Source of the DNA: Lachnospiraceae bacterium
Lineage (GTDB): Bacteria > Bacillota > Clostridia > Lachnospirales > Lachnospiraceae
Direction: 5' to 3'
Assembly (NCBI GenBank): GCA_018056425.1
Contig: JAGPFR010000002.1
Span: 44,990-108,989 of the forward strand
Length of the DNA stretch: 64,000 nucleotides
Shown here: piece by piece, positions 1-64,000 of the stretch
Layout of the letters: each line of letters opens with the position of its first letter
Position numbering within the stretch: the stretch's first letter is position 1
Position numbers and translations under genes: made by a program
Notes under the pieces: generated by a model
What the model saw: only the letters and a program-made list of their open reading frames with translations
What the model was told of the DNA's origin: nothing
The model's database searches: none

Positions 1-35
1 CCGGGTACGAGGTCCTGCCCCAAGCCTCATCGAAA

Positions 36-78
36 CACAAAAAAAATATCCGTACTCTTAAACAAGAGTACGGATATT
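36..78 (-). terminator. Intrinsic terminator of the butyrate operon
   Basis: A perfect 15-bp stem (45-59 with 64-78, loop of four) lies just past the etfA stop. Read on the minus strand it is followed by a run of nine or more T. This is a textbook rho-independent terminator and marks the 3' end of thl-crt-hbd-bcd-etfB-etfA. Nothing recognisable lies in bases 1-35. Confidence 0.92.
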
Positions 79-107
79 AGTTTTAAATTGGGAAAACCGG
101 GCGGGAA

Positions 108-1151
108 TTACTTCTCAGCCAGTGCCTTCTTGATGGACTCGGTAAGTTCGGGAACAATCTTGTTGAGGTCGCCTACGATACCGTAGTCTGCTACGTCGAA
201 GATGGGAGCATCCTCATCCTTGTTGATAGCGATGATGATGTCTGACTCTTCCATACCTGCAACGTGCTGGATAGCACCTGAGATACCGATTGCGAAGTAT
301 ACATGAGGTCTTACGGTCTTACCGGTCTGACCAACCTGGAGATCCTTAGGCTTCCAGCCGCTGTCTACAACGGCTCTTGAGCAGGAAACTTCTCCGCCGA
401 GTACTGCTGCGAGATCCTCAAGGATCTTGAAGTTCTCGGGTGATCCTACTCCACGTCCGCCGGATACAAGGATTTTAGCGTTCATGATATCAACGGTATC
501 GGAAACTGCCTTAACAACTTCCTTAACGGTGACATAACGATCATTGGGAGTGAATCCGGGATTGTACTCTACAACCTCTGCCTTAGCACCCTTGATGGGC
601 TCGATCTTCTGCATAACGCCGGGACGAACGGTTGCCATCTGAGGTCTGTTGTCAGGGCAGGCGATGGTAGCGATGGTGTTTCCGCCGAATGCAGGACGGG
701 TCATGAGAAGCTGATTATGCTTCTGCTCTTTTCCGGGGATTGCTACGAGAGGGAAATCACCGATGTCAAGCTGTGTGCAGTCAGCGGTAAGTCCGGTAGC
801 AACTCTTGCGGAAACGGTAGGTCCGAGGTCACGTCCGATTGCGGTAGCGCCTACGAGCATGATCTCAGGCTTGAACTCATTGATAACGGAAGCAAGTCCG
901 TGTGCATAGGGCTCGGTTCTGTAAACTTCGAGCTCTTTGTCATCAACAACGATGACCTTGTCTGCGCCGTACTCTGCAAGAGAATCAGCGAGACCCTTTA
1001 CATTATATCCGAGAAGGACTGCAACTACCTTCTCTCCGAGGTCAGCTGCGAGATCCTTAGCTTTGCCGAGCAGTTCGTAGGAGATTCCGCTGATCTCACC
1101 GTCAACCTGCTGAGCAAAGACATATACGTCTTTATATTCTTCTAAGCTCAT
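108..1151 (-). CDS. etfA: Electron transfer flavoprotein, alpha subunit
   Basis: EtfA pairs with EtfB and butyryl-CoA dehydrogenase. In clostridia the trio bifurcates electrons from NADH to crotonyl-CoA and ferredoxin in the cytoplasm. The 347-residue product has the usual N-terminal ETF domain and a C-terminal FAD-binding domain (from about residue 225: SGGRGVGSPENF, then VDSGWKPKDLQVGQTGKTV and YFAIGISGAIQHVAGM). The ATG has AGGAGG seven bases upstream, inside the 18-bp gap after etfB. It is the last gene of the operon and is followed directly by a strong terminator. Length and motifs are normal, and the neighbours make the butyrate role near certain. Confidence 0.97.
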   Translation of the reverse strand: MSLEEYKDVYVFAQQVDGEISGISYELLGKAKDLAADLGEKVVAVLLGYNVKGLADSLAEYGADKVIVVDDKELEVYRTEPYAHGLASVINEFKPEIMLVGATAIGRDLGPTVSARVATGLTADCTQLDIGDFPLVAIPGKEQKHNQLLMTRPAFGGNTIATIACPDNRPQMATVRPGVMQKIEPIKGAKAEVVEYNPGFTPNDRYVTVKEVVKAVSDTVDIMNAKILVSGGRGVGSPENFKILEDLAAVLGGEVSCSRAVVDSGWKPKDLQVGQTGKTVRPHVYFAIGISGAIQHVAGMEESDIIIAINKDEDAPIFDVADYGIVGDLNKIVPELTESIKKALAEK

Positions 1152-1169
1152 TTGTCTTCCTCCTGCAAA

Positions 1170-1955
1170 TTAAATGACATGCTTTTCAGCAAGCTTCTCT
1201 ACGATGTACTTAACTCCGTCTGAAGGTGAATCGGGAACGATCTTCTCACCTGCTCCCTTACGAACCTTATCGGAAGCCTTAGCGATCTTGGTGGGTGATC
1301 CTGCAAGACCGATGTTAGAATCATCAACATCCTTAAGGTCTGCTCTTCCCCAAGTGGTGATCTCTGCTTTGCAGGCATCGAAGATTCCGCCGGGAGTCAT
1401 GTATCTGGGAGGATTGAGCTCTGAAAGAGCGGTTACGAGGCAGGGCATCTTAGCTTCAACAACATGATATCTGTCATCATACTGTCTCTGAACGACAACC
1501 TTATCTCCCTCAACCTTAAGATCCTGTGCATAGGAGATAACAGGGATCTGAAGGTGCTCAGCGATCTGGGGACCAACCTGTGCGGTGTCTCCATCGATTG
1601 CCTGACGTCCGGTGATGATGAGGTCATACTCAAGATTTCTGATAGCGCCTGCGATGGTGGTGGAGGTTGCCCATGTATCAGCACCGCCGAGAACTCTGTC
1701 GGTTACAAGGACTGCCTTGTCAGCGCCCATTGCAAGAGCTTCTCTTAATGCATCTGCTGCCTTGGGAAGTCCCATGGTAAGAACTGTTACCTCAGCACCG
1801 TACTGGTCCTTGAGACGAAGAGCTGCCTCAAGGCCGGCCTTGTCATCGGGATTCATGATAGCGAGCATTGCTGCTCTGTCCAGAGTACCGTCGGGATTGA
1901 ACTTAACGCCGCCCTTTGTATCCGGAACCTGCTTTATACAAACTATAATTTTCAC
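1170..1955 (-). CDS. etfB: Electron transfer flavoprotein, beta subunit
   Basis: EtfB carries the second flavin/nucleotide site of the ETF heterodimer and transfers electrons between NADH, ferredoxin and Bcd. The 261-residue product starts KIIVCIKQVPDT, typical of EtfB, and has the family segment ALREALAMGADKAVLVTDR and the signature-like stretch VVEAKMPCLVTALSELNPPRY. The start codon is GTG, with AGGAAAGG about eight bases upstream; no better ATG exists nearby. It sits between bcd (34-bp gap) and etfA (18-bp gap), the common clostridial order bcd-etfB-etfA. Confidence 0.97.
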   Translation of the reverse strand: MKIIVCIKQVPDTKGGVKFNPDGTLDRAAMLAIMNPDDKAGLEAALRLKDQYGAEVTVLTMGLPKAADALREALAMGADKAVLVTDRVLGGADTWATSTTIAGAIRNLEYDLIITGRQAIDGDTAQVGPQIAEHLQIPVISYAQDLKVEGDKVVVQRQYDDRYHVVEAKMPCLVTALSELNPPRYMTPGGIFDACKAEITTWGRADLKDVDDSNIGLAGSPTKIAKASDKVRKGAGEKIVPDSPSDGVKYIVEKLAEKHVI

Positions 1956-1989
1956 GGTTTATTTTCCTTTCCTGTAATTTTATGGCGGG

Positions 1990-3156
1990 TTATTTAAGAA
2001 TGTTAGCGGAGATGACCATGCGCTGAACTTCTGAAGTTCCTTCGTAGATCTCGGTGATCTTAGCGTCTCTCATCATGCGCTCAACTTCATACTCTCTGAT
2101 ATATCCGTATCCGCCGTGAAGCTGTACAGCCTTGGTGGTAACTTCCATTGCAACTTCTGCTGCATAAAGCTTAGCCATAGCTGCTTCTACAGAGTAAGAA
2201 ACCTTAGGATTGCTTACATACTCCTGCTTCTTCAGAGCTGCCTTGTAAACGAGCATCTTAGCTGCTTCTACCTTGGTAGCCATGTCAGCAAGCTGGAACT
2301 GAGTGTTCTGGAATCCGGAAATTGACTTTCCGAACTGCTTACGCTCTTTGGTGTAAGCGATGGTTCTCTCAAGAGCACCCTCAGCGATTCCGAGTGCCTG
2401 AGCAGCGATTCCGATACGTCCGCCGTCAAGGGTGTGCATTGCGATGTTGAATCCCTTGCCCTGCTGTCCGAGGAGATTCTCCTTGGGGATACGGCAGTCG
2501 GTGAAAATAAGCTCATAGGTGGATGATCCGCGGATACCCATCTTGTTCTCTTTGGTTCCGAAAGTAAATCCGGGAGTTCCCTTCTCTACGATGAAAGCAG
2601 AGATCTCTTTCATTACACGGCCCTTCTTCTCGATCTTGCCGGTAACTGCGAAAATGACATAAACGTCAGCTTCCTTACCGTTGGTGATGAAGCACTTGGA
2701 TCCGTTAAGAACCCACTCATCTCCGTCGAGAACAGCCTTGGTCTGCTGTCCCTGTGCATCGGTTCCTGCGCCGGGCTCGGTAAGACCGAATGCTCCGAGC
2801 TTCTCGCCCTTTGCAAGGGGTACAAGATACTTCTCTTTCTGCTCAGGGGTTCCGAATGTCATGATGGGGTCTACACACAGTGAGGTGTGTGCGGATACGA
2901 TAACTCCGCTGGTGCCGCAAACTTTTGAAAGCTCCTCAACACACATTACGTAAGTGAGAATATCGCAGCCCTGTCCGCCGAACTCCTTGGGAACGGGTAT
3001 TCCGAGGAAACCGTACTTAGCCATCTTGTCTACGGTCTCTCTGGGGAACATTTCTTTCTCGTCTACTTCCTGAGCAAGGGGCTTAGCTTCATTCTCAGCA
3101 AACTCCTTGAAGAGGGTACGAGCCATTTCATGTTCTTTGTTCAAAGTAAAATCCAT
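1990..3156 (-). CDS. bcd: Butyryl-CoA dehydrogenase
   Basis: This acyl-CoA dehydrogenase reduces crotonyl-CoA to butyryl-CoA with EtfAB, the energy-conserving step of butyrate formation. At 388 residues it has the normal family length. Visible motifs are [16 protein letters not shown] (FAD/substrate region), the [17 protein letters not shown] helix, [20 protein letters not shown], and the catalytic glutamate in [13 protein letters not shown] near residue 372, as in short-chain acyl-CoA dehydrogenases. AAAGGA precedes the ATG by about eleven bases. It follows hbd with a 53-bp gap in which no terminator was seen. Confidence 0.97.
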
Positions 3157-3209
3157 GACTTATTAATCCTTTCGTTTTTTATATTTACACAACGCATAAG
3201 CGTTAATTA

Positions 3210-4082
3210 TCAGATCTTGTCAACAGCAGTCTTGGTTCTGTCTGCATTGTAAACATAGAATCCCTTGCCGGTCTTGCAGCCAAGGTTTCCGCCGCGAACC
3301 ATCTTACGGATAAGAGGGCATGCTCTGTACTTGCTGTCGCCGGTCTCCTTGTAGAGAACATCCATGATAGCAAGGCAGATATCAAGTCCTACATAGTCGC
3401 CGAGCTCAAGGGGTCCCATGGGATGATTAGCACCGAGCTTCATTGCGGAATCGATTCCCTCGATATCGGAAACGCCTTCCATCTTGATGAAAGCTGCTTC
3501 GTTGATCATGGGGATAAGGATACGGTTTACTACGAAACCTGCTGCCTCGTTAACCTGAACGGGAGTCTTGCCGATCTCTTCGGAGATCTTCTTGATCTTC
3601 TCAACGATCTCAGCGGGAGTGTTAACACCTGCGATAACCTCGATGAGCTTCATTCTGTCAGCAGGGTTGAAGAAGTGCATTCCTACTACGGGACGGTTTA
3701 CTCCCTTTCCGATCTCGGTGATGGAAAGTGAAGAGGTATTGGATGCGAAGATGCAGTCAGCCTTGCAGATTGCATCGAGCTCCTTGAAGGTGGTCTGCTT
3801 AACAGTCATATCCTCGAATGCTGCTTCAACGATGAGGTCGCAGTCAGCACAGATATCCTCTTTAAGTCCGGGAGTGATAGATCCTGTGATCTTATCAACT
3901 TCTTCCTGAGTAAGCTTGCCTTTCTCTACGAGCTTTGCATAGCCCTTAACGATCTTGTCCTTTCCGCCCTCTGCCCATTCCTGCTTGATGTCGCAGAGTG
4001 CTACGGTGTAGCCGTCAATCTGGGCAAATGCCTTTGCGATGCCCTGGCCCATTGTTCCTGCGCCGATAACACCTACCTTCAT
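3210..4082 (-). CDS. hbd: 3-hydroxybutyryl-CoA dehydrogenase
   Basis: Interconverts acetoacetyl-CoA and 3-hydroxybutyryl-CoA with NAD(P)H, the second step from acetyl-CoA to butyrate. The 290-residue protein has an N-terminal Rossmann fold (GVIGAGTMGQGIA, residues 4-16), the catalytic histidine in VVGMHFFNPADRM (H136), the following NEAAGFVVNRIL segment, and a C-terminal dimerisation domain ending GCKTGKGFYVYN. AAGGAGG lies seven bases before the ATG. The gap to crt upstream holds a strong hairpin (see 4128-4154). Confidence 0.97.
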   Translation of the reverse strand: MKVGVIGAGTMGQGIAKAFAQIDGYTVALCDIKQEWAEGGKDKIVKGYAKLVEKGKLTQEEVDKITGSITPGLKEDICADCDLIVEAAFEDMTVKQTTFKELDAICKADCIFASNTSSLSITEIGKGVNRPVVGMHFFNPADRMKLIEVIAGVNTPAEIVEKIKKISEEIGKTPVQVNEAAGFVVNRILIPMINEAAFIKMEGVSDIEGIDSAMKLGANHPMGPLELGDYVGLDICLAIMDVLYKETGDSKYRACPLIRKMVRGGNLGCKTGKGFYVYNADRTKTAVDKI

Positions 4083-4127
4083 ATGTGCCTCCTTTTAATA
4101 AAAAATTATTCTTTAAAACGTCGTAAA

Positions 4128-4154
4128 GTCAGGGCCCCGTATAAAGGCCCTGAC
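4128..4154 (-). other. Intercistronic hairpin between crt and hbd
   Basis: A perfect 9-bp GC-rich stem (4128-4136 with 4146-4154) starts seven bases after the crt stop. The minus-strand sequence after it has scattered T but no clean U tract, so it looks more like an RNA processing or stability element, or a weak attenuator, than a full terminator. Confidence 0.55.
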
Positions 4155-4160
4155 CATAAA

Positions 4161-4955
4161 TCAGGCGTTCTTAAATTCTACTTTCTTAACCTTTGCGGGG
4201 TCATCTTTCTTGCGAAGGAAATTAGCCATTCCTTCCTTCTGGTCGTAGCTTTCGAAGCAGTCACCGAAGAGCTTCTCTTCGATAACAAGTGCGGCATCGA
4301 TGTCCACCTGAAGACCATCGTTAATAGCCTTCTTGCAGTTTCTTACTGCGATAGGTGCATTGCCTGCGATGGTGCTTGCCATCTTAAGTGCTTCGTCCAT
4401 AAGCTCAGCCTGAGGATATACTGCATTTACAAGACCGATGCGAAGTGCTTCGTCTGCCTTGATGTTTCTTGCGGTATAGATAAGCTGCTTAGCCATTCCT
4501 ACGCCTACGGTTCTTGCGAGTCTCTGGGTTCCGCCGAATCCGGGAGTGATTCCGAGACCAACCTCGGGCTGTCCGAACATAGCGTTATCAGAGCAAATGC
4601 GGATATCACAGCTCATTGAAAGCTCACATCCGCCGCCGAGTGCGAATCCGTTAACAGCTGCGATAACGGGAACGGGAAGAGTCTCAAGCTTTCTGAAAAC
4701 ATCATTTCCCTTCTTGCCGAATGCCTCACCCTCAGCCTTGGTAAGGGTGCTCATCTCTCCGATATCAGCTCCTGCTACGAAGCTCTTCTCACCTGCGCCG
4801 GTAAGAACCACGGCTCTAACGACACCGGTGTCAATTCCGTCGATAACTGCATTGAGCTCATCGAGAACTGCAGAGTTAAGAGCGTTGAGTGCTTCGGGTC
4901 TGTTGATGGTGATAACAGCTACGCTGTCTTTTACCTCATAAAGTACAAAGCTCAT
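4161..4955 (-). CDS. crt: Crotonase (3-hydroxybutyryl-CoA dehydratase)
   Basis: Removes water from 3-hydroxybutyryl-CoA to give crotonyl-CoA. The 264-residue enoyl-CoA hydratase fold shows the oxyanion-hole segments FVAGADIGEM and FALGGGCELSMSCDI, and the two catalytic glutamates, E111 (GGCELS) and E131 (GQPEVGLGITPGFGGTQRL), spaced 20 residues apart as in the family. AAGGAG stands about five bases before the ATG. It lies between thl and hbd, the expected pathway order. Confidence 0.96.
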   Translation of the reverse strand: MSFVLYEVKDSVAVITINRPEALNALNSAVLDELNAVIDGIDTGVVRAVVLTGAGEKSFVAGADIGEMSTLTKAEGEAFGKKGNDVFRKLETLPVPVIAAVNGFALGGGCELSMSCDIRICSDNAMFGQPEVGLGITPGFGGTQRLARTVGVGMAKQLIYTARNIKADEALRIGLVNAVYPQAELMDEALKMASTIAGNAPIAVRNCKKAINDGLQVDIDAALVIEEKLFGDCFESYDQKEGMANFLRKKDDPAKVKKVEFKNA

Positions 4956-4974
4956 ATTGTCTCCTTATCATATC

Positions 4975-5001
4975 GTGCTCCCCGCACTAAGCGGGGAGTA
5001 C
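4975..5001 (-). other. Intercistronic hairpin between thl and crt
   Basis: An 11-bp stem with one G-U pair (4975-4985 with 4991-5001) fills the short gap after the thl stop and ends directly upstream of the crt ribosome site. No U tract follows on the minus strand, so termination is unlikely; segmental mRNA stability or processing is a reasonable inference. Confidence 0.55.
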
Positions 5002-5008
5002 GGTTTTA

Positions 5009-6205
5009 TTAGTCTCTCTCAACGATAGTTGCGCATCCCATTCCGCCGCCGATGCAAAGGGTAGCAAGTCCCTTCTTGGCATCCTTAGCTTCCATCTCAT
5101 GGAGAAGGGTTACGAGGATACGAGCGCCTGATGCTCCAACGGGATGTCCGAGAGCGATTGCGCCTCCGTTAGGATTGAGCTGCTTATCAACATCGATTCC
5201 GAGATCCTTGCCTACTGCTACGGACTGGGCTGCAAATGCCTCGTTAGCCTCGATGATGTCGAAGTCTTCGATCTTGTATCCGGCCTTAGCCATAACCTTC
5301 TTGGTTGCTGCAACAGGTCCGATACCCATTACTTCGGGACGAACACCTGCAAGAGCACCTGCTACAAAAGTGGCCATGGGCTTAACGCCAAGCTCCTTAG
5401 CCTTCTCTTCGGACATAAGGATCATAGCTGCAGCACCGTCGTTGATTCCGGAAGCATTACCTGCGGTTACGAATCCGTCGGGATTGAGGGACTTAAGCTT
5501 TGCAAGTCCTTCGATGGTCGATCCTGCTCTGGGGCCTTCGTCGGTATCGAAGATCACGGTCTCTTTCTTCTTCTTGACCTCAACGGGAACGATCTCCTTC
5601 TTGAAAGCGCCTGACTCGATAGCAGCGCAAGCCTTCTGCTGGGACTTAAGTGCGAACTCATCGAGCTCTTCTCTGGTGAGGTTCCACTCTCTTGCAACAT
5701 TGTCAGCGGTTGTGATCATGTGATAGTCATTGAATGCATCCCAAAGAGCATCGTTAACCATGGTATCAACAAGATCGCCCTTGCTCTGGCTGGGCCACAT
5801 CATTCTGTATCCGTATCTTCCGTTGGGAAGTGCGAAAGGAGCCATGGACATGTTCTCCATACCGCCTGCTACTACGACATCGGCATCACCTGCCATGATC
5901 ATCTGAGCAGCCTGGTTAACGCAGTTAAGACCTGATCCGCAAACTACGTTCATGGTAACAGCGGGAACCTCGATGGGAAGTCCTGCCTTGATAGTTGCCT
6001 GACGTGCTACGTTCTGTCCCTGTCCTGCCTGGATAACGCATCCCATGTAAACCTGGTCAACGTCTGAAGGCTTGATTCCTGCACGGTTTACAGCCTCCTT
6101 GATTACGATAGCTCCGAGCTCAGCTGCGGGAATTCCCGAAAGGGATCCGCCCATTGTACCGATTGCGGTACGGCATGCACCTGCGATTACAACCTTCTTT
6201 GACAT
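5009..6205 (-). CDS. thl: Acetyl-CoA acetyltransferase (thiolase)
   Basis: Condenses two acetyl-CoA to acetoacetyl-CoA and opens the butyrate pathway. The 398-residue product has the thiolase nucleophile C89 ([15 protein letters not shown]), the GHP histidine H354 ([19 protein letters not shown]) and the second cysteine C384 (CIGGGMGCA), plus [10 protein letters not shown]. The ATG has CGGAGG at the usual distance. It is the first gene of the operon; a good promoter lies about 90 bases upstream, and only hairpins, not clear terminators, separate it from crt and hbd. Confidence 0.97.
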
Positions 6206-6291
6206 TTGTTTACCTCCGATTTTTATCTCATTAAATTAGATTAACTATTTCCGATTTTTGAGATTGTTATTTTTTTGTCAGACCAATTTGA

Positions 6292-6320
6292 ATTGTACCA
6301 TAGCCTTATCTTAAATACAA
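6292..6320 (-). promoter_or_regulatory. Promoter of the butyrate operon
   Basis: On the minus strand there is TTGTAT (6315-6320), a 17-bp spacer and TACAAT (6292-6297) preceded by TGG, an extended -10. The predicted start is near 6285, leaving an 80-nt leader before thl. A CAATT-TG-AATTG inverted repeat overlaps the -10. The remaining gap 6206-6423 shows only AT-rich sequence; a 66-codon reading frame there has no good support. Confidence 0.65.
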
Positions 6321-6423
6321 TTGAAAAATATTGCGAATAGTAGTCTGAATCTATAACGGACACTATATTTTGTTTTTTTGCAAAAAGGCTTTCGATAAAT
6401 AATTTTTTCACAAAAGAAAACAT

Positions 6424-6457
6424 AAAAAAGGCAGCCTTCACACTGAAGACTGCCTTA
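6424..6457 (-). terminator. Terminator of hpf
   Basis: A 13-bp stem with one mismatch (6429-6441 with 6445-6457) and a short loop lies 24 bases past the hpf stop. It is followed on the minus strand by a T-rich tract. It separates hpf from the butyrate operon promoter. Confidence 0.85.
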
Positions 6458-6480
6458 CAAATTCTATTCGGTTTTATGAG

Positions 6481-7005
6481 TTATACCTCGGGCTCGATAA
6501 GTCCGTATGTATCACCTTTTCTCTTATAAACCACATTGACCTGGTCGGTCTCTGCATTTATGAATACGTAGAAGTTATGTCCGAGGAGATCCATCTGCAT
6601 GCATGCATCTTCGGGATACATGGGCTTGATCTCGAATTTCTTGCTTCTTACGATCTTGATGCCTTCATCTTCGACCGTATCAGCGGGAGCAAAGTCTGCG
6701 AGGTCGCCGGAAGCCTGATGTCTGTCGATGATCTTGTTGCGATACTTCTTGAGCTGTCTTTCGATGATCTCTTCAACCAGATCGATCGATACATACATAT
6801 CGCTGCTTGCCTGCTCGGAACGGATGATGGTTCCTTTTACGGGGATCGTCACTTCAACCTTCTGCTCTTCTCTTACAACTGAGAGAGTTACATGAGCCGT
6901 TGTATCCTCGTCAAAATATTTTGACAGCTTGCCGATCTTATCTTCTACGGCAGCTTTGAGTCCGGGTGTTACAGTGGTGTTCTTACCGATGATGACAAAT
7001 TTCAT
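6481..7005 (-). CDS. hpf: Ribosome hibernation promoting factor, long form
   Basis: Long HPF binds the 30S decoding region and, through its C-terminal domain, pairs 70S ribosomes into inactive 100S dimers. The 174-residue product has the N-terminal sigma-54 modulation/S30AE domain (about 1-100, KFVIIGKNTTVTPGLK) and the C-terminal dimerisation domain (about 115-174, KKFEIKPMYPEDACMQMDLLGHNFYVF). The ATG at 7005 is preferred over one two codons upstream because AGGTGAGGG runs straight into the earlier ATG and is correctly spaced only from this one. A promoter with a LacI/CcpA-type palindrome in its spacer lies upstream. Confidence 0.94.
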   Translation of the reverse strand: MKFVIIGKNTTVTPGLKAAVEDKIGKLSKYFDEDTTAHVTLSVVREEQKVEVTIPVKGTIIRSEQASSDMYVSIDLVEEIIERQLKKYRNKIIDRHQASGDLADFAPADTVEDEGIKIVRSKKFEIKPMYPEDACMQMDLLGHNFYVFINAETDQVNVVYKRKGDTYGLIEPEV

Positions 7006-7133
7006 ATACATCCCTCACCTTCTATGTGATTTTCGCATAGGCTTTCAGGTGCACGCTCTACGGTCTTTGTCTTTTTCCGGCCATCAGTGCGGGAAGGTTT
7101 GATGCCTGCCTTTTTGCTCTTTGCGTTGAAAAT

Positions 7134-7162
7134 ATATTACCATATCGGAAAACGTTTTTCAA
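7134..7162 (-). promoter_or_regulatory. hpf promoter with cre-like palindrome
   Basis: TTGAAA (7157-7162), a 17-bp spacer and TAATAT (7134-7139) with an upstream TGG form a plausible sigma-A promoter. The spacer holds GAAAACGTTTTT (7148-7159, plus strand), eleven of twelve bases identical to the perfect palindrome at the LacI-family gene promoter (51226-51237). This suggests carbon-dependent repression by a CcpA/LacI-type protein. Confidence 0.6.
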
Positions 7163-7189
7163 TTAAAAGAGGCATTTTTCAGAGAAACT

Positions 7190-7528
7190 TTAATCCTCGA
7201 AATATCCCTTAAATACAGCTCTTATCCCTTTCTCGAAATCCTCAAATCCCTCGGGAAAAGAACCCGCTCCCTGAGCCCAGAGAATGTTTCCGTCTTCATC
7301 TTCCGCTTCAAAAGAAAAACCGGAAACCGATGATTCGTCAAACTCGTCGAATCCGTCCCATTTCCTGACTCCGCAGTCATTTATCAGCTTAACGACTTCA
7401 TCCCACTCAGCCTGTGAAATACCGACCTCGATTATCGGGTCGCCCATTTCGTCATACCAGACCATCTCGGGTCCTTCGTCGCTCTGTGCGAGAAATACCG
7501 AATAAGTATCTTCCTCGGTCTCAGCCAT
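7190..7528 (-). CDS. Small acidic conserved hypothetical protein
   Basis: A 112-residue, very acidic, probably cytoplasmic protein without signal peptide or membrane segment. It has a pattern seen in several small Firmicutes proteins: W-x-GF (KWDGFDE), then FEAEDEDGNILWAQGAGSFPEGFEDF near the C-terminus. I do not recognise a function. The ATG has only a weak GAG upstream, but a perfect extended -10 (TGTTATAAT at 7603-7611) stands about 75 bases before it, arguing for real expression. No terminator was seen before the hpf promoter. Confidence 0.7.
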   Translation of the reverse strand: MAETEEDTYSVFLAQSDEGPEMVWYDEMGDPIIEVGISQAEWDEVVKLINDCGVRKWDGFDEFDESSVSGFSFEAEDEDGNILWAQGAGSFPEGFEDFEKGIRAVFKGYFED

Positions 7529-7602
7529 ATTCTCAAATCTTATGGAAAAAAGCCTGTATCAGCCATGTAAACCTCCCGGGAACCCCGTTTTCTTTTTCAT
7601 AA

Positions 7603-7611
7603 ATTATAACA
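7603..7611 (-). promoter_or_regulatory. Extended -10 promoter of the small acidic protein
   Basis: TGTTATAAT on the minus strand is a perfect extended -10 element; no convincing -35 is present. It would start transcription near 7596. Confidence 0.5.
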
Positions 7612-7735
7612 CACGGTACATACTATAATGCGACGGAATATGCGAATCCTTGTTAATTAATTATTTATCATAGACATCATTATAAAATTGTCAGATAATT
7701 ATAGGACCAGTTATAAAACAAGGAGAGGGTAAAGT

Positions 7736-9484
7736 ATGAACATAATTAAAAACGCTTCAATGAAAGTAAAACTATTCGCTCTGTCACTACCTCTTATTAT
7801 TGCCGTAATCCTGTCCGTTTTAATGGCCAGTTACAAGATTGACACCACTGCCAAGGAAGTAACCGGGCTTTATTATGACAAGCTTTATACCATTAACACA
7901 AATCTGATCAATGCCGACAGAGATTTCTATCAGGCGATGTCTGCTGCCGCAAAATATCATGAGGCCTCTGCCGGTTTCGTATATATCCCCGAAGAAATAG
8001 TTGCGGCCGCACTTGACGATTTCGATAAAAATGTCGATCAGGTTGCCGAAAGAACACAGACTGCCATTGAAATAGCAAAATCCGTTGATGATCTCTACAC
8101 CGGTACCACCAACGAAGGAGGAAGCACCTTCAAGGAAGCTGCCGAAGGATTCGAGAAAGCCTTCAATGATTGGCAGAAGACTTACAGCCTCAGAACCGGT
8201 GAAGGTTCATGGGAAGATTTCATGAATTCCTTTGAACCTGCAAGAGAATATCTGGACACCATGCAGGAAGTAACCGAAACCTGGGCTGAGAATACCAACG
8301 CCGCTCTTACCGCTAAAAACAGGGCAGCCAATATTGCATTCATCGTTGTATATCTGATAGTCATTGTCTGCCTTGTCATATTCGTACTGCTCATCCTTCG
8401 TCAGATTACTAATTCCATCGGCGAAGTTACCGTAGCACTCGACAATCTTGCATCCGGAAATCTCGGACACACCTTCCCCGATGCCAAGGATATGGGCAGG
8501 GATGAACTGGGTAAGATCCATCTCGCATCCAAGAACCTTTCGGACAAACTCAGTGATATCATAGGAAGCACCAAGGAAATGTCGATACAGCTCAGCGCTT
8601 CCGGAAGCGAACTCTCCAATTCGGCAGATCAGGCTTCGCAGGCATCAAGTCAGGTATCCGAAGCAGTCGGCGAGATCTCACAGGGTGCGGTCACCCAGGC
8701 TGAGAGTGTTGAGACTGCGGCACGGAATACTTCAGATATCGGAGACAACATCGATAAGATCAATTCCGTTATCAAGTCCCTTTCCGACAAGACGGAAGAT
8801 ATGAAGAAAAGATGTAACGAGACCATGGAGACCATGCGCGGACTCCTTGCTCAGAATGCGGAAGTTGTCAGCAGCATGAAGGAGATCCACTCACAGATCT
8901 CAGCTACAAACGAAGCGGTTAAAAACATTGCGGAAGCTTCACAGATCATCACCGACATTTCATCACAGACCAATCTTCTGTCTCTTAACGCTTCGATAGA
9001 GGCTGCAAGAGCAGGTGAATCCGGAAGAGGATTCGCGGTTGTCGCTACCGAGATCGGTAACCTCGCAGACCAGTCCGGTAACGCTGCGGTCAAGATCTCA
9101 CAGATAGTCAAGAACCTCGTTGAAGAATCCGAGAAATCGGTTGCTACCATAGAAGAGATGAGTGTCGGCTTCGAAAAACAGAACACTCAGATCAATTCCA
9201 CCGGCGATGACGTCAAGGCAATGGTTTCCGAGGTTAACGCTATCGCAAATGAGACCGAAGTCATCTCCGATCAGGTCAGCGATCTTAACTCCGCCAAGGA
9301 ATCGCTTGTCAACATCATCTCCGAGCTTTCCGCAGTATCGGAAGAAAACGCAGCATCCACTCAGGAGACCAATGCGTCCATGGAAGAGCTCAATGCTACA
9401 TTCAGTATCATCAGCGATTCCGCAGGTCAGCTCCGTCAGCTTGCTTCAGAGCTTCAGGATAAGATCAGTTTCTTTAACACTTAA
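7736..9484 (+). CDS. Methyl-accepting chemotaxis protein (first of a tandem pair)
   Basis: A transmembrane chemoreceptor that passes ligand signals to CheA/CheW. The 582 residues comprise a first membrane helix (about 12-33), an extracellular sensing domain of some 165 residues, a second helix (about 199-221), a HAMP domain (about 222-275) and a long cytoplasmic coiled coil with the conserved hairpin tip ([20 protein letters not shown], about 405-424). The sensing domain matches no ligand family I can name. AGGAGAGGG precedes the ATG. No flagellar sigma-D promoter could be recognised. It is closely related to the next gene. Confidence 0.95.
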
Positions 9485-9518
9485 CTTATCTGAGGGGTTT
9501 GCATACACTCTTTCTTTT

Positions 9519-9547
9519 ACCGGCTGCCTTTTGGCAGCCGGTTTTTG
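9519..9547 (+). terminator. Terminator of the first chemoreceptor gene
   Basis: A perfect 10-bp GC-rich stem (9519-9528 with 9533-9542), a TTTT loop and a TTTTT tail. The two chemoreceptor genes are therefore probably transcribed separately. Confidence 0.92.
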
Positions 9548-9676
9548 ATTGGTTACAAATTCTTCATCTTTGTTAAATTTTTATGATTTTATAGACAAGA
9601 CCGCCTTCTGCAAAGATAATGAATTCAAGAACTGATGCGCAGGAAAACGGTACACAAATTTTGGAAAGGATGGAAA

Positions 9677-11422
9677 ATGAAAGCATTAAAAAATGTAAAG
9701 ATGGGATGGAAACTTTTTGCCCTCGCCCTTCCTCTTGTCATTGCAATTGTCGTTTCGGTGATCGTAACCGGACTTAAGATCAAAAATACCGAAGCTGAAG
9801 TCACTTCGGTTTACTACGACATGCTCTATCAGGTAAACAACAATCTCGTCAGTGCCGACAGAGATCTGTACAGAACCCTGAACGGAGCCACATATTATTA
9901 CAACTACAACGGAACCGCCGGAATGTTCGAGGGTATGGTCAACACCAACTTAAGAGAATATAAGGACGGAAAAGAAGGCCTTGTAAATAATGTGGCCGCA
10001 GCAGCTGAGATCGCATCCACAAATGAGACTCTCTACAGGGGCATCACTTGTGAAGAAGGAGAAACCTTCGAGGAAGCATATCAGGCATTCCTTGAATCCT
10101 TCGAAAGATGGGACAGCCAGTACGACATCGAGGCAGATACCGGTTCATGGTTCCACTATCAGACAACCTTCATCACCGCACGCAGGCATATGGCCAACAT
10201 GATGGAGATCACCGAAATCTGGGCCGAGCAGGAGCACGAAGCACTCAAGGCAAGAAATGCGGCAGCCATTGTTTCTTACTCAGCAGTATATGCGATCGTT
10301 ATCGTATTACTGATACTGGTTGTCGTCCTCATCCTCAGACAGATCACTTCAAGCATTAAAGAAGTAACAAAATCCCTTGATGAACTTTCAAGCGGAAATC
10401 TCAGATATAGCTTCCCGGACGATAAGGAAATCGGAAAGGATGAGATTGGTCAGATCCACAGGGCTGCGAAGAATCTTTCGGTCAAACTTGATGAGATCAT
10501 CGGACGTACCAAGGAAATGTCCGATCATATCAATATCGCGGGAACCGATCTTGCAGAGTCCGCAAACCAGGCAACGCAGGCTTCTGAGCAGGTTCTTCAG
10601 GCTGTGGATGAAGTATCACAGGGCGCGATAAACCAGGCTGAAAGCGTTGAGACCGCATCACATAATACCAAAGAGATCGAGACCGACATCGGACAGATCA
10701 CTTCCATCATTCAGGCTCTTGCCGACAAAACGGATGTCATGAAGGATAAGTGTAACGAGACCATGGAGACCATGCGCGGACTCCTTGCACAGAACGAAGA
10801 AGTCGTAGGCAACATGCAGGCCATTCACTCACAGATCTCCGCAACAAACGATGCGGTTAAGAACATTGCAAGTGCTTCGAAGATCATTACCGACATTTCT
10901 TCACAGACCAATCTTCTCTCACTCAATGCTTCAATCGAAGCTGCAAGAGCGGGTGAAGCAGGAAGAGGATTCGCGGTTGTCGCAGAAGAGATCGGAAACC
11001 TTGCAGACCAGTCAGGAAACGCAGCGGTTCATATCTCCAAGATCGTCAAGGAACTTGTTGATGAATCCGCCAAGTCCGTTGCAACGATCGAAGAGATGAG
11101 TGTCGGCTTCGAAAAACAGAACGAACAGATCGGCATGACCGGCAAGGATGTTCAGGATATGGTTGATGAAGTAACGGAGATCGCAAACCAGACCGAAGAG
11201 ATCACTTCACAGATCCGGAGTCTGCTTGATTCCAAGGAATCCCTCGTCGGCATCATTAATGAACTTTCGGCAGTATCCGAAGAAAACGCCGCATCAACCG
11301 AAGAAACCAACGCAGCAATGCAGGAACTCAATGCAACGTTCAGCCTGATAAACGAATCGGCAGAGCAGCTCCAGCAGCTTGCAGAGGAACTCAAAGACAA
11401 TATCAGCTACTTCAATGACTAA
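9677..11422 (+). CDS. Methyl-accepting chemotaxis protein (second of a tandem pair)
   Basis: A 581-residue chemoreceptor with the same plan as its upstream neighbour: membrane helices near residues 10-30 and 205-225, a HAMP domain, and a signalling hairpin with the same conserved tip. The ATG at 9677 is chosen over an in-frame one 42 bases upstream because AAAGGA is correctly spaced and the resulting N-terminus ([20 protein letters not shown]) aligns with the first receptor. The extracellular domain has diverged (extra Tyr/Asn-rich stretch near residue 75), so it probably senses a different ligand. DNA identity is high in the signalling half. Confidence 0.95.
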
Positions 11423-11426
11423 TGAT

Positions 11427-11458
11427 TTGGGCCACGGGGACGTTTCCCCGTGGCCCAA
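11427..11458. repeat. GC-rich palindrome between convergent genes
   Basis: A perfect 14-bp stem with loop CGTT (11427-11440 with 11445-11458). Neither strand has a T run after it, so it is not a standard terminator although it lies between convergent genes. Its ACGGGGACGT core recurs at 42188-42197, which suggests a dispersed REP-like element. Confidence 0.6.
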
Positions 11459-11488
11459 TCTGCACATCATGAACTGCTGTCACTTGGT

Positions 11489-12517
11489 TTATTTCTTGCT
11501 CTTGTTTCTTTTATTCAGAACAACGCTCTGAAGGAGGATAAAGAAACAAAGCATTCCGCCTGTGGTGATACTCTGCCACCAGGGATCGTTAAGTCCGCTG
11601 GATACAACGATCTTCTTGATGGTGGTAAGAGTCAGGGTTCCGAAAAATGTTCCGAGTACATTACCCACACCGCCTGTAAGAAGCGTTCCGCCTATGATGG
11701 ATGATGCGATCGCATTCATTTCCATTCCTGCTGCATTCGTAGCATTTCCCGCACCGGTATGCATCATAAATACATAACCTGAAATTCCGCTGAGGAGTCC
11801 GCTTATCACATAACTTGCAAAGCGGGTTCTTTTTACGTTGATACCGAGCATGAGTGCGCTCGTCTGGTTTCCGCCGATAGCATAGAAGTTACGGCCGAGG
11901 CGTACATACTTAAGAAGGATAAATATAACTACCACGCATACAAGAGCGACCACTACGCCCAGTTCCATACGGGCGGGAACGAAATTGCCGTTCTTGGCGG
12001 TATATCCGAGTGCATCTATCTCTATCTTAATATCGCGAAGTCTTGCAAATCCTTCATGTTCAACCTTCTGGGGATTAACAGAGAGGATCGTGGTCATACC
12101 TCTTGCAAAGAACATTCCCGCAAGTGTTACTATGAAGGGCTGGATCTCAAGATAACTTATCAGAAATCCGTGTACAAGTCCGAAAGCAAGTCCGATGCCA
12201 AGTGCAAGGAGTATCGAACCGGCGATGCTTCCTCCGCCGTTCAGATACAGTACACAGCTCATTACTACGAGTGATGTCACCGCACCGACACTAATGTCAA
12301 TTCCTGCGCCGATCATTACGATGGTAAGTCCGCATGAAACGATTATGAGCGATGCATTATCGTTGAGCATATCAAAGATCTGCTGTGCATGCAGGAAACC
12401 TCCCTGCAGGAGTGCCATTGCCAGAAGATACATTGCCACGAAAATGACAATGGTGATACTCATCAGAAGTTGTGCGTCCGTAAGCGGCTCACGTTTAAAA
12501 CCTGTTTTGCTTTTCAT
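11489..12517 (-). CDS. Sugar ABC transporter permease (YjfF-like)
   Basis: Inner-membrane permease of the ribose/galactofuranose (CUT2) class. The 342 residues are hydrophobic with about ten membrane helices and carry the family segments GLTIVMIGAGIDISVGAVTS and FYAIGGNQTSALMLGI. It is the second of two adjacent permease genes, which recalls the YtfQ-YtfR-YtfT-YjfF galactofuranose system of E. coli; the substrate here is not proven. The start lies one base after the stop of the upstream permease, with AAAGGAG inside that gene, so translation is probably coupled. It is the last gene of the cassette. Confidence 0.9.
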   Translation of the reverse strand: MKSKTGFKREPLTDAQLLMSITIVIFVAMYLLAMALLQGGFLHAQQIFDMLNDNASLIIVSCGLTIVMIGAGIDISVGAVTSLVVMSCVLYLNGGGSIAGSILLALGIGLAFGLVHGFLISYLEIQPFIVTLAGMFFARGMTTILSVNPQKVEHEGFARLRDIKIEIDALGYTAKNGNFVPARMELGVVVALVCVVVIFILLKYVRLGRNFYAIGGNQTSALMLGINVKRTRFASYVISGLLSGISGYVFMMHTGAGNATNAAGMEMNAIASSIIGGTLLTGGVGNVLGTFFGTLTLTTIKKIVVSSGLNDPWWQSITTGGMLCFFILLQSVVLNKRNKSKK

Positions 12518-12518
12518 G

Positions 12519-13598
12519 TTACTGAGCTCCTTTCAAAGACGTCTTCGGCTTGCTTACAAGAATCTTCGAAACAAACCTGCCGAATTTCTCTTTAACGACC
12601 GGAGATCCTATAACAACAAGAAGGATTATTACTATCGCCTTATACGCCTTAACATCCGTGGATGAAACCTTCATGGCATAGAGTGTTATGGTGAGCATCT
12701 GGATTACGTAAGCACCTATAATACTTCCGCCGATCTTAAACTTACCGCCACCGAGATTGTTTCCTCCGATTGCAACTGCAAGGATCGTATCCATCTCGAT
12801 ATCAAGAAGAAGTGTTTCATGGTTGATAAGTCCGAGACGGCTTACACCGATGCTTCCGGATACCGCTACGCAGACACCGAGGATGATGAACGAAAGCAGC
12901 TTGATGAATGTTGAATTGATACCGTTTAATCTTGCAGCACTTCCGTTGATACCTACGGACTGAGTAAGAAGTTCAAGTGATGTGAACTTGAATAACAGTT
13001 TAAAAACAATCGCCATTGCGATAACGATAAGAACCGGCGTCGGAACGGGAATACCCGGGATGAAACTTCCGATAGCGGAAATAATGGGACTGCTGAGAGT
13101 GGGCGTTGCACCGCCGTTGATCCAGTATGCGATCGATCTTCCGCATGTATAAAGTATCAACGTCGCTATCATAGGCTGAATCTTAAAAACGGCAACGAGT
13201 GTTCCGTTAAACGTTCCGAAGATCATGGCGACCAGACATGCACAGATGAAAGCCAGAAGAACTTTGCCGCCGTTTATGTCGGGAGAAGTCTTAAGTACCT
13301 TTACAAATACGCTTCCTGCGATCGCTGCAGCAGCACCTACGCTTATGTCCTGTCCGCCGCAGGCTGCGGTTACGAGTGTCATTCCCATTGCGAGTATCGC
13401 AAGCTCGCTCGCGCCGTTTATGATACTGATAAGGTTTCCGGCCAGAACTATATTGCCGTCATTGTTATGAGAGATTCCGACACTGAAAAAGGAGGGATCT
13501 CTTATGAGATTGAAGATTACCAGCAGGGCTATTGCGATAAGGGGTATGGTAAGCTGCCCGAGGCCTTTGCCGAATATCTTTTTATTTACTTTTGACAT
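12519..13598 (-). CDS. Sugar ABC transporter permease (YtfT-like)
   Basis: First permease of the CUT2-type importer, 359 residues, polytopic. The segments GMTLVTAACGGQDISVGAAAA and IQPMIATLILYTCGRSIAYW are typical of this family, and two different permeases imply a heterodimeric channel, as in YtfT/YjfF. It directly follows the ATPase gene (no gap) and is one base from the next permease. Confidence 0.9.
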   Translation of the reverse strand: MSKVNKKIFGKGLGQLTIPLIAIALLVIFNLIRDPSFFSVGISHNNDGNIVLAGNLISIINGASELAILAMGMTLVTAACGGQDISVGAAAAIAGSVFVKVLKTSPDINGGKVLLAFICACLVAMIFGTFNGTLVAVFKIQPMIATLILYTCGRSIAYWINGGATPTLSSPIISAIGSFIPGIPVPTPVLIVIAMAIVFKLLFKFTSLELLTQSVGINGSAARLNGINSTFIKLLSFIILGVCVAVSGSIGVSRLGLINHETLLLDIEMDTILAVAIGGNNLGGGKFKIGGSIIGAYVIQMLTITLYAMKVSSTDVKAYKAIVIILLVVIGSPVVKEKFGRFVSKILVSKPKTSLKGAQ

Positions 13599-15098
13599 TT
13601 AAGCCTCACCTCCCGCAATTGTCTTCATGACCTGAGTCTGGTTAAGATCCGCGCCCTTAAGCTCGCCTACGATATGTCTGTCACGCATTACGATAAGTCT
13701 GCTGCATGTTCTGAGCATTTCTTCCACTTCGGATGAAATGAATGTTACGCTCACGCCGTCTTCGGCAAGTTTCAAAACCAGCTTCTGGATCTCAAGCTTG
13801 GTACCTACATCGATTCCTCTTGTGGGTTCATCAAGGATCAGGTAATCGGGATGAGTAAGAAGCCATCTTGCAAGGATAACCTTTTGCTGGTTACCGCCGC
13901 TTAAGGATCCGACAGGAGTTTCACGGCTCGCGGTCTTTATGTTCAGAACCTTGATGTATTCATCGGCAAAAGCTTCCGATTCGCTTCTGCTGATGGGTTT
14001 GAACATACCGTTCATGACCTGAAGCGCAAGAATGATATTCTCTCTTACGCTGAGCTCGGCAATGATACCGTCGCGTTTTCTGTCTTCTGCCAGATATCCG
14101 ATACCGTTCTTCATAGCCTCGATCGGTTTGGTTATCTTAACGGGCTTACCCTTGATCTTAACCTCACCGCCGTTTACTTTATCCGCACCGAAGATCGCTC
14201 TTACGCTCTCACTTCGTCCGGAACCGAGGAGTCCGGTAAAACCGTTAACCTCACCTTTTCTTATCGAGAAGTCAAACGGCATCGCGTCGCTGCTTGAAAG
14301 GCCCCTTGCTTCGTAGAAGACCTCCTTTTCCTTAACTTCTTTCACATCGGACTCGCCAAGATCATTAAGCTCGTCGAGTTCTTTACCGATCATCTTGGAA
14401 ACAAGCTCTACCTGTGGAAGTTCCTCGGTAAGATATTCACCGACAAGTTCTCCGTTTCTGAGTACCGTTATACGGTCACTTACTTCGTATACCTGCTCAA
14501 GGAAATGAGTTACAAATATTATTCCTACACCCTGTGACTTCAGATCCCTCATCAGTTTGAAAAGCATGTTGACTTCCTTGTCATCAAGTGAGGATGTGGG
14601 CTCATCGAGTATAAGAACCTTACACTTCATGTCAACGGCACGGGCTATGGCGACCATCTGCTGAACCGCGAGAGAACAGTCACCAAGCTGCTGCGTGCTT
14701 CTTGCGGGAATATTCAATCTTCCGAGGATCTCATCCGCTCTTTTTTTATACTCTTTATGTTTAATCCATGCCCTGTCTTCTCTTCCGATGAACATATTCT
14801 CGGCAACCGTCAGATTGGGGCATAAGGTTATTTCCTGATATACTGTGCTGATTCCGTTATTCTGTGCATCCTGAGGAGAATGGATGGAAATGCTCTGTCC
14901 ATCGACAGTGATCTCTCCGCCGTCCATTCTGTAAACACCTGTAAGAACTTTAATAAGAGTCGATTTTCCCGCTCCGTTTTCTCCCATCAGAGCATGGATC
15001 TCGCCTTTTCTGAGTGTAAAATCCACCCCGTTAAGTGCCAGCACTCCGGGGAATGTTTTATTGATATGACGCATTTGCAGTAATACTTCGTCCTGCAT
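13599..15098 (-). CDS. Sugar ABC transporter ATPase, twin-cassette
   Basis: The 499-residue duplicated ATPase drives the CUT2-type importer. The first half has Walker A GENGAGKST (residues 40-48) and Walker B VLILDEPTSSLD, but a degenerate signature (CSLAVQQMVAIARA). The second half has a decayed Walker A (GLLGSGRSE) but a normal signature (LSGGNQQKVILARW) and Walker B (YLILDEPTRGID). This asymmetry is usual for RbsA/MglA/YtfR proteins. It lies between the binding-protein gene and the permeases; a partial terminator upstream probably sets a lower expression level than that of the binding protein. Confidence 0.94.
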   Translation of the reverse strand: MQDEVLLQMRHINKTFPGVLALNGVDFTLRKGEIHALMGENGAGKSTLIKVLTGVYRMDGGEITVDGQSISIHSPQDAQNNGISTVYQEITLCPNLTVAENMFIGREDRAWIKHKEYKKRADEILGRLNIPARSTQQLGDCSLAVQQMVAIARAVDMKCKVLILDEPTSSLDDKEVNMLFKLMRDLKSQGVGIIFVTHFLEQVYEVSDRITVLRNGELVGEYLTEELPQVELVSKMIGKELDELNDLGESDVKEVKEKEVFYEARGLSSSDAMPFDFSIRKGEVNGFTGLLGSGRSESVRAIFGADKVNGGEVKIKGKPVKITKPIEAMKNGIGYLAEDRKRDGIIAELSVRENIILALQVMNGMFKPISRSESEAFADEYIKVLNIKTASRETPVGSLSGGNQQKVILARWLLTHPDYLILDEPTRGIDVGTKLEIQKLVLKLAEDGVSVTFISSEVEEMLRTCSRLIVMRDRHIVGELKGADLNQTQVMKTIAGGEA

Positions 15099-15112
15099 AT
15101 CTGTTCCTCCTA

Positions 15113-15155
15113 AAAAACGGCGCAGCCATTACTGTTTATACAGCACAGCTGCGCC
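15113..15155 (-). terminator. Partial terminator/attenuator after the binding-protein gene
   Basis: An 8-bp GC-rich outer stem (15119-15126 with 15148-15155) with a smaller inner stem is followed on the minus strand by TTTTTT, immediately before the ATPase ribosome site. Such hairpins commonly leave the binding-protein mRNA in excess over the membrane components. Confidence 0.8.
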
Positions 15156-15173
15156 ATTTATCAGATCATGAGA

Positions 15174-16154
15174 TTATTCGCCCAAACCGTAGGTGTCGAT
15201 ATCTGCCTGGGTAATAGTGGTTGCATCAAATCCCTTTTCTTCATTGATGATAACCTTGGTGGTAACAGTGGTCTTTCCCTGAATGATGTCGCTGATGATC
15301 TGTGCCTGGAAAGGTGAGCACTGTCCGTCATAGTTCCAGTTTCCTGCAAGGAGCTCTCTGAGTGCCCATCTGTTGCAGTCGAATCCCATAACGATAACTT
15401 TGCCGTTTACGCCGTGGGTAATTCCTGCTTCGTCAAGTGCTGCTACAGCGCCCTTAGCCATTCCGTCGTTCTCTGCATAGATTACGTTGAAGTCTGCGCC
15501 GCTGTTGATAACGGATTCAACGATCTTCTTAGCTTCTGCTTCGTCCCAGGTAGCGGTCTGCTGAACTACGCAGTTCATAGCGCCTGATGCGAACTGAGCG
15601 TCAAGAGCACCGGTACGTCCGATCTGAGCGTCGGAACCCATAGCACCCTGGATATGGATTACGTTGTAGGTGTCAAGCTTCTGATCAAGGAGCCACTGAA
15701 CTGCGGTATCGCCTTCAGCTGCCATGTCGGAAACAACTGCTGCCTCATAAAGGCTCTCATCTACATCGATCATACGGTCGAAAAGGAAAACTTTGATTCC
15801 GGCTTCCTTAGCCTTCTTAAGAACTTCGTCCCAGCCTGTGGTCTCGGCTGCGGAAATAAGAAGATAGTCAACGCCTTCGGTAATGAATCCCTGAGCTGCC
15901 TGAAGCTGCTCATCATTCTTGATGCTGTAGAAGGTCTTGAGCTCATAGCCGTTAGCCTCTGAGAAAACTGCCTCCATGTCCTTAACGTTAGCTTCACGAT
16001 AGCCGGACTCTGAAGGGGGATTGTTGATTACGCCGACTTTGATAAGTCCGTCGCCGCTTCCGGAATTTCCGGATCCTCCTGAGCTTCCGCAAGCAGTAAG
16101 TACGAGCGATAACGCAAGTACTCCTGACATTAACAATGCCTTAAACCTTTTCAT
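15174..16154 (-). CDS. Sugar-binding lipoprotein of the ABC importer
   Basis: The 326-residue substrate-binding protein has a lipoprotein signal with lipobox LTAC (C22), a Gly/Ser-rich tether and a periplasmic-binding-protein type I fold (IKVGVINNPPSESGYREANV; DYLLISAAETTGWDEVLKKA; DFNVIYAENDGMAKGAVAAL). The ESGYR and TTGWDEVLKKAKEAGI elements resemble YtfQ-type proteins, making a pentose or galactofuranose-like sugar a fair guess. GGAGG precedes the ATG. It heads the transporter genes, with an inverted repeat 85 bases upstream that may bind the neighbouring AraC-type regulator. Confidence 0.92.
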   Translation of the reverse strand: MKRFKALLMSGVLALSLVLTACGSSGGSGNSGSGDGLIKVGVINNPPSESGYREANVKDMEAVFSEANGYELKTFYSIKNDEQLQAAQGFITEGVDYLLISAAETTGWDEVLKKAKEAGIKVFLFDRMIDVDESLYEAAVVSDMAAEGDTAVQWLLDQKLDTYNVIHIQGAMGSDAQIGRTGALDAQFASGAMNCVVQQTATWDEAEAKKIVESVINSGADFNVIYAENDGMAKGAVAALDEAGITHGVNGKVIVMGFDCNRWALRELLAGNWNYDGQCSPFQAQIISDIIQGKTTVTTKVIINEEKGFDATTITQADIDTYGLGE

Positions 16155-16237
16155 AATGCATTTCCTCCATTTCTCCCCGCACCATCGCGGGTTGTATTAA
16201 CCATAATCCACACAGCGCAAGGAGTAAATTGAGGTTT

Positions 16238-16257
16238 ATTTTGTCTTGGTACAAAAT
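16238..16257. promoter_or_regulatory. Inverted repeat upstream of the sugar-binding lipoprotein gene
   Basis: Two 7-base arms (ATTTTGT and ACAAAAT) flank six bases, 84-103 bases upstream of the binding-protein start. It could be the operator of the AraC-type regulator encoded just upstream. It overlaps the terminator stem next to it by three bases. No convincing -35/-10 pair was found between it and the gene. Confidence 0.4.
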
Positions 16258-16281
16258 AATCCTGCTTTTGGCAGGATTATT
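16255..16281 (-). terminator. Terminator after the response regulator gene
   Basis: A perfect 11-bp stem (16255-16265 with 16271-16281) with a five-base loop, followed on the minus strand by a short T-rich stretch. It likely separates the regulatory genes from the transporter genes. Confidence 0.6.
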
Positions 16282-16323
16282 GGAAAACGGGTGATTTTGA
16301 TTTTACGAAGGTTGATTTTTATT

Positions 16324-17580
16324 TTATTCGGATTGATTTTGATACTGGGCTCTGTATTCGGAAGGGGTGATTCCCACATTCTTTTTGAAAATATAACTGA
16401 AATAGTGAGAGTCGTTATATCCCGACTCCCTTGCTATCTGGGAACTCTTGATACCGGTAGTTCTGAGCATTTCCTTAGCCTTATTGAGTCTGAGGTAGAT
16501 CAGATACTCGGTAAATGTCTGTCCGGTCTGCTGAGAGAATACGGTTGAGAATCTGCTGTTACTCATGCCCACGGCTTTCGCAACATCCTGAAGCATGAGA
16601 TTCGGATCCGTAAAATGTCCCGACATATAAACCTTGGCTTCACCGATAACTCCGGGGGTACTTGCATCGTCCGAGATCTCACCCATCTCTCTTGTTCCGA
16701 GTATCATGGATTTTTCATCGGCTCTTTCAACAAGAATATGTCTTATGTGACGCGCGGCCTTAAAGCTTCTGAGTATCTCTTCGGGAGCACCGACAATCTC
16801 TCCGATTCCGACACGTATCTCTTCGCATCCGCATCTTTCAAGTTCCCTTACAAGAGAAGCTGCAAAAGCGTACGCACGCTCTTCCGCATCTTCCGGGGTA
16901 TCTCCGAGAACGAGAAGTGCGGAACCTGTTCTTGTCGATGATGCATGCATTATGCCTCCGCTGCTCTCGGCAAGTTCGTACGCAATATCCTGTCCTTTAC
17001 CTGCAGGTTTAAATGCAGCATCAACAACCGCATAGCAGGGAGCGATAACATTGCATCCCATGGACTGAAGATGATTTAACACGCCCTTCGAATCCTCTGC
17101 TGCGGCGTCTTCCGAATAAAGAGAAGCGATAAGCTTTTCCTTAACAAGCTGCTCATCATTTCCGATGCGTGCTCTTAAGCTTGCGGCATGCTCGAGAGTT
17201 TTTCTTTCATCCAGGATCTGCCTGCTTACTTTATCGAGTGCTTCCCTTAAATTCTCCGAATTGATCGGTTTTACGAGATATTCGCGGACGCCGAGCTGAA
17301 TACACTGACGTGCATATTCAAACTCATCATATCCGCTGAGAACTATTATCGCGATCCAGGGCATCTGTGCTCTTAAGATCCTGCAAAGTTCGATACCGTC
17401 CATGAACGGCATTCTGATATCGGTTATGACAATATCGGGATTGGTATCACGGATCATGGGAAGTGCCATCTCTCCGTCGGGAGCTTCTCCCACAAGAGTG
17501 TAGCCGCTTTCTTCCCAGGGGAATGATTCTCTTATACCTTCTCTGACAACGACTTCATCATCAGCCAGAAACACTTTCAT
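16324..17580 (-). CDS. AraC-type response regulator (YesN-like)
   Basis: A 418-residue transcription regulator: N-terminal receiver domain (about 1-120; FLADDEVVVREGI, phosphoacceptor Asp in DIVITDIRMPFMDG, Lys in EYLVKPI), a divergent middle region of about 190 residues, and a C-terminal AraC-type DNA-binding domain with both helix-turn-helix units (LQDVAKAVGMSNSRFSTVF and SSQIARESGYNDSHYFSYIF). It overlaps the kinase gene by 20 bases, so the two are co-translated. It presumably activates the downstream transporter genes when the kinase signals sugar. Confidence 0.95.
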   Translation of the reverse strand: MKVFLADDEVVVREGIRESFPWEESGYTLVGEAPDGEMALPMIRDTNPDIVITDIRMPFMDGIELCRILRAQMPWIAIIVLSGYDEFEYARQCIQLGVREYLVKPINSENLREALDKVSRQILDERKTLEHAASLRARIGNDEQLVKEKLIASLYSEDAAAEDSKGVLNHLQSMGCNVIAPCYAVVDAAFKPAGKGQDIAYELAESSGGIMHASSTRTGSALLVLGDTPEDAEERAYAFAASLVRELERCGCEEIRVGIGEIVGAPEEILRSFKAARHIRHILVERADEKSMILGTREMGEISDDASTPGVIGEAKVYMSGHFTDPNLMLQDVAKAVGMSNSRFSTVFSQQTGQTFTEYLIYLRLNKAKEMLRTTGIKSSQIARESGYNDSHYFSYIFKKNVGITPSEYRAQYQNQSE

Positions 17581-19027
17581 CTTCGAATATCTCCTCCCTG
17601 ACTTTGCACGGTACCTTAAATGATACTTCCGTGCCTTCGGTACTGCTTTCTATTTTCAGACCTGCTTCCAGATTATAGTACAGACGGATCCTTAAGTTGA
17701 CGTTGACCAGTCCGAATCCGCCGCTTCCTTCACTTACCGTGGGCAGTCCGTTCTTCATCCTGTCACTTAGATTCTTCAGCTGCTCTTCCGTCATTCCCAG
17801 ACCGGTATCCCTTACGCTGAAGATAAGGTTCCCGTCTTCAAGCCTTCCGGTAACTGTGATCTTACCGCCGCCTCTTTTTATCTTGATCCCGTGATAGATG
17901 GCATTTTCGACAAGAGGCTGGAGAAGGAGTTTCAGAATATAGTACTCTCCGATCTCATCGGGTATATCTATCTCGTAACGTAAGATGTCACGGTATCTTG
18001 TCTGCTGGATCTTCAGATAGCCTTCGATGTGTTTCTTTTCCTGGCTTATGGGTATCCAGTCCGCACCGGATGACAGACTTATCCTGAAGAAATCACTTAG
18101 CGAACTTGTAAGTCCGATTACTTCATCCTTATCTCCGGCTTCCGCTTTCCATACGATCGCATCAAGGGTGTTATACAGAAAGTGAGGATTGATCTGTGCC
18201 TGAAGAGTTCTGAGTTCTGCTTTTCTCAGATTCTTCGCATCCTGATGACTCTTTCTCATCATGGATGTAAGTTTCTCGGCCATGATGTTAACCTGAGCAG
18301 TAAGATTTCTGAGTTCGGTAACTTCGGTATCCACTATCCTCTCGTCAAGGGATCCTTCCGCGATCCTTGCGGCTGCTTCCTCAAGTCTCTCGATGGGCTG
18401 CTTTATGGACATTTCTGTTGCCATAACGGATCTGTTTCTGACAAACATAGCCATGATGACTATGAGAACTTCGAAAATTGCCGTTATGATAACACCGATC
18501 ATCAGGCTCACACTCATCTTTGCGGATGAATTGATCTCCTGCGCGATATAATCATTGAGCATGCTGTCTACAAGAACCGCACAGCTTCTTACTTCTTTTA
18601 ATACCTCTTCATTTTCGACAACGGGAACCTCGGCATCAATATTGTCCCGGATCATATCGACATAGTTTTGAAGAGTCTGCATCGTACGGCTTGCGACTAT
18701 AAGTGAGAGTCTGTTTTCTTCACCGGTCTGCTCGGTAATAAGATCTATCGTCTCGTTAACATTTTTTATTTTTCCGTAGATATTACTATCGGGAAAAGAT
18801 TCTCTTCCGCTTACAATATTCCACGCACTTCCGGGAATATCCTCCGTCACAACAGTCTTTAAGCTGGTAATTGTCTCCATTCTGACGATGGCGCTGTGAT
18901 ACTTGGCGGCATATACCAGCATCAGAACAAGGCTTATTATGATGGGGATCACCAGCATGATAACCAGTTTATGGCTGAGGTCGCTTATCTGGCCGAGAAT
19001 GCTTTTTTCCTTCTTAATTCTCTCCAT
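17561..19027 (-). CDS. Sensor histidine kinase (YesM-like)
   Basis: A membrane kinase of the LytS/YesM group, 488 residues. It has a first membrane helix (about 20-41), an extracytoplasmic loop, a second helix (about 170-195), a HAMP segment, the His-box LQAQINPHFLYNTLDAIVW with its phosphorylated histidine, and an HATPase domain (LLQPLVENAIYHGIK, RDTGLGMTEEQL, GGFGLVNVNLRIRLYY). The ATG at 19027 is chosen, ten bases after the sensor lipoprotein stop; an in-frame ATG 54 bases upstream would lie inside that gene and give an odd N-terminus. Together with the sensor lipoprotein and YesN-like partner it forms a three-part sugar sensor. Confidence 0.93.
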   Translation of the reverse strand: MERIKKEKSILGQISDLSHKLVIMLVIPIIISLVLMLVYAAKYHSAIVRMETITSLKTVVTEDIPGSAWNIVSGRESFPDSNIYGKIKNVNETIDLITEQTGEENRLSLIVASRTMQTLQNYVDMIRDNIDAEVPVVENEEVLKEVRSCAVLVDSMLNDYIAQEINSSAKMSVSLMIGVIITAIFEVLIVIMAMFVRNRSVMATEMSIKQPIERLEEAAARIAEGSLDERIVDTEVTELRNLTAQVNIMAEKLTSMMRKSHQDAKNLRKAELRTLQAQINPHFLYNTLDAIVWKAEAGDKDEVIGLTSSLSDFFRISLSSGADWIPISQEKKHIEGYLKIQQTRYRDILRYEIDIPDEIGEYYILKLLLQPLVENAIYHGIKIKRGGGKITVTGRLEDGNLIFSVRDTGLGMTEEQLKNLSDRMKNGLPTVSEGSGGFGLVNVNLRIRLYYNLEAGLKIESSTEGTEVSFKVPCKVREEIFEDESVSG

Positions 19028-19037
19028 ACTTATCTCT

Positions 19038-20015
19038 TTAATATCCTCTGGGTTCGATATCCGAAAGATCCTGTTCGTCACTGAATATACGCTCGTCCGG
19101 GTGGATCACCGCATCGACCTCTTCACCGTTTTTAAGTTTGAGCGCCGTTTCCATGAGCTCGTTTCCGAGATTGGGAGTGCACTCAACCACGCAGTTGATC
19201 CTGCCCTCTTTGAGTACATCGATCGCTTCCTGTCCCGCATCGATGGAAATTATGATTATGTCCTGACCCGGAACAAGTCCGGACTTTTCAATCTCTGGAA
19301 GAGCTCCGAGCGTCATCTCATCATTGTGACTGTAAATGACATCTATGTCATCTCCGTATGTATCGAGAAGATATCTCATGCACTCGGCACCGCGGCTTTT
19401 CAGGAAATCTCCGTCGATACTTTCAAGGATCTGCATTCGTTCATCACCCTCTATCGTATCTGCAAAGCCCGCCTGGCGCTGTCTCATGGGAGTCGAGTTT
19501 TCTGTTCCGGTGATCTCTACGATGTTTACATGTTCAAGACCGAGCGAGTCGGCTTTTCTGATAAGATACTCCGCAGCCATTACTCCCTCGTTATAAAAAT
19601 CCGCACCGATGAGACATGTGGTAAGTCCTTCCTTTTCCGTTTCGATATCCCTGTCAACGAGAATAACGGGAATCCCCGCTTCCTTAGCTTCCAGAAGGAC
19701 ATTGTCCCATCCGTCTTCAACGATCGGCGAGAACGCTATTACATCCACCTTGTATGCGATAAATCTTCTGATCGCAGCTATCTGGTTTTCCTGACTCTGA
19801 TTTGCGTTTTCAAGCATGAGGCTTACGCCATAGACTTCCGCAGAATTCTGGATATCCCTGGTGTTTCCTATTCTCCATGCACTTTCCGCACCGATCTGAC
19901 TGAATCCGAGAAGAAGCGCAGGTTCATTCGAATCCTCCGCGCCGGATGCGCATCCCGCAGTAAGCAGAATGGCCATAATGATCCCCGAGAATCTTAAATA
20001 CTTTGTTTTAAACAT
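19038..20015 (-). CDS. Sugar-binding sensor lipoprotein (YtfQ-like)
   Basis: A 325-residue periplasmic-binding-type lipoprotein (signal peptide, lipobox LTAGC) with clear resemblance to YtfQ: FSQIGAESAWRIGNTRDIQ, NQSQENQIAAIRRFIAYKVD, PVILVDRDIE, VIYSHNDEMTLGAL and CVVECTPNLG. It is the first gene of an operon with the histidine kinase, not with the permeases, so it more likely presents ligand to the kinase than feeds the transporter. Such binding-protein/kinase pairs are common in Lachnospiraceae. A perfect TATAAT stands 35-40 bases upstream of the ATG. Confidence 0.92.
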   Translation of the reverse strand: MFKTKYLRFSGIIMAILLTAGCASGAEDSNEPALLLGFSQIGAESAWRIGNTRDIQNSAEVYGVSLMLENANQSQENQIAAIRRFIAYKVDVIAFSPIVEDGWDNVLLEAKEAGIPVILVDRDIETEKEGLTTCLIGADFYNEGVMAAEYLIRKADSLGLEHVNIVEITGTENSTPMRQRQAGFADTIEGDERMQILESIDGDFLKSRGAECMRYLLDTYGDDIDVIYSHNDEMTLGALPEIEKSGLVPGQDIIIISIDAGQEAIDVLKEGRINCVVECTPNLGNELMETALKLKNGEEVDAVIHPDERIFSDEQDLSDIEPRGY

Positions 20016-20049
20016 AACAATACCCCTTACAAATTCCCCAATATTATGT

Positions 20050-20055
20050 ATTATA
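20050..20055 (-). promoter_or_regulatory. -10 element of the sensor operon
   Basis: A perfect TATAAT on the minus strand, predicted start near 20043 and a leader of about 28 nt. The -35 region falls in the neighbouring terminator and is poor, so activation by a regulator is possible. Confidence 0.5.
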
Positions 20056-20060
20056 CTTGC

Positions 20061-20099
20061 TAAAATATAAAAAAGGAACGGTTATGTACCGTTCCTTTT
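20061..20099 (-). terminator. Terminator of the cellulase/ECF-sigma operon
   Basis: A perfect 12-bp stem (20071-20082 with 20088-20099) with a 5-base loop and, on the minus strand, a run of T continuing into a T-rich tail. It ends the operon whose last gene is the acidic lipoprotein. Confidence 0.92.
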
Positions 20100-20119
20100 C
20101 CATAATCATGTTAAGTGTT

Positions 20120-21124
20120 TTATGACTCTTCGTCAGGCTCTACCGTAACCGTCTCGATATCGTTCCAGGTCATGGTCTTGCTCTCATCTACGGAGTTGGC
20201 AGAAATCCTCTCGATCTCAGCATCATCTACAACTACAGCTCCGAGTTCTTCAAGAGCCTGTATGTAAGCTTCTTCCTGCTCTTTTACTGCTTTGGCTGTG
20301 CTCCACTTTGATACGCAGATATAAACCGTTCCGTCTTTGGTAACTCTTTTCATCTCAAGTTCGGATGAAGGATCCAGTTCGGGGATGGAAGAATAATCAT
20401 ACTGTGGATCAAGGGTATAGAATACATCGCTGCACCATGCGGCATACAGATATGCGGATGAATATACGGTTTCAACCGCACCATCGGGTTTTACAACCTG
20501 ATAATCCTGATAATGAGCGCCTGCTCCGCCGGAGCCTCCGCTTAGGATATCACCGCTGTAATAAAGATCGAAATATGATCTGTAGCCGAACTGGGTGAAA
20601 TATTTCAGCTCAAGCTTTCCGTTATTGTATCCGATAAATCCGATCCAGTTTAAGAAAGAAGGATCATGGTTTTCGATATACATTACAAGAACATCGTCGC
20701 CTTCCTGACCTGAATCGGGAGTAAAGAGAGCATACTTTACATCATACTCTCCGCCCTGTCCGTAGCCCAGTTCATCTATTGCGGCATCGCGGAGTTCCTC
20801 GTATGAATATGTTCCCTGCTTGGGACCTGCATACTCATCATTATAGACAACTTCTACATCCATCTCCCCTGCAATGAACATGTCATATGCATCGGATCTG
20901 GGCATTGCATTTTCTTCCTCTGCAGGTTCCTCTTCGGGTACTTCTTCGGTAACCTGTTCTTCTATGTCGACTACGGACTCTACAATTTCCTCTTCTTCCG
21001 CATCTTCATCCGGTTCCGCGGGAGTAAGGATCTCTCCGGAATCCTCCGGCCCTCCTGAGCAGCCCGCAAGCATTGATAAAGAAAGTGAAAGACATAAAAA
21101 CAGCATAAGGATCTTCTTTTTCAT
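20120..21124 (-). CDS. Acidic lipoprotein of unknown function
   Basis: A 334-residue exported lipoprotein. It has a signal peptide with lipobox LAGC, an Asp/Glu/Pro-rich linker (about residues 25-70), a globular region with many Tyr/Gly (GQGGEYDVKYALF, NHDPSFLNWIGFIGYNNGKL, GGSGGAGAHYQDYQ) and an acidic tail. I do not recognise the family. The second of two close ATGs (21124) is chosen because AAGGAG abuts the first and is correctly spaced only from this one. It is the last gene of an operon with a cellulase, an ECF sigma/anti-sigma pair and a polysaccharide deacetylase, so a cell-envelope or fibre-related role is likely. Confidence 0.85.
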   Translation of the reverse strand: MKKKILMLFLCLSLSLSMLAGCSGGPEDSGEILTPAEPDEDAEEEEIVESVVDIEEQVTEEVPEEEPAEEENAMPRSDAYDMFIAGEMDVEVVYNDEYAGPKQGTYSYEELRDAAIDELGYGQGGEYDVKYALFTPDSGQEGDDVLVMYIENHDPSFLNWIGFIGYNNGKLELKYFTQFGYRSYFDLYYSGDILSGGSGGAGAHYQDYQVVKPDGAVETVYSSAYLYAAWCSDVFYTLDPQYDYSSIPELDPSSELEMKRVTKDGTVYICVSKWSTAKAVKEQEEAYIQALEELGAVVVDDAEIERISANSVDESKTMTWNDIETVTVEPDEES

Positions 21125-21137
21125 CAAATTCATCTCC

Positions 21138-21767
21138 TTAAATATCTAAAGTGTAAGTATATATATCCCTCTTTGCATTCTCGGGAGTGATCCCTGCTCT
21201 GTCAAAGAGCTGTCTGAGAGTCACAAATTCATAACCCTGCTTCTGAAGTTCGGGAATGATAATATCAAGTGCTTCTACGGTATTGTCATTGCCTTCGCTG
21301 TCGTGAAGGAGAATAAGTGCTCCGTCCCTTGCTCCCTCAATTGCTTTACGGGCACGCTCTGCAGCACTTACTTCGGGGATCCAGTCATCGCATGCGACCC
21401 CGCAGATGAATATGTAGGGAATCGTCTCAAACATAAGATCGTTGTAATTGATGTAAGGGGGTCTGAAGAACATGGGCTCCTTGCCTGTAACCGCAACTAT
21501 CCTGCGTGTTGTTTCCTCAATCTCTGCCTTTATTGTCTCCGCATCAAGCTCTCTCATATCGGAATGAGTGAGTGAATGGTTTTCAATATCGCAGCCATAT
21601 TCAAGCTCTGCCCTGATGATTCCTTCCCTTTCGGGAGTGATATTTTCACCGATCAGGAAAAAGCTTGCCTTTATCCCGTGCTTTTTTAACTTCTCAAGCA
21701 CCTTAAGGCTGGTGGTATCGGAAGGTCCGTCATCGAATGTAAGTGCAATGTACTTTTTGTCGCTCAT
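21138..21767 (-). CDS. Polysaccharide deacetylase (NodB/CE4 family)
   Basis: A 209-residue metal-dependent deacetylase of the carbohydrate esterase 4 fold. Motifs in order are TFDDGPS (catalytic base and metal Asp), the metal histidines in NHSLTHSDM, FFRPPYI, and LILLHDSEGND. Targets of the family are N- or O-acetyl groups on chitin oligomers, peptidoglycan or xylan. No signal peptide or membrane anchor is visible, unusual for an enzyme of this type. The ATG at 21767 with AGGGGG upstream is preferred over an in-frame TTG five codons earlier. It lies between the anti-sigma gene and the lipoprotein gene. Confidence 0.92.
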   Translation of the reverse strand: MSDKKYIALTFDDGPSDTTSLKVLEKLKKHGIKASFFLIGENITPEREGIIRAELEYGCDIENHSLTHSDMRELDAETIKAEIEETTRRIVAVTGKEPMFFRPPYINYNDLMFETIPYIFICGVACDDWIPEVSAAERARKAIEGARDGALILLHDSEGNDNTVEALDIIIPELQKQGYEFVTLRQLFDRAGITPENAKRDIYTYTLDI

Positions 21768-21792
21768 ATCAGCCCCCTGCAAATAATACCTG

Positions 21793-22668
21793 TCACTGTG
21801 CCATGATCATATCAATGATTCCGATTGCAGATACCATGGGAACAGGCTCTTCAAATGTAACGGAATATGAATATGTGTCATCGTTCCAGACTGCCAGCGA
21901 AATCATATCTTCCGTATTTCCGCTCAGTGTTGCAGCGTAATTTGCGGAATCTATATTCGTGGAAACACTGTATTCATTGTAGTCTCCGCTTATATCTTCG
22001 CCAAACTTTGAGGTCAGTCCTTTACGTATGCGATAGACTTCGGTATCACCTTCCATGAAGATGACCTCGATCATCCGGCCTTCCATCGCCCTGTAGATCC
22101 TGGTAAAGCCAAATCCGAAATCGTCCGGAATAACAAGATCTATTCCTGCGATATCACACGCCTTTTCAAGGCTCTCACAATCTGTAAAAGGATTGGGCAT
22201 TCCTTGAATAAAACTGTCTTCATCAGTCATTCCGAAGGTTGCACCGTTATCAGGCTTTTCTGCAAAAGCTGCATCCAACTCATCAGATGCCTCCTCTTCA
22301 CAAGCTTCTGCATTTGCAATGCTGACAGCCTCGGATACGGTATCATAGTCGGCACTGTCCCCGGCCGCTTCCGCCGCCATCGGAGCAGATGCACTTTCCA
22401 TATTGGCACTTCCTGCCGCGGAATCATTTGCTGTCATAAAAGACTTTACGATAACCGCACACAGAAGAAGTCCTGCGGCTGCGGGGAGATAATACATCAT
22501 AAACTTTTTAACTCCCGAAGCTTTCTTCTTAGCATTCGTCGCAGCCTTTGCGACATCGAAACTCTTTATTACCGAAGCACCCGATGCATCCTCCTCGAGG
22601 ATCTCACCGACATACTTTTCATCAATTTCGCCTATCGCCCTAAAAAGCGTGTTCTTATCCGTCTTCAT
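21793..22668 (-). CDS. Membrane anti-sigma factor
   Basis: A 291-residue single-pass membrane protein. It has a cytoplasmic N-terminal part of about 55 residues, a membrane helix (about 57-75, YYLPAAAGLLLCAVIVKSF), a low-complexity Ala/Ser/Glu linker, and an extracellular C-terminal domain with the pattern IDLVIPDDFGFGFTRIYRAM and VYRIRKGL, seen in many clostridial anti-sigma factors (DUF4367-like). The ATG overlaps the sigma factor stop by four bases (ATGA), the usual sigma/anti-sigma coupling. Role by context: holds the ECF sigma inactive until an external signal is sensed. Confidence 0.85.
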   Translation of the reverse strand: MKTDKNTLFRAIGEIDEKYVGEILEEDASGASVIKSFDVAKAATNAKKKASGVKKFMMYYLPAAAGLLLCAVIVKSFMTANDSAAGSANMESASAPMAAEAAGDSADYDTVSEAVSIANAEACEEEASDELDAAFAEKPDNGATFGMTDEDSFIQGMPNPFTDCESLEKACDIAGIDLVIPDDFGFGFTRIYRAMEGRMIEVIFMEGDTEVYRIRKGLTSKFGEDISGDYNEYSVSTNIDSANYAATLSGNTEDMISLAVWNDDTYSYSVTFEEPVPMVSAIGIIDMIMAQ

Positions 22669-23222
22669 ACCGTGACACCTTCTTCCTCAAGGCAGCTTTT
22701 AAGCCTCTCCCTGCTGCGGGCAAGACTCATCTTAACCTTGCTCTCCCCTATTCCGTAAAACTCCGCGATTTCCTTGACGTCACTTCCGAAAAAGTATCTT
22801 CTTACAAATATCTTCCTGCTCTCCGGTTTTTCTTTTTCCAGAAAAGAATTCAGGATCTCCCGAAGTTCCATCCCTTCACCGGGAACGGGCAGACGGTTGT
22901 CCGCGATACATTCTTCGAGCTCGTCAAGAATTGCGGGGATCATTCCCGCACCCCTTTTATCCGCGTGCATTGCATCAAGCTTATCAAGAGAAACGTTCCT
23001 GATGATCTTGGTGAGGAATGCAGACAGGATATTGGGTCTTGTAGGAGGTATGCTGTTCCATGTCTTCATATACGTATCACTTAACGCTTCTTCCGCATCT
23101 TCAATACTGCGAAGTATGCGAAGAGAGACGCCCTTGAGCATCTTTCCGTACTTTGTCGCAGTCTCTTTGATTGCTTCTTCCGATCTTGCAAAATAAAGAT
23201 CGATTATTGCAGAATCTTCCAC
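22665..23222 (-). CDS. ECF-type RNA polymerase sigma factor
   Basis: A 185-residue group 4 sigma factor. Region 2 lies in the first half (LRILRSIEDAEEALSDTYMK), region 4 in the second (RYFFGSDVKEIAEFYGIGESKVKMSLARSRERLKS). The start is GTG with GAGGAGG upstream. It is 52 bases after the cellulase gene with no terminator between, and overlaps its own anti-sigma gene, so cellulase, sigma and anti-sigma may be one transcript. The promoter it recognises could not be identified. Confidence 0.93.
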   Translation of the reverse strand: MEDSAIIDLYFARSEEAIKETATKYGKMLKGVSLRILRSIEDAEEALSDTYMKTWNSIPPTRPNILSAFLTKIIRNVSLDKLDAMHADKRGAGMIPAILDELEECIADNRLPVPGEGMELREILNSFLEKEKPESRKIFVRRYFFGSDVKEIAEFYGIGESKVKMSLARSRERLKSCLEEEGVTV

Positions 23223-23274
23223 GTTTTTACCTCCTCATACATGAAGACGGAATAGAAAGGGAAAAGGTCACCGG

Positions 23275-24594
23275 TCAGTTCTTATAATCTGCGGTAATGG
23301 CATCCACAAGTTCGCGGCAGATGACATCACCCGTAGCTCTGTCAAAGAGCCCGAAGGTCTCCGCTACAGCGGCATCCGTATTATTGAATTCATTATTGTC
23401 CCATACGACGAGAGGGATGGAGTAAAGTGCGGAGCACTCACCCATGAATTCATAATATGCCACTCTGTCCTCATCATTGTTTTTATCTGTGCATCCGTAT
23501 TCGCCGATAATAACGGGAATACCTTCTGCCACAAACTTATCATAGAGTGATGAGAAGATGTTTTTGTTTTCCCTCTCCTCGGCAGCCCCAAAGTTTGAAT
23601 TTCCGGGCACCTCTCCCGCAAAAGAATACGGCTGATACACATGAACGGTTACGATCAGCTTATTATCGGCAGTATCCGAAGGGAGCTCAAATGCATCAAG
23701 GACAAGATTGGTCGTCATATTACAGTATCCGCATACCATCAGATATCTGTCCGCATTGTTACCGCCCGTTGCCCTGACGGTATCCACGAAGGTCTGATTG
23801 ACCTTTTCCATGACATCAAAAGCATCCTGTACGGTGGGATTGACTGATGAAAACCACCACTCATTGTCGTTTCCTTTGAGTCTGGGCTCATTGATGCATT
23901 CAAATATCAGCCTGTCGCTTCTGTCCTTAAAATGCTCGGCAAGCTGACTCCAGACAGCCTCGGTATATTTCAAGGTATTGTCCAGATGAGCAGAATCGGG
24001 ATAGAAGAAGTTCTGATCTATATCATGGTGAGCATCTATTATGACATACATATCCTTGCCAAGGCAGTAGTCAACTATCTCCGTTACCCTGTCGAGCCAG
24101 GGTCCGCTTATGTTGTAATCCGCATCCACATGGTTGTGCCATGAAACAGGGATCCTTATTACGTTAAATCCCTCGTTGCAAAGAGAGTCGATGTAAGCAT
24201 AGCTTGTCCTTGCCCTGCACCATGCGGACTCATAGGCGAGTTCATCGGAAAGCCAGTCACAATCGGAAGCATCAAAAGCATTTCCGAGATTGATACCGGG
24301 TCCCATTCCTGAGATATATTCAAAAGCCTCGTTATCGGGGATGGGCTTTACGGTATATCCGTTAACGGACGTGGTTCCCGCATCGGTGATGAAGGTAAGA
24401 GGCTCATCCGCCTCATCGGGAACGACTTCTTCCGAAGGTTCGGGTGAAGGCTCCTCATCGGAGGCCTGCTCCGGAGTCTGCTGCTCTTCCATCACCTCTG
24501 AAGGTGAGGTTTCCGGCTGAGGTACCTGAGTATTTCCGCAGCCTGACAGTGCCATGACAAGAATTGATAAACATACTAATTTATTGAATTTCAT
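23275..24594 (-). CDS. GH5 endoglucanase lipoprotein
   Basis: A surface-anchored glycoside hydrolase of family 5, 439 residues. It has a signal peptide with lipobox ALSGC (C19), a Pro/Glu/Ser-rich linker (about 22-65) and a TIM-barrel catalytic domain. Diagnostic motifs are GPGINLGNAFDA (99-110), FNVIRIPVSWHNH, IDAHHD, acid/base E236 in FECINEPRLKG, HVYQPYSFAG, and nucleophile E365 in VIIGEYGCTDK. The pattern fits the endo-beta-1,4-glucanase/xyloglucanase group (GH5_4-like); the substrate is inferred. No carbohydrate-binding module is present. It probably heads the operon with the ECF sigma pair. Confidence 0.93.
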   Translation of the reverse strand: MKFNKLVCLSILVMALSGCGNTQVPQPETSPSEVMEEQQTPEQASDEEPSPEPSEEVVPDEADEPLTFITDAGTTSVNGYTVKPIPDNEAFEYISGMGPGINLGNAFDASDCDWLSDELAYESAWCRARTSYAYIDSLCNEGFNVIRIPVSWHNHVDADYNISGPWLDRVTEIVDYCLGKDMYVIIDAHHDIDQNFFYPDSAHLDNTLKYTEAVWSQLAEHFKDRSDRLIFECINEPRLKGNDNEWWFSSVNPTVQDAFDVMEKVNQTFVDTVRATGGNNADRYLMVCGYCNMTTNLVLDAFELPSDTADNKLIVTVHVYQPYSFAGEVPGNSNFGAAEERENKNIFSSLYDKFVAEGIPVIIGEYGCTDKNNDEDRVAYYEFMGECSALYSIPLVVWDNNEFNNTDAAVAETFGLFDRATGDVICRELVDAITADYKN

Positions 24595-24947
24595 ATAACC
24601 ACCTCGCTAATATGTAAAACACAGCCTATTTTACCATTAAAAAGCCGTAAATGTCCGTAATTAAGGGAAAAATAAGAAGTTGTGCGAAAGTGTTAGAATT
24701 GTCTGAAAATTAAGAGAAAACAAGGAAGTTTATGCAAAATGAGTATTTTTTACCAAAACATATTTTCGGTGGTTTCCATAAAAATATGGGGTAAATAACG
24801 TTATTTTATGGTGGATAACGTGTATAACTCCGTGCATAAACCCCTTTTTAGGGCTTTTTTAGCCTTTTTTCGGTGGAAAACTAAATTTCAAAAAAATCAT
24901 ACGTCCGGTGTTGACAATCACTGCATTGGTAACTTTCTACAAATCGA
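24595..24947. other. AT-rich gap with DnaA-box-like cluster
   Basis: This 353-bp gap holds no gene. On the minus strand it has three sites of the form TTATNCAC within 30 bases: TTATGCACG (24831-24839), TTATACACG (24819-24827) and, directly abutting, TTATCCACC (24810-24818). A weaker TTTTCCACC lies at 24872-24880. A perfect 14-bp palindrome, AAATAACGTTATTT, is at 24793-24806, and small overlapping hairpins with A runs are at 24839-24870. The cellulase promoter occupies the end nearest that gene. No terminator was recognised for the upstream TPR gene. Confidence 0.55.
24628..24657 (-). promoter_or_regulatory. Probable promoter of the cellulase operon
   Basis: CGGACA (24652-24657), an 18-bp spacer and TAAAAT (24628-24633) with an upstream TGG, about 35 bases before the cellulase ATG. 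The -35 is imperfect, so a regulator or the ECF sigma factor may contribute. Confidence 0.5.
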
Positions 24948-27281
24948 TCATTTCGACATGAACCTTTCTGCGTCCTCAATCGTTTGATATCCGTAAAGCC
25001 GTGCCGTGTTCTGCATCGTCTCATACGCAAGATTCCTGCCTTCGCCGGATAATCCCACTATAAAACGGGCATAAAGCTCCAGCATTTTATCGGAATATGT
25101 ACCGAGTTCTCCGCGCAGATATGTCTCATAAGAGGTATCGTATGCACTGTCATCCGCGGTCCTGATCCTGCGTGCACGTTCACCCATTGCGGGATATTTG
25201 GACGCAAACTCCTCCATCCATCCTACCTGGATGGCTACGATCTGCTCTATTATCGTTTTCTTTTCGTCCGTAAGGACGGGGAAATTATCCTTGATCTCAG
25301 CGTACCTTTCGGGCGCCGTGTGCTCCATCATTCGTCCGTATTTCTCGGTTATAAGGTTGTGTCCGAGTCTCATCTCGCGCTCAAAATCATACAGGTACTG
25401 GAGGAGCATGGTCTTATTCCATGTCATATACTGGCTTCTTCGCATGATACTGAAGGTCCTCCAGTCGTCCTGGCAATACGCTCTTCCGCCCTCGTTTACA
25501 ACCTTGTCAAATGCATCGAATTCATCCTTTGCGATCTTCATTGAAAGTTCATCTACGGAATCATCGGACCAAAGCGATTTCTGTAAAAGCTCCTCGGTCT
25601 GGTTGTCGAGATAAGGATCGATGTCACTGATGTAATCCCTGCGGTAAAGTTCCATGGCAAGGAAGGCTCCGACGTCTTCAGCCTTTTCGGGATCTTCTAC
25701 CATAGACTGAAGAAGGCTGTCCAGAGTATCTCCGCCCTCAAGATCTTTAAGTCCGTATCTGAGCCACTTATCGTGGGGGTAGAACTTTCCGTTTGCCAGG
25801 TATAAAAGCTTCATTGCTTCACGCGCAGCATCATATATGAACATGCGGGCGGTAAGATTGTCTCCGCGCTTTGAAACCCTGGGGGCATTGTACTGACCCT
25901 CTCTTGCAAAGCGTGCGCAGCTTTCCGCAAGATGTTTAAAAAGAATACTTTCGGGATATCCCTTGATAAGTTTATTCCTAAACTCCGTAACCAGTCCTTC
26001 GTCATCCCTCCAGACCTGACCGTTAACGGCAGCAGCAAGAAGCGGTGATGTTGTTTCTCTCCAATCGATTTCTTCGTACATGGAAGCACCGGTAAGACGC
26101 CTGAAATATTCGGGGATAACCTGAACTCCCCTTCTGTCTTTGCCGCGGACATAAGGAGCTCTCTTAATTCCGTCCATTTCACCGGGAAGTTCTTCATAGG
26201 CTTTGCGAAGATCTTCTCCGATCTTCTCATCGGTTTCCTCACTTATCCATAAGCATACGGAAGGTCCCCAGTCATGGTCGCGGGACAGGTCATCATCATA
26301 TCCGAAAGCATCGGAACCTTCGCCTGAAAGACCGCATGCGATCTTAGAAGCATACTCCGGGAATTTCTCATCGATCATTGGTCTGACATATCTGTCATAA
26401 TATTTCTTACAGATATCGATTCCCTTTTCGGATGATGTATTTCCGGAAGGATTTGCTTTTACGCCTGCTGCTTTATCTTCGGCTGTTTCTGCCTTCATCG
26501 CGGCAAGGCAAGCGTTGTAATTCTCATTTAATCTCTCATAATATCCGTTCCGTCCGAGGATGCTCTCCATTATCTCCATGCCCTGCTTGAAGCATGAAGC
26601 CGCAGGTTCAAACCTGCCCTTTATGTAATAATAGGAACCCATCGCGGAAAATGCCGCGCACAGATGCTGGTCCTTAACGCCCAGACTTTCAAACAGCGCT
26701 ACGGAGCTTTCTGCCGCTTTAAGAGCCTCTTCGTGCTCACCCGTCTGTATCATTGTGGCGGCGATATTAGCAAGCGAAACCGCTTCTTCATATTCTCTGC
26801 CATTGGCTTTATCAATATCGAGGGCTTTGAGAAGCAGGGCCTTAGCCTTAGAAAACTCACCTTCCTCCTGATAAAGAAGCGCCTCATTATTGTAAAGCGA
26901 AGCATAGAGCATATCGTCGGACTTAAGAGTCACAGCATAGATCTTCTCCACCTCGTGATACATGGAGCGGGACATATCGAGCTTGCCCGCAGCCCTGTAC
27001 ATGGAAGCCGCGTTAAGAAGAGTCGTTGCATAAGGAATGGACTCCGTGGGGAAGATTCGTCCCGCGATATAGACCGCGCGATCCGTGATCTCAAAAGCCT
27101 TCTCCCACTCTCCCGTCTCGCGGTAGTGGCCGATCAGCTCGTTTAAGATCTGAAGAAGCAGATGATCATCGCCCTCTTCAGCAGCGGCTCCTGCCGTACT
27201 TAAGAGCACATCCTCCGCTTCGAGTGACCTTCCCTGCTCATAGAGCTTATCAATTGTTTCCCTAATGGTTTCTATATCCAT
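24948..27281 (-). CDS. TPR protein with nucleotidyltransferase-like and DUF4125-like domains
   Basis: A 777-residue soluble protein in three parts: tetratricopeptide-type repeats (about 1-260), a central nucleotidyltransferase-like region resembling DUF4037 (about 285-580, with GEGSDAFGYDDDLSRDHDW), and a C-terminal region resembling DUF4125 (about 590-700, with NEGGRAYCQDDWRTFSIMR and RSQYMTWN). The biochemical function is unknown; the central domain suggests nucleotide transfer to a protein, tRNA or small molecule, and the TPRs suggest a partner protein. The ATG at 27281 with AAAGGA six bases upstream is preferred over a TTG five codons earlier. Its ribosome site directly abuts the terminator of the upstream gene, leaving no room for its own promoter there. 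Confidence 0.85.
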   Translation of the reverse strand: MDIETIRETIDKLYEQGRSLEAEDVLLSTAGAAAEEGDDHLLLQILNELIGHYRETGEWEKAFEITDRAVYIAGRIFPTESIPYATTLLNAASMYRAAGKLDMSRSMYHEVEKIYAVTLKSDDMLYASLYNNEALLYQEEGEFSKAKALLLKALDIDKANGREYEEAVSLANIAATMIQTGEHEEALKAAESSVALFESLGVKDQHLCAAFSAMGSYYYIKGRFEPAASCFKQGMEIMESILGRNGYYERLNENYNACLAAMKAETAEDKAAGVKANPSGNTSSEKGIDICKKYYDRYVRPMIDEKFPEYASKIACGLSGEGSDAFGYDDDLSRDHDWGPSVCLWISEETDEKIGEDLRKAYEELPGEMDGIKRAPYVRGKDRRGVQVIPEYFRRLTGASMYEEIDWRETTSPLLAAAVNGQVWRDDEGLVTEFRNKLIKGYPESILFKHLAESCARFAREGQYNAPRVSKRGDNLTARMFIYDAAREAMKLLYLANGKFYPHDKWLRYGLKDLEGGDTLDSLLQSMVEDPEKAEDVGAFLAMELYRRDYISDIDPYLDNQTEELLQKSLWSDDSVDELSMKIAKDEFDAFDKVVNEGGRAYCQDDWRTFSIMRRSQYMTWNKTMLLQYLYDFEREMRLGHNLITEKYGRMMEHTAPERYAEIKDNFPVLTDEKKTIIEQIVAIQVGWMEEFASKYPAMGERARRIRTADDSAYDTSYETYLRGELGTYSDKMLELYARFIVGLSGEGRNLAYETMQNTARLYGYQTIEDAERFMSK

Positions 27282-27293
27282 TCCATGTCCTTT

Positions 27294-27328
27294 CAAAAAA
27301 AGACCGCACCCGAAACAGGCGCGGCCTT
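27294..27328 (-). terminator. Terminator between the EAL-HDOD and TPR genes
   Basis: An 11-bp stem with two G-U pairs (27300-27310 with 27318-27328) and a T run of about six on the minus strand. The T run ends next to the TPR gene ribosome site, so the TPR gene is probably made by read-through. Confidence 0.82.
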
Positions 27329-27341
27329 AAACAGTTTTCTT

Positions 27342-28574
27342 TTATTTCTCCTTGCCGTAGAAGAGATCTCTGAACCAGCTGAGCGCACCGGTATATGCCT
27401 CGTAAATATCGGAATCTTTTCCGTCAACGAGGATCAGCTGTCTGGATACTTCCGACCAGTTCGCATCGCCGTATGCATTCATGAACTCAAGAACGGGAGC
27501 ATATTTGCCGGTTCCTTCAACAAGTGCATTGTAGATGTCCTTGGAAACCTTGACCATCTCGAGAGCTTCCTTCATGGGCTTATCGAGCATCGCATCGATT
27601 ACCGAGAACAGTCCCATCAGGAAAAGCTCGGAAGAACTTGCGGCAAGCCCGAATACGGGAGCGATGAGTTCGGCAAATCTTGCCCTGATAAGGGATACTC
27701 TGGTGATCTCACCGGGCTTATCGGAGCAAAGCTCTTTGGTGACCGCGGTATTGATCCAGCGCTTAAGCTCTTTCTGGCCCAGCATTGCAGCTGCATGTCC
27801 GACTGTTGATATTCCGGAATTGACCGTCATACGGTTGACCATTGCAAGGAGTGAGATAACAAGTGCGGTATCGTGCTCGATGACCGCTGCCGCCTTGTCG
27901 AGGTCAAAGTCGGGATCGTTTACGATATTGAGAAGCTCGATGTAGGTAGCCTTCATCGGGCTGATATCTTCTTTGGAATTAACTACGGGAAGTCTGAAGA
28001 ACTTACCTTCGTAGAGGTCATATCCTCCGTCCTTGGTAAGAACATCATAGTCTTCCTGTGTGTTAACGTTAACCGCAACCAGCGAAACGTTGGGATATAC
28101 TTTCTGGAAATAGATCTTAGCCTTGGTGATATCGATCTTCTTATGGTCAAGAAGAACGAAAGCGACGAGACTTAAGATGCTCTTATACTCCTCAAACTGC
28201 TTAACCTGAAGCTTTCTGATCGCAAGCTTATATCCGGAAGCCTTAAGTTCCTTAAGCCTGTTTATATACATTTCGGTGGGAGTAACGTTATAATCGAACA
28301 AAAGGACAAGCTTTTCGTGTGAATCGGTAAACTGCTCATCTATGTTCGAGAATATTGATACATTGGTAACTTCTACGAAGACATTCTTGTCGTCGGCAAC
28401 GGTCTCAAGACCCATACTCTCGACAATATCGATTCCGAGAACCGAACCCGATCCGTCAAGTGAACCGGTACCCAGGATACTGGGATTTATGTAAGAATTG
28501 TATTTCTGTGCAAAAATGGAATACGCTTTTACCTGTGTCTTGGAATCAAAAAGCGGTATTAATGCTCCCAACAT
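27342..28574 (-). CDS. EAL-like/HDOD signalling protein (YuxH-like)
   Basis: A 410-residue cytoplasmic protein with an N-terminal EAL-like fold (about 1-195) and a C-terminal HDOD domain (about 200-395; VIEHDTALVISLLAMVNRM, MLGQKELKRWINT). The EAL and metal-binding motifs of active cyclic-di-GMP phosphodiesterases are missing, so it is more likely a nucleotide sensor or scaffold than an enzyme. B. subtilis YuxH has the same plan. AAGGAG precedes the ATG. Its strong terminator partly isolates the downstream TPR gene. Confidence 0.88.
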   Translation of the reverse strand: MLGALIPLFDSKTQVKAYSIFAQKYNSYINPSILGTGSLDGSGSVLGIDIVESMGLETVADDKNVFVEVTNVSIFSNIDEQFTDSHEKLVLLFDYNVTPTEMYINRLKELKASGYKLAIRKLQVKQFEEYKSILSLVAFVLLDHKKIDITKAKIYFQKVYPNVSLVAVNVNTQEDYDVLTKDGGYDLYEGKFFRLPVVNSKEDISPMKATYIELLNIVNDPDFDLDKAAAVIEHDTALVISLLAMVNRMTVNSGISTVGHAAAMLGQKELKRWINTAVTKELCSDKPGEITRVSLIRARFAELIAPVFGLAASSSELFLMGLFSVIDAMLDKPMKEALEMVKVSKDIYNALVEGTGKYAPVLEFMNAYGDANWSEVSRQLILVDGKDSDIYEAYTGALSWFRDLFYGKEK

Positions 28575-28666
28575 AGGCCTCTACTCCTTTATAAACACCG
28601 TGATTTATGGTGCCACACATACATATAAATTCTACAATAAATAACCCCAAAAAACAACAAAAATGG

Positions 28667-29413
28667 TCAAGTCCAGCCTCCGTCAAGGGTTATAACCTGG
28701 CCTGTCATATATAAAGGGGCTTTAAGTACCAAAGAAACGAGTTTTGCGACCTCCTCGGGGGTTCCGATACGGTCCGCCGGGATCTCTTTTTTAAGTTCAT
28801 CCATATCCTCTGCGGAAAAGACTGCATTCATGTCCGTATCCACCACTCCGCAGGCTATGGCATTAACCGCTATGCTGCTGGGTGCCAGTTCCTTGGAAAG
28901 AGCCTTGGTGAATGCGTTCAGGCCGCCCTTGGATGCTGAATATGCCGTTTCAAGCGAAGCTCCGACATTTCCCCAGACTGATGAGATATTGAGGATCCTT
29001 CCCGAATGCTTTCTCAGCATGATGGGTATGGCATGCTTACAGGTATAAAAAGCAGAACTGAGATTGGTTCCGATAACATCGTCCCACTCTTCATCCGCCA
29101 TATCCTGCAAAAGACCTATATGTGAAATGCCCGCATTATTTACAAGAACGTCCAGATCGGAGATTCCTTCAAACAGTTCCCTGACATCCGCGGAAACCTT
29201 CATATCAACACGCTCCGCGCATACGCTTATACCGTATTGTTCGCTTAGATAAGCGGCAAACGTTTCCAGCTCACCTATGGAATTCCTGCAGGTGAGTATC
29301 AGGTCATAACCGTCGGTCGCAAGTGTCTCCGCAATGGCTCTGCCTATTCCTCTTGAAGCTCCCGTAATAAGAGCATTGGGTTTTTCAGAATCCACTTTGA
29401 ATTTAGCTGACAT
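28667..29413 (-). CDS. Short-chain dehydrogenase/reductase (FabG-like)
   Basis: A 248-residue SDR enzyme with the cofactor motif TGASRGIGRAIAETL (residues 17-31), NNAG, the catalytic Ser (ISSVWGN), YSASKGGLNAF with the Tyr-Lys pair, and a C-terminus YMTGQVITLDGGWT typical of 3-oxoacyl-ACP reductases. It probably uses NADPH; it may serve fatty acid synthesis or another keto substrate. No other fatty acid gene is nearby, so the exact role is open. GGGGGAA precedes the ATG and a perfect extended -10 lies upstream. Confidence 0.85.
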   Translation of the reverse strand: MSAKFKVDSEKPNALITGASRGIGRAIAETLATDGYDLILTCRNSIGELETFAAYLSEQYGISVCAERVDMKVSADVRELFEGISDLDVLVNNAGISHIGLLQDMADEEWDDVIGTNLSSAFYTCKHAIPIMLRKHSGRILNISSVWGNVGASLETAYSASKGGLNAFTKALSKELAPSSIAVNAIACGVVDTDMNAVFSAEDMDELKKEIPADRIGTPEEVAKLVSLVLKAPLYMTGQVITLDGGWT

Positions 29414-29440
29414 ATTTATTCCCCCGGAACATTTTTCTCT

Positions 29441-29449
29441 ATTATAACA
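29441..29449 (-). promoter_or_regulatory. Extended -10 promoter of the SDR gene
   Basis: TGTTATAAT on the minus strand, about 30 bases before the SDR start; no good -35. It suggests the SDR gene is transcribed on its own as well as, possibly, from the thiT operon. Confidence 0.5.
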
Positions 29450-29454
29450 AATAT

Positions 29455-30564
29455 TTAAAGATCGGATGCATCGATATCAAGCACGATCTTAGGGGTAAAT
29501 CCCGGATAAGCTTCCGCGATGTCTCCCACGATATGGTTGTACAAGCCCTCTCTGTCGGGAGCTGCAAAGTCGATGATGATGTCCGCAAGTATAAACTTGT
29601 TATCGAAATCCACCCTGAAGCCGTGCATCTGAAGAACATGCTCATGAGAGAAAACAATACCGGAAACCTTGCCTCTCATCTCGGATACTTCGGGATGAAT
29701 ATTGTCTCTTGCGTAGACTCCCACCGATTCTATAACCACACCGAACTTGGCATATATCGTATGAGTGATCTTTCGTGAGAGGGTATCTATCTCGTCCGCA
29801 TTTTTGGATGCATCTATTTCCACATGGAGGGAACCCATGTATTTATCGGGGCCGTAATTATGAAGGATCATATCATAGACTCCGTATACGCCCTCAAGAT
29901 CACAGACCGTTTCTTTGATCTGTCTGGTGAGTTCGGCATCGGGTCTGTGACCGATGATATCATCCATTGTATGCATCAGCATTCCGAAACCTGCCTTGAT
30001 GATAAAGGCGCCGATCAGAACACCGACATAACCTTCGATGGAAAAGCCTTTGATGAGATAGATGATCGCAGCAACTATTGCCGCTGATGATATGAACACA
30101 TCACCGATTGCATCCTTGCCGGAATCCACAAGGGAATCCGAATTAACCTTTTTACCGATATGGGTGAAATATGTACCGAGAAATACCTTTACGAAAACCG
30201 CGGCGATCAGTATACCTATCTGTATATAGTCATAGGATATCTCACCGGGGGTTATGATCTTCTTGACGGATTCGACAAGGGAAGTGACTCCCGCATATAA
30301 AACGAGGACAGAGATCACTGCAGCACTGATATATTCGGCTCTTCCGTGTCCGAGAGGATGCTCTTTATCGGGTTTCTTGCCGGCATATTTTGCACCGATT
30401 ATGGTGATAACACTGCTTAAGCCGTCCGTAACATTGTTGACAGCATCGGTGATGATCGCAACGGATCCGCTGGCAAAGCCTATGACAGCCTTAAATGCAG
30501 CAAGCAGAAGATTGGCCGCAATACCGATGATACTTGTACGTACGATCGTCTTTTCTCTGTCCAT
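29455..30564 (-). CDS. Cation diffusion facilitator family transporter
   Basis: A 369-residue CDF-type divalent cation/proton antiporter. About six membrane helices fill the first 210 residues, with metal-site acids in TDAVNNVTDGL (helix 2) and DSGKDAIGDVFIS (helix 5), and HPLGHGRAEY between helices 2 and 3. The cytoplasmic tail is longer than usual, from about 215, with a second half (GIVFSHEHVLQMHGFRVDF) beyond the standard domain. The metal (Zn, Mn, Fe or other) cannot be told. It starts 25 bases after thiT, so it is probably under TPP riboswitch control. Confidence 0.92.
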   Translation of the reverse strand: MDREKTIVRTSIIGIAANLLLAAFKAVIGFASGSVAIITDAVNNVTDGLSSVITIIGAKYAGKKPDKEHPLGHGRAEYISAAVISVLVLYAGVTSLVESVKKIITPGEISYDYIQIGILIAAVFVKVFLGTYFTHIGKKVNSDSLVDSGKDAIGDVFISSAAIVAAIIYLIKGFSIEGYVGVLIGAFIIKAGFGMLMHTMDDIIGHRPDAELTRQIKETVCDLEGVYGVYDMILHNYGPDKYMGSLHVEIDASKNADEIDTLSRKITHTIYAKFGVVIESVGVYARDNIHPEVSEMRGKVSGIVFSHEHVLQMHGFRVDFDNKFILADIIIDFAAPDREGLYNHIVGDIAEAYPGFTPKIVLDIDASDL

Positions 30565-30589
30565 ATTCTTTTCTCCGGATTAAACTGAT

Positions 30590-31273
30590 TTAAGCCTTAT
30601 CCGCCATATTTCTGACTCCGGCTATTGCTTTCTTGACCGGAGGAAGCGATATTACTATGACTGTCAGTATCGCTTCGGGGATAAGGTAAGCAAAATTGTA
30701 GCAAATAGGATAGATAGCCCTGAGTGATGCAGGGAAATTCTCAGGCATATAATCCATCCAATAGATATATCCGCCTATAACATGGAATATTCCTCTGGCA
30801 ATCACCGCAATGATATATCCGGTCACAAGACCATTCTTTTTGCCCTTGAAAAATCCGCTCACTCCAAGTGCGGTAAACGCCAGTATATAATCACAGCATA
30901 CCTGGAAAAGAGTCAGCATGTAGGTTCCGCCGTCCTGAATAAGTTCCAGGATGCCGAAAATAAATCCTGCGGCAAGTCCGACTTTGGGGCCGTACAGGTA
31001 TCCTACAAAAACAATAAAAAACATGGAAAGAAGTGTAACCGATCCGCCCCAGGGCATCTGAATGATCTTGATATAAGAAAGAACAAAAGCAAGTGCGATC
31101 GATACACCCGCAAAAGTTATGGTAGAAACTGAGAATTTCGAAGAGGTCTTCTCAGAACCTTTCCTGCTCTTCATAAAGCCGATGAGTGCAAGTACAATGA
31201 CCGCGATCACGGCAAGGGCGATGTAGCCCTCCTTTGTCAGAGCATAGTATCCGTCTTCAGAACTCCAAAACAT
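30590..31273 (-). CDS. thiT: Thiamine ECF transporter substrate-binding subunit
   Basis: ThiT is the S component that binds thiamine with high affinity and works with a shared ECF energising module (not in this window). The 227-residue protein has six or seven membrane helices and family motifs KIIQMPWGGSVTLLSM, GFIFGILELIQDGG and HVIGGYIYWMDYMP. An extra N-terminal helix precedes the usual core. The TPP riboswitch directly upstream confirms the assignment. The ribosome site AAGGAGG lies at the 3' edge of the riboswitch. Confidence 0.95.
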   Translation of the reverse strand: MFWSSEDGYYALTKEGYIALAVIAVIVLALIGFMKSRKGSEKTSSKFSVSTITFAGVSIALAFVLSYIKIIQMPWGGSVTLLSMFFIVFVGYLYGPKVGLAAGFIFGILELIQDGGTYMLTLFQVCCDYILAFTALGVSGFFKGKKNGLVTGYIIAVIARGIFHVIGGYIYWMDYMPENFPASLRAIYPICYNFAYLIPEAILTVIVISLPPVKKAIAGVRNMADKA

Positions 31274-31277
31274 ATAA

Positions 31278-31375
31278 GCCTCCTTCCGCCGGCATTACCC
31301 GGATCAAGTTCGGATCCTTTACAGATCCATGGGTTCCGGCCCTTTGACCGATCTCAGCTATAGATAAGCACCCCA
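31278..31375 (-). ncRNA. TPP riboswitch (THI element)
   Basis: Read on the minus strand it has the conserved pieces in order: GGGGTGC, CTGAGATCGG, a hairpin, GAACTTGATCCGGGTAATGC and CGGCGGAAGGA, ending at the thiT ribosome site. These match the thiamine pyrophosphate aptamer. The Shine-Dalgarno is part of the 3' flank and can pair into P1, so control of translation initiation is likelier than termination; no U-tract terminator follows. Confidence 0.96.
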
Positions 31376-31393
31376 TTATTTGATTCAATACAT

Positions 31394-31422
31394 ATTATCA
31401 CATTTTGGCCTGAATGGTTAAA
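31394..31422 (-). promoter_or_regulatory. Promoter of the thiT operon
   Basis: TTTAAC (31417-31422), a 17-bp spacer and GATAAT (31394-31399) with an upstream TGT. The predicted start, near 31387, is just before the first paired base of the riboswitch. Confidence 0.6.
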
Positions 31423-31440
31423 TAATAATGCTTTTAAATG

Positions 31441-32133
31441 TTATCTCTTAAGAAGCTCAAGTTCTTCGGAAGTAAGCCTTCTGTACTCTCCGCCTTCAAG
31501 CTCCGGATCAAGTGAAAGCTCCCCCATCTTAAGGCGCTTGAGGTAAGTTACTTTATTCCCGAGAGCTTCGAGCATTCTTTTGACCTGATGGAATCTTCCT
31601 TCATAAATAATCAGATGAAGCCCGTCATCTTCCATGCGGGCTTTCGCAGGAAGCGTAGGTTTGTCATCTCCGATATCAACTCCCTCTTCAAGCTTTTTAA
31701 GATCATCATCGGTGAGTGCGTGTTCGGGAATGACCAGATACTCCTTACCCACATGCTTTGAAGGTGATATCAGATCATGAAGAAGAGCTCCGTCATCTGT
31801 AAGAAGAAGCAGGCCTTCGGTATCTTTGTCCAGACGTCCGACGGGAGACAGGTTCTTTACACCTTCATCTGCCAGAAGCTCCACAACTGTGGTTGAAGCA
31901 CCTTCCCTCGTAGACGATACAACGCCCGCGGGTTTGTTTAACATATAATAATGAAAGCGCTCGTAAGTTATGACACTTCCGTCATAAGCAATCTCATCTT
32001 TCTCCGGATCAACATGCATAGCCGGATCACTTACAGACTTTCCGTTAACCGTAACGTGTCCCGCTTTGATAAGGCCCTTTATCTCCTTACGAGTACCTAT
32101 TGAATTGTCAGCAAGAAATTTGTCTATTCTCAT
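31441..32133 (-). CDS. RsuA/RluB-family pseudouridine synthase
   Basis: A 230-residue enzyme that isomerises a uridine in rRNA. It has an N-terminal S4 RNA-binding domain (MRIDKFLADNSIGTRKEIKGLI), the catalytic motif VGRLDKDTEGLLLLT with its Asp, and the C-terminal GRFHQVKRMLEALGNKV. Length and the short N-terminus fit the small-subunit RsuA type slightly better than RluB. There is no Shine-Dalgarno: a 27-base palindrome occupies the gap after nnrD. It is the last gene of the dus operon. Confidence 0.92.
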   Translation of the reverse strand: MRIDKFLADNSIGTRKEIKGLIKAGHVTVNGKSVSDPAMHVDPEKDEIAYDGSVITYERFHYYMLNKPAGVVSSTREGASTTVVELLADEGVKNLSPVGRLDKDTEGLLLLTDDGALLHDLISPSKHVGKEYLVIPEHALTDDDLKKLEEGVDIGDDKPTLPAKARMEDDGLHLIIYEGRFHQVKRMLEALGNKVTYLKRLKMGELSLDPELEGGEYRRLTSEELELLKR

Positions 32134-32143
32134 ATGATCATTT

Positions 32144-32170
32144 GTGACAGAGGGTCAGACACCCTGTCAC
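32144..32170. repeat. Palindromic element between nnrD and the pseudouridine synthase gene
   Basis: Arms GTGACAGAGGGT (32144-32155) and ACCCTGTCAC (32161-32170) pair over ten bases with a two-base bulge and a five-base loop. The element begins at the base next to the nnrD stop codon. No U tract follows. It resembles dispersed palindromes common in intergenic DNA of this family. Confidence 0.6.
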
Positions 32171-33034
32171 CTAGTATATGTATTCCGCTATGTCTCCGGC
32201 CATGAGCGCATGCTCGCACTTAGCCTTTGCCGCTCTGTCACCGGCAAGTGCATGGATACGGACACCGTATGATGCCGCAGTATATGCATCAAGCCCCTGT
32301 GCAAGAAGTCCGGCTATGATCCCTGCAAGAACATCTCCGCTTCCCGCAGTACCCATACCGGAATTTCCGCAGTCATTGTTTTCGTATATATCTTCACCGG
32401 GCGTAATCACATATGTGACCGGACCCTTAGCAACCACGGTGCACCCCAGATAATCCGAAACTGCCATACCAAGGCTTAATCTGTCTCCGTCAGTCGGAGC
32501 ATCCGGAATCAGTTTAAGCACTCTTCTGAGTTCACCTTCGTGAGGAGTAATGATAATGCTTCGTCCTCTTTCGGTTTGTTTTCTAATATCCTCAGCAAGA
32601 TATCTTCCTGCATCCGATGAAATGATCGTCAGTGCATCGGCATCAAGTACAAGAGGCTTGTTACCGGATCCGTTTATAAGTGCATCAAGATTTCCCATGC
32701 TCTCTTCGCCGCATCCTATTCCCGGTCCTGCGAGATATACGTCCGGCCATTTATCCGTGATGTTCATCCTGCGGGAAAATTCATCCGTATCATAGAGCGC
32801 TTCGGGAAGAGCAGTCTGAATGATAACCCTGTTACAGTCCGGTGAAGCGATCTTAACCATCCCGGCACCTGCTCTGTACGCAGCTCTTCCTGCAAGAAGC
32901 GCACATCCCGCACTTCCGTAGCTTCCGGAATAGATAAATACTTTTCCGAAAGTCCCCTTGTGCCCGTCAGGTTTTCTTATGGGAAGCATGCCCTTAATAT
33001 CTTTATTCAAATGTACGATATTTCTCTGCGCCAT
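32171..33034 (-). CDS. nnrD: NAD(P)H-hydrate dehydratase
   Basis: Repairs damaged NAD(P)H hydrates using ADP (bacterial type) or ATP. The 287-residue protein is the C-terminal (carbohydrate-kinase-like) half of YjeF, with GKVFIYSGSYGSAGCALLAG, TPHEGELRRVL and the nucleotide-binding NSGMGTAGSGDVLAGIIAGL. The epimerase domain (NnrE) normally fused to it is absent, so it must be elsewhere or missing. It starts three bases after the fRMsr gene. Confidence 0.94.
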   Translation of the reverse strand: MAQRNIVHLNKDIKGMLPIRKPDGHKGTFGKVFIYSGSYGSAGCALLAGRAAYRAGAGMVKIASPDCNRVIIQTALPEALYDTDEFSRRMNITDKWPDVYLAGPGIGCGEESMGNLDALINGSGNKPLVLDADALTIISSDAGRYLAEDIRKQTERGRSIIITPHEGELRRVLKLIPDAPTDGDRLSLGMAVSDYLGCTVVAKGPVTYVITPGEDIYENNDCGNSGMGTAGSGDVLAGIIAGLLAQGLDAYTAASYGVRIHALAGDRAAKAKCEHALMAGDIAEYIY

Positions 33035-33037
33035 TTG

Positions 33038-33481
33038 CTACTCCGATTCGATAATCTCCACTATCTTCGAAAGCCCCTTCTCATCCTCTTCCGAGAATCT
33101 GTTCTTAACGGGGCTGTCTATATCCAGAACTCCGATAACCTCCTCGCCTTTATGAATGGGAAGAACTATTTCCGATTCCGATGCACTGTCGCAGGCTATA
33201 TGTCCGGGGAATAAGTGAACATCCGAGACGCGGATGATCTCGTTTTTCTGAACAGCAGTCCCACATACTCCCTTACCTACGGGAATTCTCGTGCAGGCAA
33301 CCTTTCCCTGAAAAGGTCCGAGCTGAAGTTCTCCTTCTCTCATCAGATAAAATCCGGCCCAGTTCAGATTCTCAAGACTGTCATATATAAGTGCCGAGAG
33401 GTTGGCATAAAGAGTGATATCCCACTTATTGTCCTTTGCCATTTCCTCTGCCTGATCTGTCAAAAGTTTGTAATCAGTCAT
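33038..33481 (-). CDS. msrC: Free methionine-(R)-sulfoxide reductase, GAF type
   Basis: A 147-residue single GAF-domain enzyme that reduces free methionine-R-sulfoxide, protecting against oxidants. It keeps the three cysteine positions of the family (VACTRIPVG, KGVCGTAV, HIACDSASESEIVLPI), the last being the catalytic region. The family N-terminus NLSALIYDSLENLNWAGFYL is clear. It sits between an aldo/keto reductase and nnrD, a small group of redox-repair functions. Confidence 0.92.
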   Translation of the reverse strand: MTDYKLLTDQAEEMAKDNKWDITLYANLSALIYDSLENLNWAGFYLMREGELQLGPFQGKVACTRIPVGKGVCGTAVQKNEIIRVSDVHLFPGHIACDSASESEIVLPIHKGEEVIGVLDIDSPVKNRFSEEDEKGLSKIVEIIESE

Positions 33482-33511
33482 ATGTCCTCATTTCCAATCG
33501 TTTCTTACACC

Positions 33512-34567
33512 TTACCAGTTTTCCAGAAGCTTTTCGATCCGTTCTATTTCTCCGGGGATGTAAAGCCCTCGGGAGCATTCTTTCATACATATTTTTTCAT
33601 CACATGTCTTACAATGTTTTGCATTCTCCATAAGATCCATTTTCAGTTTATTGACCGCCCAGAATTCTTTTCCCAGATGAAAATAATTATACTGACGAAA
33701 AGACGTATGTATCTCATGTCCGTAATGGCATACACACTTCTCGCATCTGTCACATCCTATCGGATCAAACTTCTGACTCAGTCTGTTCAGCACTTCTTCG
33801 AATTCAAAATGTATAAAGGGATATTCCTCCGCAAAGGCCTGCTTTTCCTGTTCAAATGTTCCTATACCCAAAAGTGCACACGAGAACGGATATTCAAGCA
33901 CTCCGCCTATAAGTTCTGTTACCGAAAAAGGACCTATGAGAAGTCCTGCGGCATAAACTTTATTTAAAATAAATCCCTTCTGCCTGAAAGCTTCCTCTTC
34001 ACGGATACGCTCCAGCATGCCTCTTTCCAGTATATTGCCGCTTCCCTGAAGAACATCCACGCGTTTATCAAGTACAGCACGATACAGGACACTGTAATAA
34101 TGAGATGCTATTCCTGTGAAACCGATCTTGCCTTCTCTTTTCAGATCGTAGAGTGCATCAAGCGCTCCGCCCTTTGCAAACACCTCATCGGCATTACTGT
34201 CATCAACCTGATGTACAAAATAGATATCCGGTTTTGTACCGAGATTTTCGGCTGACCTCAGCACCTCGCGGTATATATCTCCGCCGCCGTAAAATCTTGC
34301 TTTGTCTGAAATAATGATCTTAGACCTGTCTATAGTCCTGGCAAATTCACCGAGCTTAAACTCCGCATCCCCGTATTCTTCGGGAATTGCCGTGTCGAAG
34401 AAGTTACATCCGTGATCGAACGCCTTCCGCATGATGACAACAGCCGTATCCGTATCGGGACTGAAATATTCGGGAAGCACCGGCACATGTCCGCTTAAGA
34501 TCGGGATCGTTCCAAATCCCAGCTCAGATACTTTAAGCCCGGTCATTCCAAGTTCTCTGTATCTCAT
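33512..34567 (-). CDS. Aldo/keto reductase with C-terminal Fe-S motifs
   Basis: A 351-residue protein with an N-terminal aldo/keto reductase barrel (MTGLKVSELGFGTIPI; the usual Asp-Tyr-Lys positions lie in NFFDTA, EEYGDAE and ISDKARFY) and a C-terminal cysteine-rich tail (about 270-335): CDRCEKCVCHYG and CKTCDEKICMKEC. Related AKRs from anaerobes carry [4Fe-4S] clusters there and probably act as electron carriers or flavin-linked redox enzymes. Its ATG overlaps the LRR gene stop by one base (TAATG), so the two are translationally coupled. Substrate unknown. Confidence 0.88.
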   Translation of the reverse strand: MRYRELGMTGLKVSELGFGTIPILSGHVPVLPEYFSPDTDTAVVIMRKAFDHGCNFFDTAIPEEYGDAEFKLGEFARTIDRSKIIISDKARFYGGGDIYREVLRSAENLGTKPDIYFVHQVDDSNADEVFAKGGALDALYDLKREGKIGFTGIASHYYSVLYRAVLDKRVDVLQGSGNILERGMLERIREEEAFRQKGFILNKVYAAGLLIGPFSVTELIGGVLEYPFSCALLGIGTFEQEKQAFAEEYPFIHFEFEEVLNRLSQKFDPIGCDRCEKCVCHYGHEIHTSFRQYNYFHLGKEFWAVNKLKMDLMENAKHCKTCDEKICMKECSRGLYIPGEIERIEKLLENW

Positions 34568-37500
34568 TAATATCTGCCCCCAGCTTCATCCGCGGTGTAT
34601 CTGTGAATGCGGATATTATCACACCAGGCAAAGGCCGTATCATCTACCTGTGTATTTTCAGAAATAAATACCTCTTCCAAGCCTTCGCAAAATGCAAAGC
34701 TTTCTGCTTCTAATACCTTCACGCCTGCGGGGATCATAACCTTCTTAAGTGATTTACAGCGAAAAAATGCTCGCTCCGGAATCTTCTCCAATTTCTCTGA
34801 GATCTTTATTTCCTTAAGATTACTGCAATGCTCAAAGCATCTGCTTCCCATTTCACCAAGCAGATCAGACAGATCTATCGACTCAAGCGACTGGCATCCG
34901 GAGAAAGCAAGTGCACCGATGCCCTTAACACAATCCGCTCCGCTTACAGTCTTTAACCATTTGCTGTTTTCAAAAGCAGACTTTCCGATCCACTCAGTAT
35001 CCTTAGAAAGAGTAATGCTCTCCAGTAGATGACAATCCTTATAAACTTCATCTCCGACAGATTTTATTCCGTCCGGAAAGTTCAGATTGATGATATTTCC
35101 GGTACTTTCAACTAAATTGTTATCATCATCAAGTTTAAAGCAGTTGATACATTCGGAGAAGATTCTGTTAATAAGTTCCGGATATTCTGCATTTTTAAGA
35201 TCAGAAACTTTCGTCAGCCTGTACTCTCTTCCTTCGTGATCTGTGATCTTCTTCAGATTTATACAGTTACGAAAAGCCAGAGCTTCAATGGCAAGCTTTG
35301 CACAAGGAAGAACCAAATGGGTAATATCGGCATTTCCCGCAAAGCACCAGCCGGCAATCTTTTTAACGGAAGCAGGGATCGTGACTTTGCCTTTACATCC
35401 GGCGCCATCTATAAGTATTCCGTTTATGATCACCATCTCGGATTTCTTACGCTGATCATCAAGCCATGCTGTCTGGGCAAATGCATGACTTCCAAATGCA
35501 TTGACGGATTCAGGAATAGTGATCTCTTTTAATCTTATATGATCTCTGAATACGTCCGCTGCGATTTCCCCGATATCTCCTGGAACAGTAACCCGCACCG
35601 AATCCTGTAAATACCCGATAAGTCTTTTTCCGTCACGTATGTCATAACAGGAGTATATCGATGAGATTAGTTCTCTTACAGCTTCCGGATAGATATTTCC
35701 CAACCGGTTTAATCCGTCCGAGAATTTATCAAATTCATATTCGGTGCCATCAAAAACGATGGTTTTTATCTGTGTACTTCCGATAAATACACAGCTTTTA
35801 AGCACTGTCCGGGAAGTGATCTCCACTGTCTCAAGAGATGCAAGATCTGCAAAGGCATGATATCCGCACTCCGTATCATCAAGAGTAACTTTCTTAAGAG
35901 AGTCGCATCTTTCAAATGCACGAGCGCCAATAGCTTTTATACCTGTGAAATCAAAAGCCTGAAGATTGATGCACTCATCAAAGCATCTTGCCTCCATTTT
36001 CGACAATTCTTTTGCTTCGAAAATGCTAAGCTTAAAACAGCCTGCAAAGCTCTCCGCGGGAAGATTAGTGATTCCGGTCAAATGAACCTCTTCAAGATTT
36101 CTGCAATAGGCAAAGATTCCGGTGCCGATCTCTTTAACATTCAGCGTTACTTTTTTTAATCCCGGGCAATTGGAAAATGCCTTGCTTTCTATAATGCAAT
36201 CCGGAGAATCTATAACGATCTCCTCAAGGTCATGGCATCCCGCGTAGGCATACCTGCCTATCCGCTTTACTCCGGACAGATCAAGAGTTTTAATTCCTTC
36301 TTTATTAGCATATGAATAAGGTGCGATATACTCATCGCCTTTCTCAAAAAAAGAATCCTCATCATAAGCAGCCTTTTTACAATTCTTCTTGAGATCATCT
36401 TCAATCTCAGAAAAATTTCCTGCGCGATAAAATGCATAATGATGGATCACAGCCTTATCAGGCATAGGCTCAAAAACAGGCAGTACAAAACACCTTCTGA
36501 ATGCATACTCTCCGATATACTCTATGCCTTCGGGAATATTTATCTTAAGAAGCTTCTTGCACTCCGCAAACGCCTCTCTTTCTATGCGCTTAAGCGTACC
36601 CGGAAGCACGACATTCTGTAATGTCAGACATCCTTCGAATGCCTGCTCTCTTATCTCCCTCAAATTCCCCGTGCAAGTCACAGCTTTCAGTCTTTCGTTT
36701 CCGAAAAAACATCTCTCACCGATCACTTCAACCTCTTTAGGAATCCTGACCTGCTCTTCATCGCCCAGATACCTTACGAGGATTCTTCCACTGATATAAA
36801 AATCACCCAGAACCTGATCCCTGATTCTCTGCACAAGATCATTTGAAGACTCTTCCTCAAGTGAATAATCATCTTCTCCGATATGAACAGTTTTGAGATT
36901 ACAGCATCCTCTGAATGCTTTTTCGTCGGTGATCAGTTCGTTATTTCGAATAAACACTTCTTCCAGACTGATACAGTTCAGGAAAGCATTCGCTCTGATC
37001 TCGCGAAGGGACTTGGGAAAATCTATACTGATTATTCCTTTTTTATCAAAAAAGCAGCTCTTCCCGATGGCAGTTATACCCTCCGGCAAGACTACTTTTT
37101 TCAGATTGATGTTAAAAGAAACCAGAACACCGTCCTCAATCTGAAGAGAATGATATACGCTCCCTGCAATTGCCTTGATCACATCGGGATAAGCCGAATG
37201 TGAATTCATAGACTCTATAAGATTTCCAATCTCGTATTCTTTTCCGGAAAGGGATATTTTGCTCAGGTTAATGCATCCCTCAAATACTTCATCCGAAAAA
37301 TTGGAGAAATCCACTTTTTCATTAATTAACAGTTCCCTGAGTGACAGGTTATGGGAAAAGACTGCTCTTTTGATCAACTCAGGTCCTTCCATGACCACTT
37401 TACGAACTCCGTCACAATAAAGGAAAGCGTAACTTCCGACGCTCTTTACCGAATCCGGCAAAACGATCTCTTCCAAGCAGTGACATCTGTGGAAAGCATA

Positions 37501-37743
37501 TTCTCCTATCTCTTTTAAATCCGAGGGAAAATTCACCTCATTAAGCTGTCTGCATCCTTTAAAAGCACGGTCGCCAATCCTCTTAACAGACTGCGGAAGA
37601 TGCACTTTAAGAAGGTGTGCCATACCTTTGAACGCATCATCTCCTATTTCCGTCACTCCTTCAGGAACCGTAACTTCCGTATCAGATCCATTGAAGGATT
37701 TAAGTATTCCGTTTTCTATTTCAAATTCCATACAGGCAGGCAT
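34567..37743 (-). CDS. Large LRR_5 (BspA-like) leucine-rich repeat protein
   Basis: A 1058-residue protein built of dozens of 20-25-residue BspA/TpLRR-type repeats (for example IGDRAFKGCRQLNEVNFP and IGEYAFRRCFVLP). The solenoid is broken by four similar helical linkers near residues 167-205, 291-321, 666-705 and 839-875, each with a YP-x-hydrophobic or short helical block followed by an I-x-DG-x-L-type restart. There is no signal peptide, membrane segment or sorting signal, unlike most BspA-like surface proteins. The ATG at 37743 with GGAG inside the end of dus is preferred over one seven codons earlier. Function unknown; protein binding is likely. Confidence 0.88.
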   Translation of the reverse strand: MPACMEFEIENGILKSFNGSDTEVTVPEGVTEIGDDAFKGMAHLLKVHLPQSVKRIGDRAFKGCRQLNEVNFPSDLKEIGEYAFHRCHCLEEIVLPDSVKSVGSYAFLYCDGVRKVVMEGPELIKRAVFSHNLSLRELLINEKVDFSNFSDEVFEGCINLSKISLSGKEYEIGNLIESMNSHSAYPDVIKAIAGSVYHSLQIEDGVLVSFNINLKKVVLPEGITAIGKSCFFDKKGIISIDFPKSLREIRANAFLNCISLEEVFIRNNELITDEKAFRGCCNLKTVHIGEDDYSLEEESSNDLVQRIRDQVLGDFYISGRILVRYLGDEEQVRIPKEVEVIGERCFFGNERLKAVTCTGNLREIREQAFEGCLTLQNVVLPGTLKRIEREAFAECKKLLKINIPEGIEYIGEYAFRRCFVLPVFEPMPDKAVIHHYAFYRAGNFSEIEDDLKKNCKKAAYDEDSFFEKGDEYIAPYSYANKEGIKTLDLSGVKRIGRYAYAGCHDLEEIVIDSPDCIIESKAFSNCPGLKKVTLNVKEIGTGIFAYCRNLEEVHLTGITNLPAESFAGCFKLSIFEAKELSKMEARCFDECINLQAFDFTGIKAIGARAFERCDSLKKVTLDDTECGYHAFADLASLETVEITSRTVLKSCVFIGSTQIKTIVFDGTEYEFDKFSDGLNRLGNIYPEAVRELISSIYSCYDIRDGKRLIGYLQDSVRVTVPGDIGEIAADVFRDHIRLKEITIPESVNAFGSHAFAQTAWLDDQRKKSEMVIINGILIDGAGCKGKVTIPASVKKIAGWCFAGNADITHLVLPCAKLAIEALAFRNCINLKKITDHEGREYRLTKVSDLKNAEYPELINRIFSECINCFKLDDDNNLVESTGNIINLNFPDGIKSVGDEVYKDCHLLESITLSKDTEWIGKSAFENSKWLKTVSGADCVKGIGALAFSGCQSLESIDLSDLLGEMGSRCFEHCSNLKEIKISEKLEKIPERAFFRCKSLKKVMIPAGVKVLEAESFAFCEGLEEVFISENTQVDDTAFAWCDNIRIHRYTADEAGGRY

Positions 37744-37744
37744 T

Positions 37745-38671
37745 TTATTCTCCAAATATTTCACCGCAGATCTTTCTGAGATCCGGGATATTTCCGCACT
37801 TGTACAGACTCATCTTGTACTGCTTGGTTCCGGGAAGTTTTTTCATAAAATAAGAAGCAAGCTTTTTGATATATGTAAGAACATAGAGTTCATCAAAACA
37901 TTCTTCTGTAATATCTATCTGTTCCATGATGAGATCACGTTTACTTACTGTGATATTACTTCCTGTCAGTTCCGAGAAAATAAGCGGATTTTCAAAACCG
38001 CATCTGGCAAGCATCACCCCGTCGGCACCGGTCTTATCCATCATCTCCCGGGCTTTTTCCGCAGAATCTATTCCGCCGTTTGCAAATACCGGGATATTTA
38101 CGACGGACTTGGCAAGCTTTATGTAATCATACAGGGGCTCACCTTCATACATCATATTTCTGGTCCTTCCGTGAACCGTTATCATATCCGCACCGGAGTC
38201 TTCACACTTCCTTGCAAACTCTTCGATCACGATGCTCCGCTCATTCATGCCGATACGGCATTTAACGGATACGACCTTTCCGCTTCGCTTGCAGCTTTCA
38301 ATTATCCTGGAGGCTGTGGGCAAATTGTTAAGAAGTGCGCTGCCTTCACCGGACTTCACTACGTTTGGAACGGGGCATCCCATGTTGATGTCTATGACAT
38401 CAAAGGGCTGCAGCCTGTCGCTCATAACCGCCCTTTCAAAGACTTCCGGAACAGAGCCGAGGAGCTGTACGCATTTTAACTTCTCCCTGTCATCCGTATA
38501 TAACAGCCTTGTAGTGGCGTTATCATTGTATTTGAGGCCGTCGGAGCTGACCATTTCGGTATATGCCGAGCCTGCTCCGAGTTTATAAACCATAAGACGG
38601 AAAGGAAAACATGTATAACCTGCAAGCGGTGCCATGAGTACATTGGACTTAAATCTGATCCCGCCGACCAT
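37745..38671 (-). CDS. dus: tRNA-dihydrouridine synthase
   Basis: Flavoenzyme that reduces uridines in the tRNA D-loop. Motifs are MAPLAGYTCFPFR (FMN site), DINMGCPVPNVVKSGEGSALL with the catalytic cysteine region, VHGRTRNMMYEG and NGGIDSAEKA. The ATG at 38671 gives the usual short N-terminus (308 residues); an ATG at 38713 (322 residues) would make an almost leaderless message because a perfect extended -10 lies just before it. The gene heads an operon that runs through the LRR, AKR, fRMsr, nnrD and rsuA-type genes with gaps of 1 to 37 bases or small overlaps. Confidence 0.93.
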   Translation of the reverse strand: MVGGIRFKSNVLMAPLAGYTCFPFRLMVYKLGAGSAYTEMVSSDGLKYNDNATTRLLYTDDREKLKCVQLLGSVPEVFERAVMSDRLQPFDVIDINMGCPVPNVVKSGEGSALLNNLPTASRIIESCKRSGKVVSVKCRIGMNERSIVIEEFARKCEDSGADMITVHGRTRNMMYEGEPLYDYIKLAKSVVNIPVFANGGIDSAEKAREMMDKTGADGVMLARCGFENPLIFSELTGSNITVSKRDLIMEQIDITEECFDELYVLTYIKKLASYFMKKLPGTKQYKMSLYKCGNIPDLRKICGEIFGE

Positions 38672-38719
38672 GATCCCGTCACCAAGTTTTCTTTTGACTG
38701 TGTTTGAACTCATGCGAAA

Positions 38720-38728
38720 ATTATACCA
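38720..38728 (-). promoter_or_regulatory. Extended -10 promoter of the dus operon
   Basis: TGGTATAAT on the minus strand is a perfect extended -10; the -35 is poor. It is divergent from the mgtE promoter, only about 20 bases away. Confidence 0.65.
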
Positions 38729-38746
38729 TTTTATGCCCAAAAGGTC

Positions 38747-38775
38747 TTGACTTTCACACTCCCTGAAAATAGAAT
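38747..38775 (+). promoter_or_regulatory. Promoter of the mgtE leader RNA
   Basis: TTGACT (38747-38752), a 17-bp spacer and TAGAAT (38770-38775): five of six consensus bases in each box. Predicted start near 38782, giving a leader of about 190 nt before mgtE. Confidence 0.78.
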
Positions 38776-38781
38776 TAGGGC

Positions 38782-38973
38782 GAAACTAAAGCGGTTTCAA
38801 ATCTATCGGAAGGGTGGTGATCATATGACAGGTGACAGTCGAAGTACCGATTCTGTTCCCCGAAGTACACATTATATGATCACGGCATTCTTATGCCTCA
38901 CCACCCGGAATTCCCTTTAAAAGAGCATTCCCTTATGTGGGGCGGGCTTTGCCGTCTCGAAGGGTGATGCAAA
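38782..38973 (+). promoter_or_regulatory. Structured mgtE leader RNA, candidate regulatory element
   Basis: About 190 nt with several possible helices. First, a small hairpin at 38782-38798. Second, a three-way junction: GGGTGG (38812-38817) with CCACCC (38901-38906), TGATCATAT (38818-38826) with ATATGATCA (38874-38882), and GGCAT-loop-ATGCC (38884-38897). The junction buries the ribosome site and start codon of a 31-codon reading frame. Third, GCAT-T-CCCTT (38925-38934) pairs with AAGGG-TG-ATGC (38960-38970) and masks the mgtE ribosome site. The conserved pieces of the M-box Mg2+ riboswitch are not present. It is probably a Mg2+- or translation-responsive switch; the mechanism is an inference. 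Confidence 0.6.
38825..38920 (+). CDS. Leader peptide of mgtE (31 residues)
   Basis: An ATG with GGAAGGG and GGTGGTG upstream opens a 31-codon frame ending in TAA at 38918-38920, 53 bases before the mgtE ATG. The peptide has two RST tripeptides (encoded by a GAAGTAC direct repeat), one proline, and a hydrophobic middle (HYMITAFLCL) followed by TTR. It has no homologue I can name. Its ribosome site and start codon lie in predicted helices, which fits a regulatory upstream reading frame. It could still be a chance frame in a structured RNA. Confidence 0.5.
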   Translation: MTGDSRSTDSVPRSTHYMITAFLCLTTRNSL

Positions 38974-40323
38974 ATGGAAGAAAAGAATGTATTTGACGAG
39001 CTTCTTACTCTGCTTGAAAACAAAGAGTACGCGAAGCTCCGTGAGATTTTGTCCGAGCACAACGATGCGGATATCGCAGCGTGGATCGAAGAGCTGGACG
39101 AAGAAAACATGCCGAAACTTTTCCGTATCCTGACCAAAGATCAGGCTGCGGATGTTTTCGCATACCTTGATGTTGATCTCCAGCAAAAGATCATAAGTGT
39201 AATGTCCGATAAGGAAGCTGCGGGGATCATCGATAACCTGATGGCCGACGATGCTGCCGACCTGATGGAAGAAATGCCGGCCAATGTCGTAACAAGGATC
39301 CTTGCCAAGGCAAGTCCCGACACCAGACGTGAGATCAATCAGCTCCTCCGCTATCCCGAAGACAGTGCGGGAAGCATAATGACCGTGGAGTATGTCGATC
39401 TTAAGGAGAGCTCAACCGTAAAAGAAGCAATAGAGCGTATAAGAAGAGTCGGCGTAGATTCCGAGACCATCAATGTATGTTACGTTCTTGACAGCGGCAG
39501 GCACCTGATCGGAACCGTTGCGTTAAGATATCTCCTTTTGTCCAAAGATGATGAGATAATCGGGGACATAATGCATGAAAATGTCATTGCTCTCAACACT
39601 CTGATGGATCAGGAAGAGGTTGCATCACAGTTCAAAAAATACGACTTCACCACAATGCCTGTAGTCGATAATGAAAACCGTCTCGTCGGAATCATCACAG
39701 TCGACGATATCGTAGACATCATGGAAGAAGAGGCTACCGAGGACATGGAAAAAATGGCAGCTATTCTCCCTTCCGACAAGACATATATGAAGACCGGTGT
39801 TCTCGAGACATATAAAAAGAGAATCCCCTGGCTCCTTCTTCTCATGGTAAGTGCCACATTCACCGGAGCGATCATCAAATCATTTGAAGATGCCTTAAGC
39901 GTATGTGCCGTACTCGTAGCTTATATCCCGATGCTGATGGATACAGGCGGTAACGCAGGAGGACAGGCATCCGTTACAGTCATCCGTGGTCTTTCGCTCG
40001 GTGAAATAGAATACTCGGATGTGCCAAAGGTTATGTGGAAAGAAATACGTGTTGCGGTCTTCTGCGGACTTACACTTGCTGCGGCAAACTTCGTCAAGCT
40101 TATGGTATTTGACAGGATCGGTTTCCTCGTTGCATTAACGATCTGCCTTACACTTATTGCTGCGGTGCTCATGGCAATGCTCATCGGATGTATGCTTCCC
40201 GTCGGAGCAAAGCGCCTCGGCTTTGACCCCGCCGTCATGGCAAGTCCCTTCATCACCACCATCGTCGATGCACTTTCGCTTCTGGCATATTTCAGAATTG
40301 CAACAATGATACTTAAATTATAG
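38974..40323 (+). CDS. mgtE: Magnesium transporter MgtE
   Basis: A 449-residue Mg2+ channel. It has the N-terminal superhelical MgtE_N domain (about 1-125), two CBS domains (about 130-250) that sense cytosolic Mg2+, the plug helix, and a five-helix pore domain (about 280-449) with the signature PMLMDTGGNAGGQAS and an acidic selectivity region (ASPFITTIVDALSLL). AAGGGTGATG precedes the ATG and is masked in a predicted hairpin. Expression is probably set by the leader RNA. No other gene follows before the bidirectional terminator. Confidence 0.97.
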   Translation: MEEKNVFDELLTLLENKEYAKLREILSEHNDADIAAWIEELDEENMPKLFRILTKDQAADVFAYLDVDLQQKIISVMSDKEAAGIIDNLMADDAADLMEEMPANVVTRILAKASPDTRREINQLLRYPEDSAGSIMTVEYVDLKESSTVKEAIERIRRVGVDSETINVCYVLDSGRHLIGTVALRYLLLSKDDEIIGDIMHENVIALNTLMDQEEVASQFKKYDFTTMPVVDNENRLVGIITVDDIVDIMEEEATEDMEKMAAILPSDKTYMKTGVLETYKKRIPWLLLLMVSATFTGAIIKSFEDALSVCAVLVAYIPMLMDTGGNAGGQASVTVIRGLSLGEIEYSDVPKVMWKEIRVAVFCGLTLAAANFVKLMVFDRIGFLVALTICLTLIAAVLMAMLIGCMLPVGAKRLGFDPAVMASPFITTIVDALSLLAYFRIATMILKL

Positions 40324-40334
40324 AAAAAAAGATA

Positions 40335-40371
40335 AAAATGGGGCGGCTTACACCATAAGCCGTCCCATTTT
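40335..40371. terminator. Bidirectional terminator
   Basis: A 16-bp stem with one G-U pair (40335-40350 with 40356-40371), AAAA/TTTT at the base and T-rich DNA on both sides. It serves mgtE on the plus strand and the DUF6273/LysM gene on the minus strand. Confidence 0.88.
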
Positions 40372-40382
40372 GTCACTTGATC

Positions 40383-42110
40383 TCAATACTTAAGAACCTG
40401 TCCCACACTGATGAAATCGGAATTTTGAATTCCATTCAGTTCAACAAGTCTGTTAACTGTAGTACCAAGCCTATTGGCAATCCCGCTTAAAGTATCACCG
40501 GGAACTACCGTATAGGTATGTTCGTCTGTGGGCGAAGCGGCAATCGGACTTTGAGCATCAAACATTCCGTAGGTCACATACAGATACACAGGTCCGTACC
40601 AGGGGATATCTGTAAAGGCTTTTGCTCTTCCTCCGGGAATGGTCACCTTGTAATCCCTGCCTTCATAAGTATAGCTGAAAACCAGCGTAATATCAGGGTT
40701 ATCCTCGAGAGTTTTCATTATATCGTAAGGAAGCGCCGTTCCCTGATCCCATGTGACAGTCTGCGCTCCACCGAGAGCGATCGAGGATTTAAGGTGCTCC
40801 CTGAGCTCATCAAGGTAATCCGCATGGGACTCCTCCGGGGACTGAGAAGAAAGTGCCGGTCCCGGTGCAGGCGTCGTTCCCGGTGCAGGCTCCGTATTGC
40901 CGGATCCGCCGGAAGTTTCTACTCTGACAGCTATTGATCTGAGTTCAGATGCATAATCAGTCTTTTTGTCACCGTTACACTTTTCCGAGAAAACCTTGAT
41001 TGTATAATCACCGTCCGAAAGACCTGCGGGAATAGTGATCTCTGCCGTACCGGATGCGGATGCGGATGCCAAACTCATATCCTCGATATGTCCGTAATAG
41101 AGCAGATCACCGGAAGAATTAAGAAGGACAGCAGAAATATATTCATCCGCTCCCGTTGTTGCATGGTCATAACTTATGGTTATATTATTCCCTGCGGCCA
41201 CATTACCGCTGTCTGTTCTGGATGCGGTAAAGCTGTTTCTTGAAGAGTCACTGATCGTCAGTTTCCATTCATTTCCGTTATAGTCCGATACCTCCGTAAG
41301 TGCACCGGCGCCTACGGTGCCGGATGTTTTGCCGCCTACGGCTGCGGATGTAAAGATGACAGAAGAAAGATTTAAATTAAAAGCGGGGCGCACAGCAATG
41401 TACGAGTCCGACTTATCGGAACCTGAATAATAATCCACAACACCGTTACTTCCAACTGTCGCAGCATAGCCGCTACTTACCGGCGAACGCAGCTACCAAT
41501 CATTATAAACACCGGATAGCCCTACTCGGGGATGTTCGGTGTTTTCTGCCATACGGCTGCTATTATCAGTGAATCCATATTCCGCATTATTAACCTCGCC
41601 GATGGAAAGAAGGAATATCTTGTCTGTCGTATACGTATCATTGCCACCCGGATAATGATTAAATGGATTATTAGAGTTAACAACATTGGAATCCGCTATC
41701 GATGATATCTCCGGACCGGAAAACGCTTTACTTAAAAAATTGGTTCCAGAGGTTCCATTTAACCATCTGCGAATGTCGCTATCTTTCCAGAGGCTATGAT
41801 TCCAACTATACATTTGCTGGTCAAGATTTTGGTCTGCAAGCAAAAACAACTGTCCGCCTGCATTCTGAAGAACTCTCCACTTTACCGGTTCAGGAGATGA
41901 TGACGTCGCTGAATAATTGCCCATATACACACTGCTCGCCTGTGCACCGGCAATATTAGGCGCACTGTTTCCCATAACCAGCTGCAAATTTTTTCCGGTT
42001 CCTGCCGCGCAGGCTGTAAGCGCCATCTGTGGAATGAACGATAAGCATCCGGCTATGCATAACAAAGCACTTAAAGACAATGCTATTCCCTTCTTGAATA
42101 TATTTTTCAT
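40383..42110 (-). pseudogene. Secreted DUF6273/LysM protein gene broken by an in-frame TAG
   Basis: The reading frame from the ATG at 42110 (AGGAGG six bases upstream) encodes a signal peptide and a DUF6273-like domain (SVYMGNY, KWRVLQNAGGQLFLLADQ, IRRWLNGT, IFLLSIGEV). It stops at TAG (41493-41495) after about 205 residues, in NDW*LRSP. The same frame continues without shift through LRSPVSSGYAAT, IAVRPAFNLNLSSV, a Ser/Pro-rich linker and a C-terminal LysM domain (YTVVPGDTLSGIANRLGTT) to 40383. In relatives this site reads W-W-L-R-S-P, so one TGG-to-TAG change explains the break. The first part may still be made as a short secreted protein. Confidence 0.88.
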
Positions 42111-42141
42111 TGTTGACCTCCTAAATAAAAATCTCCTATCC

Positions 42142-42170
42142 AATATACGCCGTATAATTCCATTAGGCAA
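42142..42170 (-). promoter_or_regulatory. Promoter of the DUF6273/LysM gene
   Basis: TTGCCT (42165-42170), a 17-bp spacer and TATATT (42142-42147), about 35 bases before the ATG. The promoter and ribosome site look intact although the gene is broken. Confidence 0.6.
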
Positions 42171-42188
42171 CATCATGCTTCATGACAA

Positions 42189-42249
42189 CGGGGACGTACA
42201 CGCCTTGTCAGGAAGACCCGGCAAAGATGTACGCCCCCGCTTTCATTTG
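42189..42249. repeat. REP-like palindrome
   Basis: Arms CGGGGACGTACA (42189-42200) and TGTACGCCCCCG (42238-42249) pair over 12 positions with one mismatch around a 37-base loop. ACGGGGACGT at its head is also found in the palindrome at 11427-11458. It lies between the permease remnant and the broken surface-protein gene. Confidence 0.5.
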
Positions 42250-42280
42250 GTCACTTGGAGGAAACCATGAAAAAGAAGAT

Positions 42281-42901
42281 TTATTTGATCACGGACAAGC
42301 TTTCTCTGTCCGCAAATATCGCAACAAAGATCAGGAATACTACGCCCTGTATCAGCTGCATCATCTGGGTTGAAAGCCCCATCATGATAAGTCCGTTTGT
42401 AAGTACCACATAGAGAAGTGAACCTACTATAACATTCTCAAATCTGACCTTGGCCCCGCCCGATATTGGCATTCCGCCCAGAACAAGTGCGATGAGGATC
42501 TGTGTTTCCAGCTGGCTTCCCACATTTGCTGTTGCAGATCCGTTCTTGACTATATTTACAAATGCCGCAAGTCCTGTGATCGCACCTGACAGAACATATA
42601 TCAGAAACTTTACTCTGTCGGTTCTTACTCCCGCAAACTTAGTAGCCTTCTCTCCCGCACCGATTGCTTTTAACTTAATGCCGAATCCGGTGAAACGAAA
42701 TACGACAAAACTTATGATAAGAACCGCAAGTGTTATTCCGAGTTTGACCGCGGTGGTGTCGTAATCATATACCTTCATGTTTGCAGCAACAGGTGAGTTT
42801 GATGCAAGATACTTGATAAATCCGCGGAATAAAAACATCGTACAAATCGTGACTATGAACGACTTGATCTTTCTCTTAACATAGAAGAATGCATTAAATG
42901 C
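42281..42901 (-). pseudogene. Remnant of a sugar ABC transporter permease
   Basis: The frame encodes only the C-terminal two thirds of a CUT2-type permease. Homology starts at AFNAFFYVKRKIKSFIVTICTM, a segment that normally lies 110-130 residues into the protein, and runs to a normal end (about 205 residues instead of about 330; IALVLGGMPISGGAKVRFEN is the family hallmark). The only start is a TTG inside the upstream gene, without a ribosome site. The N-terminal helices are missing, so a working permease is very unlikely. It is fused by deletion to the truncated response regulator gene. Confidence 0.85.
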
Positions 42902-43472
42902 GGAGTGATGCAATGTAGTCCGAGAAATTTAGACTTAGATGCTCTTTGATCATCTCGCTTAAACGTGCCATGCTGATGTTATATTTTGCCGCAAGTGAGG
43001 TAAGCGAGATATCCTCCATGTAATGCTCGCGGATATCGGATATCACATTATCGATGGTCTTGTCATAGACATGGGACTGCTTTGCTTCCTCTTCGGTTTC
43101 TCCGCGCTCTTTTAATATCGCTGTCAGTACTCTGGACAGATCTTCTTCCTTGATCGGTTTGAGAAGGTAATCAAAAGCATGATGCTGCACCGCTTCCTTC
43201 GCATAGGAAAACTCGGCAAAGCCGGTGATGATGACAACCTTTGAATCGGGTGATATCTCCGGTATCGTCTGCAGAAGATCAAGACCCGACAGTCCCGGCA
43301 TTCTGATGTCCGTAAATACTACATCGGGTTTAAACATCGCAATTTCTTCTTTTGCCACAAGGCCGTTGTTTGCGGTGCCAATAACTTCTGTTTCTATCCC
43401 CGTTTTTTCAAGCAGCTTTTTTAACCCTAATGTGATCCAGACCTCATCGTCCGCTATATATACACTAAGCAT
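42894..43472 (-). pseudogene. Truncated AraC-type response regulator
   Basis: A 192-residue frame with an intact receiver domain (about 1-120; YIADDEVWITLGLKKLL, DVVFTDIRMPGLSGLD, DYLLKPIKEED) and only the first helix-turn-helix of the AraC-type domain (LAAKYNISMARLSEMIKEHL). It ends YIASLRI-stop exactly where relatives continue LRIxxAKxLL into the second helix-turn-helix. Loss of half the DNA-binding domain should abolish normal DNA binding. AGGGG precedes the ATG, and the kinase gene lies 16 bases upstream, so a receiver-only protein may still be made. Confidence 0.85.
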
Positions 43473-43488
43473 ACCCCTACACCCCTTA

Positions 43489-45174
43489 TTACGACTCTCT
43501 TATATGATCCGGCACCTCAATATTTATCACGGTACCTTTTCCCACAATACTGTTTACTTCAAAAGTATATTCATCCCCGTAGAACAAACGCAGTCTCTGT
43601 ATGATGTTAGGAAGACCAATACCGCCCTTTTCGTGAGGATCGTTTATCAGCTCTTTTAGCTTACCGAGTGCTTCTTCATCCATTCCGCATCCGTCGTCTT
43701 TGATCGTTATCGCAAGCTTGTCCCCTCTGCCTTCGATACGGACATCGACGAATCCGTTATCCATCTTGCTTTCAAGTCCGTGGAACACTGCGTTCTCCAC
43801 AAGAGGCTGTAAGAAGAACCTGATGAGCGGCTTATCGAGAACCGTGCTTTCCACACTGGTCTCTATCGTGATCTTTCCCATGAACCTGAATTCTATTATA
43901 CGTGCATATTTCTCGATGTATGATACTTCATCTCTTACGGTGACTATGTTACTTGCCTTGACCGCATATCTGAATATATCCGAAAGAGCCATTGCCATTT
44001 CCGCGATGTTATCCTGATCGTTGATCAGCGCCATATCTCTCATGCACGAAAATGTGTTGTACAGAAAGTGGGGATTGATCTGATTACGGTAAGCTAAGAT
44101 CTCCATCTTCTGCTGTGTCAGCTTTGTTTCGTAGAGTCTTATCTTTCCCTCTTTTATCTCCCCTATCATGCGCTGGTTTTCATCAAGCATATGATTGAGG
44201 CTTTCCGCAACCGTTCCGATCTCATCTGTTCTTTTAAGCTTAAGTCTTTTATCAGGATTTTCTATCGAGTCATCGATGAATCTGTCTATCTCATGGATCG
44301 GTTTTGCCATGTGGAAGTACGAGAAGAATATGATAACTGCCAGGAAGAATAAAGTCAGCACCGATGCGATCGTTATCATGGTCCGTATTGTATTGCTGCC
44401 TGATGTATTACCCGAGACCGAGACAGCAACCGCAATTCTGATTCCGTTCTGCCAGTTACCTTCTCGGTATATATAATCGTCGTTTGCTTTGAGGTCATCC
44501 ATATCACTATCTGCAGGAACGCCGCCGAATGTATGAAATGACAGATCCAGCCTGTTTGAATCACTCAGCAGAATCGCTGCGGTATTGTCATTCATGATAT
44601 TGTGAAGTGATCCTTCAATGCTCCACGGTTCAAGTATCAGAACGCACATTCCCTGGAGCTTCGTACCCGTACCGGTTCCGCTGTAGATGGGATAATAAAA
44701 ACCGTAATAATAGTTCGGATCGTTTTCAAAATACCAATCCGCATTCATATCGGCTTCTTTTCTCAGATAGAAATTCTTCACAGGCAGAGTAAGCTGTCTT
44801 CCGAGAGAGACAAGTACATTCATATCGCTGTCATAGATGATAGCAGATACGATCTCTTTGTTCTTAAGCGCTATCTGTGTGTAATATGACGAAAGCCTTG
44901 CTTCACCCGCATCATCACTTACCATTTCAAGTTCATCGGTGATCATAAAACGGCACAATGATTCCGCATTATATCTGAGGTTTTCCTCATAGAAACTGAG
45001 CGCATCATCTGCCTGACGAAGAAGACTGTCCGCAAGCGTCTGGGTATAATTCAGGGTTGTATCTTTGACATATATAAAAGATGTATAGAGTGTTGCAGTA
45101 AGAACCGCAAGGATCGCAAGCACAATACAGATAAGCTGAAGTAACAGACTGTTTCGAATCTTCTGTATCAACAC
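43489..45174 (-). CDS. Sensor histidine kinase (YesM-like)
   Basis: A complete 561-residue kinase with a membrane helix near residues 10-32, a large extracytoplasmic dCache-like sensing region (about 35-265), a second helix (about 268-290), HAMP, the His-box LAYRNQINPHFLYNTFSCMRD and HATPase motifs (FLQPLVENAVFHGLE, IKDDGCGMDEEAL, KGGIGLPNIIQRLRLFYG). The start is GTG with GAGG upstream. Its natural partner is the response regulator just downstream, which is truncated, so this kinase has probably lost its output. It may phosphorylate a stray regulator or be on the way to decay. Confidence 0.92.
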   Translation of the reverse strand: MLIQKIRNSLLLQLICIVLAILAVLTATLYTSFIYVKDTTLNYTQTLADSLLRQADDALSFYEENLRYNAESLCRFMITDELEMVSDDAGEARLSSYYTQIALKNKEIVSAIIYDSDMNVLVSLGRQLTLPVKNFYLRKEADMNADWYFENDPNYYYGFYYPIYSGTGTGTKLQGMCVLILEPWSIEGSLHNIMNDNTAAILLSDSNRLDLSFHTFGGVPADSDMDDLKANDDYIYREGNWQNGIRIAVAVSVSGNTSGSNTIRTMITIASVLTLFFLAVIIFFSYFHMAKPIHEIDRFIDDSIENPDKRLKLKRTDEIGTVAESLNHMLDENQRMIGEIKEGKIRLYETKLTQQKMEILAYRNQINPHFLYNTFSCMRDMALINDQDNIAEMAMALSDIFRYAVKASNIVTVRDEVSYIEKYARIIEFRFMGKITIETSVESTVLDKPLIRFFLQPLVENAVFHGLESKMDNGFVDVRIEGRGDKLAITIKDDGCGMDEEALGKLKELINDPHEKGGIGLPNIIQRLRLFYGDEYTFEVNSIVGKGTVINIEVPDHIRES

Positions 45175-45252
45175 TGCGCACCTCTTCCGGTAAGCGAAAC
45201 CATAAAACCACCATTATTGTAGACAAGGGTTTTTATGCTGTCAATTACACGC

Positions 45253-45293
45253 GCAAAATAAAAAGCGGATCCTCTTTTAGTCGAAGACCCGCT
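45253..45293 (-). terminator. Terminator of nrdD
   Basis: An 11-bp stem with two G-U pairs (45264-45274 with 45283-45293) and an 8-base loop, followed on the minus strand by TTTTTATTTT. Confidence 0.88.
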
Positions 45294-45319
45294 CTTACCT
45301 TTATAGAATTCGATATAAA

Positions 45320-47491
45320 TTACAGATGAAGAACTCTTTCTTTGATCTCCTGGGTTCTTCCCTGATTCCAGAACTGTGTTCCGATGTATCCGCAGGTTCT
45401 GCGTGCAACGTTCATCTTGTTCTGATCGCGGTTTCCGCAGTTGGGGCATTCCCAGATGAGCTTTCCGTCTTTATCGTTAACTATCTTGATCTCACCATTG
45501 TATCCGCATACCTGGCAGTAATCGCTCTTGGTATTGAGCTCTGCGTACATGATATTTTCATAGATGTACTGCATTACGGAAATAACAGCATCGATGTTGT
45601 CCTGAAGATTGGGAACCTCAACATAGCTGATAGCACCGCCGGGTGAAAGTGCCTGGAACTGTGATTCGAACTTAAGCTTCTCGAATGCATCGATCTTCTC
45701 GGTAACATGTACGTGATAGGAGTTGGTGATATAACTCTTATCGGTAACTCCGGGAATGATTCCGAAACGCTTCTGGAGACATTTCGAGAATTTGTAAGTG
45801 GTGGACTCGAGAGGAGTTCCGTAAAGTGAGAATGCGATGTTTGATTCGCCTCTCCACTTCTTACATGCATCGTTTAGCTTCTGCATTACTTCGAGTGCGA
45901 AAGGAGTTGCGGTGGGATCGGTATGTGACTTGCCTGTCATATATCTCGTACACTCGCAAAGTCCCGCATATCCGAGTGATATGGTTGAATATCCGTCATA
46001 AAGGAGCTTGTCGATCTTCTCACCCTTCTGAAGTCTTGCAAGTGCACCGTACTGCCAGAGGATGGGAGCAACATCGGAAAGTGTTCCCTTAAGTCTGTTA
46101 TGTCTTGCCATGAGTGCTCTGTGGCAGAGCTCAAGTCTCTCATCGAAGATACTCCAGAACTTATCCATGTCTCCGCCTGATGAACAAGCGATATCAACAA
46201 GGTTAAGTGTTACAACACCCTGATTGAATCTTCCGTAGAACTTGGGAGTTCCGTCAACATTCTGAACACCGGGCTCGTAGGTAAGGAAGCTTCTGCATCC
46301 CATGCAGGTATATACATTGCCGCCCTTGAGTTCCTTCATAACCTTTGCGGAGATATAATCGGGAACCATGCGCTTTGCGGTACACTTGGCTGCAAGCTCG
46401 GTCAGATAATAATATTTGCTGTCCTTGGTAATATTGTCTTCATCAAGAACATAGATAAGCTTGGGGAATGCGGGAGTGATGTAAACACCCTTCTCATTCT
46501 TGACGCCCTTGATACGCTGCTTGAGCATTTCCTCGATGACGATTGCAAGGTCATCCCTTGTCTGTCCTTCGGGAACTTCATCAAGGTACATGAATACGGT
46601 AATGAAAGGAGCCTGACCGTTTGTGGTCATGAGGGTGATGACCTGATACTGAATGGTCTGTACGCCTGCCTTGATCTCATCAAGAACTCTCATCTCGGCA
46701 ACCTTGTTGATCTCTTCCTCGGTTACCTTGATTCCGGCATCTTCCATCTCCTGCTTAACGGTTGCTCTGAACTTCTCACGGCTGATCTGTACGAAAGGAG
46801 CCAGGTGAGAAAGAGAGATGCTCTGTCCGCCATACTGTGAAGATGCGATCTGAGCGATAGCCTGAGTTGCGACATTACATGCGGTGGAGAATGAATGAGG
46901 CTTCTCGATCATGGTCTCGCTGATAACGGTTCCGTTATCGAGCATATCCTTGAGGTTAACAAGGCAGCAGTTGTGCATATGCTGCGCAAAATAATCCGCA
47001 TCGTGGAAATGAATGAGACCTGCCTCGTGAGCAGCAACGATATCTTCATCAAGAAGGAATCTCTTGGTGATATCCTTACTTACCTCACCTGCCATATAGT
47101 CACGCTGAACGCTGTTAACGGTAGGATTCTTATTGGAATTCTCCTGCTTAACCTCCTCGTTATTGCACTCGATGAGGGACAGGATCTGCTCGTCGGTGGA
47201 ATTGGACTTACGAACGAGCTGTCTCTTGTATCTATAGGTAATATAAGAGCGGGCTACGGCAAAAGCCCTCTGATTCATGATCTCATTCTCTACCATATCC
47301 TGGATTTCCTCGACGGAAAGAGATCTGGGAATCCTGGAACACTGGGTAAGCATATTGTCCGCAATAACCTCGATCTGCTTCTCGGTCATTCTCTCGGACT
47401 CGATCACGCTTTCATTAGCCTTCTTGACAGCCGCAACGATCTTATCTATGTCAAAAGGCACCTCTGTTCCGCTTCTCTTGATGATTTTCAT
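45320..47491 (-). CDS. nrdD: Anaerobic (class III) ribonucleoside-triphosphate reductase
   Basis: Makes deoxynucleotides from NTPs without oxygen by a glycyl radical. The 723-residue protein has an N-terminal ATP-cone (MKIIKRSGTEVPFDIDKIVAAVKKAN), the radical barrel domain, four zinc cysteines near the C-terminus (CQVCGYNGEI and CPNCGNRDQ), and the glycyl radical site RTCGYIGT (Gly near residue 701). The ATG at 47491 with GGGGAG upstream gives the canonical N-terminus. The activase gene nrdG, often adjacent, is not next to it. Two NrdR-like boxes overlap the promoter. Confidence 0.97.
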   Translation of the reverse strand: MKIIKRSGTEVPFDIDKIVAAVKKANESVIESERMTEKQIEVIADNMLTQCSRIPRSLSVEEIQDMVENEIMNQRAFAVARSYITYRYKRQLVRKSNSTDEQILSLIECNNEEVKQENSNKNPTVNSVQRDYMAGEVSKDITKRFLLDEDIVAAHEAGLIHFHDADYFAQHMHNCCLVNLKDMLDNGTVISETMIEKPHSFSTACNVATQAIAQIASSQYGGQSISLSHLAPFVQISREKFRATVKQEMEDAGIKVTEEEINKVAEMRVLDEIKAGVQTIQYQVITLMTTNGQAPFITVFMYLDEVPEGQTRDDLAIVIEEMLKQRIKGVKNEKGVYITPAFPKLIYVLDEDNITKDSKYYYLTELAAKCTAKRMVPDYISAKVMKELKGGNVYTCMGCRSFLTYEPGVQNVDGTPKFYGRFNQGVVTLNLVDIACSSGGDMDKFWSIFDERLELCHRALMARHNRLKGTLSDVAPILWQYGALARLQKGEKIDKLLYDGYSTISLGYAGLCECTRYMTGKSHTDPTATPFALEVMQKLNDACKKWRGESNIAFSLYGTPLESTTYKFSKCLQKRFGIIPGVTDKSYITNSYHVHVTEKIDAFEKLKFESQFQALSPGGAISYVEVPNLQDNIDAVISVMQYIYENIMYAELNTKSDYCQVCGYNGEIKIVNDKDGKLIWECPNCGNRDQNKMNVARRTCGYIGTQFWNQGRTQEIKERVLHL

Positions 47492-47571
47492 GTAAACTCC
47501 CCTGATTTGAACTTTTTTTATATTTCTAAGCCTATTATTACAGAATATATGGTATTTATTCCTATGGCCGT

Positions 47572-47620
47572 GCACTACATATTGTATTCCCGATTTTTAT
47601 ATTTCGTCAAGATATAGTGG
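47572..47620 (-). promoter_or_regulatory. nrdD promoter with two NrdR-like boxes
   Basis: On the minus strand: TTGACG (47605-47610), an 18-bp spacer and TACAAT (47581-47586). Two 16-base sites resembling the NrdR consensus (ACACWATATMTWGTGT) cover these boxes: GCACTACATATTGTAT (47572-47587, plus strand, 13 of 16) and CGTCAAGATATAGTGG (47605-47620, 11 of 16), 33 bases apart, about three helical turns. NrdR binding here would block RNA polymerase. The leader to the ATG is about 80 nt. Confidence 0.75.
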
Positions 47621-47840
47621 GAAATAATAATTTAAGAATGATCAACATAATTTTTGTGAAAATTGTTCAATAGAGCCCGCAAACCCTTGTAAATACTGGA
47701 TTCTTGACTTAAAATGCACAAAAGACACGGTTTTCGCCGTGTCTTTTGTGCATTATGTAAACCTCAATATATTGTGGTTTCTATATTTAAATAACACATC
47801 GAACCCTTATAACGCCCGTTAATACAGGGTTTTTTTCACC
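47621..47840. other. Intergenic region between glgP and the nrdD promoter
   Basis: No gene seen. It holds a perfect 18-bp hairpin (47713-47730 with 47737-47754), a further NrdR-like 16-mer at 47762-47777 (CCTCAATATATTGTGG, 13 of 16), and a two-part inverted repeat at 47802-47830 (AACCC/GGGTT around TAACG/CGTTA) followed on the plus strand by a T run although no plus-strand gene precedes it. One of these hairpins probably ends the glgP transcript. Confidence 0.55.
47713..47754 (-). terminator. Long perfect hairpin downstream of glgP
   Basis: An 18-bp perfect stem with a six-base loop. The minus-strand 3' arm ends CATT and runs into TTAAG, a weak U tract. It is the best candidate for the glgP terminator, 87-128 bases past the stop, but could also be an RNA-stability element. 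Confidence 0.55.
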
Positions 47841-50162
47841 TCATTTCAGGTGCCAGATATCCTCGTTATACTGCCTGATGGTTCTGTCCGAAGAGAAGAA
47901 TCCGGCCTTGGCAATGTTGACTAGACACATTCTTAACCATCTGTCCCTGTCTTCGTATGCGGCAAAAGCCTCGTCCTTAACCCTGATATAGTCCTCAAGG
48001 TCGATAAGAGTCATGAACCAGTCCTTGTTAAGAAGTTCCTTGGACAGTCTCTCAAGACGCTCCTTATCGCCGATCTTAAGAAGCTGTGGACCGGTTATGA
48101 AATCAACCGCCGCCTTGATCGTTTTACTCTTCTTGTAGTAGTCCCTGGATACATAGTCAGCCTTCTCATAATGAGCGATGACCTGATCCGATTCAAGACC
48201 GAATTCGAAGATGTTTTCTTTGCCGACAAGCTCTGCAATCTCAACATTTGCTCCGTCAGCGGTTCCGAGGGTAACTGCACCGTTAAGCATAAACTTCATG
48301 TTGCCGGTTCCGGAGGCTTCCTTGGAAGCAAGTGATATCTGCTCGGAAATATCGCAGGCGGGGATCATCTTCTCGGCATAGCTTACATTGTAGTTCTCAA
48401 CCATGAGAACCTTGATGTAGGGACTAACGTCCGGATCGTTATTTATAAGCTCCTGAAGGCAGAGGATCAGGTGAATGATATCCTGGGCAATTACATAAGC
48501 GGGAGCCGCCTTTGCACCGAATATAAAGCTTATCGGTCTTACGGGCTTCCTGCCGGCTTTTATCTCCAGATATTTATGGATTATATAAAGAGCATTCATC
48601 TGCTGACGCTTGTACTCGTGAAGTCTCTTGGACTGGATGTCGAAGATGGAGTTGACGTCAAGCTCTATTCCTTCTTTAGCCTTAACGTACCGGGCAAGCT
48701 GCTCTTTCTTAAGTTTCTTGATCTTATCGAGTGTCTCGAGTACTTTGTCGTTATCCTTAAACTCGAGAAGCTTTTCAAGATCCTCCGCATTTCTGGTATA
48801 TCCGTCACCGATGGTCTCCGAAAGGAACTGTGCAAGTTCCCTGTTACAGGAGATAAGCCATCTTCTGAATGTGATACCGTTTGTCTTGTTGTTGAACTTC
48901 TCGGGATAGATCTTGTAGAAATGATTGAGTTCAGTCTTTTTAAGTATCTCGGTATGGATCGCAGCAACACCGTTGATGGAATGACCGTAATGGATGTCGA
49001 TGTGGGCCATGTGTACCTTATCATCCTTATCGATGATGGCAACCTTGGGATCCTTGAACTTAGCTTTTACTCTCTTATCAAGTTCCTTGATGTAAGGGAT
49101 AAGATGAGGAACAACCTTCTTCAGGTATTCGAGAGGCCACTTCTCGAGTGCCTCTGCAAGGATGGTGTGGTTGGTATATGCACATGATGCGGATACTTCC
49201 TTGATCGCTTCGTCCATTCCGAAATGCTCTTCCTCGACGAGAAGTCTGATGAGCTCGGGGATAACAAGCGTAGGATGTGTATCGTTTATCTGAACGGCGG
49301 CATGCTTGTGAAGTTCATGGAGATCAAACTTCTTATCCGACATATCCTTAAGGATAAGTCTTGCGGCATTTGCGCACATGAAATACTCCTGATAGATTCT
49401 CAGAAGATTTCCGTCCTTATCGGAATCATCGGGATACAGGAAAAGAGTGAGGTTCTTCTTGATCGCTTTCTTATCAAAGTCGATTCCCTTCTTAACGATG
49501 GATTCGTCAACGGTCTCGACATCAAACAGATGAAGTTTGTTTACTCCGTTTTCATATCCTATGACATCTATGTCATACATTTTGGATACGACTTCAAAAT
49601 CAGCATACTTTACCTTGAATGAAGTTTTGGTTTTTCTGAGCCAGCTCTGCTCTTCTATCCAGTCGTTCTTCTCTGCGGTCTGCGCATTCTTTTTAAAGAC
49701 CTGCTTGAAAAGACCGAAGTGATAATTAAGTCCGATTCCGTCACCGGGAAGTCCGAGTGTTGCGATGGAATCAAGGAAACAGGCTGCAAGTCTTCCGAGT
49801 CCTCCGTTTCCGAGTGAAGGTTCGGGCTCGATCTCCTCGATAAGGGTAAGATCTTTGCCGTTCTTCTCAAGTATCTCGGAAAGCTTGCCGTAGATACCGA
49901 GGTTGATCAGATTGTTAGAGAGAAGTTTTCCGATAAGGAATTCCATCGAGATATAGTAAACCTTCTTCTCTCCGGAAATGGGCATCGATACATCCATTAA
50001 TGTCTTTACAAGTGAAAGTATCGAATAATAAAGTTCTTTATCGGTGCAGTCTGCAATAGTCCTGCCGTACTCTTTTTGAGTGATCTGTCCAAGCTGTTCT
50101 TCGAGATTCATTATTATGACATCCCTGCCAAGATTACGATTGCTCTCCATTTGCCTGTTCAT
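47841..50162 (-). CDS. glgP: Glycogen/maltodextrin phosphorylase
   Basis: Releases glucose-1-phosphate from alpha-1,4-glucans. The GT35 hallmarks are [56 protein letters not shown] and the PLP-lysine motif [14 protein letters not shown]. The start is uncertain: GGAAGGAGA abuts the ATG at 50162, while in-frame ATGs at 50150 and 50111 (MNLEEQLGQ) are other options; the last aligns best with family N-termini. It lies 25 bases after a LacI-family regulator gene and shares its promoter, so it is probably repressed by that protein. Confidence 0.95.
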
Positions 50163-50187
50163 TCTCCTTCCCAAACTGTTTATAAGA

Positions 50188-51183
50188 TCAAACCAGTACA
50201 TCCTCGTATCTGACCTGCATGAGATCATAAGGCATTCTTATGGATCTGCCCTTTTCACCGCTCATCAGTCTGCAGCATTCCCTGAGAGCTTCTTCTCCGA
50301 TCTCTTTGAAGTCCTGTCTTACGGTCACCATGTTCTTGCCCGCATAACCCATGAGAGTGATCCCGTCAAAACCGCATACGGGGTGGAATACGTTCATATC
50401 GGTAAGAGCCTTCATCGCACCGATCGCCATAAGGTCTGAACCGCACGCAATGATGTCCTTATCTCTTCCGTATTTCATGGTGATCTCGCGCGCATTCTTT
50501 TCGCTGAAAGCGCCGTTCTTGACGGTAAGATCAAAACCGAGTTCTTCGGAAAGTTCCCTTGCTCCGCGAATTCTCTCTTCGGTAACATAGCTGTTTGTTC
50601 TTCCCGAAATATACAAAACGCTGTCGCTCGGACCGGTGTTTTCGGTTATGGTCTTGCGCAGAATATCTTTCTGCGCCTGTGCATGATCAACGCCGATGTT
50701 GGATATGTTATCGCTCTGAAGCGGCATGTCCACAACAACAGCTTTAAATTTCTCGCTTTCGATAACCTCGGTAAGCTCCTTCATGTCACGGTCAAGTCCG
50801 CACACGATGATGCTTCTGATATTCTGGGCTTCAAGTCTGTGCTCGATCTCGGCTGCCTTCATTCCGGCAAACATGCTGAAGAACAAAGGTACAACATCGA
50901 GTCTTGCTTCATTGCCTGCTTTGACGGCACCCATAATGTACTGCATCATTATCTCGCTTGAAGCAAGCGTCTGTCCATCGGGATCGGTAAGCACCGCCAC
51001 TCTGCCTGACTGTTTCGATGAAAGGGAAGCCGCAACCGAATTAGGAATAAAGTGAAGCTCTTCAATAGCCTCATTAACTCTGATGATGGTATCCTCCGAC
51101 ACACTCGGATAATTGTTGATGACTTTGGATACAGTCGAGACGGCTACTCCCGCTCTCTTGGCAACATCTCTGATAGTAACCAC
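50188..51183 (-). CDS. LacI-family transcription regulator
   Basis: A 331-residue regulator with an N-terminal LacI helix-turn-helix ([20 protein letters not shown]), hinge ([13 protein letters not shown]) and a periplasmic-binding-type effector domain ([27 protein letters not shown]). The start is GTG with AGGAGG nine bases upstream; an upstream TTG would include the ribosome site. The operon with glgP suggests control of glycogen or maltodextrin use. A perfect palindrome at its own promoter is its likely operator, or a CcpA site. Confidence 0.93.
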
Positions 51184-51225
51184 CCTTAAGCCCCTCCTTT
51201 GCAATAAAACAAAAAAACGATTTCT

Positions 51226-51269
51226 GAAAACGTTTTCTTAATCATATCCCACACAAGTTTATTTGTAAA
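51226..51269 (-). promoter_or_regulatory. Promoter and operator of the lacI-glgP operon
   Basis: TTTACA (51264-51269), a 17-bp spacer and TATGAT (51241-51246) on the minus strand, five of six in each. Covering the start site is the perfect 12-bp palindrome GAAAACGTTTTC (51226-51237). With its flanks it fits the cre consensus TGNAANCGNWNNCA at all but one fixed position. This is a roadblock position for a repressor. Confidence 0.8.
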
Positions 51270-51286
51270 GAGAAAACCACCCATAA

Positions 51287-51315
51287 TTGAACCGTGGCGG
51301 CTTCTTTTGTATAAT
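51287..51315 (+). promoter_or_regulatory. Promoter of the membrane protein gene
   Basis: TTGAAC (51287-51292), a 17-bp spacer and a perfect TATAAT (51310-51315), about 58 bases before the ATG. It is divergent from the lacI-glgP promoter. Confidence 0.75.
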
Positions 51316-51372
51316 ATTATGCAATTGAACTATTCTTTATGTACTATTTTTCCACAAGGTAATCCGGTCTGA

Positions 51373-53031
51373 ATGAAAACCACTTTAAACAGAAATCTTT
51401 TTATATCGCTGATCATATTTGTCCTGCTTTTCTCGGCAGGTCTTCTTAATATCAGATACTATCCGATGGATTTTGACGATCGTTCCGAGAAAATAATACT
51501 CTGGTCAAATATCCGTGATTATTACAATTTCTTCGGAAGCGAAGCACCAGTGCCGCCCATTCTGGAAGGATTCGATATTCCCTATATTCACGAAAGCATT
51601 GAGAGAGATCACGGCATCGCGGCTCTGTATCCGATCGCACCCTTCCTTACATTAGACGATAAATACACTGTCGGATTCTTCTGGCATCTGTACCTGTATG
51701 CTTTCTTTTGCCTGGGTACGGTATTTATGTACAAAAGCCTCAGAAGGCTCCTGCAAAACCGTTTCGTATCATACTTCGGAACACTGATGTATTTCCTGAG
51801 TCCGAGGCTTTACGGCGACAGTCTCCACAATAATAAGGACATCATTTTTTTAAGTCTTCTTACGATCGTTCTGTATTTTACGATCTCCATGTCGGAGGAA
51901 GACAAGAAAAGAAATGCGGTACTTTTTGCGATCTTCGGCGGACTGTTCTGCAACACAAGAGTCCTTGGATTATACTTCACAGCCGTCTTCGGATTTATCT
52001 ACATCCTGATCCTGACGATCAGGCATAAATGGTCTAAGGCGAAATTTATAAACGGCCTCATAGCGGCGTTCGGATCTTTATCAGTTTACATCATCGTCAC
52101 CCCTGCAATCTATGCGGGAGGCGGATTTGATCTTATAGGACACATTTCCTATTGTGTAAACAGAACTTCCAATTTCGTATCCTGGTGGCATCCCGTTCTC
52201 TTCGACGGCCATGTATATGACTGGAGATTTGATGTACTTCCCTGGTACTACATCCCCAAGTTCATACTGATCACAACGCCGCCTATTGTTATCGTTTTGT
52301 TTTTCATAGGACTCGTATCACTGTGTGTCCGCATCCGTGTTAAGGAAGACGTCGCAATATACGCTTTAACAATGTTGATCACGGGGATCATCCCTCTTCT
52401 TGTTGCGATCGTTAAGAAATCGATCCTGTATAACGGCTGGAGGCATTTCTATTTTCTCTACTGCGTTATCATCATCATTTCCTCGGCAGGACTAAAAATG
52501 CTGACGGATGCATTGGGCAGCAAAGAGAAATTTTCCGGGATCAAAGCAAGGAATCTTAAATATCTTCCGTACCTTATCTGCTCTGCGGCCGCACTCTTTT
52601 ATTACATAGGTGATGCCTATTATCAGGTAGGCGGTGCAATGTATTACAACATCCTTGCAGGCGGAAGCGTTCCGATGAGATACGAGATGGATTACAGCGC
52701 AATAAGCGGCAAAGAAGTCCTGAGACACTGGATAGGATCCATTGACGAGGAGCATGTCTTTCTGTTTATGGATGGTGATGATATATCGGCGATCAATAAC
52801 TGCTTTTCTGTTATGGACGATGAGATCAGGGACAAAGTAACACTGGTCAACACAAGAGATCTTGCAGTCTCACTTGCCGAAGAAGGCTACACTGTTTACG
52901 AATACTTCGATCCCGTCTATGCATATTGGAACGGCGGAGACAGATGGTCCTACGTGTCGACTCTCGAGAATGTCTATACATACAAACCTTGGGGCAGAAC
53001 ATCCGGAGCGATCTATAAATTTTCAGAATGA
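51373..53031 (+). CDS. Polytopic membrane protein, glycosyltransferase-like
   Basis: A 552-residue protein with about ten membrane helices, a large first outside loop with an acidic pair (YPMDFDDRSEK, near residue 34) and a soluble C-terminal domain of about 120 residues. The plan fits GT-C type glycosyltransferases (ArnT/PMT-like, using lipid-linked sugars), supported by the motif YNGWRHFYFLYC and the acidic loop, but no exact family can be named. It stands alone, with its own promoter and a bidirectional terminator. The ribosome site is weak (AAGG about 12 bases upstream). Confidence 0.75.
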   Translation: MKTTLNRNLFISLIIFVLLFSAGLLNIRYYPMDFDDRSEKIILWSNIRDYYNFFGSEAPVPPILEGFDIPYIHESIERDHGIAALYPIAPFLTLDDKYTVGFFWHLYLYAFFCLGTVFMYKSLRRLLQNRFVSYFGTLMYFLSPRLYGDSLHNNKDIIFLSLLTIVLYFTISMSEEDKKRNAVLFAIFGGLFCNTRVLGLYFTAVFGFIYILILTIRHKWSKAKFINGLIAAFGSLSVYIIVTPAIYAGGGFDLIGHISYCVNRTSNFVSWWHPVLFDGHVYDWRFDVLPWYYIPKFILITTPPIVIVLFFIGLVSLCVRIRVKEDVAIYALTMLITGIIPLLVAIVKKSILYNGWRHFYFLYCVIIIISSAGLKMLTDALGSKEKFSGIKARNLKYLPYLICSAAALFYYIGDAYYQVGGAMYYNILAGGSVPMRYEMDYSAISGKEVLRHWIGSIDEEHVFLFMDGDDISAINNCFSVMDDEIRDKVTLVNTRDLAVSLAEEGYTVYEYFDPVYAYWNGGDRWSYVSTLENVYTYKPWGRTSGAIYKFSE

Positions 53032-53050
53032 TCCTTACTTACAGGTACAA

Positions 53051-53078
53051 AAAAACACGGAGCATGCTCCGTGTTTTT
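53051..53078. terminator. Bidirectional terminator
   Basis: A 13-bp near-perfect inverted repeat (53051-53063 with 53066-53078) with A and T runs at its base, between convergent genes. It can end transcripts from both sides. Confidence 0.9.
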
Positions 53079-53094
53079 CTATATATTCTATTAC

Positions 53095-53667
53095 TTATTT
53101 CTCATCAGCGGTGAAATATACCCAGAATCCGTTTCCTTCGGTATCATTCTCATAATACTCAATGAAACCTACGCCGAAATCCTTGGTTCCTTCGGGAGCT
53201 TCGAATACAAGAGTTCCTGTTCTTGACTCGTTAACTTCGAGTTCATACTCGGAAGGGAACTGATCATCAAGAATGGATTCGGATACTTCGATAGGATAAG
53301 CATAATCATCATCGCCATCGCCCCACTCAAGGTCGAAATCCCAGTTGCTCATGGGAACAGTCTGTCCAAAAGTGTTCTTGATGGTAAACTCGACAACAAC
53401 AAGCTCATTTCCTGCTGCAGGAGTATATCCGCCGATCTCATCGGTGGTGTAATAAGCATCATTGATGGAGTAATTGAACCATGCAGTTTTCATGGTTGAT
53501 CCGATTCTTCCCTCGTAGTAATAAGAACCGTCATCAAGCTTGGTTGCAGTGATATTCTCATCATTCTGAACCCGGTCATCTGCTGCGCCTGCAATTCCGG
53601 TCTTTCCGCATGCTGCGAGTGAAAGGGCCATCATGCCTGCAAGTACTGCTGTCATAAATTTTTTCAT
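53095..53667 (-). CDS. Lipoprotein with DUF4352-like domain
   Basis: A 190-residue exported lipoprotein with lipobox LAAC and an immunoglobulin-like beta domain resembling DUF4352 (AAGNELVVVEFTIKNTFGQ, then LEVNESRTGTLVFEAPEG). Proteins of this group are often surface antigens or stress-linked; the function here is unknown. The ATG at 53667 with AAGGAGG upstream is chosen over one five codons earlier that would lie on the ribosome site. It follows tuf, separated by a hairpin. Confidence 0.88.
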   Translation of the reverse strand: MKKFMTAVLAGMMALSLAACGKTGIAGAADDRVQNDENITATKLDDGSYYYEGRIGSTMKTAWFNYSINDAYYTTDEIGGYTPAAGNELVVVEFTIKNTFGQTVPMSNWDFDLEWGDGDDDYAYPIEVSESILDDQFPSEYELEVNESRTGTLVFEAPEGTKDFGVGFIEYYENDTEGNGFWVYFTADEK

Positions 53668-53686
53668 AATATCCTCCTTCATAATA

Positions 53687-53716
53687 ATATGCCGGAGAAA
53701 TTAATCCCCGGCATAT
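53687..53716 (-). terminator. Hairpin after tuf
   Basis: A perfect 9-bp stem (53687-53695 with 53708-53716) 37-66 bases past the tuf stop. No U tract follows, and its 3' side is next to the ribosome site of the lipoprotein gene, so read-through into that gene is possible. Confidence 0.45.
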
Positions 53717-53752
53717 TGTGTTTATACATTCACGAAAAGTTATGTCTTCGAA

Positions 53753-54940
53753 TTACTCGATGACAGTTGCAACTCTTCCTGATCCAACGGTACGTCCACC
53801 TTCTCTGATAGCGAAGGTAAGTCCCTGCTCCATAGCGATGGGGTGGATGAGCTCGATGGTCATCTCAACGTTGTCGCCGGGCATGCACATCTCGGTTCCT
53901 TCGGGAAGGGAGATAACGCCGGTAACGTCAGTTGTTCTGAAGTAGAACTGAGGTCTGTAGTTGTTGAAGAAAGGAGTGTGACGTCCACCCTCGTCCTTGG
54001 TAAGAACGTAAACCTGTGCGGTAAACTTCTTGTGGCAAGTAACGGTTCCGGGCTTAGCAACAACCTGTCCACGCTCGATGTCTTTTCTGTCTACACCACG
54101 AAGGAGTGCTCCGATGTTGTCTCCGGCCTGAGCCTCGTCAAGCATCTTACGGAACATCTCGATACCGGTGATAACTGACTTGCCCTTCTCTTCCTTGATT
54201 CCAAGGATTTCAACTTCGTCGTTGAGGTGAAGAGTTCCTCTCTCTACACGGCCGGTAGCAACAGTTCCACGTCCGGTAATGGTGAATACGTCCTCGACAG
54301 GCATAAGGAAAGGCTTGTCGGTGTCACGCTGAGGATCGGGAATGTAAGAGTCAACAGTGCTCATGAGCTCCATGATCTTGTCGCCCCACTCGCCCATGGG
54401 ATCTTCAAGAGCCTTAAGAGCGGAACCCTTGATGATAGGGCAATCCTTGAATCCGTACTCTTCAAGCTGCTCGGTAACTTCCATCTCAACGAGCTCGATG
54501 AGCTCAGGATCGTCAACCATGTCGCACTTGTTAAGGAATACTACGATGTAAGGAACGCCAACCTGTCTGGAAAGGAGGATGTGCTCCTTGGTCTGAGCCA
54601 TAACACCGTCGGTAGCAGCTACTACGAGGATAGCGCCGTCCATCTGTGCAGCACCGGTGATCATGTTCTTTACATAGTCAGCGTGGCCGGGGCAGTCAAC
54701 GTGAGCATAGTGTCTGTTCTCGGTCCGATACTCAACGTGTGCGGTAGAAATGGTTATTCCACGCTCTATCTCTTCGGGAGCCTTATCGATATTGCTGAAA
54801 TCGGTAGCAGTATTACCTGCAACTCTTGCTGCAAGAACCTTGGTGATAGCAGCGGTAAGAGTGGTCTTACCATGGTCAACGTGGCCGATGGTACCAATGT
54901 TACAATGGGGTTTTGTTCTTTCAAACTTTTCTTTAGCCAT
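53753..54940 (-). CDS. tuf: Elongation factor Tu
   Basis: GTPase that brings aminoacyl-tRNA to the ribosome; 395 residues, full length. Motifs are [14 protein letters not shown] (P-loop), the switch region around [27 protein letters not shown] and NKCD, followed by two beta-barrel domains. AGGAGG lies upstream of the ATG. It is the last gene of the rpsL-rpsG-fusA-tuf group but also has its own promoter and leader. Coding is strongly biased to frequent codons, as expected of a highly expressed gene. Confidence 0.98.
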
Positions 54941-54972
54941 TTTAAACTTTTCCTCCTGAAATGAAGTGTTTA

Positions 54973-55058
54973 TACTGCGCCGTACGCTCGCGCCTACGGC
55001 GCCTGATTTTCGTTACACGGCTAATCACTATTATATTAAATGATCATCCGTAATTCAA
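54973..55058 (-). promoter_or_regulatory. tuf promoter and structured leader
   Basis: TTGAAT (55053-55058), a 17-bp spacer and a perfect TATAAT (55030-55035). The leader of about 80 nt carries an 8-bp GC-rich stem (54977-54984 with 54995-55002). One arm contains a 12-base sequence, TACGGCGCAGTA on the minus strand (54973-54984), that recurs in the rpsL leader. Confidence 0.72.
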
Positions 55059-55071
55059 GCATTTTAGGGCT

Positions 55072-57234
55072 TTATTTGTCCTTACCTGCAAGAACCTTCT
55101 CCTGAACGTTCTTGGGAACGGGCTCGTACTTTTCGAAGAACATTGAGTAGTTACCACGGCCCTGGGTTCTGGAACGAAGGTCTGTTGAATATCCGAACAT
55201 CTCTGCAAGAGGAACGAAAGCCTTAACCATCTTACCTCCGCCGATATCTTCCATACCTTCAACACGTCCTCTTCTGGAGTTGAGATCGCCGATAACGTCT
55301 CCCATGTACTCCTCAGGCATTGTTACTTCAACCTTCATGATGGGCTCGAGGAGAACAGGTGCAGCTTTCTGCATTGCTTCCTTGAATGCCATTGATCCGG
55401 CGATGTGGAATGCCATTTCCGAAGAGTCTACTTCGTGGTAGGATCCGTCGTATACGTTAGCGTGAACGCCGAGTACGGGGAATCCGCCAAGAGTACCTGC
55501 CTGCATTGCTTCCTTGATACCCTCTCCGACTGCAGGTACGTACTCCTTAGGAATAGCACCGCCGACGATGGTGGACTCGAAGAGAAGCTGAGGGGGCTCG
55601 TTGAGAAGGATGTTAGCCTTGGGATCGAACTCGAAGTGGTCGCAGTTAGCTTCCATGGGCTCGAACTTAACTTTACAGTGTCCGTACTGACCACGTCCGC
55701 CGGACTGCTTAGCATACTTCATATCAACGTCACAAGGCTTTGTGATAGCTTCCTTGTATGCAACCTGAGGTGCACCAACGTTAGCTTCAACCTTGTACTC
55801 ACGAAGAAGTCTGTCAACGATGATCTCGAGGTGAAGCTCACCCATACCTGCGATGATGGTCTGGCCGGTCTCGGTATTGGTATGAGCTCTGAAAGTAGGA
55901 TCTTCCTCAGCAAGCTTTGCAAGAGCGTCTGCCATCTTGTCCTGACCTGCTTTGGTCTTGGGCTCGATAGCAAGCTCGATAACGGGCTCGGGGAACTCCA
56001 TGGACTCAAGGATGATGGGATGCTGCTCGTCGCAGATGGTATCACCGGTTGAGGTGGACTTGAAGCCTACTGCTGCAGCGATATCGCCGGAGAAAACTTC
56101 ATCGAGCTCGGATCTCTTGTTAGCATGCATCTGAAGGATACGTCCGACTCTCTCTTTCTTACCCTTAGATGAGTTGTAAACATATGAACCGGATTTAAGA
56201 GTTCCGGAATAAACTCTGAAGAACGCAAGTCTTCCTACGAAAGGATCGGAAATGATCTTGAATGCAAGAGCTGAGAAAGGCTCATCATCGGATGACTTTC
56301 TGGAAAGCTCATTTCCTTCCTCATCGGTACCGGTTGCATCAGCAATGTCGGTAGGAGCGGGCATAAAGTCGATGACTGCGTCAAGGAGCTTCTGGATACC
56401 CTTGTTCTGGTGAGCGGATCCGCAGCATACGGGAACGCCGGTGTTCTCGATGGTAGCCTTACGAAGTGCAGCCTTCATCTCAGGGATGGTGGGCTCTTCG
56501 CCGTCAAGGTACTTCATCATGAGATCGTCATCAAACTCACAGATCTGCTCTACGAGCTTGGTGTGCCACTCATCAGCCTCAGCCTGCATATCCTCGGGGA
56601 TATCGGTGATGGAGATGTCCTCACCCTTGCTGTCGTTATAGATATAAGCCTTCATCTCGAAGAGGTCGATGATTCCCTTGAAGTAATCTTCCTTACCGAT
56701 GGGGAGCTCGATAACAACGGGGTTCTTGCCCAGCTTGGTACGGATCTCCTTAACGGTATTCATGAAGTTTGCTCCGAGGATGTCCATCTTGTTGACAAAA
56801 GCCATTCTCGGTACGTGATAGGTGTCAGCCTGTCTCCATACGTTCTCGGACTGGGGCTCAACACCACCCTTAGCGTCAAATACACCTACTGCTCCGTCGA
56901 GGACTCTGAGTGATCTCTCAACCTCTACGGTGAAGTCAACGTGACCCGGGGTATCAATGATGTTGATACGATGCTCAAGAGCACCGGGCTGGGTCTTGCA
57001 GTTCTCCTGGTGTGTCCAGTGACAGGTGGTAGCTGCGGAGGTAATGGTAATACCTCTCTCCTGCTCCTGCTCCATGTAGTCCATGGTAGCGGTTCCTTCG
57101 TAAGTCTCACCGATCTTGTAGTTGACACCGGTATAATAAAGAATTCTCTCGGTAAGAGTAGTCTTACCTGCATCGATATGCGCCATGATACCGATGTTTC
57201 TCGTTCTCTCGAGGGGATATTGTCTCTCTGCCAT
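55072..57234 (-). CDS. fusA: Elongation factor G
   Basis: Translocase GTPase of protein synthesis, 720 residues with five domains. It has the P-loop [15 protein letters not shown], switch element [28 protein letters not shown] and NKMD. The domain III-V regions end [25 protein letters not shown] precedes the ATG, 12 bases after rpsG. It is the usual str-operon member. Confidence 0.98.
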
Positions 57235-57246
57235 TTTTATCCCTCC

Positions 57247-57717
57247 TTAGAAACGATAATGTGCAAACGCCTTGTTTGCCTCTGCCATCTTGTGCATATC
57301 TTCCTTACGCTTTACAGCACCTCCGGTGTTGTTTGAAGCATCAAGGATCTCGTTAGCAAGTCTCTCGATCATGGTCTTCTCTCCACGCTTGCGAGCAAAC
57401 ATGGTGAGCCATCTTAAGCCCAGGGTCTGTCTTCTCTCAGGCTTAACCTCAAGAGGAACCTGGTAAGTTGCTCCGCCGACTCTTCTTGCCTTACACTCCA
57501 AAGTAGGCATGATGTTGTTCATAGCTGCCTGGAATACTTCGAGTGCGGGCTTGCCGGACTTCTCTTCAACTTCTGCAAATGCTCCGTAAACGATCTTCTG
57601 GGCTACGCCCTTCTTACCGTCGATCATGACATTGTTTACAAGCTTTGTAACAATCTTGTCATTATACAAAGGATCTGCAAGAACGTCTCTTTTTGCAATA
57701 TGTCCTTTTCTTGGCAC
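57247..57717 (-). CDS. rpsG: Ribosomal protein S7
   Basis: Primary 16S rRNA-binding protein of the small subunit head, 156 residues, full length. It starts [20 protein letters not shown] and has [23 protein letters not shown], both standard. The start codon is GTG with AAGGAGG upstream. A 170-bp gap to rpsL shows no gene; it has a TTAAC...GTTAA repeat just before the ribosome site, perhaps a site for S7 autoregulation. Confidence 0.98.
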
Positions 57718-57887
57718 GTTACTTCCCTCCTTAACAATTATAAGTTAATTCATCGGTACTCACATGTGTTTCCCCAAGTGTTCGTGCGGAAAGGTTAGAA
57801 TCTTTATTTCAAAGATGAACTAATTACATTCCAACACTTATTCTCAGTTACGTTTTTGTAATTACCTTACCCTTGCCTCATAAGAAA

Positions 57888-58310
57888 TTATTTCTTATCA
57901 GCCTTAGGTCTCTTGGCGCCGTACTTGGAACGGGCCTGTCTGCGGTTTGCCACGCCTGCGGTATCAAGGGTTCCGCGGATGATGTGATATCTGGTACCGG
58001 GAAGATCCTTAACACGTCCGCCACGGATCAGCACTACAGAGTGCTCCTGGAGATTATGTCCTTCACCGGGAATGTAGCTGGTAACTTCAATTCCGTTGGA
58101 GAGACGTACTCTCGCGATCTTACGAAGTGCGGAGTTAGGCTTCTTGGGGGTCGCAGTCTTAACAGCGGTGCATACGCCACGCTTCTGGGGAGAGGAATTC
58201 TCAACAGCCTTCTTGTGAAGAGAGTTGAAGCTTCTCTGAAGAGCGGGAGCGGTAGACTTCTTAACGCTGGTCTGACGGCCCTTTCTTACTAACTGGTTAA
58301 ATGTGGGCAT
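57888..58310 (-). CDS. rpsL: Ribosomal protein S12
   Basis: Decoding-centre protein of the small subunit, 140 residues. It has [11 protein letters not shown] and [14 protein letters not shown], the streptomycin-relevant lysines both wild type. It carries the Clostridia-type insertion after STAPALQ (about 13 residues, [16 protein letters not shown]) absent from E. coli S12. The ATG at 58310 with AAAGGTGA upstream is chosen; an in-frame upstream ATG lies in the leader. It is first in its operon, under a perfect consensus promoter. Confidence 0.98.
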
Positions 58311-58400
58311 TTCGTTCACCTTTCCTTTCTTAATATTTACGTTTATCAAAGGTTACTGCGCCGTAAGGGCATAGTAAGTCCTTTGTACGCACGCTAAAAT

Positions 58401-58429
58401 ATTATATGTGCTTGTAAAGCCTTTGTCAA
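58401..58429 (-). promoter_or_regulatory. rpsL operon promoter, perfect consensus
   Basis: TTGACA (58424-58429), a 17-bp spacer and TATAAT (58401-58406): both boxes match exactly. The leader of about 85 nt contains the 12-base TACGGCGCAGTA (58354-58365) shared with the tuf leader. Confidence 0.9.
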
Positions 58430-58445
58430 ACATTATTTTGGCGAA

Positions 58446-58474
58446 TTGATAACAAGCACTATATATGGTATAAT
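58446..58474 (+). promoter_or_regulatory. Promoter of the GlsB-family gene
   Basis: TTGATA (58446-58451), a 17-bp spacer and TATAAT (58469-58474) with an upstream TGG: a strong extended promoter, divergent from the rpsL promoter with 16 bases between their -35 boxes. Confidence 0.85.
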
Positions 58475-58517
58475 CTGCCCTGTTGAATATGATATTTAGA
58501 TTTGAAAGGAGATCATT

Positions 58518-58766
58518 ATGGGAGGCCTTCTTAATCTGCTTGTTTCACTTGTTGTCGGTGCTTTATGCGGATTCCTTGCCGGAGTCATCATGAAGAGTAA
58601 GAACAATCTGCTCGTCAATATCATCCTTGGTATCGTGGGCGGCGCCGTTGCAGGAGCACTTTTCGGAGTTATCGGGATCAGCTTCGGAGGCCCTATCGGT
58701 TCCATCATCTGCGGAGTAGTCGGAGCATGTCTCCTCATCTTCATCTTCAGGCTCATCAAGAAATAA
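58518..58766 (+). CDS. GlsB/YeaQ/YmgE-family membrane protein
   Basis: An 82-residue protein with three membrane helices and Gly-rich repeats (GALCGFLAGVIMKSKNN, IVGGAVAGALFGVIG, GSIICGVVGACLLIF) typical of the 'transglycosylase-associated'/GlsB family, linked to stress in other bacteria; its molecular role is unknown. AAAGGAG precedes the ATG. It has its own strong promoter and terminator and lies as an insert between rfbD and rpsL. Confidence 0.92.
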   Translation: MGGLLNLLVSLVVGALCGFLAGVIMKSKNNLLVNIILGIVGGAVAGALFGVIGISFGGPIGSIICGVVGACLLIFIFRLIKK

Positions 58767-58784
58767 TTTATATCCGTAAAAAAG

Positions 58785-58819
58785 AACCGCTTCGCTCAGT
58801 TTCGAGTGAAGCGGTTTTG
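58785..58819. terminator. Bidirectional terminator
   Basis: A 13-bp stem with one G-U pair (58785-58797 with 58804-58816), A and T runs on both sides, between the convergent GlsB-family and rfbD genes. Confidence 0.9.
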
Positions 58820-58831
58820 TTATGCACGGTT

Positions 58832-59746
58832 TTATTTTCCGATCTCTTTCAGATATCTTCTGAGTGCATCTCTCCAATCGGGAAGGGGTGTAAATCCGTT
58901 CTTAACAAGCTTGGATTTATCAAGTCTCGAGTTAAAAGGTCTTGCCGCCTTGCTGAGTCCGTATTCGGCGGTCGTGACCTTTTTGATGACAGTCTTTCGC
59001 CCTGCTTCCTGCATTATCGCTTCGGCAAAATCAGCCCATGATATATATCCGCCTTCGTTGGTTGCATGATAAGTTCCGTATTTATCGGTGAGTATCATGT
59101 CTACAAGAAGTCTGGACAGATCGTATGTATATGTGGGAGTACCGATCTGATCGCACACGACGGAAAGTTCGTCATGCGTTTCGGAAAGTCTGAGCATGGT
59201 CGCGATGAAATTCTTTCCGTTAAGTCCGAATACCCATGCGATACGTACGATAAAGTAATTCGTAAGTTTCTCTCTTACCGCAAGCTCTCCTCCAAGTTTT
59301 GTTTTACCGTATACGGATAAGGGAGCGTAGTCGGTACAATCGGGATCCCAGGGGGTTTCACCTTTTCCGTCAAATACATAATCGGTGCTCAGATATAACA
59401 TCTTTGCTCCGGTCTTTGCACAGGCATCCGCAATATTTGCGGTTCCCTTTACGTTGACAGCTTCAACTGTATCTTTCTTATCTTCATCCTCGGCAGCATC
59501 AACCGCTGTCCATGCCGCGCAGTGTATGACCGCATCGGGAGCATAGTCAGAAACAGCCTTCATCACGGCATCTGCATCCGTAATATCAACGGATACATAG
59601 GGAGCCTTTGTTGCTGCGCTTCCATCCTGCACGCCGCTGTATGAGGGTGCAAGATCAGATCCCATACACTCTATATTTCTCTTTGAAAGTTCATTTAAAA
59701 GATCGTGGCCAAGCTGTCCGCAGGCACCCGTTACAAATACTTTCAT
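58832..59746 (-). CDS. rfbD: dTDP-4-dehydrorhamnose reductase
   Basis: Last enzyme of dTDP-L-rhamnose synthesis (NADPH-dependent), 304 residues. It has the Rossmann motif VTGACGQLGHDLLNEL, HCAAWTAVD, the catalytic triad segment YLSTDYVFDG...YGKTKLGGE, and TRxNxSRLDK-like RPFNSRLDKSKL. The other rfb genes are absent here, so the gene is separated from its pathway. It has its own -10 (TATAAT) upstream and lies between rpoC and the GlsB-family gene, an unusual place. Confidence 0.95.
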   Translation of the reverse strand: MKVFVTGACGQLGHDLLNELSKRNIECMGSDLAPSYSGVQDGSAATKAPYVSVDITDADAVMKAVSDYAPDAVIHCAAWTAVDAAEDEDKKDTVEAVNVKGTANIADACAKTGAKMLYLSTDYVFDGKGETPWDPDCTDYAPLSVYGKTKLGGELAVREKLTNYFIVRIAWVFGLNGKNFIATMLRLSETHDELSVVCDQIGTPTYTYDLSRLLVDMILTDKYGTYHATNEGGYISWADFAEAIMQEAGRKTVIKKVTTAEYGLSKAARPFNSRLDKSKLVKNGFTPLPDWRDALRRYLKEIGK

Positions 59747-59784
59747 TGCATTCTCCCGGAAATGTTTTTTTTCAAGACTTTTAT

Positions 59785-59790
59785 ATTATA
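59785..59790 (-). promoter_or_regulatory. -10 element of rfbD
   Basis: TATAAT on the minus strand, predicted start near 59778 and a leader of about 32 nt. The -35 is poor. Confidence 0.45.
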
Positions 59791-59812
59791 TAAAAAATCT
59801 TCCCTAAATGCA

Positions 59813-59850
59813 CGTTCCCGGCAAAGGTATTTAAGCCTGTGCCGGGAACG
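59813..59850 (-). terminator. Terminator of rpoBC
   Basis: A perfect 11-bp GC-rich stem (59813-59823 with 59840-59850) with a small inner stem, 24-61 bases after rpoC. The minus-strand tail is only moderately T-rich (ATTTA, then TTTTTTATAT further down), while the plus-strand side is T-rich. Confidence 0.7.
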
Positions 59851-59873
59851 GTTTTGTTTATTTATTTCTCAGA

Positions 59874-62800
59874 TCATTCTGCGTCGCTGTTCTCTGCAAC
59901 TTCTGTCTTAGCCTGAGCGCTTTCGAATACTTCGTCAGCGTTCTCTGCTTCGCCCAGAGAATTCTTGTTGTTAAGGTCTGTTGAAAGAGAAATGGTTCTG
60001 TATCTCTTAAGACCTGTTCCCGCAGGAATGAGCTTACCGATGATGACGTTCTCCTTAAGTCCGATAAGGGGATCGGTCTTTCCTTTGATTGCTGCATCGG
60101 TGAGAACCTTGGTGGTCTCCTGGAATGATGCTGCAGACATGAAGGAATCGGTTGCAAGTGCTGCCTTGGTAATACCGAGGATGATGGGAGTAGCTTCGAT
60201 CTGCTTCTTGCCCTCAGCTGCAAGCTGCTCGTTGATGTCATCGAGGTCAAGCTTGTCGATCTGGGTTTCTGCAAGGAGCTGGGTGTCTCCGGGATCATCG
60301 ATGCGAACCTTGCGGAGCATCTGACGAACGAGAACTTCAATATGCTTATCTGCGATATCAACACCCTGCAGACGGTATACTCTCTGTACCTCTTTGAGGA
60401 GGTAATCCTGTACGGATCTGATTCCCTTGATCTTGAGGAGATCGTGGGGATCGATACTACCTTCGGTAAGGTAATCACCGGCCTCAACATGCTGGCCTTC
60501 TTCTACCTTAAGGCTTGAACCGAACTTGGCAAGATAATCTTTCTTCTCGCCGGTCTCGGTATTTTCTACATAGATCTTTCTGGATCTCTTGATATCTTCA
60601 ATCTTGGTGATAACACCATCGATCTCGGAGATGATCGCAAGTCCCTTGGGCTTTCTTGCTTCGAAGAGCTCTTCGACTCTGGGAAGACCCTGGGTAATAT
60701 CGCTACCTGCGACACCACCGGTATGGAATGTTCTCATGGTAAGCTGTGTACCGGGCTCACCGATGGACTGTGCAGCGATGATACCTACTGCTTCACCGAT
60801 CTGAACCTTCTCGCCGGTTGCCATGTTAGCGCCGTAGCACTTAGCACAGATACCGTTCTTGCAACGGCAGGTGAGAATGGTACGGATCCTTACCTTATCG
60901 ATGGGCTTTCCGTCTCCGCCTACGCCGCTCTCCATGATGCGCTCTGCTCTTGCAGGGGTGATCATGTGATTAGCCTTGACGATAACATTGCCGTCCTTAT
61001 CCTTGATATCAACACAGGTGGTACGTCCGACAAGTCTGTCCTTAAGCTTCTCGATGGTTTCTTTGCCATCCATGAATGCCTTAACACTCATTCCGGGGAT
61101 CTCATCTCTGCCTACGGAGCAATCCTCTTCCTGAATGACAAGCTGCTGTGATACGTCAACCATTCGTCTGGTGAGATATCCGGAGTCAGCGGTACGGAGT
61201 GCGGTATCGGAGAGACCTTTACGAGCACCGTGTGCTGACATGAAGTATTCCAGAACGTCAAGTCCTTCACGGAAGTTTGACTTAATGGGAAGCTCGATGG
61301 TGTGTCCTGATGTATCCGCCATGAGTCCACGCATTCCGGCAAGCTGCTTGATCTGCTGATTGGAACCACGGGCTCCGGAGTCAGCCATCATGAAGATGTT
61401 GTTGTATTTATCAAGTCCCTTGAGAAGTGCATTGGTAAGTTCCTTATCGGTCTTGTTCCAGACTTCGATAACGGATCTGTATCTCTCGGGCTCGGTAATA
61501 AGTCCGCGGTGATAGTTAAGCGCAAGCTTATCTACGGTCTCCTGTGCCTTGGCAAGAAGCTCCTGCTTCTCTGCGGGAACGGTCATATCCGAAATGGATA
61601 CGGTCATTGCCGCTCTGGTGGAGAACTTATATCCGATGGACTTAACATCGTCAAGAACCTCAGCGGTCTTGAAGATTCCGTGTGTATTAATAACCTTTTC
61701 AAGGATCTGCTTAAGCTGCTTTTTTCCTACGAGGAAATCGATCTCGGGCTTAAGGAAATCTTCGGGGTTGGTTCTGTCTACATATCCGAGGTCCTGAGGA
61801 AGAATCTCGTTGAAGTAAAGTCTTCCGAGAGTGGTATCGACAATTCCGCTGACTTCCTCACCCTTGGAGTTCTTCTTGGTCACTCTGACCTTGATCTTGC
61901 TGTGGAGAGTGATAAGACCGTTCTCGTAAGCAAGGATTGCTTCGTTCATATCCTTGTAGGCATTTCCTTCACCCTTCTCACCGGGGCGCTCCTGAGTCAG
62001 GTAGTAGATACCAAGGACCATATCCTGTGAGGGAACGGCAACGGGGCCGCCGTCCGAAGGCTTAAGAAGGTTGTTGGGAGAGAGCAGTAAGAATCTGCAC
62101 TCTGCCTGAGCCTCTGCGGAGAGAGGAAGGTGTACTGCCATCTGGTCTCCGTCGAAGTCTGCGTTGAACGCGGTACATACGAGGGGATGAAGCTTAATTG
62201 CCTTACCTTCTACGAGAATGGGCTCAAATGCCTGAATTCCGAGTCTGTGAAGCGTAGGAGCACGGTTGAGCATTACGGGATGCTCTCTGATGACGTCCTC
62301 AAGAACGTCCCATACCTTGTCGTCCCAACGCTCGACAAGCTTCTTGGCATTTTTGATATTCTGGCTGATGCCACGTCCTACAAGCTCTTTCATAACGAAG
62401 GGCTTGAAGAGCTCAAGTGCCATCTCCTTGGGAAGACCGCACTGGTAGATCTTAAGTTCGGGTCCTACGACGATAACGGAACGTCCGGAATAGTCTACAC
62501 GCTTTCCGAGAAGGTTCTGACGGAAACGTCCTGCCTTACCCTTGAGCATGTCGGAAAGAGACTTGAGAGGTCTGTTTCCGGGGCCGGTTACGGGGCGTCC
62601 TCTTCTGCCGTTGTCGATAAGGGCATCAACTGCCTCCTGGAGCATTCTCTTCTCGTTTCTGACAATGATGTCAGGTGCGCCAAGCTCGATGAGTCTCTTG
62701 AGACGGTTGTTTCTGTTGATGATACGACGATACAGATCATTGAGATCTGAGGTTGCAAATCTTCCGCCGTCGAGCTGTACCATTGCACGAAGCTCAGGGG

Positions 62801-63524
62801 GGATGACGGGAAGTGCATCCATGATCATCCACTCGGGCTTGTTGCCTGACTCACAGAAAGCTTCGACAACTTCGAGTCTCTTGATGATATGAGCGCGCTT
62901 CTGTCCGCTGGACTCTGCAAGATCTGCTCTTAATGTGCTTCTCTTCTCATCGAGATTAACCTCGGAAAGAAGCTCCTTAACAGCCTCTGCACCCATTCCG
63001 ACGCGGAAGTTCTGACCAAACTCCTCTCTTGCGTCCTGATACTCCTTCTCGGAAAGAAGCTGCTTCTTCTCGAGGGTGGTCTCACCGGGATCGAGGACTA
63101 TGTATGATGCAAAATAGATAACTTTCTCAAGCTGTCTGGGTGACATATCAAGGATAAGTCCCATACGGCTGGGGATACCCTTGAAGTACCAGATGTGTGA
63201 TACGGGAGCTGCAAGTTCGATATGACCCATGCGCTCACGTCTGACGCTTGACTTTGTAACTTCGACTCCGCACTTATCGCAGACGATTCCCTTGAAACGG
63301 ATCTTCTTGTACTTACCGCAGTGGCACTCCCAGTCTTTGCTGGGTCCGAAGATCCTCTCGCAGAAGAGACCGTCTCTCTCGGGCTTGAGGGTTCTGTAGT
63401 TGATGGTCTCAGGCTTGGTAACCTCACCGTGTGACCACTCCCTGATCTTCTCGGGAGAAGCAAGTCCGATCTTGATCGAATCAAATGTTACAGGCTGATA
63501 TGACTCATTTATTGATTCAGGCAT
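59874..63524 (-). CDS. rpoC: RNA polymerase beta' subunit
   Basis: Full-length beta' subunit, 1216 residues. It has the N-terminal zinc-binding cysteines ([20 protein letters not shown]), rudder/lid regions, the catalytic Mg motif [16 protein letters not shown], the bridge-helix region ([19 protein letters not shown]), a second zinc site ([13 protein letters not shown]) and an acidic C-terminus. The ATG has GGAG nine bases upstream. It follows rpoB after a 58-bp gap. Confidence 0.98.
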
Positions 63525-63582
63525 CTGATGATACTCCTTTTTTAAGCATTGACAGATTTACGGTAACAGCCGTTTATACGGG

Positions 63583-64000
<418 letters not shown>

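Follow-up and report, generated by a model that had tools for sequence, protein, structure and literature searches.

MgtL, the leader peptide of mgtA, comprises 17 residues in full. Ribosomes drop off at its EPDP motif when Mg2+ is low, according to the accessible part of PMC11282234. Excerpts of PMC8092293 describe mgtQ of the Salmonella mgtCBRU operon (8 codons, between mgtC and mgtB, with Asp2 and Glu5) as an ORF with acidic codons that destabilise the ribosome, in a leader where 1:2 and 3:4 pairings alternate with 2:3; mgtP is reported there to sense tRNA-Pro. Going by the accessible parts of these two papers, Mg2+ leader ORFs have been described in enteric bacteria (PMC8092293, PMC11282234). 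Elsewhere, mycobacteria have an M-box/uORF system that is built on the M-box (PMC12810186, in excerpt), and the mgtE motif SRC-65-1, a riboswitch candidate of Thioalkalivibrio only, has the ribosome site in a stem (PMC11109978, in excerpt). The open-licence literature of PubMed Central gave, among the matches listed, no description of the mgtE leader ORF treated below.

Here we describe this ORF upstream of mgtE in a Lachnospiraceae bacterium, in a window (the whole stretch of DNA analysed) of 64,000 nucleotides. It probably represents a new leader-ORF control of Mg2+ transport, mgtQ/mgtL-like in its working, and we claim descent from neither. As with mgtQ, a short ORF with early acidic codons precedes a Mg2+ transporter gene under putative translational control, and the transporter's ribosome site lies inside a 3:4 pairing, for which we infer a 2:3 alternative in the mgtE leader (mgtQ after excerpts of PMC8092293). 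The mgtE leader is unlike mgtQ in its 31 codons, its own promoter, the MgtE channel family of its target and its CGA-AGU core. With mgtL it shares a leader ORF before a Mg2+ importer gene and acidic residues together with prolines; some relatives have MgtL-like cores (DDPLPRSRS, DNPLPRSRS), a likeness from which we claim no homology. Whereas mgtL works by Rho-dependent transcription termination, the hidden element here is the mgtE ribosome site, and the second helix of the leader (P2) is followed by no T-run. The M-box (RF00380) also occurs upstream of mgtE, including 4 of 20 chosen relative loci, but is absent from the window and from 31 genomes of the genus. SRC-65-1, compared by its description in the accessible part of PMC11109978, is likewise a structured mgtE leader with the ribosome site in a stem.

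The mgtE leader and its predicted fold

The elements of the locus, in window positions, are as follows.

38747..38775, + strand: sigma-70-type promoter TTGACT-17-TAGAAT, -35 box TTGACT at 38747-38752 and -10 box TAGAAT at 38770-38775 (read directly)
38808..38828, + strand: segment 1, the 5' strand of helix P1, with the leader-ORF ribosome site and AUG (folding, pairing comparisons)
38809..38822, + strand: extended ribosome site of the leader ORF, GAAGGGTGGTGATC (read directly)
38825..38920, + strand: leader ORF of 31 codons, MTGDSRSTDSVPRSTHYMITAFLCLTTRNSL (reading frame, coding signature)
38837..38869, + strand: conserved peptide core SRSTDSVPRST, with two CGA-AGT pairs at 38840-38845 and 38861-38866
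38872..38914, + strand: segment 2, the 3' strands of P1 (38872-38883, 38902-38906, 38911-38914) and a side hairpin (38884-38897)
38925..38970, + strand: helix P2 (38925-38934/38960-38970 and 38938-38945/38952-38959), covering the mgtE ribosome site
38937..38943, + strand: putative segment 3, GTGGGGC, with GCCTCAC (38895-38901) as alternative partner instead of segment 4
38961..38968, + strand: mgtE ribosome site, AGGGTGAT (read directly)
38974..40323, + strand: mgtE, a magnesium channel of 449 aa, ATG at 38974 (TIGR00400, PF01769, PF03448, CBS)

The mgtE product scores 477.6 bits against TIGR00400 (cutoff 232.75). About 190 nt of leader lie between promoter and gene, and the close relatives inspected show a similar TTGAC...A-rich -10 layout at the same place upstream of mgtE. 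In distant relatives the ribosome site of the leader ORF reads, for example, GAAAGGTGGTGGTT or GAAAGGAGGTGATC. As for the surroundings, a dihydrouridine synthase gene (PF01207; 37745-38740, minus strand) is divergent from mgtE, its listed TTG start falling a few bases from the mgtE -35 box; beyond it, 34567-37764 (minus strand) encodes a 1065-aa protein of BspA-type leucine-rich repeats with 10 PF13306 stretches. Convergent with mgtE is a 351-aa frame with a terminal LysM domain (PF01476; 40383-41438, minus strand).

The minimum-energy fold of 38795-38985 (-63 kcal/mol, z = -3.34) is equalled by 0 of 200 shuffles. In this predicted fold P1 pairs 38808-38828 with parts of 38872-38914, so that both the ribosome site and the AUG of the leader ORF are covered, and 38884-38888/38893-38897 makes it a three-way junction; P2 pairs 38925-38934 with 38960-38970 and covers the ribosome site of mgtE. 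The promoter, the leader of about 190 nt, the 31-codon frame, the three-way junction and the second hairpin named in the preliminary description are all recovered from sequence and fold. It had also rightly held the M-box to be absent: an Rfam scan of the whole window at gathering score gave no match, to a Mg2+ element or otherwise, and at E<=10 the stretch 38740-39000 yielded no M-box and a single chance match, to snoTBR17 (9.6 bits, E 8.2). RF00380 was found in none of the 31 genus genomes, with positive controls in B. subtilis and L. lactis. With scores below gathering in the window and in those genomes, M-box identity is ruled out for the leader. An intrinsic terminator downstream of P2 was rejected as well, the T-run being absent from the sequence as read. 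A small hairpin within the loop (ACAG...CTGT), compensatory in L009 and broken in L045-L048 by eye, was left out of the model.

M-box riboswitches in mgtE orientation were seen at four of the 20 chosen loci mentioned above (L175:63-216, L230:224-383, L238:230-398 and L243:485-654 (-)). A short ORF lies 3' of the M-box in L175, L230 and L238, and L175 carries a Clostridiales-1 RNA (RF01699, 110 bits; L175:260-417) between M-box and mgtE.

Leader frame and helices among relatives

We searched for mgtE in the 31 genus genomes, in one genome collection, which gave 417 relatives and from which 80 loci were retained, and in 299 family genomes, 143 of which had an mgtE match at E<=1e-120; 100 further upstream regions were fetched. 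In 24 of the genus genomes there is a close mgtE whose upstream DNA can be read, and 21 of these have a leader ORF in front of the gene: 12 are of the window type and 9 of an overlapping type, whose frame overlaps the mgtE start, and 3 have no leader. Among the remaining seven of the 31, one upstream region ends at 32 nt and six genomes have a distant mgtE paralogue only. Family loci with MgtE at least 68% identical (L116-L143) match listed leaders in at least 16 of 28 cases, and more distant ones in at least 11 of 99 (identity taken over the first ~100 residues); both counts are lower bounds because matching was exact to listed leaders. L130, for instance, is counted as lacking a leader and shows a ribosome site and a TTG-start frame, and the L126 genome has the ribosome-site pattern directly upstream of mgtE. 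The leader is rarer upstream of more distant mgtE genes.

For the comparisons below, 181 distinct upstream regions were scanned and a frame was picked in 99, of which 19 were set aside by eye as other families (among them L053, which nevertheless has window-type core copies farther upstream); the final set of 82 consists of 22 window-type and 60 overlapping-type leaders. Starts were assigned by hand in L009, L025 and L046, the last having GTA at the start position, and L025 was omitted from the P2 and proline-codon pairing comparisons and from the count of frame ends. The window type was defined by the pattern [DE]S[RP][SN] and at least 83% MgtE identity, the overlapping type by an Asp/Glu/His/Ser/Thr...Pro pattern. 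Since the groups were picked by these peptide patterns, pattern frequency is no evidence; the patterns played no part in the pairing and CGA counts. It should be noted that the sequences are related and their counts are not independent events.

The pattern AAAGGTGGTGGTTN{0,8}ATG has 22 exact matches in the 299 family genomes, 16 of them adjoining the 5' side of mgtE; its reversed control has 13, so the six matches away from mgtE are within chance. The pattern RAAGGWGGTGRTYN{0,8}ATGN{24,54}CGAAGT, which misses the window copy, was found in 4 of the 299 genomes, in all 4 upstream of mgtE (reversed, it gives 3). In the four genomes looked at, a second mgtE-like gene had no such leader in the ~400 nt upstream. 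Comparison across genomes shows a predicted leader family dedicated to mgtE. The window type itself is narrow, as a DNA search with its 86-nt core hit 5 of 81 genomes in a sample of one related genus and 3 of 17 in another. Leader ORFs of other layouts (MEGRSRKMEADAHPEPEA..., MDAGSSSGSTVGRSS..., MDADGTSSGTTTVP...) were observed upstream of more distant Lachnospiraceae mgtE genes (L184-L233) and may be further leader-ORF classes.

By the same kind of comparison, what lies directly upstream of this Mg2+ transporter gene is a conserved short and putatively translated frame with a coding signature and a core fixed at the codon level. Over codons 2-15 of 16 distinct window-type sequences, pairwise and hence non-independent counts give 321 synonymous to 278 non-synonymous differences in the leader frame; the two alternative frames give 99:500 and 78:530. 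Variable columns number 5, 6 and 7 at codon positions 1, 2 and 3 (of 14 each), with no third-position excess, so what carries the coding signal is how a small number of codons change. GTT CCC CGA AGT is identical in 16 of 16 sequences and the first CGA is present in 15; neighbouring codons of the core vary, mostly synonymously (Asp as GAC or GAT, Thr mostly as ACN, Ser codons too). In L008, L010, L011, L024 and L085 the peptide ends in another frame (ADLPHHP or IQPHHP replaces AFLCLTTRN), and the P1 strand CTCACCACCC is retained despite the frame change, which indicates that the front is conserved as peptide and the back as RNA. Five leader peptides tried matched no NCBIfam family, and the only Pfam match among them was sub-threshold and in one peptide (PF24273, E 0.073); the window peptide has no Pfam or NCBIfam match at E<=1.

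The peptide had initially been described as unlike MgtL. This holds for the window copy, in which D4, D9 and P12 make the core a weak match to EPDP, but not for many relatives, whose cores read D-x-P-x-P-(G)-R-S (in a group partly chosen by such a pattern). The likeness escaped the first reading because the window copy is a reduced form, DSVPRST after DSRST.

To judge the helices, the pairing energy of each strand with its own partner was compared with that for partners from relatives whose leader starts had at least three differences, and with decoys. For P1 of the window type (n = 22, mean z -1.76), 16 leaders beat the median (decoys 11 and 13) and 13 fall in the best 5% (decoys 3 and 3); for P1 of the overlapping type (n = 60, mean z -1.95) the figures are 59 (decoys 25 and 33) and 29 (decoys 4 and 4). 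Mean z in the four P1 decoy runs was -0.29 to +0.18. For P2 (n = 22) the mean z of -1.85 stands against +0.30 and +0.09 for decoys, with 20 leaders beating the median and 14 in the best 5%. Own P1 pairs include GATCGTATGA/TCATACGATC (L014), GGTTGCAT/ATGCAACC (L022), TCACATGA/TCATGTGA (L025) and GGTTTTTTATG/CATAAAAAATC (L077). There are exceptions: L031, L041-L043 and L050 do no better than relatives in P1, and L050 and L009 fail in P2. Comparison shows that the predicted helices P1 and P2, one spanning the start region of the ORF and the other hiding the target site, pair best with their own partners, and decoys do not.

Pair counts in the 22-sequence alignment, which is imperfect in L045-L051, are mixed but in favour of P1 and P2. 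Paired cells reach 75.8%, against 73.3% in shuffled alignments (0 of 500 reach the value) and 40.2-56.9% with slid partners, and the covariation score is 0.201, where shuffling gives 0.162 (0 of 500 as high) and sliding no more than 0.115. Both partners have changed in 36 cells; shuffled alignments have 24.3 such cells (1 of 500 as high), but a +1 slide has 38. Pairs with a double change (12 versus 10.8 shuffled, 166 of 500 as high) and extra pair types (40 versus 40.1) are at the shuffled level. Taken with the codon signature, the own-against-other pairing bears out the conservation of peptide and helices in relatives.

Another pairing, of proline codons (e.g. CCTCTCC) with the mgtE ribosome site in the overlapping type, was tried and fails (n = 59, mean z -0.04, 21 beat the median; decoys -0.23 and -0.25). 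By eye it had looked good in L112 and L113.

The CGA-AGT codon pair

CGA and AGU are usually decoded by wobble pairing. Of the 730 Arg codons in 40 long ORFs of the window 2.1% are CGA, and of the 1079 Ser codons there 10.8% are AGT; 135 mgtE genes have 127 CGA among 2662 Arg codons. A simple rule, which selects the first Arg that follows P, G, E, K, I or H and precedes S, T, N, A or I, yielded an Arg for 72 of the 82 leaders and none in 10. It was CGA in 65 (CGA-AGT in 57) and another codon in 7; 57 is the cleaner number, because in some leaders (by eye L015, L017, L019, L020, L092 and L094) the Arg selected lies outside the core. Of the CGAAGT occurrences, 37 of 38 in window-type and 42 of 43 in overlapping-type leaders share the frame of the start. 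A CGA-decoding tRNA was not among the 30 scanned of 33 tRNA matches in the assembly, which is 91% complete; the tRNA-Arg found among those 30 loci are UCU, CCU and CCG.

Among 18 overlapping-type upstream regions that share no 20-mer, CGAAGT occurs in 14, where arrangements of the same letters have a mean of 1.1 and a next-highest count of 6. The other 126 upstream regions, which include some duplicates of both types, have CGAAGT in 26, GCAGAT in 26 and TGACAG in 24 (mean 9.4), and with GCAGAT equally frequent CGAAGT is not special by count in this distant set. After removal of 10 duplicate occurrences from it, 15 of 20 CGAAGT occurrences follow, in frame, a start that has a ribosome site. Leader ORFs that are otherwise dissimilar (MEGRSRKMEADAHPEPEA, MDSSGSTSGRSS and others) and precede more distant mgtE genes likewise carry CGA-AGT in frame.

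A candidate attenuator and its rivals

On balance we favour a leader-ORF attenuator of mgtE translation initiation that works like Salmonella mgtQ/mgtL. Some gut bacteria apparently hold a conserved tiny ORF with its start hidden in a hairpin, and how well ribosomes read it decides on channel synthesis. We infer pausing or drop-off at the core, 2:3 refolding and Mg2+ as the signal. In the idle leader, 1:2 pairing would hide the ribosome site and AUG of the leader ORF and 3:4 pairing the mgtE ribosome site, the OFF state. A ribosome finishing a window-type leader would sweep segment 2 and leave mgtE off. One that pauses or drops off at the core (Asp...Pro-(Gly)-Arg-Ser, CGA-AGU) would keep segment 1 open, so that segment 2 could hold segment 3, the ON state. 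In the 81 cases measured, leader frames end between 65 nt upstream and 83 nt downstream of the mgtE start, and 57 of 59 overlapping-type frames extend past it, so in that type finishing ribosomes should cross and occlude the mgtE start, and those stopping early would leave it free. A common rule would then serve both layouts: mgtE is off when the leader is completed and on when reading fails at the core.

By analogy with mgtL and mgtQ the trigger would be low Mg2+, weakening the elongating ribosome. It is the likeliest one in view of the target gene, the acidic and proline-containing core and the drop-off at EPDP in MgtL; as signal, Mg2+ is thus argued from the downstream gene and from analogy. 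It is conceivable, if doubtful, that the sensor is the CGA-AGU pair itself after Asp/Pro, low Mg2+ making the ribosome pause or fall off there, with Mg2+ measured through decoding. Under that same doubtful reading neither an aptamer nor the peptide alone would gauge Mg2+.

The ON state calls for GCCTCAC to pair with GTGGGGC in the window, which would free the mgtE ribosome site. Own 2:3 pairing has a mean energy of -19.3 kcal/mol, decoy segments giving -7.3 to -10.9, and a mean z of -1.30 against shuffled segments; in the own-against-other comparison mean z is -0.26 (14 of 22 beat the median, 1 in the best 5%), without significant covariation in the 22 window-type sequences. In an equilibrium model the mean openness of the mgtE site is 0.26 with no ribosome; it becomes 0.46 when a ribosome sits at codon 14, and 0.40 when it has reached the stop. 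The paused state exceeds the idle one by 0.1 in 14 of 22 leaders and the finishing one by 0.1 in 11 of 22, and with a footprint longer by 6 nt paused exceeds finishing in 4 of 22. The window copy stays shut (0.12, 0.18 and 0.18 for idle, codon 14 and stop). Equilibrium folding thus lends the predicted refolding weak support, and next to none in the case of the window copy. With no measurable 2:3 covariation, a modest gain over shuffles and weak opening, we keep the 2:3 pairing as a putative element. Co-transcriptional folding could favour it, segment 3 emerging before segment 4.

The supply of Arg, Ser or Pro is a live rival as the signal, though we regard it as improbable. Such an attenuator, comparable to trp/his leaders or to mgtP, would sense charged tRNA-Arg, tRNA-Ser or tRNA-Pro, or the slow reading of CGA-AGU, and not Mg2+. 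CGA is rare (2.1% of window Arg codons), yet CGA-AGT is found in 57 of 82 leaders, and the pair stays where neighbouring codons vary. However, 17 of 60 distinct overlapping-type leaders are without CGAAGT in their first 96 nt, each leader has one or two such codons and the downstream gene is a Mg2+ channel. Supply sensors usually carry more of them than one or two. An attenuator of the trp/his type was rejected: the frame contains no codon run, the downstream gene encodes a Mg2+ channel and P2 has no T-run behind it.

A direct Mg2+ riboswitch, with Mg2+ bound by the three-way junction and the reading frame playing an incidental or secondary part, is in our view distinctly improbable, even though a strong conserved three-way junction lies 5' of a Mg2+ channel gene and the M-box is absent from the 31 genus genomes. 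The conserved part of the junction loop keeps to the reading frame, with mostly synonymous changes, and this speaks for translation and not for an aptamer. In overlapping-type relatives a helix is seen around the ORF start. The preliminary description had proposed that either translation of the peptide or folding of the junction by Mg2+ gates mgtE; peptide and helices proved conserved, and Mg2+ folding of the junction as direct sensor found no support. Constitutive coupling, the leader ORF fixing the level of mgtE translation with no signal, agrees with frame ends close to the mgtE start, but is likewise distinctly improbable in that simple coupling does not need a core constrained at the codon level.

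The leaders described here form a leader-ORF family of the Lachnospiraceae that is tied to the MgtE channel, in a genus where the M-box was not found (31 genomes). If Mg2+ is what it senses, a short-ORF Mg2+ gauge has arisen outside enteric bacteria, with another transporter. With its rare codon pair almost invariant, the leader would also lend itself to a precise test of whether Mg2+ can be sensed by decoding as such.
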